Shown one piece after another: positions 1 to 30,658 of a DNA stretch of 30,658 nucleotides. Every line of letters begins with the position of its first letter. The stretch's first letter is position 1. This DNA comes from Negativicutes bacterium (GTDB lineage: Bacteria > Bacillota_C > Negativicutes > Sporomusales_B > JARLHX01). The position numbers and the translations under genes were made by a program. The stretch spans positions 1 through 30,658 of the forward strand of contig JARLHY010000108.1 of assembly GCA_031292015.1 (NCBI GenBank). Direction: 5' to 3'. A model generated the notes under the pieces. The model saw only the letters and a list, made by a program, of their open reading frames with translations. It had not been told where the DNA came from and made no database searches.

Positions 1-30
1 CGGGCAAAATAAGCTTTGATCCAGCAGCGC

Positions 31-66
31 AGCCGGCCTTATCTACCGATAAGCTGGCTGTTTTTA
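31..66 (+). terminator. Rho-independent terminator of a gene left of the window
   Basis: AGCCGGCCTTATC and GATAAGCTGGCT form a stem with one bulge around a five-base loop, followed directly by TTTTTATT. No gene end is visible in the window before it, so it probably ends a plus-strand gene lying off the left edge. Confidence 0.6.
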
Positions 67-167
67 TTAAGCAGACTAGTGAAAAAGGCCGGACCGGGTT
101 ACACCCGCCTGGGGGCCGGCCGCAGCTTCAAACGCTGATTGTATTTTATATTTAAATTTCAATAGTA

Positions 168-208
168 TTGAATCTGCGCCCAATTAATGTATAATGATTA
201 TCAATACA
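168..208 (+). promoter_or_regulatory. Sigma70-type promoter overlapped by a Fur-box-like site
   Basis: TTGAAT (168-173) and TATAAT (190-195) lie 16 bases apart. The -10 is embedded in a 19-base stretch (190-208) that matches the classical Fur consensus GATAATGATTATCATTATC at 15 of 19 positions, including an uninterrupted ATAATGATTATCA core. Overlap with the -10 fits iron-dependent repression. Fur control of the following PsiE-family gene is inferred from this site alone. Confidence 0.6.
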
Positions 209-254
209 TAGCATTTATTGTTTTGTATTCTACTGGAAAGAGAGGATTTTCGTC

Positions 255-722
255 ATGAGTGAACCTACGATAAAACCGTCAATGACCGAAGAGGAAAAAT
301 ACGTCTGCGACAACCAGTTCGAATGCAGAGTCGCCGACTATCTTCGGCGCTTCACCCGGATTCTCCACATCTTCTTCAGCTTAGCCCTCGCCACCACGGT
401 GGTCATGTCGCTGGGGGTGTTCTTCAGCGACGTCGCCAACGCATACGGCGCCGGCAATTTGAGCTCAGCCACCGTCCACGCCCTGGGGTCGCTGCTGATC
501 TTGTGGACACTGTCCGAACTCTTGCATTCCGAGATCCGGGCCTTGCGGGGCGAGAAAATCAAGGTGACCATCTTCATTGAAGTTGCCGTGGCCGCTCTGG
601 TCCGAAAATTGCTGGTCATCATCACCGAGGGCGCTTCCCTCACTGAAAGCAGCACCTACCTCGCCAGCCTGGTGGTCCTCGGCATGGTGTACTGGCTGCT
701 GCAGCCAAAAACAAACGCATAA
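255..722 (+). CDS. psiE: PsiE-family (phosphate-starvation-inducible E-like) membrane protein
   Basis: A 155-residue integral membrane protein of unknown biochemical function. Four hydrophobic segments lie at about residues 36-58, 69-88, 104-121 and 132-150. The stretch between TM2 and TM3 (about 82-120: WTLSELLHSEIRALRGEK then IFIEVAVAALVRKLL) is the hallmark of the PsiE family. The length is normal for the family, and the N-terminal ~30 residues are charged and cytosolic. The ATG at 255 follows GAGAGG at a usable distance. E. coli PsiE is regulated by phosphate and cAMP, but here the promoter carries a Fur-box-like site, so iron is the more likely signal. The gene stands alone, with rubrerythrin following from its own promoter. 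The family call is strong and the function is unknown. Confidence 0.85.
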   Translation: MSEPTIKPSMTEEEKYVCDNQFECRVADYLRRFTRILHIFFSLALATTVVMSLGVFFSDVANAYGAGNLSSATVHALGSLLILWTLSELLHSEIRALRGEKIKVTIFIEVAVAALVRKLLVIITEGASLTESSTYLASLVVLGMVYWLLQPKTNA

Positions 723-772
723 TTCAGGCCGAAGCGGGAATAATGATAGAGATGCCGACTGGAAAAATTTTC

Positions 773-801
773 TTGACATTTTTTGGGTTACGGATAATAA
801 T
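773..801 (+). promoter_or_regulatory. Promoter of the rubrerythrin gene
   Basis: A perfect TTGACA (773-778) is followed after 17 bases by AATAAT (796-801). The -10 lies in the near-palindrome GGATAATAATATTCC (792-806). A PerR/Fur-type regulator could bind there, since rubrerythrins are PerR targets in clostridia, but the match to the PerR consensus is too weak to claim. Confidence 0.6.
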
Positions 802-838
802 ATTCCATAGAGAGTAAATGTTGAGGAGGCACTTGATC

Positions 839-1330
839 ATGTCCACCGACCAAAATCTGGCCACCGCTTTCGCCGGTGAATCCCAGGCCAACCGTAAATA
901 TCTGGCTTTTGCCAAGCAAGCCGAGGCTGACGGTTATCCGCAGGTTGCCCGGCTGTTCCGGGCCACCGCCGAGGCCGAAACCATTCATGCCCACGCCCAC
1001 CTGCGGGCAATGGGCGGCATCAAGTCCACTGCCGACAACCTCAAAGCGGCTATCAGCGGCGAAACCTACGAGTATAGCGAAATGTACCCTCCTTTTATCA
1101 GCGAGGCTGACGCCGAAAAAAATCCCGCGGCTGCGCGTTCCTTCAAAATGGCCAACGAGGCCGAAAAAGTCCATGCCCAGTTGTACCAGAAAGCCCTTGA
1201 CAACCTGGCCAAAAAAGAAGTCACCGACCTGTATCTCTGCGCAGTGTGCGGCCACATCGCCGAGGGCCAGTTGCCTGACACCTGCCCGATATGCGGCGCC
1301 AAAGCGGCGGCGTACAAAAAGATCGACTGA
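839..1330 (+). CDS. rbr: Rubrerythrin
   Basis: A 163-residue non-heme iron protein that reduces hydrogen peroxide in the cytosol of anaerobes. The N-terminal four-helix ferritin-like domain (about 1-125) carries the expected acidic/His ligand motifs: GESQANRKY near residue 14, EAETIHAH near 45-52, and ANEAEKVHAQLY near 106-116. A C-terminal rubredoxin-like knuckle pair, CAVC (134-137) and CPIC (149-152), binds the electron-transfer iron. I chose the ATG at 839 because GAGGAGG (823-829) precedes it by nine bases. An upstream in-frame ATG at 818 would place the RBS inside the gene. Monocistronic, with its own promoter and terminator. Of the short single-rubredoxin type. Confidence 0.95.
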   Translation: MSTDQNLATAFAGESQANRKYLAFAKQAEADGYPQVARLFRATAEAETIHAHAHLRAMGGIKSTADNLKAAISGETYEYSEMYPPFISEADAEKNPAAARSFKMANEAEKVHAQLYQKALDNLAKKEVTDLYLCAVCGHIAEGQLPDTCPICGAKAAAYKKID

Positions 1331-1365
1331 TTAGAGGCGACTATCTCCGCTTCTCACTGCTGCAA

Positions 1366-1399
1366 ATTAAACCCGCGACAGATCGCGGGTTTAATTTTT
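1366..1399 (+). terminator. Terminator of rubrerythrin
   Basis: A perfect 13-bp stem ATTAAACCCGCGA / TCGCGGGTTTAAT encloses a four-base loop and is followed by TTTT. Confidence 0.85.
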
Positions 1400-1412
1400 A
1401 TTTGAATTTCAT

Positions 1413-1441
1413 TTTACAATTATTCCAACCCTAGCTATAAT
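1413..1441 (+). promoter_or_regulatory. Promoter of the CsgG-like gene
   Basis: TTTACA (1413-1418) and TATAAT (1436-1441) are separated by 17 bases, 45 bp upstream of the ATG. This is a near-consensus vegetative promoter. Confidence 0.65.
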
Positions 1442-1485
1442 GAATGTGATTGGCTGAATTACAAAAAAAGGAAAGGGTGTATCCT

Positions 1486-2427
1486 ATGGCAAACTTCCCG
1501 GCAATCAAAAAAATAACCGGTCTTTTGGTTTGCGGCTGTATTCTGGCTCTCCTGCTCATGATCCCGCAGACGGCTCTGGCAGCTGAAACTGGCGGGTTGC
1601 GCTACACCATCACTGTCAGCAAATTTGAAAACAGGTCCAACTGGGCCGGCCAATGGGCTCTTGGCGACGCCTGGGGAGCGGTCCTGACGGACACGCTCAA
1701 CCAGACCGGCCGGTTTATTGTTCTGGGTGAGAAGGACATGCGCCAGGAAGCGATGGCCGAGCAGGATTTCGCAGCGTCCGGCCGCACCGCCCAAGGCGCT
1801 AAAGCTCCGGTCACAGGCCAGATGACCCCCGCCCAGCTTCTGGTCAAGGGCGTCATTACCCACGCCGAGGAAACCGGTTCAAGCGGCGGCGGCTTCTCCA
1901 TCGGCGGGGTCTCTCTCGGCGGTTCCGGCGGAAAAGCCGAAATCAATGTCACCATGTATATTGTCGATTCCACCACCGGCATGGTTCTGGCCTCTACATC
2001 CGTAATCGGCAAATCAACCAGTTCCGGTATGGTTGTGGGCTATTCCGGGGCAGGCTGGTCGGGCAGTTACGGCAACTTCCAGAAAACCAACATGGGCAAG
2101 GCTGTGCAGGACTCCATCAATCAGGGAACCCAGTGGATGATTGCCCAGTTGCCCAAAGTTCCCTGGCGGGGTGAAGTCGTCATGGTCAAAGACGGCAGCG
2201 TCTACATCAACCGCGGCAGCCGTGAAGGCGTCGTTTCCGGCCAGACCTTCATTGTCGGCAAAGCCGACGTCATCCGCGATCCCAGCACCGGGGAAGTGCT
2301 TGACGAGAGCGTCAGCGAAGTAGCCCGCCTTGAAGTCACGTCAGTCCGGGAAAAGCTCTCCATCTGCCAGGTGGTCAGCGGTGACGCCGGAGCGGTCGAC
2401 AAGGGCATGATGATTCAGAAGCCGTAA
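1486..2427 (+). CDS. Exported CsgG/curli-assembly-family protein with FlgT-like C-terminal domain
   Basis: A 313-residue protein with a Sec signal peptide (basic KK near residue 8, a hydrophobic core, then cleavage after ALA near residue 30). Residues ~38-215 read like the CsgG family: ITVSKFENRSNW, a nucleotide-fold-like VLTDTLNQTGRFIVLGEKD, and a Gly/Ser-rich region before EINVTMYIVDSTTGMVL. Residues ~225-310 (GEVVMVKDGSVYINRGSREG, then IRDPSTGEVLD) resemble the C-terminal domain of FlgT-like envelope proteins. There is no convincing lipobox, so it may be periplasmic rather than an outer-membrane lipoprotein pore. The ATG at 1486 is preceded by AAAGGAAAGGG; a longer TTG start at 1450 has no RBS. 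No curli genes are adjacent, so the partner is unknown. A CsgG-type protein supports a diderm envelope. Confidence 0.8.
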   Translation: MANFPAIKKITGLLVCGCILALLLMIPQTALAAETGGLRYTITVSKFENRSNWAGQWALGDAWGAVLTDTLNQTGRFIVLGEKDMRQEAMAEQDFAASGRTAQGAKAPVTGQMTPAQLLVKGVITHAEETGSSGGGFSIGGVSLGGSGGKAEINVTMYIVDSTTGMVLASTSVIGKSTSSGMVVGYSGAGWSGSYGNFQKTNMGKAVQDSINQGTQWMIAQLPKVPWRGEVVMVKDGSVYINRGSREGVVSGQTFIVGKADVIRDPSTGEVLDESVSEVARLEVTSVREKLSICQVVSGDAGAVDKGMMIQKP

Positions 2428-2452
2428 AACTTCGGATAATAATAACTTATTG

Positions 2453-2483
2453 AAAAGACGACTGCTTTTGCAGTCGTCTTTTT
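2453..2483 (+). terminator. Terminator of the CsgG-like gene
   Basis: AAAAGACGACTGC / GCAGTCGTCTTTT form a 13-bp perfect stem with a four-base loop, followed by a T-tract. Confidence 0.85.
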
Positions 2484-2490
2484 GCTGTCC

Positions 2491-2611
2491 GAGGCCGTTC
2501 AGAAGCTGCCAGATGCAAGACGGCCCCGCGAGTCCAGCAGCGACCCGTACTGACGTACGCTAGCAATGGATTCGCGGGGCCAACGCCGCAGATGGCGGCT
2601 TATCAACGGCC
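2491..2611. repeat. 121-bp imperfect palindromic intergenic repeat, copy 1
   Basis: The element is nearly self-complementary end to end. The outer arms GCCGTT...AAGC.GCCA match GGCGGCTT...AACGGC, and the inner arms GGCCCCGCGA / TCGCGGGGCC enclose CCGTAC...CGTACG. A second, inverted copy lies at 22108-22230 with the same landmarks, including CCAGCAGCGAC and GTACGCTAGCAATGG. It sits just past a terminator and directly at the 3' end of the gamma-glutamyltransferase gene. No coding capacity. Confidence 0.85.
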
Positions 2612-2619
2612 GCAGTATG

Positions 2620-4227
2620 CTACCAGGCCGCTACCGTGCCATCCGTCCGCGGCTCCGTGCCGCCGGCCAGGACGCCTTCGTTGTCCCGCCAGATAATCTG
2701 GCCGCGGCCGAAGTTCGTTGCCCCGACAGCGCCCCGTTTGATGGCATGGCCCTTGCTGACAAGGGCTTCGGCGATGTATTCGGGAAACAGCGGCTCGATT
2801 TCCACCGTCTTGCCCTCTGTCCACTGCCAGCGGGGGGCGTCCAGCGCCGCCTGCGGGTTGAGGTGAAAATCCACCGTGTTCATCACAACCATCACGTGTC
2901 CCTGAGGCTGGATGAAGCCGCCCATCACCCCGAAGGGTCCGACCGCCTGGCCGCCTTTGCTCAGGAAGCCCGGAATAATGGTGTGGTAGGGTTTCTTGCC
3001 TGGTTCCAGGCAGTTGTCGTGCTCGGGATCGAAGGAGAAGTTGTGGCCCCGGTTGTGGAGGCTGATGCCGGTGCCCGGCACCACCAGGCCCGAGCCGAAG
3101 CCCATATAGTTGCTCTGGATGTAGGAAACCATGTTCCCTTCGCTGTCGGCGGTGGCCAGATACACCGTCCCGCTGGCCGGCGGCCGGCCGGGCCGGGGCT
3201 CAAGGGCCTGGCTGCCGATCAGACTCCGCCGCTCGGCGGCGAAGGCGTCTGACAGTAGGTCTTCCACCTTCACCTTCATCCGGCGGGCATCGGTGATATA
3301 TTTCCGGCCGTCGGCAAAAGCCAGCTTCAATGCCTCGATCTGATGGTGGTAAGTCCGGACGGTTTCCTTGTCGGAGAAGTCGAAGCCTTTCAGGATGTTC
3401 AGGGCCATCAGCGCAACCAGCCCATGGCCGTTGGGCGGGATTTCCCACACGTCATAACCGCGGTAGTTGACAGTGATGGGATCGACCCATTCCGCCTGGA
3501 AGGCCGCCAGATCCTCGGCCCGTAGATAGCCGTTGTATTTTTTGAAAAAATGATCGATTTTCTCAGCCAGTTCGCCGCGGTAAAAGGCCTCGCCGTTGGT
3601 CTCGGCGATAGCCTGCAGCGTGGCGGCGTGCCCGGGCGAGCGCCAGACCTCGCCGGCGGCCGGGGGCCGGCCCTGCGGTGCAAAAACTTCAAACCAGGGC
3701 TGGAATTCCTCGCCCTTCTCGGCTTTGTAGCTTTTAAACCCGGCCTCCCATAGCCGGCTGATCACCGGCGACAGGGGGAAACCCTCCGCCGCGTAGCCGA
3801 TCGCCGGACCCATCGTCTGGGTCAGCGGCAGCCGGCCGAAGCGTTTGGCCAGCGCCGCCCAGGCCGCCGGTGCTCCCGGCACGTTGACAGGGATGACGCC
3901 GTATTTCGGCATGGCCTGATGGCCTGCCTTGCGAATGGCATCGATGGAGAGGGTTTGCGGCGCCGGGCCGCTGGAGTTCAGCCCGTGCAGCTTGCCGCCG
4001 GTCCACACCAGAGCGAAGGCGTCGCCGCCGATCCCGTTGGAGGTCGGTTCCACCACCGTCAGGCAGGCGGCAGCGGCGATAGCCGCGTCGATGGCGTTGC
4101 CGCCTTTTTTCAGGATATCCAGCCCTGCTTGGGCCGCCAGCGGCTGAGAGGTAGCCACCATGCCTTTCTTGGCGAAAACCACGCTGCGCCGGGAAGGATA
4201 GGGATGATACAAGCTGTCGTAGTTCAT
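2620..4227 (-). CDS. ggt: Gamma-glutamyltransferase family protein
   Basis: A 535-residue Ntn-hydrolase of the gamma-glutamyltranspeptidase family, which removes or transfers gamma-glutamyl groups. Conserved landmarks are GMVATSQPLAAQAGLDIL and GGNAIDAAIA near residues 22-50, EPTSNGIGGDAF near 60-71, and the autocleavage site ASGTVYLATAD, in which Thr354 would be the nucleophile freed on processing into large and small chains. Further on are NNRGHNF-like and GKKPYHTIIP elements. No signal peptide is visible from the ATG at 4227, which follows GGGAGA. It therefore resembles cytosolic YwrD-type enzymes rather than secreted Ggt. It starts 13 bp after the stop of the GltS-like carrier gene, so the two probably form an operon. 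The physiological substrate is unknown. Confidence 0.9.
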   Translation of the reverse strand: MNYDSLYHPYPSRRSVVFAKKGMVATSQPLAAQAGLDILKKGGNAIDAAIAAAACLTVVEPTSNGIGGDAFALVWTGGKLHGLNSSGPAPQTLSIDAIRKAGHQAMPKYGVIPVNVPGAPAAWAALAKRFGRLPLTQTMGPAIGYAAEGFPLSPVISRLWEAGFKSYKAEKGEEFQPWFEVFAPQGRPPAAGEVWRSPGHAATLQAIAETNGEAFYRGELAEKIDHFFKKYNGYLRAEDLAAFQAEWVDPITVNYRGYDVWEIPPNGHGLVALMALNILKGFDFSDKETVRTYHHQIEALKLAFADGRKYITDARRMKVKVEDLLSDAFAAERRSLIGSQALEPRPGRPPASGTVYLATADSEGNMVSYIQSNYMGFGSGLVVPGTGISLHNRGHNFSFDPEHDNCLEPGKKPYHTIIPGFLSKGGQAVGPFGVMGGFIQPQGHVMVVMNTVDFHLNPQAALDAPRWQWTEGKTVEIEPLFPEYIAEALVSKGHAIKRGAVGATNFGRGQIIWRDNEGVLAGGTEPRTDGTVAAW

Positions 4228-4240
4228 GTCTTTTCTCCCT

Positions 4241-5428
4241 TTACAAGAATTTCTCGAACACGCCGGCAATCACGATGGACAGGGTCGTCACCGTGGCAAA
4301 CCCGGCGATGACATAGGCCGGCATAATCGTCTTCATGATGATTTCCTTTTCCTGTTCATTGGTCGCCACCGTAGCCGCTATTTCATTGGCCACCAGCCAG
4401 GTGGCGGGGAAGCCGATCATGTTGGCCATGGTGATGCCGATGGCCATGTTGCGCGAACCGACAATCTTCCAAAACGGCAGGAAATAAAAGCACAGATAGG
4501 TTGAAGCCAGCGTAGCCGAGAAGATCACCGCCATCTGGTAGAACAGCAACACCAGGTCTTTCATGTGAACACCGGCCATTGACGGGATGATGCTGGCGAA
4601 AGTCACCATGCTCATAAAGCCTGAAGTTTTCGCCCGGTCCAGGATTTTAGGCGGCACAATCTCCAGATAAGATACCGTCGCCCCCAAAAGCAGCACCCAG
4701 ATGGAATAACTCATCCCGGTCCACTGTTCCAGCAGGATCCCGATCCAGGCGAACAGCGCCGTCACCGCCAGGCAGAAGTAATCGGTGAAAAACCGTTCCC
4801 CGTTCAGCCGCACATACAGCGGCTTTTTCACTTCACCGCCGGAGGCCTCCTTGCCGGCATCCAGCTTTTCCAGCGATATCTTGCCTTCGCGGTATTCTTT
4901 CAGGATTTTTTCAGCCTCTTTCACGCCGCAGTACGAAGCGATGGGCGTTCCGACAAACTTGTGGATGGCGTACACCAGGGCCGCAAACGCCGCCGCCAAT
5001 TGCAGTCCCTTGGCCATGGCCGCCGTGGTGATGATCTGGGTGGCGATGATGCCGCCCTTCATCACCGGGATAGCCACCACCGCGGCCTCCCGGCCTACCA
5101 GCGGAATACAGGCCAGTATCGCCAGGATGGTGGCGATCATCGCCATCAGCGAAAGCACCACCGTGCGCCACTCCCGCGCCAGTTCACGCAGGTTGATCAT
5201 TGTACCCATATGAAAAACGAGAAAAGCACTGGCCCACTTGGCGATCTGGCTCAATCCGGCCAGATCGATTACATTTGCCGGCAACAGGCCGGACATGAAA
5301 CCGAACAGGAACATCAATAAGGCCGCAAACACCGAAGATACCCGGGCTTTGGTAACCACGGCAAGAAAATCGCCGATACCAAAGAGCGCCAGACAGACAA
5401 ACAGATAGAAATAATTCATTGGACCCAT
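4241..5428 (-). CDS. GltS-like sodium/solute symporter (putative)
   Basis: A 395-residue polytopic membrane protein with about ten hydrophobic segments in two halves. A hydrophilic, Lys/Glu-rich loop (about residues 170-205) separates the halves. Size, two-half layout and segments such as FLVFHMGTMINLRELAREW and GITMANMIGFPATWLVANE resemble the sodium/glutamate symporter (GltS) superfamily, but I do not recognise a specific subfamily. The ATG at 5428 follows a GGGGGG-rich RBS; a second ATG lies three codons on. First gene of a probable two-gene operon with gamma-glutamyltransferase, which suggests import of a gamma-glutamyl compound, or glutamate movement. Substrate assignment is inference. 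Confidence 0.65.
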   Translation of the reverse strand: MGPMNYFYLFVCLALFGIGDFLAVVTKARVSSVFAALLMFLFGFMSGLLPANVIDLAGLSQIAKWASAFLVFHMGTMINLRELAREWRTVVLSLMAMIATILAILACIPLVGREAAVVAIPVMKGGIIATQIITTAAMAKGLQLAAAFAALVYAIHKFVGTPIASYCGVKEAEKILKEYREGKISLEKLDAGKEASGGEVKKPLYVRLNGERFFTDYFCLAVTALFAWIGILLEQWTGMSYSIWVLLLGATVSYLEIVPPKILDRAKTSGFMSMVTFASIIPSMAGVHMKDLVLLFYQMAVIFSATLASTYLCFYFLPFWKIVGSRNMAIGITMANMIGFPATWLVANEIAATVATNEQEKEIIMKTIMPAYVIAGFATVTTLSIVIAGVFEKFL

Positions 5429-5450
5429 AGTATGCCCCCCAAAAAGTTTT

Positions 5451-5475
5451 CGCCGCTCATCAGGCTGCAGCGGCG
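5451..5475. other. Inverted repeat in the leader of the carrier-ggt operon
   Basis: CGCCGCT and AGCGGCG form a seven-base stem with an 11-base loop just upstream of the carrier start. It could be an operator or a leader hairpin. No known riboswitch pattern is recognised. Confidence 0.35.
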
Positions 5476-5576
5476 ACTCGCAACACAGTTTGTTTAATTA
5501 GCCATCGACACCGGAAAATCTTGCTAAAATCGCTTTGTGAAAATAAAAAAATGCAAAAAGGCCCATAAAGAAGTCA

Positions 5577-5600
5577 CCCCCCCTGAAAAAGGGGGGGTTG
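5577..5600 (-). terminator. G/C-run hairpin after the MFS gene
   Basis: CCCCCCC and GGGGGGG flank TGAAAAA, which gives a strong 7-bp hairpin just beyond the stop of the minus-strand MFS gene. On the minus strand the T-rich stretch comes only ~15 bases later, so this is an imperfect intrinsic terminator. Confidence 0.4.
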
Positions 5601-5611
5601 GCTATTCTTCC

Positions 5612-6979
5612 TCAATTGGTGCCGGCGTCGTCAACAGGTTCGTCGATGGTGGCCAAAATGGTGAAACACAGGACCGAGCTGAGGGCCAGGTAGAGGAATA
5701 CCGCGTTCCAGCTGTAGGCGTCGAGGATGATGCCGACGATCAGCGGGGCGCAGGCGCCGCCGAGCTGACCGCCGGTGTTGACGATGCCGAAAGCCACCGG
5801 ATAGGCTTCCTTGGTGGTCAGCCCCATGGGATAGACGGAAAAGCCGGCATAACCGAAACCGAGCAAGAGTCCGGCCAAGAAGAGCATCAGGCCAAGGTAC
5901 GCGGCATTGTTGGGGGCGTAGATCAGGCCAGTCATCGTCACGATTGTGCACAAGGCGCCGATCAGCATGGTCGGTTTGCGGCGTTTATCCAGCATGCGGT
6001 CCGAAATCCAGCCACCCAGGGTATTGCCGATGACAGATCCGACAAAGGGCGCCGAAGCCAGAAAGCCCATTTTTATCGAGGCGAAACCCTTTACCGTCAT
6101 CAGGTAGGTGGGAATCCACATCATAAAGACGTTGCTGATGCCGATCATACAGCCATAGCCGATGGCGTTGCCGATAACGTTCCAGGACCGGAACACCTCA
6201 CCTACCGTCGCCAGCCGGGGCAGCTTTTTCGTCCGGTTCAGCCGGTCCAGCCAGCCAAGGTCCCGGCGCGTCCGCCCTGCCTGAGGCGTAGCGGCGCCCG
6301 TCGGTTCCTGCTCGGACTGAATATATTCCACCTCCGCCGGCGAGCAGAATTTACTGTCAGCCGGCGATGTTTTCACAAGGAAGGCCCAGGCCACAGCCAG
6401 GATGATCCCGGGAATGGCGAAAGCGAAAAAGATCTCCCGCCAGCCGAATATCTCGACAATAACGATACAAACAGGCGGCACCACCACCGGCCCCACCTTG
6501 GAAGCCGCGATCCACAGGCCGGTGGCCAGCCCTTTCTCCTTGGCCGGAAACCAGCGGTTGATGAGATTGGTGCAGCCGATCCCCAGCGGGCCTTCGGCGA
6601 CCCCCAGGCCAACGCGGTACAATTTCAGCAGGAAGGTCGAGGAAGTAGTTCCCATAAGGCCGGTAAACAATGAAACGAAAAGGAGAAACCCCGGGAAGAT
6701 CATTCTGGCGGTCTTGAGACTGACTTTTTTGTAGAACAGGCCCGCCGGAATCTGGACAACGGCGTAGGAGAAGGCAAACAGGCTGACGATCGCCCCGGCC
6801 TCGGTATTACTGATGCCGAATTCCTTTCTCATAAAGGGCAGGGCCACCCCCAGATTGGCGCGGTCGGCGCAGGCGATAGCCCAGACGGCAAAGATCAGGC
6901 CCATGACCACCCAGCGGAAACTGGTCCGCTTGCCTGTCGCAGCCCCGGCCTGTTCCAGATTTTGTACAGGGTTTGACAT
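5612..6979 (-). CDS. MFS transporter, anion:cation symporter (GudP/hexuronate-like) type
   Basis: A 455-residue major facilitator with twelve hydrophobic segments. The ACS-family pattern is visible: ADRANLGVALPFM after TM1, GLFYKKVSLKTARM in the TM2-3 loop, and GVAEGPLGIGCTNLINRWFPAKEKG around TM4. A long central loop (about 195-235) joins the two halves. ACS members typically carry sugar acids and related organic anions. The gene lies downstream of, and on the same strand as, an HpcH/HpaI aldolase, so it probably imports the compound that feeds that aldolase. The second of two adjacent ATGs (6979) is better spaced from GAGGGGGAG than the first (6982). The 224-bp gap to the aldolase has no clear promoter, so co-transcription is likely but unproven. 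Confidence 0.85.
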   Translation of the reverse strand: MSNPVQNLEQAGAATGKRTSFRWVVMGLIFAVWAIACADRANLGVALPFMRKEFGISNTEAGAIVSLFAFSYAVVQIPAGLFYKKVSLKTARMIFPGFLLFVSLFTGLMGTTSSTFLLKLYRVGLGVAEGPLGIGCTNLINRWFPAKEKGLATGLWIAASKVGPVVVPPVCIVIVEIFGWREIFFAFAIPGIILAVAWAFLVKTSPADSKFCSPAEVEYIQSEQEPTGAATPQAGRTRRDLGWLDRLNRTKKLPRLATVGEVFRSWNVIGNAIGYGCMIGISNVFMMWIPTYLMTVKGFASIKMGFLASAPFVGSVIGNTLGGWISDRMLDKRRKPTMLIGALCTIVTMTGLIYAPNNAAYLGLMLFLAGLLLGFGYAGFSVYPMGLTTKEAYPVAFGIVNTGGQLGGACAPLIVGIILDAYSWNAVFLYLALSSVLCFTILATIDEPVDDAGTN

Positions 6980-7203
6980 CATTTACTCCCCCTCAGCATA
7001 ATAGCCGCGCTAGAACATTTTCCCCATACCAGCCCCAGTGAAGCTGCTATGGCAAATGTGCGCTTATATTTGTGATAAAACCTTGCGGTTCCTGCGGCAG
7101 TTCTTCCGGACTGCGCAATGATTCCGATACTACGCGAAGGCTGTTATGGTTAGTATCCCTGTAGCCAAGACAGCCTCACATACTATCGCTTATCCCGCCG
7201 GCG

Positions 7204-7968
7204 TCAGTTCTTGAGGATGGCCATACCGTCTTTCGCCGCGTTCATCATCAGGACTACCTCATTCCCCCAAAGGTTCAGGGTCATTCCCTTTTTGATCCAC
7301 GGAGCCAAGGCGCCGGCAACCATAAAGTGGGCACCGGAGAATTTCCCGTTCCGTTTGGCGGCAGCAATCACGCTATCCAGGGCAGCGATAAAGTCCGGAT
7401 GCTCGAACTGGCCCATAATCCCCATACTCTGGCTCAGGTCGTTGGGTCCGATGAAGGCGGCGTCGATCCCTTCCACCGCCAGAAGGTCGTCAATGTTCTT
7501 CAGGCCAATGGGCGACTCGATCTGAATCATCAGCACCGTTTCTTCATTTTTCCTCTGCATCAGCTCGGTAGGATTCGCGACTTTTTCAAATCCGGTGTGA
7601 CCCCGGAACATCTGAACGCCCCGGTTCCCCAACGGGGCGTATTTGGCGTGTTCCACCAAAGCCCGGGCCTGTTCGACCGTTTCGGTGTTGGGCAGCAGCA
7701 GTCCGCCGGCTCCCATGTCCATATATTTCAGGATAACCTCGCGCCTTGGTTCAGGAATGCGCACCATACCGCAAATCCCGGCTTCCCGGGCCACGGTCAT
7801 GATCCGGGCCACAGTGGTATAGTCAAAATTGCCGTGTTCGCAGTCAACGATGAAATAATCAAAACCGGACATCTTTATAATCTTTGCCATTTCCGGATGG
7901 TCAAACAGCGCGACCATCGTCCCCAAAACCTTTTCGCCGTTTTTCAGTCTTGCTTTCAAATTGCTCAT
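7204..7968 (-). CDS. HpcH/HpaI-family aldolase (2-keto-3-deoxy-sugar-acid type)
   Basis: A 254-residue class II, divalent-metal-dependent aldolase that cleaves 2-oxo-3-deoxy acids to pyruvate plus an aldehyde. Visible motifs are VDCEHGNFDY with the catalytic His45, RIPEP with substrate-binding Arg70, MIQIESPIG with metal ligand Glu151, and FIGPNDLSQSMG with metal ligand Asp177. The length is typical for GarL, HpaI and RhmA relatives, and sequence alone does not choose between them. The ATG at 7968 follows GGAGGA. It is the first gene after a sigma54-like promoter and is divergent from a PrpR-like activator. With the downstream MFS gene it forms a small catabolic module. No dehydratase or kinase for a complete sugar-acid pathway is present in the window. 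Confidence 0.9.
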   Translation of the reverse strand: MSNLKARLKNGEKVLGTMVALFDHPEMAKIIKMSGFDYFIVDCEHGNFDYTTVARIMTVAREAGICGMVRIPEPRREVILKYMDMGAGGLLLPNTETVEQARALVEHAKYAPLGNRGVQMFRGHTGFEKVANPTELMQRKNEETVLMIQIESPIGLKNIDDLLAVEGIDAAFIGPNDLSQSMGIMGQFEHPDFIAALDSVIAAAKRNGKFSGAHFMVAGALAPWIKKGMTLNLWGNEVVLMMNAAKDGMAILKN

Positions 7969-8010
7969 GTTAATCCTCCATTGTAGTGTGGTTTGACTCC
8001 GTCTTTAACA

Positions 8011-8028
8011 ATGCAAAGAGTATGCCAA
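8011..8028 (-). promoter_or_regulatory. Sigma54 (-24/-12) promoter of the aldolase-MFS module
   Basis: On the minus strand the sequence reads TTGGCAT-ACTCT-TTGCAT. The GG and GC doublets are exactly ten bases apart, and it matches TGGCAC-N5-TTGCA at all but one position. Transcription would start near 8000, about 30 bp before the aldolase ATG. The adjacent activator carries the GAFTGA sigma54-contact motif. Confidence 0.75.
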
Positions 8029-8090
8029 CCGGACAAACCGCCGGAATATACAGAATATCAATACAATTCCCTGGGGGTGCCGCGACGCAC

Positions 8091-8139
8091 TGCAACAAAA
8101 ACCGTTGCATGCGCCACAACAATACCACGTTAATTGTTG
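8091..8139. promoter_or_regulatory. Two dyads, candidate upstream activator sites
   Basis: TGCAAC-N7-GTTGCA (8091-8109) and CAACAAT-N9-ATTGTTG (8117-8139) share CAAC/GTTG half-sites. They sit about 80-130 bp upstream of the sigma54 promoter, where an enhancer-binding activator would bind. The second dyad runs into the -35 of the activator's own promoter, which suggests autoregulation. Confidence 0.6.
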
Positions 8140-8165
8140 CAGGCCTTGTTTTTCTCAGGTACAAT
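8137..8165 (+). promoter_or_regulatory. Candidate promoter of the PrpR-like activator gene
   Basis: TTGCAG (8137-8142), 17 bases, TACAAT (8160-8165). An alternative is TTTACA (8188-8193), 18 bases, TACAAT (8212-8217). The first overlaps the second dyad. Confidence 0.45.
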
Positions 8166-8270
8166 TACCTCGTACAGACCCAGCCGTTTTACAGCCTAAT
8201 CGCTAAGCGACTACAATCGCCGTTTACTGCCGCTGCCGGCGTCAACCTACAACCAGGGAGGGCCTGACCA

Positions 8271-10202
8271 TTGCCGAAAATTGTTTTCATCGCACCGGAC
8301 AAACAGCTCTTTCTCCAGGCAAAGCAAATGATCCGGGAGCTCGGGATCGCTGCGGATGTCCAAATTTATCTGGCCCGGGAAAAAAAAGCCGCCGCCCTTG
8401 TCAGGCGGCTGGAAAAAGAAGATGTCGACGTTATTGTCTCCAGGGGCGGTACAGCCCAGGGAATCATCGATTCCGGCGTGCATATGCCTGTTGTTGAAAT
8501 CCCCATTACCGGGCAGGATCTGGTTCAGCTGATTCAGGACGCTAAAAAGGCGACCGGCCTGACCCGGCCAAAAGTTCTCATTTCCGTCTTTCATAACTGG
8601 CTGAAGGATATTGATGTGCTGGCAGATATCCTCGGCATCGACCTTACCCTTTACCCCCTTCACTCCCTGGCCGACATTCCGAAAGTCATGGATCAAATAG
8701 CCAAACTTCAGTCAGCCGACGTTGATATCATCGTAGGCGGCAAGCGGACTGTCCTGGCGGCGGCCCAGCGCGGTTTCAAAACGCTGCCCATCCGCACCGG
8801 CAGCAGTGCGCTGAAATCCGCTTTTCTCGAAGCCCAGAAGGTTATTCTGGGCCGCAAAATCGAAAAGGAGCAGGCCCAGCGTTTTACAGCTCTGGTGGAG
8901 TCCTCGTCAGAGGGCATCATCAGCGTCGACCGGAAAAAAGTCATCCAGGTTTTCAACCCCAGGGCGGAGCGCCTCCTGAACCGCGTATCCCAAGAAATGC
9001 TCGGCAAAACAATCGATACCAATTTCCCGTTTATCAATATCGATACCTGTCTTTCCGAAGGCCTTGAATTAATCGGCCATACCGTCCAATGGGGCAGCAT
9101 CTGGCTCTCTTATAATATCGCCCCGATCATAGTGGACGGAGTCATCATCGGCGCCATCATCACCTTCCAGGATATTACCCGGATTCAGGAAATGGAGGCC
9201 CGCATCCGCAACGACGTCCTGGCCAAGAAGTTTATCGCGAAATATAAATTCCCCCAGATCGTGGGAACTTCAAAACAGATTGTCGAATCGAAAAGAATCG
9301 CCAAAGAGATTGCCAATGTCGATGCGACGGTGCTGATTACCGGGGAGTCAGGCACCGGCAAGGAGCTGTTTGCCCAGAGCATTCACAATGAAAGCCGCCG
9401 AAAAGCCGGCCCCTTCGTGGCCCTTAACTGCGCCGCCCTGCCGCCGAACCTGCTGGAAAGCGAGTTGTTCGGCTATGTGGAAGGGGCCTTCACCGGCGCC
9501 ACGAAAAAAGGCAAGCCGGGGTTATTTGAAATGGCGCATCGGGGCACCATCTTTCTCGACGAAATCTCGGAGATGGACAAATACGGCCAGAGCCGCCTTC
9601 TCCGGGTTCTCCAGGAAAAACAGGTGATGCGGCTGGGGGACGACAAATATATACCGGTGGATGCAAGGATTATTGCCGCAACCAACAGGAATCTTTCAGA
9701 ACTGGTCACCGAAGGGCACTTTCGCCAGGACCTGTTTTACCGGCTCAAGGTTCTGACCCTGAATCTCCCTCCCCTGCGCGGCCGTGACGGCGACGTGAGG
9801 GTGCTGGCCCAGTACTTCGTCGAGAACTATAACAAGCAGTACTTCAAGAAAATTGAATTCACGCCTGATGCCTATGGCTATCTCGCTCAATATCCCTGGC
9901 CGGGCAATATCAGGGAATTGATGTTTTTCATCGAAAGACTGATCGTAATCGCCAATGAAAGCATGATCACCGGCGACGTCGTGCGGAAATATTGGGAGGA
10001 CAGGGAGTATGACCCCCAGCCGCCCAGCATCGCGGCTACCGCCGACATCCCCGCCTCGCTTTCCGAACAGGACAGGATTGCCGCTGCCCTGGCCCAGTGC
10101 CGCCAAAACAAAACCCGGGCGGCGGAGCTGCTGGGGATGGACCGGACTACACTTTACCGCAAACTCAGGAGCTATGGGATGGAGGTCACGAAGGTATATT
10201 AA
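8271..10202 (+). CDS. PrpR-like sigma54-dependent transcriptional activator
   Basis: A 643-residue enhancer-binding protein. Residues ~1-190 form a PrpR-N-type sensor (two alpha/beta lobes with VIVSRGGTAQGI and DIIVGGKRTVLAA), which binds small organic acids or acyl-CoA-like signals in relatives. Residues ~200-305 form a PAS domain. The AAA+ domain spans ~325-565, with Walker A GESGTGKE (358-365), the sigma54 loop GAFTGA (405-410) and a Walker B region GTIFLDEI. A Fis-type helix-turn-helix (NKTRAAELLGMDRTTLYRKL) is at ~605-630. It starts at a TTG, since GGGAGG precedes it by about nine bases and the reading continues directly into MPKIVFIAPD. Divergent from the aldolase gene, whose sigma54-like promoter it most likely activates. 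The inducer is unknown. Confidence 0.92.
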   Translation: MPKIVFIAPDKQLFLQAKQMIRELGIAADVQIYLAREKKAAALVRRLEKEDVDVIVSRGGTAQGIIDSGVHMPVVEIPITGQDLVQLIQDAKKATGLTRPKVLISVFHNWLKDIDVLADILGIDLTLYPLHSLADIPKVMDQIAKLQSADVDIIVGGKRTVLAAAQRGFKTLPIRTGSSALKSAFLEAQKVILGRKIEKEQAQRFTALVESSSEGIISVDRKKVIQVFNPRAERLLNRVSQEMLGKTIDTNFPFINIDTCLSEGLELIGHTVQWGSIWLSYNIAPIIVDGVIIGAIITFQDITRIQEMEARIRNDVLAKKFIAKYKFPQIVGTSKQIVESKRIAKEIANVDATVLITGESGTGKELFAQSIHNESRRKAGPFVALNCAALPPNLLESELFGYVEGAFTGATKKGKPGLFEMAHRGTIFLDEISEMDKYGQSRLLRVLQEKQVMRLGDDKYIPVDARIIAATNRNLSELVTEGHFRQDLFYRLKVLTLNLPPLRGRDGDVRVLAQYFVENYNKQYFKKIEFTPDAYGYLAQYPWPGNIRELMFFIERLIVIANESMITGDVVRKYWEDREYDPQPPSIAATADIPASLSEQDRIAAALAQCRQNKTRAAELLGMDRTTLYRKLRSYGMEVTKVY

Positions 10203-10404
10203 CGCCGGCTGGAGTTAACTATGCCGACCTGAAATCCAGACGAAAACAAGCATCATCCTTGGAAACCACAGACAGCTTAATACTCTGCCGACAAGCAAGC
10301 CCCAAATCACCCCAAAGGGCTATGATCACGCGAACTCAGGTTACACGCAAAGTGATCCGGGTATAAAACTGTCAGGCAAAGCAAAATTGGAATGGAGGAC
10401 GAGC

Positions 10405-11127
10405 ATGGACGATTTAAACCGACGGGACTTTTTGAAGGGCAGTTTGAAAGCCGGAACTGCGGTGCTTGGTCTGGCAATGATTGCGGAAACGGCCTCAAGT
10501 ACTTTAATCAGGGGAGCCGGTGCGGCGGAGGCCGCCGGGCTGGAAACCGGGGGCAGTGCGGCCACAAATTCCGCTAAAACGACAGTACGTTTTCCGCCAA
10601 TTCCCCCAGAGCAAATGACTGATGCGCAAAAAAGCATGGTTGAAGCTATTGCTTCTGGCCCGCGCGGAGGTTTCCGCGGTCCGTACGGTCCGTTGCTATA
10701 CAGCCCGGAGACAGGCAGCCGCGTGCAAAAAGTTGGCGAACACTTACGCTACAACAGTGCGTTGCCACCGCGGTTAAGCGAGTTTGCAATCCTCATCACC
10801 GGCCGATTTTGGACGGCGAATTATGAATGGTCTATGCACCGGCCGCAAGCCATCAAGGCAGGGCTTGCAGAGTCAATCATCGACGACCTTTTGCATGACA
10901 GGCGTCCGGCTGGCATGCAAAAGGATGAGGAAGCAATATACGATTTTTGTACTGCGTTGCATAAGAAACATTCTATCAATGATGAGTTGTTCGAGCGGGC
11001 CACTGGCCTGTTTGGCGAACAGGGCATAGTCGATTTGATCGGATTGTGCGGTTACTACTCGCTGATTGCCATGGTTCTTAATGTTGCCGAAATTCCGGCG
11101 CCCCCGGGCGGAGAATCGCCGTGGTGA
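10405..11127 (+). CDS. Tat-exported carboxymuconolactone decarboxylase-family protein
   Basis: A 240-residue protein. The N-terminus NRRDFLKGS followed by a moderately hydrophobic stretch is a twin-arginine signal, so the folded protein is probably exported. Residues ~60-235 match the CMD/AhpD-like helical family: PYGPLLYSPETGSRVQKVGEHLRYNSALPPRLSEFAIL, then ANYEWSMHRPQAIKAGL. The AhpD redox CxxC pair is absent and only LCGYY remains, so a peroxidase role is unlikely. The His in the EWSMH segment is conserved in decarboxylase-like members. The ATG at 10405 follows GGAGG. It stands alone after the activator gene, with a strong terminator behind it. Substrate unknown. Tat export of a CMD protein points to envelope chemistry, not cytosolic aromatic catabolism. 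Confidence 0.8.
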   Translation: MDDLNRRDFLKGSLKAGTAVLGLAMIAETASSTLIRGAGAAEAAGLETGGSAATNSAKTTVRFPPIPPEQMTDAQKSMVEAIASGPRGGFRGPYGPLLYSPETGSRVQKVGEHLRYNSALPPRLSEFAILITGRFWTANYEWSMHRPQAIKAGLAESIIDDLLHDRRPAGMQKDEEAIYDFCTALHKKHSINDELFERATGLFGEQGIVDLIGLCGYYSLIAMVLNVAEIPAPPGGESPW

Positions 11128-11157
11128 CAACGCCTTATTCCCTTTAATATTACTTAC

Positions 11158-11199
11158 GGCAAAAGCCCTGCTGTCATCCGACGGCAGGGCTTTTGCCTT
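11158..11199 (+). terminator. Terminator of the CMD-family gene
   Basis: GGCAAAAGCCCTGC and GCAGGGCTTTTGCC form a 14-bp stem, extended inward by GTC/GAC around a short loop, followed by TTTAT. Confidence 0.85.
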
Positions 11200-11205
11200 T
11201 ATGCT

Positions 11206-11265
11206 TGGCTGCCGCCACTCGATACTTTGTCTGTTCTCCTGGCAGCGAAGATGCCGACGACCTAT
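11206..11265 (+). repeat. Remnant of the degenerate long repeat family (copy F)
   Basis: GCCGCCACTCGATACTTTG then CTGTTCTCCTGGCAGCGAAG resembles the left part of the repeat at 14727-14990 (GCCACTCGATTACTTTG then CTGTTCTCCTGCCGCAAAAG). Only this part is left. Together with the terminators on either side it accounts for most of the 305-bp gap. Confidence 0.5.
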
Positions 11266-11341
11266 GATGATATAAAGAGGGACCGGAAGATATCAGTACA
11301 CTCCGTCACCGTATCACGTTGATGGACTGAAACCTGCCGAT

Positions 11342-11388
11342 AAAAAAGAAAGGTCTTGAAAGTAGGCGAATGCTACTGTCAAGACCTT
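11342..11388 (-). terminator. Terminator of the His/Trp-rich secreted protein gene
   Basis: On the minus strand AAGGTCTTGA and TCAAGACCTT form a 10-bp stem, extended inward by AGTAG/CTACT, followed by TTCTTTTTTAT. Confidence 0.85.
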
Positions 11389-11432
11389 GTTGCGCTTAAG
11401 TCTCCCTGCTATTGAATTAACAATTTTCCCTG

Positions 11433-11825
11433 TTACAGGTCGATATCAAGATCGAAATTATCTGTGGATATGCGAAGACGCATGTCGTCATTTTCATTGT
11501 CTTTGTGCCAGTCGTACCAATCTTTCCACTCTCTGGCGTGGGCTTCCCGCCAGCGTTTGTCATTGCGATGTTCCCGCCACTCGCGGTCATGTTCTTTCCA
11601 TTCCCGTTCGTTATCTTTCCATTTCCGGTCATGACGGTCATTCCATTCTCTATCATGGCGATCATGATGATCATAGCCATCATCCGACCGGTCGTGACGA
11701 TCTTCTACCCGGTTGCCATTATGACGGTCATCCGACCGGTCACGATGATCATCATCTGCGTATGCAGCCAGAGGAATAATACTAACAGCCACGACAAGCG
11801 CGACACCAGCCAGTAATTTTTTCAT
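11433..11825 (-). CDS. Secreted low-complexity His/Asp/Arg/Trp-rich protein
   Basis: A 130-residue protein of no family I recognise. A clear signal peptide (MKKLLAGVALVVAV, cleavage after AYA near residue 23) is followed by an extremely charged mature chain rich in D, H, R, E and K, with repeats such as HDREW, DRHDRKW and NEREW. Trp residues at 61, 69, 76, 83, 92 and 100 are spaced 7-9 apart, then WYDW closes the run. The end is an amphipathic acidic tail (STDNFDLDIDL). The ATG at 11825 is chosen because AGGAGGG lies seven bases upstream and the signal peptide starts there. A role in metal or polymer binding in the envelope is conceivable but unproven. The coding DNA contains internal direct repeats (CCGACCGGTC twice near 11685-11745), which may let it expand or contract. 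Confidence 0.75.
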   Translation of the reverse strand: MKKLLAGVALVVAVSIIPLAAYADDDHRDRSDDRHNGNRVEDRHDRSDDGYDHHDRHDREWNDRHDRKWKDNEREWKEHDREWREHRNDKRWREAHAREWKDWYDWHKDNENDDMRLRISTDNFDLDIDL

Positions 11826-11846
11826 CTGAAAACCCTCCTGTACGAT

Positions 11847-11875
11847 TATTTTGAAACGAATAGCTGATTCATCAA
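11847..11875 (-). promoter_or_regulatory. Candidate promoter of the His/Trp-rich protein gene
   Basis: On the minus strand TTGATG (11875-11870), 17 bases, AAAATA (11852-11847), just upstream of the RBS. The -35 is good and the -10 weak. Confidence 0.4.
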
Positions 11876-12050
11876 ATACACTTCGACGTACCGCTATACA
11901 AAGTATGTTATCACTGCGCACTCCATATTTCCAGTATTTTGTTAAAATAACATTTATTTATAATTCAGGGAATAAAAGGGATGGGTTTCTGCTTCTGCTG
12001 TTATTTGAAATTGATCTGATAGGTCATGGCCTGAAGTAATTCTAAGAATA

Positions 12051-12065
12051 AAGGCCTAGGGCCTT
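12051..12065. promoter_or_regulatory. Palindrome upstream of the small secreted protein gene
   Basis: AAGGCC-TAG-GGCCTT is a perfect inverted repeat 40 bp before the ATG, in a place where a repressor could act. No promoter is clear around it. The rest of the ~280-bp gap shows only an AT-rich stretch with a TATAAT at 11959-11964. Confidence 0.35.
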
Positions 12066-12105
12066 GGGCAATAATGATTTAGAATACTGACAGGGAGTGT
12101 TTCTT

Positions 12106-12522
12106 ATGAAAAAGTCGGCTGCTATTCTTATGGTCGCGGTTCTGATACTGACCGCAGGTGGCGTATGTCAGGCCTTTCCGGCCAGCGGTGAATACGGCAG
12201 CATCGAACGGGCGCGAACCAGCGATACCGGTGAAATTGTCGACATCCCGCTTTGGAAACTGACCATCAATCGTTCCGATATTTACTCCGGAGACTTTGTT
12301 CTACTCGCCAAGGGCGCCTGGATTGGCACCTGGACCGCGCCTTTATCCATTTCTCCGAATCAGGACGGCCGCTATCCGATAACAGTTACTGAAAAAAGCT
12401 GGCCCCGAAATCAAATACGCGTTGATCTGGAGGAAACTAACGACGGTCTTGTTATGTATGTCAACTTCGACCCTGTATCGCCCCGATTTTCCGGGCGGGT
12501 TGAAATGACTAAGACCAAGTGA
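12106..12522 (+). CDS. Small secreted protein of unknown function
   Basis: A 138-residue protein. A Sec signal peptide (MKKSAAILMVAVLILTAGG, cleavage after CQA near residue 24) precedes a ~114-residue mature domain that looks mainly beta-stranded (PLWKLTINRSDIYSGDFVLL, GAWIGTWTAPLSI, GRYPITVTEK, GLVMYVNFDP). I do not recognise a family. The ATG at 12106 follows CAGGGAG at eight bases; a GTG three codons upstream would overlap that RBS. Divergent from the His/Trp-rich secreted protein gene, with its own terminator. No cysteine remains in the mature part, and nothing suggests a membrane anchor. Confidence 0.75.
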   Translation: MKKSAAILMVAVLILTAGGVCQAFPASGEYGSIERARTSDTGEIVDIPLWKLTINRSDIYSGDFVLLAKGAWIGTWTAPLSISPNQDGRYPITVTEKSWPRNQIRVDLEETNDGLVMYVNFDPVSPRFSGRVEMTKTK

Positions 12523-12575
12523 CTTTTGCCTTACTGCCTATTCACGAAGCAAAGTTGAGATATGCCAAAATAGTA

Positions 12576-12606
12576 AGCCAGCAACGAGGGTTGCTGGCTT
12601 TGTCAT
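12576..12606 (+). terminator. Terminator of the small secreted protein gene
   Basis: AGCCAGCAAC / GTTGCTGGCT form a perfect 10-bp stem with a four-base loop, followed by TTGTCATT. Confidence 0.75.
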
Positions 12607-12664
12607 TGTGGAGTGTATTTTAAAAAATATATACCTTTCCCAAGGAAGGGCAACCCGCCTTCTT

Positions 12665-12913
12665 TCAGCGGGTAGATTTATTGGCATCTGCCAAAGTTCT
12701 ATCCATTACTACAGCATGTACTTCGTCTTCGTCAGAAAACCCGTTCTGCTGGGCCTCCCATTCACCTGTACCCTCGGAATATTTATAGGTAATCTCAAGC
12801 GAGGAACAGTATTTTGAGTCTTTCAGCGAGACATAAAACTTGCATCCAGTTCCACAACATGGATCATGTACTTCGTGGCGTCTAGGACAAATTATCGTTA
12901 CCAGCTTCATCAT
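12665..12913 (-). CDS. Small Cys-rich protein, hypothetical
   Basis: An 82-residue reading frame. The N-terminus carries four cysteines in CPRRHEVHDPCCGTGC and a fifth near residue 36, which looks like a small zinc-knuckle or metal-binding element. The rest is acidic and polar (GEWEAQQNGFSDEDEV). The start at 12913 has only a weak AGG-type RBS; a second ATG follows at once. The stop lies inside a small hairpin (ACCCGC/GCGGGT, 12653-12673). Composition looks coding, but no homologue is recognised, so it may be real, decayed or spurious. Confidence 0.35.
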   Translation of the reverse strand: MMKLVTIICPRRHEVHDPCCGTGCKFYVSLKDSKYCSSLEITYKYSEGTGEWEAQQNGFSDEDEVHAVVMDRTLADANKSTR

Positions 12914-13018
12914 CGCCTATTCTTAATGTAATAGAGTTGTTGACACTCATGCCTTAACGTGTTTAACACATATTCATTACTGTGGAAGGATGTCACTAAA
13001 TCCGTTTCCAGCCATGTC

Positions 13019-13118
13019 ATCGCCTTATCAACGAAGCTAATTGCCGCACGCTACTTTGTCTCTTCTCGCCGCAAAAGCGCCGGACGGCGAAGGCCGCCGG
13101 ACACCTTTGCGGCCTTCG
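13019..13118 (+). repeat. Degenerate long repeat family, short copy A
   Basis: The first 27 bases (ATCGCCTTATCAACGAAGCTAATTGCC in pattern) are identical to 14727-14753. The copy continues through CCGCAAAAGCGCCGGACGGC into CCGCCGGACACC, skipping the ~165-bp middle present at 14727-14990. Its end forms a perfect stem CGAAGGCCGC/GCGGCCTTCG (13088-13118) that may also act as a weak terminator for the flanking minus-strand gene. Confidence 0.8.
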
Positions 13119-13142
13119 TCATAGTTAAGGTTGATAACTATT

Positions 13143-13904
13143 TTAACAATTGCTATATTCCCTTATGAACTCTTCCAATAATGTCAATCCCCGTGGAAGT
13201 ATTACTGTGCGCCCGCTATTTAAAGTGACTCGTATTTTATTGCGTTTGCTGCTAATGCGAGAAATATGCGCGAACAAAATATGCTCTTCCGATATATCAT
13301 CTGTATAGTGTATTCCTTCATCATTGAGACTGACGAAAACATTTTGTTTATAGCGATAACTGATAAAAAGGAATATCAACCCCAAAACAACAATTGTAGC
13401 GTATCCCCAAACACCGAACAGCCATGAAATGACAGGCCCCCAAAACAGCCACACGCGCCATGAAATAATCCCGCGAAACTTGTTTATTGGAGCATATTTG
13501 ACAGATAGCGGCGCATCCGTTTGTGTGTGTAAAATCGTTACACTATTGTTTTTAATAGTCCACTGTTTAAAATCATAGCGGGAAAGCTTTACCAGATCAC
13601 TTCGCCCTAATGAAATGAGAAAAGAATTGTTATCAACAATCAGATTAAGCAGGTCATCAACGCTTTCCTCAATCTTTTTTATTTTAGCAAATGGAATTTC
13701 CTCTTTTGATGCGCGTATAATACCCTTTTCAGAAAGCTTACCTCGATAAAAGCTTCGAGGCATTTTAGTAAAGAATAGATAAATCCCGGCAAGAATCCAC
13801 ACCTGAGCGAACGGTTCTACCCACCGAAACCAGGGAAACATTGATGTAAGAAATCCCACAATGCCAAAAGACAAAAGCAATATAAAAGTGCTCCCGATGT
13901 ACAT
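13143..13904 (-). CDS. Membrane protein with two TM-hairpin plus PH-like units
   Basis: A 253-residue protein with four hydrophobic segments in two pairs (about residues 4-22 and 29-47; 148-165 and 168-188). Each pair is followed by a soluble beta-rich domain. The two soluble parts look related: KLSEKGIIRASKEEIPFAKI (about 56-75) and SLNDEGIHYTDDISEEHILF (about 194-213). This suggests an internal duplication of a TM hairpin plus bacterial PH/YcxB-like domain. That fold assignment is inference. The ATG at 13904 follows GAGGG. Base composition is more AT-rich than the core genes. No partner gene is recognisable nearby. Function unknown. Confidence 0.7.
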   Translation of the reverse strand: MYIGSTFILLLSFGIVGFLTSMFPWFRWVEPFAQVWILAGIYLFFTKMPRSFYRGKLSEKGIIRASKEEIPFAKIKKIEESVDDLLNLIVDNNSFLISLGRSDLVKLSRYDFKQWTIKNNSVTILHTQTDAPLSVKYAPINKFRGIISWRVWLFWGPVISWLFGVWGYATIVVLGLIFLFISYRYKQNVFVSLNDEGIHYTDDISEEHILFAHISRISSKRNKIRVTLNSGRTVILPRGLTLLEEFIREYSNC

Positions 13905-14022
13905 ACAGCCCTCATTTTCGCCATAATTTTACTATTTACTCTTATTATACACCTATCGAAATATTCCTTTATCTGTTCTCCTGTCCGTAATATGTCAAAG
14001 GAATCCGCCGGAAGCGTGTCAG

Positions 14023-14229
14023 CTAATCCGTTCCCTGCCTGTTGCGGGCCATTTCTTTGCAGTAAGCCGCCATGCCTCTGGCCAGTTCGGCATTCACGCC
14101 GGTGTCCTCCGACAATGCCTGGGCCATCTCCAGCAGTTCGCGGGCAGTGCCCGACTTCAGCAGCTTAGGGAAATGGCGGGAGGCGTATTTGTAACCTTGG
14201 GTGAAGTCGGGGGTGGTTTGTTTGATCAT
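14023..14229 (-). CDS. Small helical protein, hypothetical
   Basis: A 68-residue protein that I do not recognise. It is predominantly helical with no signal peptide or membrane segment. Sequence features are FTQGYKYASRHFPKLLKSGT and ELARGMAAYCKEMARNR, with a single Cys. The ATG at 14229 is preceded by AAGGAGAGG, a strong ribosome binding site that supports real translation. It is divergent from the XRE regulator gene 120 bp away, so the palindromes between them could control both. The GC content is that of the core genome, unlike the neighbouring AT-rich genes. Confidence 0.65.
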   Translation of the reverse strand: MIKQTTPDFTQGYKYASRHFPKLLKSGTARELLEMAQALSEDTGVNAELARGMAAYCKEMARNRQGTD

Positions 14230-14293
14230 GTTGCCTCTCCTTCATCCCCTATCAGCCATCAGTCTTATCTAGACCCAAGCACAGCGTTTTATC

Positions 14294-14336
14294 GAATACT
14301 ATAGTCTGTAGACAATATGGCTACAGACTATAGTAT
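14294..14336 (+). promoter_or_regulatory. Long inverted repeat and promoter of the XRE regulator
   Basis: ACTATAGTCTGTAG (14298-14311) is repeated in inverted form at 14321-14334 after nine bases, a perfect 14-bp dyad. TAGACA (14309-14314) and TAGTAT (14331-14336), 16 bases apart, would be the promoter inside it. The GAATACTATAGT at 14294-14305 recurs in a palindrome downstream of the gene. Confidence 0.6.
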
Positions 14337-14348
14337 GCTTAGGTCATT

Positions 14349-14573
14349 ATGATAGATAAAAAATTTGGTCAGGTCCTGAAAAACTTAAGAATGTCGAAAG
14401 GCCTAAGCCAGGAAGCTTTCGCACATAACGTCGGTCTGCACCGCACTTATATCAGTCAACTGGAACGCGGACTCAAAAGCCCGTCCCTCCGAACACAGGA
14501 AAAACTTTGTGCGGAATTGGGCGTTTCTTTGGTAGAGTTTATGCAGCGCCTGGAACGGGAGCCAAACCCATAG
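14349..14573 (+). CDS. XRE-family helix-turn-helix regulator
   Basis: A 74-residue DNA-binding protein consisting of little more than a Cro/C1-type HTH domain: FGQVLKNLRMSKGLSQEAFAH then the recognition helix HRTYISQLERG, followed by SPSLRTQEKLCAELGVSLVEF. This is a common size for stand-alone regulators of mobile or restriction-modification modules. The leader is very short, with only a weak AGG before the ATG. A perfect 14-bp dyad overlaps the promoter, which points to autoregulation. No restriction or toxin gene is adjacent, so the target is unclear. The divergent 68-residue protein gene is a candidate. Confidence 0.88.
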   Translation: MIDKKFGQVLKNLRMSKGLSQEAFAHNVGLHRTYISQLERGLKSPSLRTQEKLCAELGVSLVEFMQRLEREPNP

Positions 14574-14596
14574 CCCTACTCAGAAATCCGATCCAC

Positions 14597-14612
14597 GAAT
14601 ACTATAGTATTC
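14597..14612. promoter_or_regulatory. Perfect 16-bp palindrome downstream of the XRE gene
   Basis: GAATACTATAGTATTC is fully palindromic. Its left twelve bases are identical to 14294-14305 in the promoter of the XRE gene, so both may be bound by the same regulator. Confidence 0.55.
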
Positions 14613-14645
14613 AATTTATTAAGCAAAAATCCTTCCAAAAAAGAG

Positions 14646-14678
14646 AGGACAACTAAGATTAACTTAGCTGTCCTTTTT
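14646..14678 (+). terminator. Terminator of the XRE gene
   Basis: AGGACAACTAAG and CTTAGCTGTCCT form a 12-bp stem with one mismatch and a five-base loop, followed by TTTT. Confidence 0.8.
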
Positions 14679-14726
14679 CCATTTGAGTATTTTTAGACCA
14701 TGCCTGACTCTTCTCAGTTTGAGTTT

Positions 14727-14990
14727 ATCGCCTTATCAACGAAGCTAATTGCCACTCGATTACTTTGCCTGTTCTCCTGCCGCAAAAGTGCCGGACGGCG
14801 AAGTTCCGGATCAAGGCGCTGTATGGCTAAGGCCGACAGCTATCGTACCGTCGCCCATGACGCATCCATGCGCAGGGGCTCCTCGCACGGTCGTCCTGAC
14901 CGCGCGTACGATGCCGTTACCGGCATTCTTAGCCAACAGCGCCTAAGCTCCTCCACTACGCCGCCGGACACCCTTGCGGCCCTAATTCTT
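14727..14990 (+). repeat. Degenerate long repeat family, full copy B (nested palindrome)
   Basis: About 264 bp without a convincing gene. The outer landmarks are CCGCAAAAGTGCCGGACGGC and CGCCGCCGGACACCCTTGC. The middle holds a nested dyad, AGGCGCTGT-at-GGCTAA against TTAGCC-a-ACAGCGCCT, with ATCGTAC against GTACGAT inside it. The left 27 bases are identical to copy A, and an inverted, diverged copy lies at 16571-16835. It fills the gap between the XRE terminator and the AT-rich membrane protein gene. Confidence 0.8.
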
Positions 14991-15022
14991 GTGGGGTGAT
15001 ATTGATAAGACTCAAATATAAC

Positions 15023-16339
15023 TCATCGTAGCGGCTCTAATTCGTATTCTTCTAGTGGAGTAATATTAATAATATATACAGGTAATCGTTCCCTAAGTTG
15101 TAAAATAAACTTATAATAAGCTATAGCTTGCTTCGTCAAATCTAGATCGTTTTGGATAATAGATAAGTTTTTATTTGTTGCATTCTGAATAATCGTCTGA
15201 GCCTGAATATATTTTTCTATATTGTTAATTACTGTTGATTTATCTTTAATTAACTCTTTCACTTCAATTATATTCTCTTTTGTTATTTCAACTTTCCCTT
15301 GTTTTTTATAATCAATATATTTATATAACATCTTATAGTCAACATTTGAAAGACCTCTAATTCCAATATCGTATTCGTCCAAAAAATCAATATAACTCTT
15401 ATATAATTCAATATTTTTATTAATAAGCGACTTGTTACGTTCAAATATGGCTTTATTTTGTTTTTTTGTTAACAATTTGATACTTCTATTTGCATATTCA
15501 TATTCTTTCACCTTAATCAAATTCCAATAATTAGCTAGTTTTGTAAATGTTCCTTCTTCAAAAATAAATGTGGTTTCCCCATTCTCTATCCCACCTCTTA
15601 ATTTGCACGTAATCTCAGATGTTAAATCTAGAGTTTCCTTAACATCTTGATTCATAATAAATGCTTGAATATCATCCATACAACCAAGCATCAAAAATTC
15701 AGATGCAATTGCGTCTTCGAAAAGTAACATTGACTTATTGGATTTAATATCTATAATGTAACCAAAAAAAGAAAAAGTTCCTATTGTCAAAAGAATTATA
15801 ACAATACTTGCTATTCTTTTTATCATAGTTTTATTAAAAAGAAAAACAAACCAAAGTAACTTATAAAGAATAAATACCCCACAAACAAAGGAATAAACAT
15901 AATAAAAGAAGTAATTTTCACTACATATAAAAGCAGTTAAAAATAAGATTGGAATAGTAACTGTGATTAAATCTTGGAATAAAACATAGTTTATGCAAAC
16001 TCTTATTCTTTGTTTTATATCGGTAATCATAAGAGCAAGATAGTAACCCAATGAAACAATCGGTAATAATAAAAATAACCGACCTACAACTTCAAATTGA
16101 TTATCAACAACAAGCGATTTTGACTTTACAGATAATAAGCTAATTTGAATTAACGAAAATACAATAAAATAAATTGATAATCTATATATGTTTCTTGCTA
16201 GGCTTTCCCTATGTATTTTCACAAAATATGCTTTTCCGTTCGTAAAAAAAAGAGGAACGTCTCGCAAATATTTCACACATTCAGAAATATTATTCCAGAG
16301 TGTTTTTAACTCGTCTATTATGTCCACCCCCGAATACAA
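15023..16339 (-). CDS. AT-rich membrane protein with Yip1-like N-terminus, unknown function
   Basis: A 438-residue protein whose DNA is strikingly AT-rich compared with all neighbours, which suggests horizontal transfer. Five hydrophobic segments lie at about residues 51-70, 83-106, 120-140, 144-168 and 174-196. They are preceded by an amphipathic stretch with VPLFFTNGKAYF, a layout that recalls Yip1-type proteins. The C-terminal ~235 residues are soluble, charged and helical, with KVEITKENIIEVKELIKDKS and possible coiled coil near 365-400. The reading frame opens with a TTG at 16339; a GTG four codons later is an alternative, and neither has a good RBS. It lies between inverted copies of a ~260-bp repeat. 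No function is recognised. Confidence 0.7.
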   Translation of the reverse strand: MYSGVDIIDELKTLWNNISECVKYLRDVPLFFTNGKAYFVKIHRESLARNIYRLSIYFIVFSLIQISLLSVKSKSLVVDNQFEVVGRLFLLLPIVSLGYYLALMITDIKQRIRVCINYVLFQDLITVTIPILFLTAFICSENYFFYYVYSFVCGVFILYKLLWFVFLFNKTMIKRIASIVIILLTIGTFSFFGYIIDIKSNKSMLLFEDAIASEFLMLGCMDDIQAFIMNQDVKETLDLTSEITCKLRGGIENGETTFIFEEGTFTKLANYWNLIKVKEYEYANRSIKLLTKKQNKAIFERNKSLINKNIELYKSYIDFLDEYDIGIRGLSNVDYKMLYKYIDYKKQGKVEITKENIIEVKELIKDKSTVINNIEKYIQAQTIIQNATNKNLSIIQNDLDLTKQAIAYYKFILQLRERLPVYIINITPLEEYELEPLR

Positions 16340-16430
16340 GCAATTGGTTTCGGTTCTTACCTTCTATACCATATAACCTATTCCTTTCATACATACGATT
16401 TAATTGTCAATCTTTTATTTATGCAACAAA

Positions 16431-16465
16431 AGACTCACGGGGACGGTTTTCTCGTGAGTCTTTTT
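16431..16465. repeat. GGGGACGG hairpin (REP-like), copy 1
   Basis: GACTCACG / CGTGAGTC flank a loop with the core GGGGACGGTT, followed by TTTTTCCGG. The same core recurs at 16500, 19973 and 20708. Confidence 0.75.
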
Positions 16466-16499
16466 CCGGAAATTTTGGGCCGGGGGAACCATTGCGTCA

Positions 16500-16528
16500 T
16501 AAGACAAGGGGACGGTTCTCCTGTCTTA
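16500..16528. repeat. GGGGACGG hairpin (REP-like), copy 2
   Basis: TAAGACA / TGTCTTA arms around AGGGGACGGTTCTCC. The arms differ from those of the other copies but the core is the same. Confidence 0.7.
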
Positions 16529-16570
16529 TTTTCTTGCAAAGGAACTTCGGGACCTATCTCATGAACCTAG

Positions 16571-16835
16571 GGATCAGGCTGCGAGGGGGGCCGGCTGCGT
16601 AGTGGAGGATGAGTAGGCGGCGTTGGTTAACTTGGGCGGTAAGTGCGCAGTTCTTGGCGCTTTAAGCAGGCACACGACGCTTCAGCGGCGATGTGATCGT
16701 TTATGCCTGTAAGGCGAAGCGGTTAGAAATGTGGCCTGCCCCTTGCGGGTGCGGCATCGTACCGTCGGCGTTAACCGTACGGCACCTTCAACTGGAACTT
16801 CGCCGGCCGGCATCCTCGCGGCCGGATTTATGCCG
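16571..16835 (-). repeat. Degenerate long repeat family, inverted copy C
   Basis: Read on the minus strand, this stretch follows copy B landmark by landmark: GCCGG.CGGCGAAGTTCC, then a GTACGGTTAACGCCGAC segment, then CCTACTCATCCTCCACTACG and the CCGGCCCCCCTCGC end. It is in opposite orientation to copy B, with the AT-rich gene between them. With the two REP-like hairpins it fills most of the 650-bp gap; I see no gene there. Confidence 0.7.
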
Positions 16836-16944
16836 AGGGACAATGGAGCAGGTTCTTATCCCAATATCTCTGCAAATAAAAACGGAATGTCATACATAAA
16901 GGTAGTAGATACTCCACTATACCGGCATCAGTTGCATAACCACA

Positions 16945-16981
16945 AAAACAACTCCGGGCATATGCTGTCCGGAGTTGTTTT
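16945..16981 (-). terminator. Terminator of the histidine kinase gene
   Basis: AAAACAACTCCGG / CCGGAGTTGTTTT form a perfect 13-bp stem with an 11-base loop. A/T runs on both sides make it bidirectional. Confidence 0.85.
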
Positions 16982-16991
16982 TAGCGAAATA

Positions 16992-18488
16992 TTAACCCTG
17001 GGATATTTTGAAATAAACGCTGAATGTCGTCCCTTCTGGTGAGGTCTTGACATTAATCTTCGCGCCGTGCCGTTCGGCGATGCGGTAGCAAACCGGCAGC
17101 CCTAAGCCCGTTCCGTTTTCTTTTGTGCTCAAAAACGGTGTTCCTAACTTGTTAATCACGTCCTTTGGTATTCCCTTGCCGGTATCTCTGACAGTCAGCA
17201 GTACGTATCCGGCGTCGGCACAAGTGGCGATTGTCAACTTTCCACCCGCTTCCATGGCTTCAAAGGCGTTACGTGCTAGATTTAAGAGTAGCTGCCGAAT
17301 TTCCTTTATATCCATTAGAATGTCTGGTATGTCAGCCATGTCGATTTCAATGTCGTGGTCGGTACGGTAAGCTTCCGACTGCAACATGGGAAGAAGTGCG
17401 CTAATTATGTCATTTAGGTTATCGGGCTTCATCTCGACAGCCTTATTTTTGGCTAAAGACAAAAATTCACTGATGATGGCGTTCGCCCGGTCTAGTTCCT
17501 CTACCATTGTTGTGAACTGCTGCCGGTGCTGAACGTAGTCCTGCCTACGTAAGAACATTTGTAAATAGCCACGCACCGTCGTCAAAGGGTTTCTTACTTC
17601 ATGCCCGATACTTGCGGCCATCTCACCGACGAGATTCAGGCGGTCCAGTCGCAATAAATCGGCTTCTTGTTTTTGCTGTTTTCGACGATATAGGGCAATC
17701 ACGGCGAATTGCAAAACCATGACCAGAAACCCTGCCGATATTGAGCTGACTATATACCACTTGTATGTCACCCAAAAAGAAGGGGGCTTATTCATAATCT
17801 TGCTTCCCAGAGGGAGCTTCGACTCATCAAATCCCCACCGTTGCAGTTCAGGCCAGTCGAACTGGTATTCCGATATGTCCAGCGTCTCTATTTTACCTAG
17901 CGTAGCCGTTCCCTTAAGAATGGCCAGCGCCTTTTCGCCAACTTTTCCTCCCAAGGCAGTCATGTTTAGGACATAGCCGCCCACCCCGCCGCCTCCGCCC
18001 AAATGGGTAGAGAAGCTGCCAAAGACCGGCACCCGCGCTTCCTTAGCAATTGCGCGAATGACGCTGGCGGGGATGGGTTTGGCTCCCTTTGCGTCCTCCA
18101 CAAAGTCGACAAAAAGAATGGCTGCCTGCCCTTCTTCAATAGCGTAGGTACGTTCCAATAGCTCCGGCAAAGACAAATTGCTGAGGTAGGTTATGGCCAG
18201 CCGCCCGGAGAAAGGCGCGAGTTGCCGTGGTAATTCATCACGAGCCTTCTGTTCGTTTTCAGATGCCCCGATTATCACATACAACTGCTGGATGGATGGC
18301 CTGAGAGTCAGTATAAGCTCTAAGCTCTTCGCAGCATCCATTGAAGGGCGGCAATAGATATAATTGGTGAACGTTTCAGAAGTATCCATGTATATAGGAT
18401 TGGGAGCATAGGCAACAACCGGAGTATCGCTAAAGATGTCGCTGCAGTATTTTTTCAGGAATCTATTCCCGTAATTGGCCTGGGTCAC
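16992..18488 (-). CDS. Sensor histidine kinase, main part downstream of a frameshift
   Basis: About 498 codons. Residues ~1-235 continue an ABC-transporter-type periplasmic binding domain (YVIIGASENEQKARDEL, FVDFVEDAKGAKPIPASVIRA, SFSTHLGGGGGVGGYVLNM). A transmembrane helix is at ~243-267. HisKA contains LNLVGEMAASIGHEVRNPLTTVRGY with the phospho-acceptor His296. HATPase follows, with NLARNAFEAM (N box), RDTGKGIP (G1) and LSTKENGTGLGLPV (F/G2). No response regulator is adjacent, as is usual for sporulation-phosphorelay kinases in Firmicutes. The apparent GTG start has no RBS. Adding one base in the preceding C run joins it to the upstream fragment as APPDIIVTQANYG, so translation from here is doubtful. 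Confidence 0.85.
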   Translation of the reverse strand: MTQANYGNRFLKKYCSDIFSDTPVVAYAPNPIYMDTSETFTNYIYCRPSMDAAKSLELILTLRPSIQQLYVIIGASENEQKARDELPRQLAPFSGRLAITYLSNLSLPELLERTYAIEEGQAAILFVDFVEDAKGAKPIPASVIRAIAKEARVPVFGSFSTHLGGGGGVGGYVLNMTALGGKVGEKALAILKGTATLGKIETLDISEYQFDWPELQRWGFDESKLPLGSKIMNKPPSFWVTYKWYIVSSISAGFLVMVLQFAVIALYRRKQQKQEADLLRLDRLNLVGEMAASIGHEVRNPLTTVRGYLQMFLRRQDYVQHRQQFTTMVEELDRANAIISEFLSLAKNKAVEMKPDNLNDIISALLPMLQSEAYRTDHDIEIDMADIPDILMDIKEIRQLLLNLARNAFEAMEAGGKLTIATCADAGYVLLTVRDTGKGIPKDVINKLGTPFLSTKENGTGLGLPVCYRIAERHGAKINVKTSPEGTTFSVYFKISQG

Positions 18489-18490
18489 TA

Positions 18491-18847
18491 TTATATCGGG
18501 GGGGCATCCTTGTATTTTTTTCGTAAGACTTCCGCCGTTGCCCTTATCATGCCGTCATCCACCGTATCATTCAAAAACATGTCGATGGACTCATAGGAAT
18601 ACTCAACCTTTAACGTAGAATCTTCCTGTAGGCGCTGTTTAAAGCCGCTTGTGAAATCAAGATAAAACGGATAGGCCATACTCTTCGGGTATATAATCAG
18701 AACCTTCTTAGTCGTGGTCGGCGGAGCTGCAGACGCGCTCCGACCATAATTCCACCACAACATCGTTACGATAACTAAGAAAATGGCGATAACCACGACA
18801 TAAAATTGCTGGATTCTACTATAGTTGCGGAAATAAGTATTTTGCAT
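18491..18847 (-). CDS. Sensor histidine kinase, N-terminal fragment before a frameshift
   Basis: A 118-residue fragment. It starts at an ATG at 18847 with GGAGA six bases upstream, and begins with a membrane helix (FYVVVIAIFLVIVTMLWW). The start of an ABC-transporter-type substrate-binding domain follows (KKVLIIYPKSMAYPFYLDFTSGFKQRL). The frame stops just after a run of seven C residues (G runs at 18498-18504 on the plus strand). With eight C residues it would read straight into the kinase frame. The intact product would be about 617 residues: helix, periplasmic sensor, helix, HisKA, HATPase. The break could be real decay, phase variation, transcriptional slippage or a sequencing error. Confidence 0.8.
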   Translation of the reverse strand: MQNTYFRNYSRIQQFYVVVIAIFLVIVTMLWWNYGRSASAAPPTTTKKVLIIYPKSMAYPFYLDFTSGFKQRLQEDSTLKVEYSYESIDMFLNDTVDDGMIRATAEVLRKKYKDAPPI

Positions 18848-18971
18848 GAAAATCTCCGTTGCAAACTGAATCAGAAATTATATCATGTTCAACCTTCGAC
18901 ACATTCCTTTTTTTACCTCCATAAGATGGTGTTGCATTTAATTGCTCTACCGGTATCTATGACATTCCGAA

Positions 18972-19000
18972 TAAAAAAGAACCCAGCCGTTAGGCCGGGT
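18972..19000 (-). terminator. Terminator of the hicAB operon
   Basis: On the minus strand ACCCGGCC-TAAC-GGCTGGGT is followed by TCTTTTTTAT, just beyond the hicB stop. Confidence 0.8.
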
Positions 19001-19003
19001 AGC

Positions 19004-19369
19004 TTACAATGTGTTTTTTCCCTTAACCATGCTCAAAATGTAGTTGATATAGTGGTTCGTACTGACCCCTTCTTTTTTAGCGGATATATCCACCCAGCGG
19101 TGGATGCTTTTGGGCATTCTGAGCGGGAACTTACCGCTATAGGATGAGTAGGGTTCCGGGACGTCTTCGTTGTCAGAGAAAAGGGCTTCAATTAGGGCTT
19201 CTTTCGCTTCCATAGCGTCTCTAATCGCTTCCTCCGCCGTGGCTCCGGTTCCGATACAGCCGTCAAGGTCGTCAAACTCGGCAACCCAACCGCTGCCTTC
19301 ATCGTCGATCAATGGGCGTACCGTAATCGGATATTCTAGTTTCATGTATTGCTCAATGGTTTTCTTCAA
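19004..19369 (-). CDS. hicB: HicB-family antitoxin
   Basis: A 121-residue antitoxin. The N-terminal partial RNase-H-like HicB domain (about 10-75) shows EYPITVRPLIDDEGSGWVAEFDDLDGCIGTGATAEEAIRDA, the family hallmark. The C-terminal part (about 85-118: PLRMPKSIHRWVDISAKKEGVSTNHYINYIL) is an Arc-type ribbon-helix-helix DNA-binding domain, which would bind the operator upstream of hicA. The likely start is a TTG at 19369 after GAAGGAGAAGG; an ATG eight codons later is an alternative. It follows hicA on the same strand after 98 bp, an unusually wide gap for this pair, which contains an imperfect ACATA/TATGT dyad near 19410-19430. Confidence 0.92.
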   Translation of the reverse strand: MKKTIEQYMKLEYPITVRPLIDDEGSGWVAEFDDLDGCIGTGATAEEAIRDAMEAKEALIEALFSDNEDVPEPYSSYSGKFPLRMPKSIHRWVDISAKKEGVSTNHYINYILSMVKGKNTL

Positions 19370-19467
19370 GGTGAATTCACCTTCTCCTTCTTAACTCAGA
19401 TGCATAACTGATACATAAGTGTTGTATGTGTGAGAATTGGCTAGAGGGGTAACTTAACAAGGATCTC

Positions 19468-19695
19468 TTACTCGATTCCATCTACCAACTCAATTGCCTT
19501 TTTGGCGTAGATACCTTTAAGAGGCTTCTTCCTGGGAATTACCAGTGTCCTCCCTTTGATTTTATAGACTCGGTGGCTACCTTTTCCTTCGCGCCACGTT
19601 GCGCCGTGCATCTCCAGGTACTTGTGCAGTTCGTCAAAACTTACATCGTCTGGGTTGTTCTTGATGGACTGAATTAGTTTGTCCTTTTGCGTCAA
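19468..19695 (-). CDS. hicA: HicA-family mRNA interferase toxin
   Basis: A 75-residue toxin of the double-stranded-RNA-binding-like HicA fold, which cleaves mRNA when not neutralised by HicB. The diagnostic segment GKGSHRVYKIKG contains the catalytic His, followed by TLVIPRKKPLKGIYAKKAI. The N-terminal helices are DKLIQSIKNNPDDVSFDELHKYLEMHG. It starts at a TTG at 19695, with AAGGATG some ten bases upstream. No truncation is seen, so the toxin should be active. It is the first gene of the operon and follows a near-consensus promoter that contains an operator palindrome. Confidence 0.93.
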   Translation of the reverse strand: MTQKDKLIQSIKNNPDDVSFDELHKYLEMHGATWREGKGSHRVYKIKGRTLVIPRKKPLKGIYAKKAIELVDGIE

Positions 19696-19738
19696 GATGA
19701 TTGCACATCCTTTTGGGTAGCGGTTGGGCTACATGTCT

Positions 19739-19767
19739 ATTATAAGTAATATCACAGGTGATATCAA
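19739..19767 (-). promoter_or_regulatory. hicAB promoter with internal operator palindrome
   Basis: On the minus strand TTGATA, 17 bases, TATAAT. Between and over these lies ATATCAC-AG-GTGATAT (19749-19764), a perfect palindrome. This is the position expected for HicB autorepression. Confidence 0.75.
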
Positions 19768-19841
19768 TATGGTTGTAAAATTATCCTCCCAGCGTCACAT
19801 TTGAATGTCGCAAGGACAGTTCACTTGACGTTCACCAGTGC

Positions 19842-19932
19842 AGGCTGCGAGGGTGTCCGGCGGCATTACCGTGCCTGCATCTGGAGCTTTGCTGTCCGGC
19901 GTACTCGCGGCCGGATTCGGGCCGAGAAATGC
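19842..19932 (-). repeat. Degenerate long repeat family, short copy D
   Basis: On the minus strand CCGCGAGTACGCCGGACAGC passes through a short middle into CCGCCGGACACCCTCGC. These are the same two ends as in copy B without most of the nested dyad. A separate GCCGCG-atgt-CGCGGC hairpin follows at 19939-19957. No gene is seen in the 450 bp between hicA and the next gene. Confidence 0.6.
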
Positions 19933-19972
19933 GATAAAAGCCGCGATGTCCGCGGCCTCAGTGGTGTGGTCA

Positions 19973-20005
19973 GACTCACCGTGACGGTTCGCGTGAGTCT
20001 TTTTC
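19973..20005. repeat. GGGGACGG hairpin (REP-like), copy 3
   Basis: GACTCAC / GTGAGTC arms with a GTGACGGTT core (one change from GGGACGGTT), followed by TTTTTC. Confidence 0.65.
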
Positions 20006-20147
20006 ATCCAGGGGCAACCCAGTATCATAAGTAGTGGACAATTGGACAATCCTATATCACGGACTGGATAGTGTTCTGGGTATTCTACCAATTCCATCAG
20101 GTATTTTGTTTTAAACGGTTAACTATCAGGAAATGATGGAGAAAATA

Positions 20148-20693
20148 ATGGCTAGTGACTCCCTGCAATACACCGAAATACTTGCTGCCCTAAGACATGC
20201 CTATACCCTGCAATACATTCATTGGCAACAATACGAACTTTTTACTTGGCAATGGTGGTTTTTGCTTGGGTTGTTGATTATCCCCTGGCTGGTTTGGTGG
20301 AAGCTTGTAGACCGGGCAAGAACCGGAATAATCCTTGTTTACGGTTTCTATATCATTTTCGTAGTAACTTTAATGGATGCAACTGGCTCAGTTCTACAAA
20401 ATTGGCTTTATCCCATCACACTACTGCCTGTATTTCCATTCACAATCGGACTTGATTGGGGTATTTTAGTAGTTATGCAGATGCTAATATTCCAATACTT
20501 TACGTGTTGGAAGGAATTTCTGATCGCTGAGTTTAGTGTGGCTGCATTCATGGCGTTTATAGGTGAACCAATTGCAGAATGGATGGGAATCTATTGCGCA
20601 TTGCACTGGTATCACCATTGGTCATTCCCAATTTACCTGATGATGGCTGTCATCGGAAAATGGTTAATTGAAAGTATCGTGTATCAGCGTTGA
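20148..20693 (+). CDS. CBO0543-type polytopic membrane protein
   Basis: About 181 residues, rich in Trp and Tyr, with five or six hydrophobic segments (FTWQWWFLLGLLIIPWLVWW, then GIILVYGFYIIFVVTLMDATG, and so on). The pattern WQWWFLLGLLIIPWLVWWKLVDR near the N-terminus, and a C-terminal part with ALHWYHHWSFPIYLMMAV, fits the CBO0543 family seen in spore-forming Firmicutes. The biochemical role is unknown. I prefer the ATG at 20148 because GGAG lies six bases upstream; ATGs at 20133 and 20136 are alternatives. The gene is more AT-rich than the flanking core genes and is followed by a REP-like hairpin that could double as its terminator. Confidence 0.7.
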   Translation: MASDSLQYTEILAALRHAYTLQYIHWQQYELFTWQWWFLLGLLIIPWLVWWKLVDRARTGIILVYGFYIIFVVTLMDATGSVLQNWLYPITLLPVFPFTIGLDWGILVVMQMLIFQYFTCWKEFLIAEFSVAAFMAFIGEPIAEWMGIYCALHWYHHWSFPIYLMMAVIGKWLIESIVYQR

Positions 20694-20705
20694 GCAAAAA
20701 AATGG

Positions 20706-20775
20706 GAGACTCGCGGGGACGGTTCCTGCGAGTCTTTTTCCGGCATCCGCGGCGGCCGGATTAGTGCTCAGAGGC
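20706..20775. repeat. GGGGACGG hairpin copy 4 with a long-repeat fragment (copy E)
   Basis: GACTCGC / GCGAGTC arms enclose GGGGACGGTTCCT and are followed by TTTTTCCGG. It runs directly into CCGGCATCCGCGGCGGCCGG, which matches the edge of copy C (CCGGCATCCTCGCGGCCGG). The two repeat types are thus physically joined here. Confidence 0.65.
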
Positions 20776-20827
20776 ATGGGGCGCGATAAAGCCATTAATG
20801 AATGACATTCCCCACGCCCAAAGCACA

Positions 20828-20852
20828 AAAAAAGCCGCGAAGTTCGCGGCTT
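20828..20852 (-). terminator. Terminator of the YibE/F gene
   Basis: AAAAGCCGCGAA / TTCGCGGCTTTT on either side of a very short loop, with T7 on the minus strand. It works in both directions. Confidence 0.85.
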
Positions 20853-20868
20853 TTGTTGTGTCTCTGGT

Positions 20869-22059
20869 TTAGATCGCAGAGTTGGTTCTGGGGGGCGGGG
20901 CGGTGGGGTTTGGGGCTGGGAGTGGCTTGGTTGCGGGGTGTTTTTGGCAGAGCATGGTGGCCATGATCGCTGCGGTCAGAGGGATGGCGTAGATCAGGCC
21001 GACACTGCCCATCAGGGCCCGGACCAGTTCGGAAACAACCACCGGCAAGTTGAGAATCATTTCGAACTCAACCTGTCTTAGTACCGCGATCATCAAGAGC
21101 AGGGGCAGCGAGCTGCCGACGTAGGCGAGCACCAGCGTCATGGTCATCGCGCCCATGACGTCTTTGCCGACATTCATGCCCCGCGTATATAACTCGCGCC
21201 AGGAGATCTCCGGGGAAGAATGATAGATCTCGAACTGGGCCGAAGCGATGGAGACCGTCACATCGATGATCGCCCCCAAGGCCCCCAGGATGACTCCGGC
21301 AAAGAGAATACCGCGAAAATTCATGAACGGCAATACATTTGCTTTCAGTAAAAAGGCTTCTTCAGTCTCGTAGCCTGTCAGATGCAGAAAATAGATAGCC
21401 AGATAGGACAGGATACCGGCGAAGATCAAGCCGCCCCAGGTGCCGAGAATTGCCGCCCGGGTCTTGGCCGAGAAACCGTAGACCACCAGCAGCACGAACA
21501 GGCTGATGGCGGCGCAGAAAACCATCGCCAGGAGGTAAATATTGAAATCGGATTTGATCGCCAAAGCAAGGAACCCTTTCCAAAAGATCAACAGCGAAAG
21601 CCCCAGCCCGATCAGCGATTTGAATCCGATCATTCGTCCAAAATAGAGGAGACTTACTACAAATACCACCGCCATAACATAAACATAGGGCACGCGGTCA
21701 AAGTCGGCGTAGAAATATTTCAAAACTCCATTTTCAGCGGCCGTCCTCAGCACAATCCGGTCGTCCGGAGCAAGAATGATATCGGTATCCCGCGGTTTGG
21801 TCGACAGGCGGTTGTTGTATATCTCCACAGTTTTCCCACTGTTGGGGCCCGATGTCAGGCGCGCCTGGACGTTCTGGCCCCGTTGCGGGCCGTAGGTGTT
21901 GCTTTCTTCGATCTGTGCCGACAGGACGACGGCCTTGACGTAATTCACCGACTCAGTTCTCGCCGAGCCGGAAGAATCGCCCCGTGTTCCGTAAAACAAG
22001 CCGCAAATCAGGACGGCCGCCAGCAATATAATGATACCGTAAGTTTTCCCTCGCAACAT
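20869..22059 (-). CDS. YibE/F-family membrane protein
   Basis: A 396-residue protein. An N-terminal membrane helix (6-24) precedes a ~95-residue extracytoplasmic domain with beta character (SAQIEESNTYGPQRGQNVQARL, DIILAPDDRIVLRT). About eight more helices then form the YibE/F domain, with GALGAIIDVTVSIASAQFEI and TRGMNVGKDVMGAMTMTLVLAYVGSSLPLLL as family signatures. It ends in a Pro-rich, probably disordered tail. Its function is not established; some relatives have been proposed as transporters. The ATG at 22059 has AAGGAG at a good distance. Single gene with its own terminator. Confidence 0.88.
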   Translation of the reverse strand: MLRGKTYGIIILLAAVLICGLFYGTRGDSSGSARTESVNYVKAVVLSAQIEESNTYGPQRGQNVQARLTSGPNSGKTVEIYNNRLSTKPRDTDIILAPDDRIVLRTAAENGVLKYFYADFDRVPYVYVMAVVFVVSLLYFGRMIGFKSLIGLGLSLLIFWKGFLALAIKSDFNIYLLAMVFCAAISLFVLLVVYGFSAKTRAAILGTWGGLIFAGILSYLAIYFLHLTGYETEEAFLLKANVLPFMNFRGILFAGVILGALGAIIDVTVSIASAQFEIYHSSPEISWRELYTRGMNVGKDVMGAMTMTLVLAYVGSSLPLLLMIAVLRQVEFEMILNLPVVVSELVRALMGSVGLIYAIPLTAAIMATMLCQKHPATKPLPAPNPTAPPPRTNSAI

Positions 22060-22107
22060 CGTCAGAACTCCTTCGTTTGCCGGAATGTGAAGCAGCCAAA
22101 GGCCTCA

Positions 22108-22230
22108 GGCCGTTGATAAACCACCATCTGCTTTGTTGGCCCCACGAACCCATTGCTAGCGTACTTCCCCAGTACGCGTCGCTGCTGGATTCGTGGGGCC
22201 GTCGCGCATCTGGGGGTTTCTGAACGGCCT
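22108..22230. repeat. 121-bp imperfect palindromic intergenic repeat, copy 2 (inverted)
   Basis: The reverse complement follows copy 1 (2491-2611) through all landmarks: GGCCGTTCAGAA, CCAGATGC, CGACGGCCCCACGA, CCAGCAGCGAC, GTACGCTAGCAATGG, GTGGGGCCAAC, CAGATGG, TTATCAACGGCC. Several differences are paired across the stem (GCG...CGC to ACG...CGT), so the hairpin is kept. Confidence 0.85.
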
Positions 22231-22290
22231 GAAAATAGGTTTCTCAACAAGCTGAGGCCTTTAGTCTTCCTGCCTGCAGATGTTCCCTGT

Positions 22291-23196
22291 TTATTCGTAG
22301 AAGTCGGGCGCAAGTTTAAAGGTCTTGAACTGGTCCATCTCATGGGAGAACATAACTTTGCCGTCATATTTCTTTTCCAGCACCCGGATTTTCTCGATCG
22401 AATCGAAAAAGCCCAGGCTGTCATAGACAATTCCGGAGGCTTTGGCCGGTGGGCCGTAGTTCGCCGCGGTGTAAACCCCATCGGACGGGAAGATATAGGT
22501 GCCGCCCTGCAAGTGGACGACAATACCGAGAACGTCGGGGGTATGGCCCGGCAGATTAATCACTTCGACTCCCGGCGCAAGCTCGAAATCTTTGGTCACG
22601 TAGTGGATTGCCTTGAACTGCTGGTCAACGTCGGCAGTGATATAAGCGCCGCCGGAGATAGCGCCAGGCTCAGCGTGAACAAGCTTTTGGGCGTAGTCGA
22701 AATCGGCCCGGGCCCAGTAAACATCCGCCTGCTTGAACAGGTACAAGCCGCCGGCATGGTCAAGGTGTCCATGCGACAGCACCACTGTTTTCACGTCATC
22801 GGGCTTGAGCCCGACCAGCGCCAGCTGGTTGACAAGCAGCTGACTATCGCTGTGGTAATACGGGAAAACCGCAGTCAGCCCGCCGGGCCAGTAACCGTTC
22901 ATGGCCGCGGGATTATTGCCTGTGTCAAAAAGGATCCAGCCTTGGGTGGGGTGCTGAATCAGGACGGCATAACAGGGGATCTTGATCCACTTTGAAGGAG
23001 CGTTCGGATTTTCCGCCGTCCCCAGGGTCGTGTTGGCAACCATCCAGTTTGCGTCGCATTCGAGCCAGCCGTTGTCGAGCAGGTACACCTTCATGCCCGG
23101 GATGCCGGCGGCCTGCGCGGCCGGCGTTACCATCAACAAACAGACGACCACCAATAGACAGGCAACAAAACAGCTCTTCCAGTTTCTCATTGACAT
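22291..23196 (-). CDS. Exported metallo-beta-lactamase-fold hydrolase (AHL-lactonase-like)
   Basis: A 301-residue zinc hydrolase with a Sec signal peptide (cleavage after AQA near residue 29). The metal-binding set is complete: HGHLDH (142-147), His218 in LPGHTPD, Asp239 in PSDGVY and His285 in SHEMDQF. The DTGNNP segment (91-96) and the overall spacing resemble the N-acyl-homoserine-lactonase branch, but export and the lack of a quorum-sensing context make the substrate uncertain; other lactones or esters are possible. The ATG at 23196 follows AGGAGG by five bases. Single gene between intergenic repeat copy 2 and a 420-bp non-coding stretch. Confidence 0.88.
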   Translation of the reverse strand: MSMRNWKSCFVACLLVVVCLLMVTPAAQAAGIPGMKVYLLDNGWLECDANWMVANTTLGTAENPNAPSKWIKIPCYAVLIQHPTQGWILFDTGNNPAAMNGYWPGGLTAVFPYYHSDSQLLVNQLALVGLKPDDVKTVVLSHGHLDHAGGLYLFKQADVYWARADFDYAQKLVHAEPGAISGGAYITADVDQQFKAIHYVTKDFELAPGVEVINLPGHTPDVLGIVVHLQGGTYIFPSDGVYTAANYGPPAKASGIVYDSLGFFDSIEKIRVLEKKYDGKVMFSHEMDQFKTFKLAPDFYE

Positions 23197-23400
23197 ACTG
23201 CCTCCTTTTAATGGTTCTGGGCTTCCAAGAGATCCGACGTGATGAAATAATCGGCATTACACAACAGTTGCAGCCTTTAAAAAGTCATTCCCGCCTCCTT
23301 TTGTCCCTTCGGTTGGCGTATTCATTCCGCATCTTTAGCACTATGATGATCGCCTTTTATTGATTACTATTATTTTACATTATTTACTTTAAATACCATG

Positions 23401-23560
23401 TCAGAATTTGAAACCGTCGCTACTGCTAAATACCTGGCGACCAGTTTTTGGGAGCGTCGCAAGAAAGCGACTCTTTCTTCCGGCCACAGGCGCAAGCCGG
23501 TAAGCTTCAATGGAATCACAGATACGCAACGTTCGCGAAAGCGCGACTATCCATTCGGGG
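23401..23560. other. Non-coding stretch with several hairpins
   Basis: Between the exported hydrolase and the NCS2 gene I see no convincing gene. The stretch holds several small stems: CCTGGCGACCAG, GTCGC-aagaaa-GCGAC, CCGGC...GCCGG and TTCGCG-aa-AGCGCGA-like pairs. It could be a structured leader of the minus-strand hydrolase gene or a decayed sequence. It matches no riboswitch I can name. Confidence 0.25.
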
Positions 23561-23565
23561 GAAGG

Positions 23566-23599
23566 AAATAAAAACAGGCCCTCACAAAATGTGAAGGCC
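23566..23599 (-). terminator. Terminator of the AEC-NCS2 operon
   Basis: On the minus strand GGCCTTCAC-ATTTT-GTGAGGGCC is followed by TGTTTTTATTT. Confidence 0.85.
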
Positions 23600-23616
23600 G
23601 TTCGCGTAAACAATTT

Positions 23617-24897
23617 TTACTTCGGCCGGGCAAATATCCGTTCCAGGATCAGCGCTGCGGTGGTGCCAACCACAAAGCCGTTGGCCAGCAGGGGGCGGAG
23701 GAGCGGGGGAATCGAGGCGGCGGCGGCCGCGGGGAGAAAGGCGATCATGGTCCCCAGCAGGATCGGCACCGCGATAACAAGCCCTTCCTCGTAGGTGTAA
23801 CCGGCAAGGGACTCGGCCAACAGGCTCAGGCCCGCCGAGGCCTGGGAAGACATGAGGTAGAGCAGCAGCGTGCCCACCACCGGCGTGGGGACAACGGAAA
23901 AGGCCTGAATGATCTGGGGTGTGAAGGCCAGCGCGGTCACTCCCACCGCCCCGGGGATCAGGGTCTGGCGGGACGCGCAGCCGGAGGACAGGATGACCCC
24001 GGTGCTGATGGAATAGTTCACCGGGCCGATGACGCCAAACAGCCCGGCCAGCAGATTGCCGATCCCGGTGACCGTCAGCCCGGCTTTCGTCCTGGCGCCG
24101 TTGTCGTCGGCGGCCACTACCTGGGCGGTGGTCTGGATGGAGCCCACATCGTTGGCCACCAGGGCCAGGAAACAGAACAGGAAGGAAATCGTCACCCCGA
24201 TGTCGATCCCGCCGGAAAGGGACGGGCCGGCAAGACCTTCCCAACTGAAAAAGGCATCTGTCGTCACCGCCGGCAGGGCCGGGGCATACAGCAGATGATA
24301 CGCGGCGCTGCCAACGACCAGCGCCCACACCAGGATTGTCGACCTGAGCAGATCCGGCAGCCAGCGCTGCCCCAGCAGCATCGCCGCAAACAGCCCGGCG
24401 GAAAAAAACAGCCTGGCAAAGGACGGCTCCTGCCCGCCTGTCAGCAAGTTCAGGATGGTCGGCAGCATGGTGAAGGCGATCAGCAGCAAAACGACGCCGA
24501 TGATCTTTTTCGTGAAAAAGGCGCCAATCCTCGACAGCAGTCCCACCGCCGCGAGCAAGGCGTACGCCGCCCCGCCGATGGCGATGGAAAGGTAAACCGC
24601 TTCGGTTCGGGCCGTGGCCGCGTTGACTATGATCCCGGCCAGAAGCACCGAGGCCGGCCCCACGGTGATCGGCAGCTTGTGCCCCAGGGTCAGCTGGCCC
24701 AGGAAGACAACCCCGGAGACCAGAAACAGCCTCTGGAGATAGGCGAGCTGCAGGGCCGGCTCCTGCGGGTAATGAAGCGCGGCGGCAACCCGGCCGAGAA
24801 TAATGATCAGCGGCACCGCCACCATGAACCACTGGAGTCCGTAAGCCAGCGTTTCTCTCGGCGGCGGCCATTCGTTCAGCGAATATTTAAGAGCCAT
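23617..24897 (-). CDS. NCS2-family nucleobase:cation symporter
   Basis: A 426-residue transporter with about 14 hydrophobic segments and the UapA/UraA-type fold pattern: GQLTLGHKLPITVGPASVLLAG in the TM3 region, FLALVANDVGSIQTTAQVV (TM8 loop, containing the substrate-contacting acidic position), and GLFGVIGPVNYSISTGVILSSGCASRQTL (TM10 region). Substrates in the family are uracil, xanthine, uric acid or related purines, and the exact one cannot be read here. The start is uncertain: ATG 24897 or TTG 24918. It lies just downstream of an AEC transporter gene on the same strand, so the two are probably co-transcribed. Confidence 0.85.
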   Translation of the reverse strand: MALKYSLNEWPPPRETLAYGLQWFMVAVPLIIILGRVAAALHYPQEPALQLAYLQRLFLVSGVVFLGQLTLGHKLPITVGPASVLLAGIIVNAATARTEAVYLSIAIGGAAYALLAAVGLLSRIGAFFTKKIIGVVLLLIAFTMLPTILNLLTGGQEPSFARLFFSAGLFAAMLLGQRWLPDLLRSTILVWALVVGSAAYHLLYAPALPAVTTDAFFSWEGLAGPSLSGGIDIGVTISFLFCFLALVANDVGSIQTTAQVVAADDNGARTKAGLTVTGIGNLLAGLFGVIGPVNYSISTGVILSSGCASRQTLIPGAVGVTALAFTPQIIQAFSVVPTPVVGTLLLYLMSSQASAGLSLLAESLAGYTYEEGLVIAVPILLGTMIAFLPAAAAASIPPLLRPLLANGFVVGTTAALILERIFARPK

Positions 24898-24931
24898 GGT
24901 ATCGGCAGCAGCCCCCAACCTAAAAATCGTT

Positions 24932-25879
24932 CTACCGCATACTCATCCATAGCAGCAGCAGCGGAAGCTCGGCGATGATGAACACCGCGGTGGTCAGAAC
25001 AAAAGCGGCGGTGGCGATATCGACATTCAGCTTGTGAAGCTGCACGGCTATCACCGTGTTTACCGCGGTAGGCATCGCCGCCAGCACGACGATGGTGTTC
25101 ACAATGGTCTGATTGGTGATCAGCGCGCTGGCGATCAGGTAACCGACGACAGGGGTCAGGATGAGCTTGATGGGAACCAGATCCAGAATCACCGAATAAT
25201 ATTTGCGCATGCCGGCGGTGTCAATGGCGTAGCCGATGGGGATGAGAGCCGTCCAGGCCCCCAGGTGCACCAGCGGGTCGACCATCTGCCCGGCAAGCAC
25301 CGGGCGGGCGACACCGGCAAGGTTCAGCGCGATGCCGATGGCCATGCCGACAACCGGCAGTTGGGTGCGGGTAAACAGCAGGTTGAACAACGACTGCTGG
25401 CTGAAGTCTTCGCCGATGCTTTTCTGATAGTAGTACTGGGCCAGGGGAAAGCAGAACATGAACATGAAGGCGTTTTGCAGCAGTACAATCATCTGGGAAG
25501 CGGCAAACCCGATTTCACCGAACAGGATATAGGCGCACAGCCCGCCCAGCGAGGTAGTGTTGGACAGCATGGCGCTGAGAATGTAGCTGCCTTTGTCGAG
25601 TTGGCTGACGAATTTGCCCTTCATCCGTAAATAGGCCGCGGCACCCGGAATCAGAAACAGCAGGATGCCGATGACCGGCAGCCAGAGCAGCGAGTAATTC
25701 AGCGGCATCGTCCATAAGGTAAGCACCGATAAAATCGGATAAAGAACGCAGATGTTGATCAAAATCAGCCTGCGGAAAAAGTCCTTGTCAAGCTTGGACT
25801 GGCGGCGGCATAAAATCCCGACAACCAGCGGCACAACCAAATCAAAGCACAGGTACAGCACCTTGGTTTGCAGATCCAC
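24932..25879 (-). CDS. AEC-family (auxin efflux carrier-type) transporter
   Basis: A 315-residue protein with ten hydrophobic segments in two five-helix halves. Family features are LSNTTSLGGLCAYILFG in the first half (the Asn-containing crossover helix) and VLAAMPTAVNTVIAVQLHKLNVDIATAAFVLTTAVF in the second. Bacterial AEC members export or import malate, malonate and other carboxylates. The GTG at 25879 is chosen because GGAG lies eight bases upstream; a GTG at 25888 would touch the Shine-Dalgarno. First gene of a likely operon with the NCS2 transporter, and divergent from the alkaline phosphatase operon. Confidence 0.87.
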   Translation of the reverse strand: MDLQTKVLYLCFDLVVPLVVGILCRRQSKLDKDFFRRLILINICVLYPILSVLTLWTMPLNYSLLWLPVIGILLFLIPGAAAYLRMKGKFVSQLDKGSYILSAMLSNTTSLGGLCAYILFGEIGFAASQMIVLLQNAFMFMFCFPLAQYYYQKSIGEDFSQQSLFNLLFTRTQLPVVGMAIGIALNLAGVARPVLAGQMVDPLVHLGAWTALIPIGYAIDTAGMRKYYSVILDLVPIKLILTPVVGYLIASALITNQTIVNTIVVLAAMPTAVNTVIAVQLHKLNVDIATAAFVLTTAVFIIAELPLLLLWMSMR

Positions 25880-26060
25880 CAGCAACACTCCTTATCAAAG
25901 GCCATGACTTATCACCGTGCCGATTGGGCGACATCCCAAGAATCCTCTAAACTGAGTTATTATACCAAATATATCTCCTCTTGTCATCCTGCCCGGGGCC
26001 ATGGAGACAGGCCGCAGATGACACTCCCATTTTCTTCAGCCGGGTAGCGGCAGCGCAAAT

Positions 26061-26114
26061 TTAACAATCTTTTTACAAGAACTTAATATGTCCCAGGCGG
26101 ACGAGAGCTAAAAT
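26061..26114 (+). promoter_or_regulatory. PhoP-box-like array and -10 of the alkaline phosphatase operon
   Basis: TTAACA (26061), TTTACA (26072) and TTAATA (26083) repeat at an 11-bp period, as in Bacillus-type PhoP boxes (TT[A/T/C]ACA with ~5-bp spacers). TAAAAT (26109-26114) would be the -10, and no separate consensus -35 is seen. This fits activation under phosphate limitation. Confidence 0.6.
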
Positions 26115-26149
26115 GAAGATACATTCACATCATACAAGGAGGGTTACTT

Positions 26150-27946
26150 TTGACAGAGAGCTTTTTTACTTTACTAAGGATTCGCGGCCTTAAAACGGTC
26201 GCTACCTTGATGGTCCTCACCCTGATGTTTGGCAACCTGTGTTTCGCGTATTCCCTTCCCGTCGCCTCCCCGATTACGGTACTGCCCATCGACCACGCCA
26301 AATTCCTCGCCGGTCAAAAATTTGATTTCCTTGTCGAAGTACATAACGCTTCCGCCAGTGACATCAGCGTCACCGTGAACGGCACTCCCGCCGACAAATA
26401 TTTTGATAAAGCGGCTGTTGCCAAAATCGATGACTCTCTGGCGACCTACCGCATCGACGACGTCGCCTTCGCAAGCGCCGGTATGCTGGAGATCGCCGTC
26501 AAGGCATCCACGGCAAGCGGCCCGGCGACCCGCACCGTTCGCTATGAAGTGGTAAGCAGCGCTGCCCCCAAACACGCCAAGAACGTCATTTTGTTCATCG
26601 GTGACGGCATGAGCCTGCAGGCGCGGGAAATGGCCCGCATCCTTTCCAAAGGCATCAGCGAGGGAAAATACAACGACTTACTGGAAATGGAGAAAATGTC
26701 CAATATGGCCATTATCACCACTTCCGGTTATGATTCGCTGGTAACCGACTCCGCCAACAGCGCCTCGGCCTACGCCACCGGGCATAAATCCGTGGTCAAT
26801 GCCATGGGCGTATACGCCGACAGTACCAAAGACCCGTTTGACGATCCGAAGGTCGAGAATATCGTTGAACTGGCCAAACGCACCCGGGGCATGGCGACAG
26901 GCATTGTGTCCACCGCCAACATCACCGACGCAACCCCCGCGGCCATGGTGGCCCATACCCGCCGCCGCGCCGAGCTGAACTTTATCGCCGCCACCATGCT
27001 GGATCCCGTACACCGTCCCGACGTAATCCTGGGTGGGGGATCGCAGCAGTTCCTGCCGATGTCCACACCTGGTTCGAAACGGAAAGACGACCGAAATCTC
27101 ATCGAAGAATTCAAAACAGCCGGCTATAGCTTTTCCGGCACCAGGACCGAGCTGCTGAACACACCGGCCGGAACTACGAAACTGCTCGGCCTGTACAACC
27201 TTGACAACATGAATGTTTACCTTGACCGCGAAGTGTTGAAAAGCCCGAACGCGCTGGGTGGCTTCGTCGATCAGCCCACTCTGATGGATATGACCAGCAA
27301 AGCCATCGATGCGCTGAGCAAGAACCCCAACGGTTTCTTCCTCATGGTCGAGGGGGCCTGCATCGATAAACAGCTCCATGTGCTGGACTGGCAGCGGGCC
27401 ACCTATGATACCATCGAAATGGATAAAGCCGTCGGCATCGCCAAGGAATTCGCCCGGAAAAACGGCGACACCATGATCATCGTCGTCGCTGACCATGCGC
27501 ATGGCGCGAGCATCACCGGCACCTATCACGAACTTGACGGCAAAACCGGCCGCGAAGCGGTCCGCATATACGCCGAAGCCGGCTTTCCGACCTTTGAGGA
27601 CAAAGACGGCGACGGCTTCCCCGACAATCCCGATCCCAGTGTGACACTGGCGGTACAGTTCGCCAATCATCCCGACTTTAACGACAACTATCGCCTCAAA
27701 CCGGAACCCACCGTACCCGCCATCATGGCAAACGGAAAAGCTGTCGTCAACCCCAGGACCCAGGGCGAATTCCAGCCTGGCAACATACCGGCTTCCGATC
27801 CTTCCGAGGTCCACTCCGCCGACGACATCATCCTGAACGCCCATGGTCCCGGTGCCGAATACTTCAACGGCGTCATGGACAACACCGAAGTCTTTTTCGC
27901 GATGGTCAAAGCCTTGGGGCTTGACGGCAAACGCAGCCAGAAGTAA
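26150..27946 (+). CDS. Exported alkaline phosphatase (PhoA superfamily)
   Basis: A 598-residue phosphomonoesterase with a signal peptide (hydrophobic 16-33, cleavage near CFA-YS). Residues ~40-137 form a beta-rich N-terminal domain not found in E. coli PhoA (ITVLPIDHAKFLAGQKFDF...). The catalytic domain follows: GDGMS (151-155) with a metal Asp, TDSANSASAYATG with nucleophile Ser201, EGACIDKQLH with Glu401, Asp406 and His410, and VADHAHG (446-452) with Asp448 and His449. The metal set looks complete, so it should bind two zinc ions and probably magnesium. It starts at a TTG six bases after AAGGAGGG. The next gene starts 20 bp after its stop. The PhoP-box-like array upstream suggests phosphate-starvation induction. 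Confidence 0.92.
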   Translation: MTESFFTLLRIRGLKTVATLMVLTLMFGNLCFAYSLPVASPITVLPIDHAKFLAGQKFDFLVEVHNASASDISVTVNGTPADKYFDKAAVAKIDDSLATYRIDDVAFASAGMLEIAVKASTASGPATRTVRYEVVSSAAPKHAKNVILFIGDGMSLQAREMARILSKGISEGKYNDLLEMEKMSNMAIITTSGYDSLVTDSANSASAYATGHKSVVNAMGVYADSTKDPFDDPKVENIVELAKRTRGMATGIVSTANITDATPAAMVAHTRRRAELNFIAATMLDPVHRPDVILGGGSQQFLPMSTPGSKRKDDRNLIEEFKTAGYSFSGTRTELLNTPAGTTKLLGLYNLDNMNVYLDREVLKSPNALGGFVDQPTLMDMTSKAIDALSKNPNGFFLMVEGACIDKQLHVLDWQRATYDTIEMDKAVGIAKEFARKNGDTMIIVVADHAHGASITGTYHELDGKTGREAVRIYAEAGFPTFEDKDGDGFPDNPDPSVTLAVQFANHPDFNDNYRLKPEPTVPAIMANGKAVVNPRTQGEFQPGNIPASDPSEVHSADDIILNAHGPGAEYFNGVMDNTEVFFAMVKALGLDGKRSQK

Positions 27947-27965
27947 TCTACCGGAGGCATCTCAA

Positions 27966-28508
27966 ATGAAAAAACCGATCCCGCGGCTGGCAGGATTTCT
28001 CCTGGGGCTGTTACTGACCGGAAACGGCATGGTTTGGGGTCTGCAACCGGAAAAGGCGGTTCCCGGCTGGGAACCGCCGGTTTTCTTCCGGACGGCCCAT
28101 GCGGCCCCGTTCTGGGATACCTGGCTGCGTTCCCCGGCTACCCCCCTGGCTTTTGAAGAAATGTACAGCGGTGCGTCGTCCCTTGGACTGCAGTTGTCGC
28201 CGAAGCTGAAAAGCCTGGAAGGAAAGCGGGTGTCGATCATCGGCTTTATGGCTCCGCCGCTGAAGCCAACCCTTTCTTTTTTCGTTCTGACCCAGGTCCC
28301 GCTGGCAGTCTGCCCGTTCTGTTCCACCGACGCGGACTGGCCGAGCAACATCGTGCTGATCAAACTGAACGAGCCGATCACTTCCCTCCCGTTTGACCAG
28401 CCTGTCAAAGCGACAGGCAGACTGGAACTGGGAACGCAGGTCGACGAAGAAACAGGGTTTGTGAGCCTGGTGCGGATACAGGCCGACACTGTGGAAAAGG
28501 CGGACTAA
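27966..28508 (+). CDS. Small exported protein with CPFC motif, DUF3299-like
   Basis: A 180-residue protein. A signal-like N-terminus (KKPIPRLAGFLLGLLLTGNG, with a possible cleavage after AHA near residue 46) precedes a compact beta domain: LKSLEGKRVSIIGFMAPPLKP, FFVLTQVPLAVCPFCST, NIVLIKLNEPI, QPVKATGRLELG. The order GKRVSIIGFM - CPFC - KATGRLELG resembles DUF3299-type proteins that accompany LolD/FtsX-like transporters in metal-responsive clusters. That comparison is from memory and tentative. The CPFC pair could bind metal or act in thiol chemistry. The ATG at 27966 follows GGAGG. It lies 20 bp after the phosphatase and 26 bp before the ABC ATPase, so it is probably co-transcribed with both. 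Confidence 0.7.
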   Translation: MKKPIPRLAGFLLGLLLTGNGMVWGLQPEKAVPGWEPPVFFRTAHAAPFWDTWLRSPATPLAFEEMYSGASSLGLQLSPKLKSLEGKRVSIIGFMAPPLKPTLSFFVLTQVPLAVCPFCSTDADWPSNIVLIKLNEPITSLPFDQPVKATGRLELGTQVDEETGFVSLVRIQADTVEKAD

Positions 28509-28534
28509 CCCGCGGGAAAGACTGGAGCGATACA

Positions 28535-29209
28535 ATGCTGACAATAAGCAATCTTGTCAAAGAATACCGCCAGCCCAACGGCGAGACCATTGTCGTGGCA
28601 GAGGTAGGGCAGCTGATCGCCGGTCAGGGAGAGCAGCTTGTCCTGGCCGGGCCCAGCGGATCAGGTAAAACGACGCTGCTGCACCTGATCGCCGGGCTCA
28701 TCCCGCCGACTTCCGGAGAAATAGGCTGGGAAGGCGAACGCATCGACGCCTGGCCGGAACGAAAGCGGGACGCCTGGCGGGCCGGCAATGTCGGCTATAT
28801 TTTTCAAAACTTCAATCTGCTGCCAGGCCTGGACGTTATCGAAAACATCAGGGTGGCCGCCTCGCTGGGGGGGCGGAAGTTCGGCAGTGAGGCCCACCGG
28901 CGCATCACCGACCTGCTGACCCGGGTGGGGCTGGCTGACCGGGGCGGTCACAAGCCCTCCCAGCTCAGCATGGGTGAACAGCAGCGGGTGGCGGTGGTCC
29001 GGGCACTGATCAACAACCCCCGGCTGATTTTGGCCGACGAACCCACCGCCAGCCTTGACCGGGACAACTCGGAGATTGTCCTGGAATTGCTGCAGAATCT
29101 CTGCCGGGAAAATGGCAGCTTGCTGATTCTGGCGACGCATGACCGCGATGTCATGGCCCGCTTCGGACGGGTGCAGGAATTGCGGCGTCCGGGGAGGAAT
29201 CCGGCATGA
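28535..29209 (+). CDS. ABC transporter ATPase, LolD/MacB type
   Basis: A 224-residue ATPase with Walker A GPSGSGKT (39-46), Q-loop FQNFNLLPGL (~90-99), signature LSMGEQQR (144-151), Walker B LILADEP (164-170) and the switch His in ATHDRD. The second signature residue pair is SM instead of the usual SG, a modest deviation. The subfamily pairs with FtsX-like mechanotransmission permeases, which move or release periplasmic substrates rather than importing through a channel. Its stop overlaps the start of the permease gene by four bases (ATGA), so the two are translationally coupled. Part of the phosphatase operon. Confidence 0.9.
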   Translation: MLTISNLVKEYRQPNGETIVVAEVGQLIAGQGEQLVLAGPSGSGKTTLLHLIAGLIPPTSGEIGWEGERIDAWPERKRDAWRAGNVGYIFQNFNLLPGLDVIENIRVAASLGGRKFGSEAHRRITDLLTRVGLADRGGHKPSQLSMGEQQRVAVVRALINNPRLILADEPTASLDRDNSEIVLELLQNLCRENGSLLILATHDRDVMARFGRVQELRRPGRNPA

Positions 29210-30453
29210 TTCATCTTTTGATTGGCTGGCGAAACCTGTGGGCCAAGCCGCTGCAGAACCTGCTTACCGTCGCGGTGGTAGCCACCGCTTTGTCCATGAC
29301 TGTCACCGTGCTGCTGCTGGCGTCCAGCATTCACTACGGCTTGGTGCGCGCCACCGAACCGTTCGATTTGATTGTAGGCGCCAAAGGCAGTCAGAACCAG
29401 TTGGTGCTGAACACCGTATTTTTACAGGATGTACCGGTCGGCAACATTGATTACGCCATCGCGGCAGAACTGGCGGCGAACCCCCTGGTGGAATCGGCTG
29501 TTCCCATGGGCTTTGGCGACAATTACCGGGGCTACCGCGTTGTCGGCACTGAACCAGCGCTATTTGAGCACCGGGCCAAAGCCGACCGACCACCCTGGCT
29601 GCAAATAGCCGAGGGCCGCCCCTTCCAGGCTTCCTTCGAAGCCGTCCTGGGGGCCAAGACAGCCCGGGAAACCGGACTGAAACTTGGGGACCAGTTCGTA
29701 TCATCCCACGGTGTGGTCGCCGGCGGGGAAAGCCACGCTGACCAAAAATACACCGTTGTAGGTATCCTGCGGCAGGTGGACGGTCCCTACGACCAGGCGA
29801 TCCTGACCTCTCTCCAGAGTATTTGGCAGGCTCATGAGCACCACTCCGACCCGCAGCCGGCAACTGCCGCATCTGTCGCCCATCAGGCTGCGGACGATGA
29901 TGACGACGACCATAACCACGGCCACGGCACCACCGTCATACTGGTCAAACCGAAAGGTTACGCGGAAGCCATGCGGCTTTATCAACAATTTCAAAAAGAT
30001 TCCCGTACTCAGATGGTCTTTCCCGCCCAGGTTGTGGTCAATCTGTTCGCGGTATTGGGTCAGGGGGAAAAGGTGCTGAACATGATTGGTTATTCCGTGT
30101 TCGCCATGGCCCTGCTGCTTGTTTCTTTCTCTGTTTACTGGTCATCCCTCAGCCGGGCGCGGGACCGGGCGATCCTGCGGGCCATCGGGGCGAGCCGGAC
30201 CGACATATTTTTGATCATCGCGGTGGAAGGCCTGCTCATGGTCTGGTCCGGTGTGTTGATCGGAGTCTTAGCCGGCCACGGAATATTTTCGCTCATCACC
30301 TCTCTGCTGCAGCAAAAAACCGCCATTTCCTTTGCCGGTCCGTTCACCGCAGCGGAAGGTTATACTATCGCCGCCGCCCTGCTGATCGGGCTACTGGCCG
30401 CCGTCATCCCGGCCTGGTCCACGGCAAAGAGCGATATTGCCGCCAATCTGTGA
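29206..30453 (+). CDS. FtsX-like ABC permease with His/Asp-rich periplasmic loop
   Basis: A 415-residue permease with the MacB/LolC topology: TM1 (about 18-42), a large extracytoplasmic domain (43-280), then three helices near 293-312, 332-358 and 384-403. The conserved FtsX elements are ARDRAILRAIGASRTDIFLI and AVIPAWSTAKSDIA. Unusually, the periplasmic domain contains a metal-ligand-rich loop at about 210-241 (HEHH, later six Asp in a row followed by HNHGHG). Such loops bind zinc or related ions in other transporters. The GAKGSQNQLVLNTVF segment is common in permeases of zinc-responsive LolCDE-like clusters. It overlaps the ATPase gene by four bases and ends the operon. Confidence 0.88.
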   Translation: MIHLLIGWRNLWAKPLQNLLTVAVVATALSMTVTVLLLASSIHYGLVRATEPFDLIVGAKGSQNQLVLNTVFLQDVPVGNIDYAIAAELAANPLVESAVPMGFGDNYRGYRVVGTEPALFEHRAKADRPPWLQIAEGRPFQASFEAVLGAKTARETGLKLGDQFVSSHGVVAGGESHADQKYTVVGILRQVDGPYDQAILTSLQSIWQAHEHHSDPQPATAASVAHQAADDDDDDHNHGHGTTVILVKPKGYAEAMRLYQQFQKDSRTQMVFPAQVVVNLFAVLGQGEKVLNMIGYSVFAMALLLVSFSVYWSSLSRARDRAILRAIGASRTDIFLIIAVEGLLMVWSGVLIGVLAGHGIFSLITSLLQQKTAISFAGPFTAAEGYTIAAALLIGLLAAVIPAWSTAKSDIAANL

Positions 30454-30506
30454 GCACCGGCCGTCCGGCATCCTTGCCCCCGCCTCCATACACGGTACAA
30501 ACGACA

Positions 30507-30538
30507 AAGATCCCGCTCACAGTTGTGAGCGGGATCTT
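30507..30538. terminator. Bidirectional terminator between the ABC operon and the rRNA operon
   Basis: AAGATCCCGCTCAC-AGTT-GTGAGCGGGATCTT is a perfect 14-bp stem. It lies five bases beyond the 5S 3' end on the minus strand, so it is foremost the rrn terminator, and it also faces the converging ABC operon. Confidence 0.85.
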
Positions 30539-30542
30539 CGTA

Positions 30543-30658
<116 letters not shown>

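Follow-up and report, generated by a model that had tools for sequence, protein, structure and literature searches.

In the window, by which we mean the whole stretch of 30,658 nucleotides of Negativicutes DNA that was analyzed, four genes lie in a row on the + strand. They encode an exported PhoA-type alkaline phosphatase of 598 amino acids with a TTG start (26150..27946; PF00245, E-value 2.8e-84, and residue mapping), an exported OB-fold protein with a CPFC motif (27966..28508), a LolD-like ABC ATPase (28535..29209; PF00005, E-value 3.6e-33) and an FtsX/MacB-fold permease of 415 amino acids (29206..30453; PF02687, family profile and AF2 model). A convergent 5S rRNA gene follows 3' of the permease on the - strand (30542..30658). 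The gap between phosphatase and CPFC gene is 19 bp (not 20 bp, as originally predicted), whereas the predicted 26 bp between CPFC and ATPase genes and the 4-bp overlap of ATPase and permease genes were borne out. As also predicted, the gaps are free of terminators, since none of the nine terminator-like sites of the window falls there. A hairpin of 10 pairs is found within the CPFC coding sequence (28055-28078), and four weak (9/12) sigma-70-like sites are present on the + strand, three within the phosphatase gene and one where the ATPase gene begins. A separate promoter for the ABC genes, which would speak against the original prediction, is therefore conceivable. We infer that the four genes form one operon and are co-transcribed.

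The catalytic serine and the zinc and magnesium ligands of PF00245 are present in the window phosphatase. By residue mapping, all 12 catalytic and metal positions are as in E. coli PhoA and of the D153/K328 type, and the enzyme differs from PhoA by about 100 extra N-terminal residues. Phosphatases with H153 and W328 favor cobalt, while those with D153/K328 or H153/H328 favor zinc. In the phosphatases of the CPFC loci, D153 and K328 were found wherever these positions could be aligned (74/74 and 76/76), and a single T155S exchange was the only departure among the aligned residues. Nine classical standalone phosphatase loci that entered the residue mapping were hand-picked from the genome list. 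Inspected by eye, the signal peptide of the window phosphatase looks ordinary, and a clear lipobox is missing.

Upstream of the phosphatase gene, we found a triple direct repeat with 11-bp period, TTAACA-N5-TTTACA-N5-TTAATA (26061..26088, + strand), which scores 17 of 18 and is the only match of at least 16 in the window on either strand. Shuffling the 250-nt upstream region 3000 times with dinucleotides preserved never gave a score of 17 or more. A spacing of 11 also stands out across 36 Negativicutes loci (z 15, with loci treated as independent even though some are close kin), and this conservation supports the earlier reading of the repeats as a PhoP box. A -10-like hexamer, TAAAAT (26109..26114, + strand), begins 20 nt past the last repeat. 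Exactly this distance was seen in 8 of 14 loci compared (the window, L002, L005-L009 and L024); in the five Veillonella loci among them, the hexamer is a poorer one and stands 22-25 nt from the repeats, and L001 has no -10-like hexamer in the register chosen. Direct repeats with an 11-bp period are a feature of the Pho regulon. Induction at low phosphate is predicted, and Pho control would then extend to all four genes. Pho repeats likewise precede phosphatases that have no ABC genes beside them (z 8.1 and 9.9), and may therefore serve the phosphatase alone.

The CPFC protein appears to be a distant relative of DUF3299 proteins (PA4066, ZrgE). The best PDB match of its AF2 model (pLDDT 74) by fold is 4hsp, the structure of PA4066, and on the strength of this modeled fold it would qualify as a DUF3299-type partner. 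Profile comparison with DUF3299 (hhalign) gave an E-value of 8e-5 and a probability of 61. Sequence searches of the PDB with the CPFC protein, both single and profile, did not find PA4066, and the PF11736 model matched 10 of 26 CPFC members at E-values up to 1 (best 0.0083), the window protein not being one of them. CcmE is among the weak OB-fold matches. The CPFC motif itself (C116-P-F-C119; codons at 28311..28322, + strand) is invariant in the 26 sequences of alignment A1, as are D122 and W125 further downstream, and it is present in 81 of 81 proteins from the loci and the window.

The ATPase stayed under the cut-off of all 25 NCBIfam models listed. The permease model (AF2 pLDDT 88) has a fold near LolE, MacB, 5xu1 and FtsX, and the MacB/LolCDE/HrtBA superfamily of mechanotransmission systems is among its closest known counterparts. 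Membership in LolCDE itself was ruled out, as the lolCE model gives 30.7 bits, below its cut-off of 362, and membership in MacAB-TolC likewise, because ATPase and permease are separate open reading frames and there is no MacA among the four genes. For known members of this fold group, the exterior partners are proteins or lipids. The closeness in fold would be compatible with an ABC unit that acts in LolCDE- or FtsEX-like fashion on the phosphatase protein, for example in membrane release or activation, with metal as a regulator. We consider such a role very improbable, since the window phosphatase shows the ordinary signal peptide and the lack of a clear lipobox mentioned above and the system is also present in Paenibacillaceae, which have no outer membrane.

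A role in release or folding would also leave a histidine-rich loop of the permease unexplained. This loop, predicted earlier as HEHH...DDDDDDHNHGHG, is real and comprises residues 210-240; residues 214-238, its disordered His/Asp-rich part (29845..29919, + strand), are modeled by AF2 with pLDDT below 50. The segment is rich in histidine in most permeases from CPFC loci and has one or two histidines in 20 other permeases of the family; fewer than three histidines were counted in 19 of 77 permeases. Three exterior histidines, H168, H177 and H210 (codons within 29707..29835, + strand), are conserved and kept in 111/111, 109/111 and 111/111 family permeases (two fragments were excluded, and L234 duplicates L070). 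In contrast, none of the three E. coli controls LolC, LolE and MacB has equivalents. The three residues point to metal and can be regarded as a candidate metal site.

The ABC part of the operon forms a branch of ZrgABCDE of Vibrio (PA4063-PA4066 in P. aeruginosa), a zinc-starvation system under the control of Zur. The permease family profile gave 225-304 bits for Zrg-type permeases (20 loci) versus 29-37 bits for E. coli LolC, LolE, YbbP and MacB. A LolD-like ATPase and an OB-fold DUF3299-type partner are shared as well, and the three exterior histidines are conserved also in Zrg. The two systems differ in gene order, and the partner motif GACIHxPPPPxNQ of Zrg is replaced by CPFC. Zrg further includes the zinc-binding protein ZrgA (PF10986), whereas the CPFC operon has an alkaline phosphatase instead, and a histidine-rich permease loop where ZrgA is missing. 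A ZrgA profile built from four sequences matched 18 of 19 Zrg-type loci, one of them weakly (23 bits), and none of the 80 CPFC loci or the window; the 19 regions were mostly chosen because short loci showed the permease, as 19 of 30 short loci do. No phosphatase was seen near the Zrg-type relatives in Pseudomonadota.

The accessible parts of the published accounts describe Zrg genes as acting in zinc starvation (PMC9820375, PMC9817125, PMC11481552) and the zrg operon as needed for growth in low zinc (PMC9820375, PMC9817125). With a permease of the same family, the ABC unit of the window might serve in zinc uptake or reuptake, as has been proposed for Zrg. Pho control would then have arisen because making the phosphatase uses up zinc outside the cell and leaves the cytoplasm short of it; the phosphatase itself would load spontaneously. 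We regard this as unlikely, in part because of the regulatory sequences. Zrg loci carry a Zur palindrome where the CPFC operon has Pho repeats: the palindrome was found in 12 of 17 Zrg loci versus 11 of 70 phosphatase operons, the latter below the 29% obtained for shuffles that preserve base composition only. It was absent from all ten loci of a second gene arrangement, and the Bacillus-type Zur core from all 80 loci searched. As the palindrome is not enriched, Zur control of the phosphatase-ABC operon was ruled out. The MacB-type fold of the permease also speaks against uptake, and we know of no import path in permeases of this fold. Moreover, import would compete with the exported enzyme for zinc.

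The association of phosphatase and ABC genes extends well beyond the window. CPFC loci were gathered by an alignment-based scan of genome contigs with the CPFC protein (a single-sequence scan with the permease gave no match). In 76 of 80 loci from several phyla, chosen by the CPFC protein alone and counted as independent despite the close kinship of some, the phosphatase gene lies directly upstream. A LolD-like ATPase is adjacent in the window and in 79 of the 80. All 51 CPFC-bearing genomes among 250 sampled Negativicutes have the phosphatase linked, as do 57 of 62 Paenibacillaceae permease genes among the matches listed, ten Paenibacillaceae loci having a second gene order with a different phosphatase subfamily. 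The class and family names of the sampled genomes rest on loci L006 (G003) and L072 (G015). Among the matches listed and at the cut-offs used, 161 of 162 Negativicutes and 37 of 37 Paenibacillaceae genomes devoid of PF00245 also lacked the permease, permease counts in both surveys being lower bounds (cut-off 1e-40; G792 is uncounted though its locus L230 shows the gene). In a broader sample of the whole phylum of G003, CPFC was found in 2 and PF00245 in 32 of 149 genomes. For the CPFC branch, the ABC genes are thus not usually without a phosphatase in relatives, an outcome that would have spoken against the original prediction. Neighboring genes are kept in most relatives examined, with few exceptions. 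In G743, CPFC, ATPase and permease genes are present with no phosphatase nearby; three permeases (G772:C29, G832:C27 and that of G397) are unlinked or in genomes without PF00245; and L046 shows no phosphatase within its 706 upstream bases. Conversely, in six Negativicutes genomes a phosphatase of the same subfamily occurs with no permease or other ABC genes among the matches listed, so that the ABC unit is not strictly required, and a universal need of the phosphatase for it is ruled out.

That Pho repeats stand also before phosphatases without the ABC unit would fit mere co-regulation, with the ABC unit adjoining the phosphatase as a fellow Pho gene and doing some other membrane job in phosphate starvation, in which metallophores, lipids or lipoproteins, for example, would be exported or extracted. 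The accessible part of one report argues for an export function of PA4064-PA4065, with a pyochelin-cobalt complex as the cargo (PMC11481552). Still, both gene orders pick PF00245 (in a neighbor comparison covering the four genes) and the conserved histidines point to metal, and we find this explanation decidedly unlikely.

A gene for a zinc phosphatase next to Zrg-related, apparently Pho-induced ABC genes suggests that the machine handles the metal of the enzyme. We somewhat favor the view that the operon is a phosphate-starvation unit in which a metal-handling ABC machine, forming a branch of the ZrgBC/PA4064-PA4065 family, is coupled to a secreted alkaline phosphatase of the Zn2Mg type. PhoP/PhoB would turn on all four genes, and the phosphatase, once exported, would have to pick up two zinc ions on the far side of the membrane. 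The exterior domain of the permease may gather zinc through its histidine-rich loop and three-histidine site, the ATPase may power a MacB-like mechanical stroke, and on the exterior the metal would pass through the OB-fold CPFC protein as a partner. The likeliest destination of the metal would be the apo-phosphatase or its immediate surroundings. It is presumed here that the metal is zinc and that the phosphatase receives it, and likewise in which direction it is moved and what the CPFC protein does. The original prediction, that the unit supplies or buffers metal for the phosphatase at low phosphate, gains from the linkage, from the conserved Pho box and, for its metal theme, from Zrg homology and the three histidines; it loses from Pseudomonadota relatives with no phosphatase nearby and from the six Negativicutes genomes with a phosphatase and no ABC genes.

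More tentatively, loading could be an ATP-driven exterior process in which the permease concentrates zinc on the three-histidine site and the CPFC protein hands it to the apo-phosphatase, a possible zinc counterpart of cytochrome c maturation. Zrg would then be this very machine, its metal collected by ZrgA. In CcmABCDE, an ABC ATPase and an OB-fold exterior cofactor carrier serve an exported apo-protein. The analogy is one of working only, as the cofactor is heme rather than zinc, the permease is unrelated to this branch and the OB similarity is generic. The accessible parts of the Zrg studies read the genetics as zinc import or cobalt-metallophore export, not enzyme metallation.

How secreted metalloenzymes acquire metal outside the membrane is a largely open question. 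The usual view of alkaline phosphatase is that it loads by itself, and a conserved Pho-type ABC partner would make this view testable. It would also connect the need for phosphorus with that for zinc at the molecular level; in Trichodesmium grown on organic phosphorus, the Zn:C ratio is given as 3.5-fold increased in the accessible part of one study (PMC9069106). For the Zrg system, new clues may lie in the histidines conserved at three positions and in the link to an enzyme.

The gene order proposed for the window was confirmed: a PF00245 alkaline phosphatase gene is followed by genes for the small exported CPFC protein (no Pfam match), a LolD-like ATPase and an FtsX permease. Gaps of 19 and 26 bp and then a 4-bp overlap separate the genes, and none of the predicted terminator-like sites falls in the gaps, as had also been claimed. 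A convergent 5S rRNA gene lies downstream of the permease gene. Inside the early CPFC coding sequence, a GC-rich 10-pair hairpin followed by T-rich DNA (28055-28078) could be an attenuator or a chance occurrence. By eye, a EDKDGDGFPDNPDP stretch of the phosphatase (about 27597-27640) resembles a calcium-binding loop. The window also contains a TwoAYGGAY cis-regulatory RNA (14801-14958, minus strand, 61.2 bits versus a cut-off of 43) and a divergently oriented gene (24932-25888, minus strand) that weakly matches auxin efflux carriers and has an 11/12 promoter-like site at 25987-25959.

We searched contigs from 84,980 species, using a CPFC protein alignment as the sole query, and retained the best 80 of 535 matching places. 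Of these best 80 loci, 76 have a PF00245 phosphatase gene upstream in the same orientation, and L063 has it downstream. No phosphatase was found in the other three, of which L070 and L071 start at a contig edge and L046 lacks it in its 706 upstream bases. The CPFC gene was followed by the ATPase gene in 79 and the permease gene in 76 of the 80; among the four permease-less loci, L003, L024 and L061 run into contig edges, and L013 has the look of a degenerate or misassembled locus. Judged by record titles, the loci span Negativicutes, Synergistota, Planctomycetota, one deltaproteobacterial MAG, alpha- and betaproteobacteria, Paenibacillaceae and other Bacillota. Four proteobacterial CPFC/DUF3299 proteins (L064, L067, L065, L204) begin with twin-arginine-like signals by eye, and the Paenibacillus versions resemble lipoproteins, with extended linkers rich in Ala, Pro and Ser. 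No report tying DUF3299 to alkaline phosphatase was found in the open-access literature searched, and among the matches listed by broader open-access searches no title or abstract opening reports a link of the phosphatase with the ABC/CPFC unit.

The linkage of the original prediction holds in the Negativicutes genomes that carry a CPFC gene. Among 250 genomes from the class of Sporomusa malonica (G003), 88 encode PF00245 and 51 a CPFC protein, and in all 51 PF00245 is immediately upstream of the CPFC gene on the same strand. The permease was also found in 51 genomes, 50 of them shared (G397 has the permease alone, G196 a CPFC gene without it). Six Negativicutes genomes have the operon-type phosphatase subfamily alone, with no CPFC or permease gene (L139-L144). 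In 104 genomes from the family of the Paenibacillus G015, PF00245 lies in the same orientation no more than 4 kb ahead of the permease gene in 57 of 62 cases; the exceptions are at contig edges (G796, G797) or unlinked (G743, with CPFC, ATPase and permease genes and no phosphatase nearby, G772:C29 and G832:C27). The permease was not found in any of the 37 Paenibacillaceae genomes without PF00245. Alphaproteobacteria have a CPFC relative in just 7 of 190 genomes: three loci are phosphatase-linked (L067 of G013, L217 with a divergent ATPase gene, and L219), two on short contigs showed no phosphatase (L218, L220), and two (L221, L222) are CPHC-type homologues standing alone, with neither ABC genes nor a phosphatase.

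Linkage is not confined to one gene order. Ten Paenibacillaceae loci (L223-L232) have the order phosphatase, ATPase, permease and OB-type lipoprotein, the last with ECPFDNGDET in place of CPFC and a profile matching the CPFC family (hhalign E 1.7e-14, probability 98). Their phosphatases belong to another subfamily, with H153/H328 (E. coli PhoA numbering) in 7/10 and G, perhaps misaligned, at the first position in three. By profile matches, PF00245 is upstream of 14/17 strong and 16/17 weak CPFC genes in this family, and most of the 57 linked permeases lie at the shorter distance typical of the second order, which was read directly in ten loci. That one permease family occurs in two gene orders and with phosphatases of two subfamilies points to a functional connection rather than to a single neighbourhood that stayed frozen. 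In L232, permease and lipoprotein form a single 731-aa open frame (3138-5333), possibly a natural fusion or a sequence error, and the L226 phosphatase (486-2213) has a C-terminal Cu_amine_oxidN1 domain.

In a quick permease tree, phosphatase-linked permeases form two deep groups beside that of the Zur-regulated zinc-starvation system Zrg, with the long-branched L151 and L203 placed unsurely. Both have a window-type permease adjoining an OB protein, which is CPFC-type in L151 and CAFC-type in L203; neither ZrgA nor phosphatase was found at L151 or on the short L203 contig, and both are possible intermediates. The L044 and L047 permeases group with those of Veillonellaceae, suggesting gene transfer.

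The Pho-box-like triple repeat predicted upstream of the window phosphatase is present at 26061, the sole such site in the window, and its score was reached by 0/3000 shuffles. A -10-like hexamer lies 20 nt past the repeats here and in 7/13 other loci inspected. Upstream of 36 Negativicutes phosphatase operons, the score for TTWACA repeats is highest at spacing 11 (mean 14.3 of 18, versus 11.6-12.7 at other spacings and 11.7 in shuffles; z 15). The same peak is seen in Synergistota (11 loci, z 7.9), second-arrangement Paenibacillaceae (10 loci, z 7.8) and, weakly, first-arrangement Paenibacillaceae (8 loci, 12.75 versus at most 12.25 at other spacings, z 5.6). The alphaproteobacterial (5 loci, z 7.3) and betaproteobacterial operons (4 loci, z 4.4) show a peak for the CTGTCAT form instead; six other loci gave no clear signal. 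Such repeats also precede ABC-less phosphatases, both six of the operon-type subfamily (z 8.1; at least 14 in 4/6 of L139-L144) and nine classical ones (z 9.9), and thus mark phosphatase genes in general. At 17 Zrg loci the triple repeat exceeds shuffles (z 4.3) without a spacing-11 peak (11.24, equal to the value at spacing 8 and just under the 11.35 at spacing 14). A Zur palindrome with at most 2 mismatches occurs in 12/17 Zrg loci versus 11% of shuffles, and is not enriched at phosphatase operons (11/70 versus 29%); in one Zrg locus (L204) a FUR-family gene adjoins zrgA. Judging from these motifs, regulation appears swapped between the two branches, with Pho repeats at phosphatase operons and the Zur palindrome at Zrg loci.

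The metal signature also differs. CPFC-locus phosphatases retain every ligand, with D153 in 74/74 and K328 in 76/76 where aligned, versus H153 in 9/9 and W328 in 8/9 hand-picked classical standalone phosphatases. Three exterior permease histidines are conserved among 111 family members (H168 111/111, H177 109/111, H210 111/111), and E. coli LolC, LolE and MacB have none of them. In the predicted model, H168 and H177 would lie one on each side of a beta hairpin, with H210 at a helix end before a disordered loop. Residues 203-241, including H210, contain at least three His in 58 of 77 permeases (CPFC loci and window), the largest count being 52 in the 158-residue segment of the Taylorella permease L044, and just 1-2 in 20 other family permeases, 18 of them with ZrgA nearby. 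Over residues 161-249, median His counts are 7 and 8 in the two phosphatase arrangements versus 4 in the others. The family thus has a His-rich stretch on the permease where ZrgA is missing.
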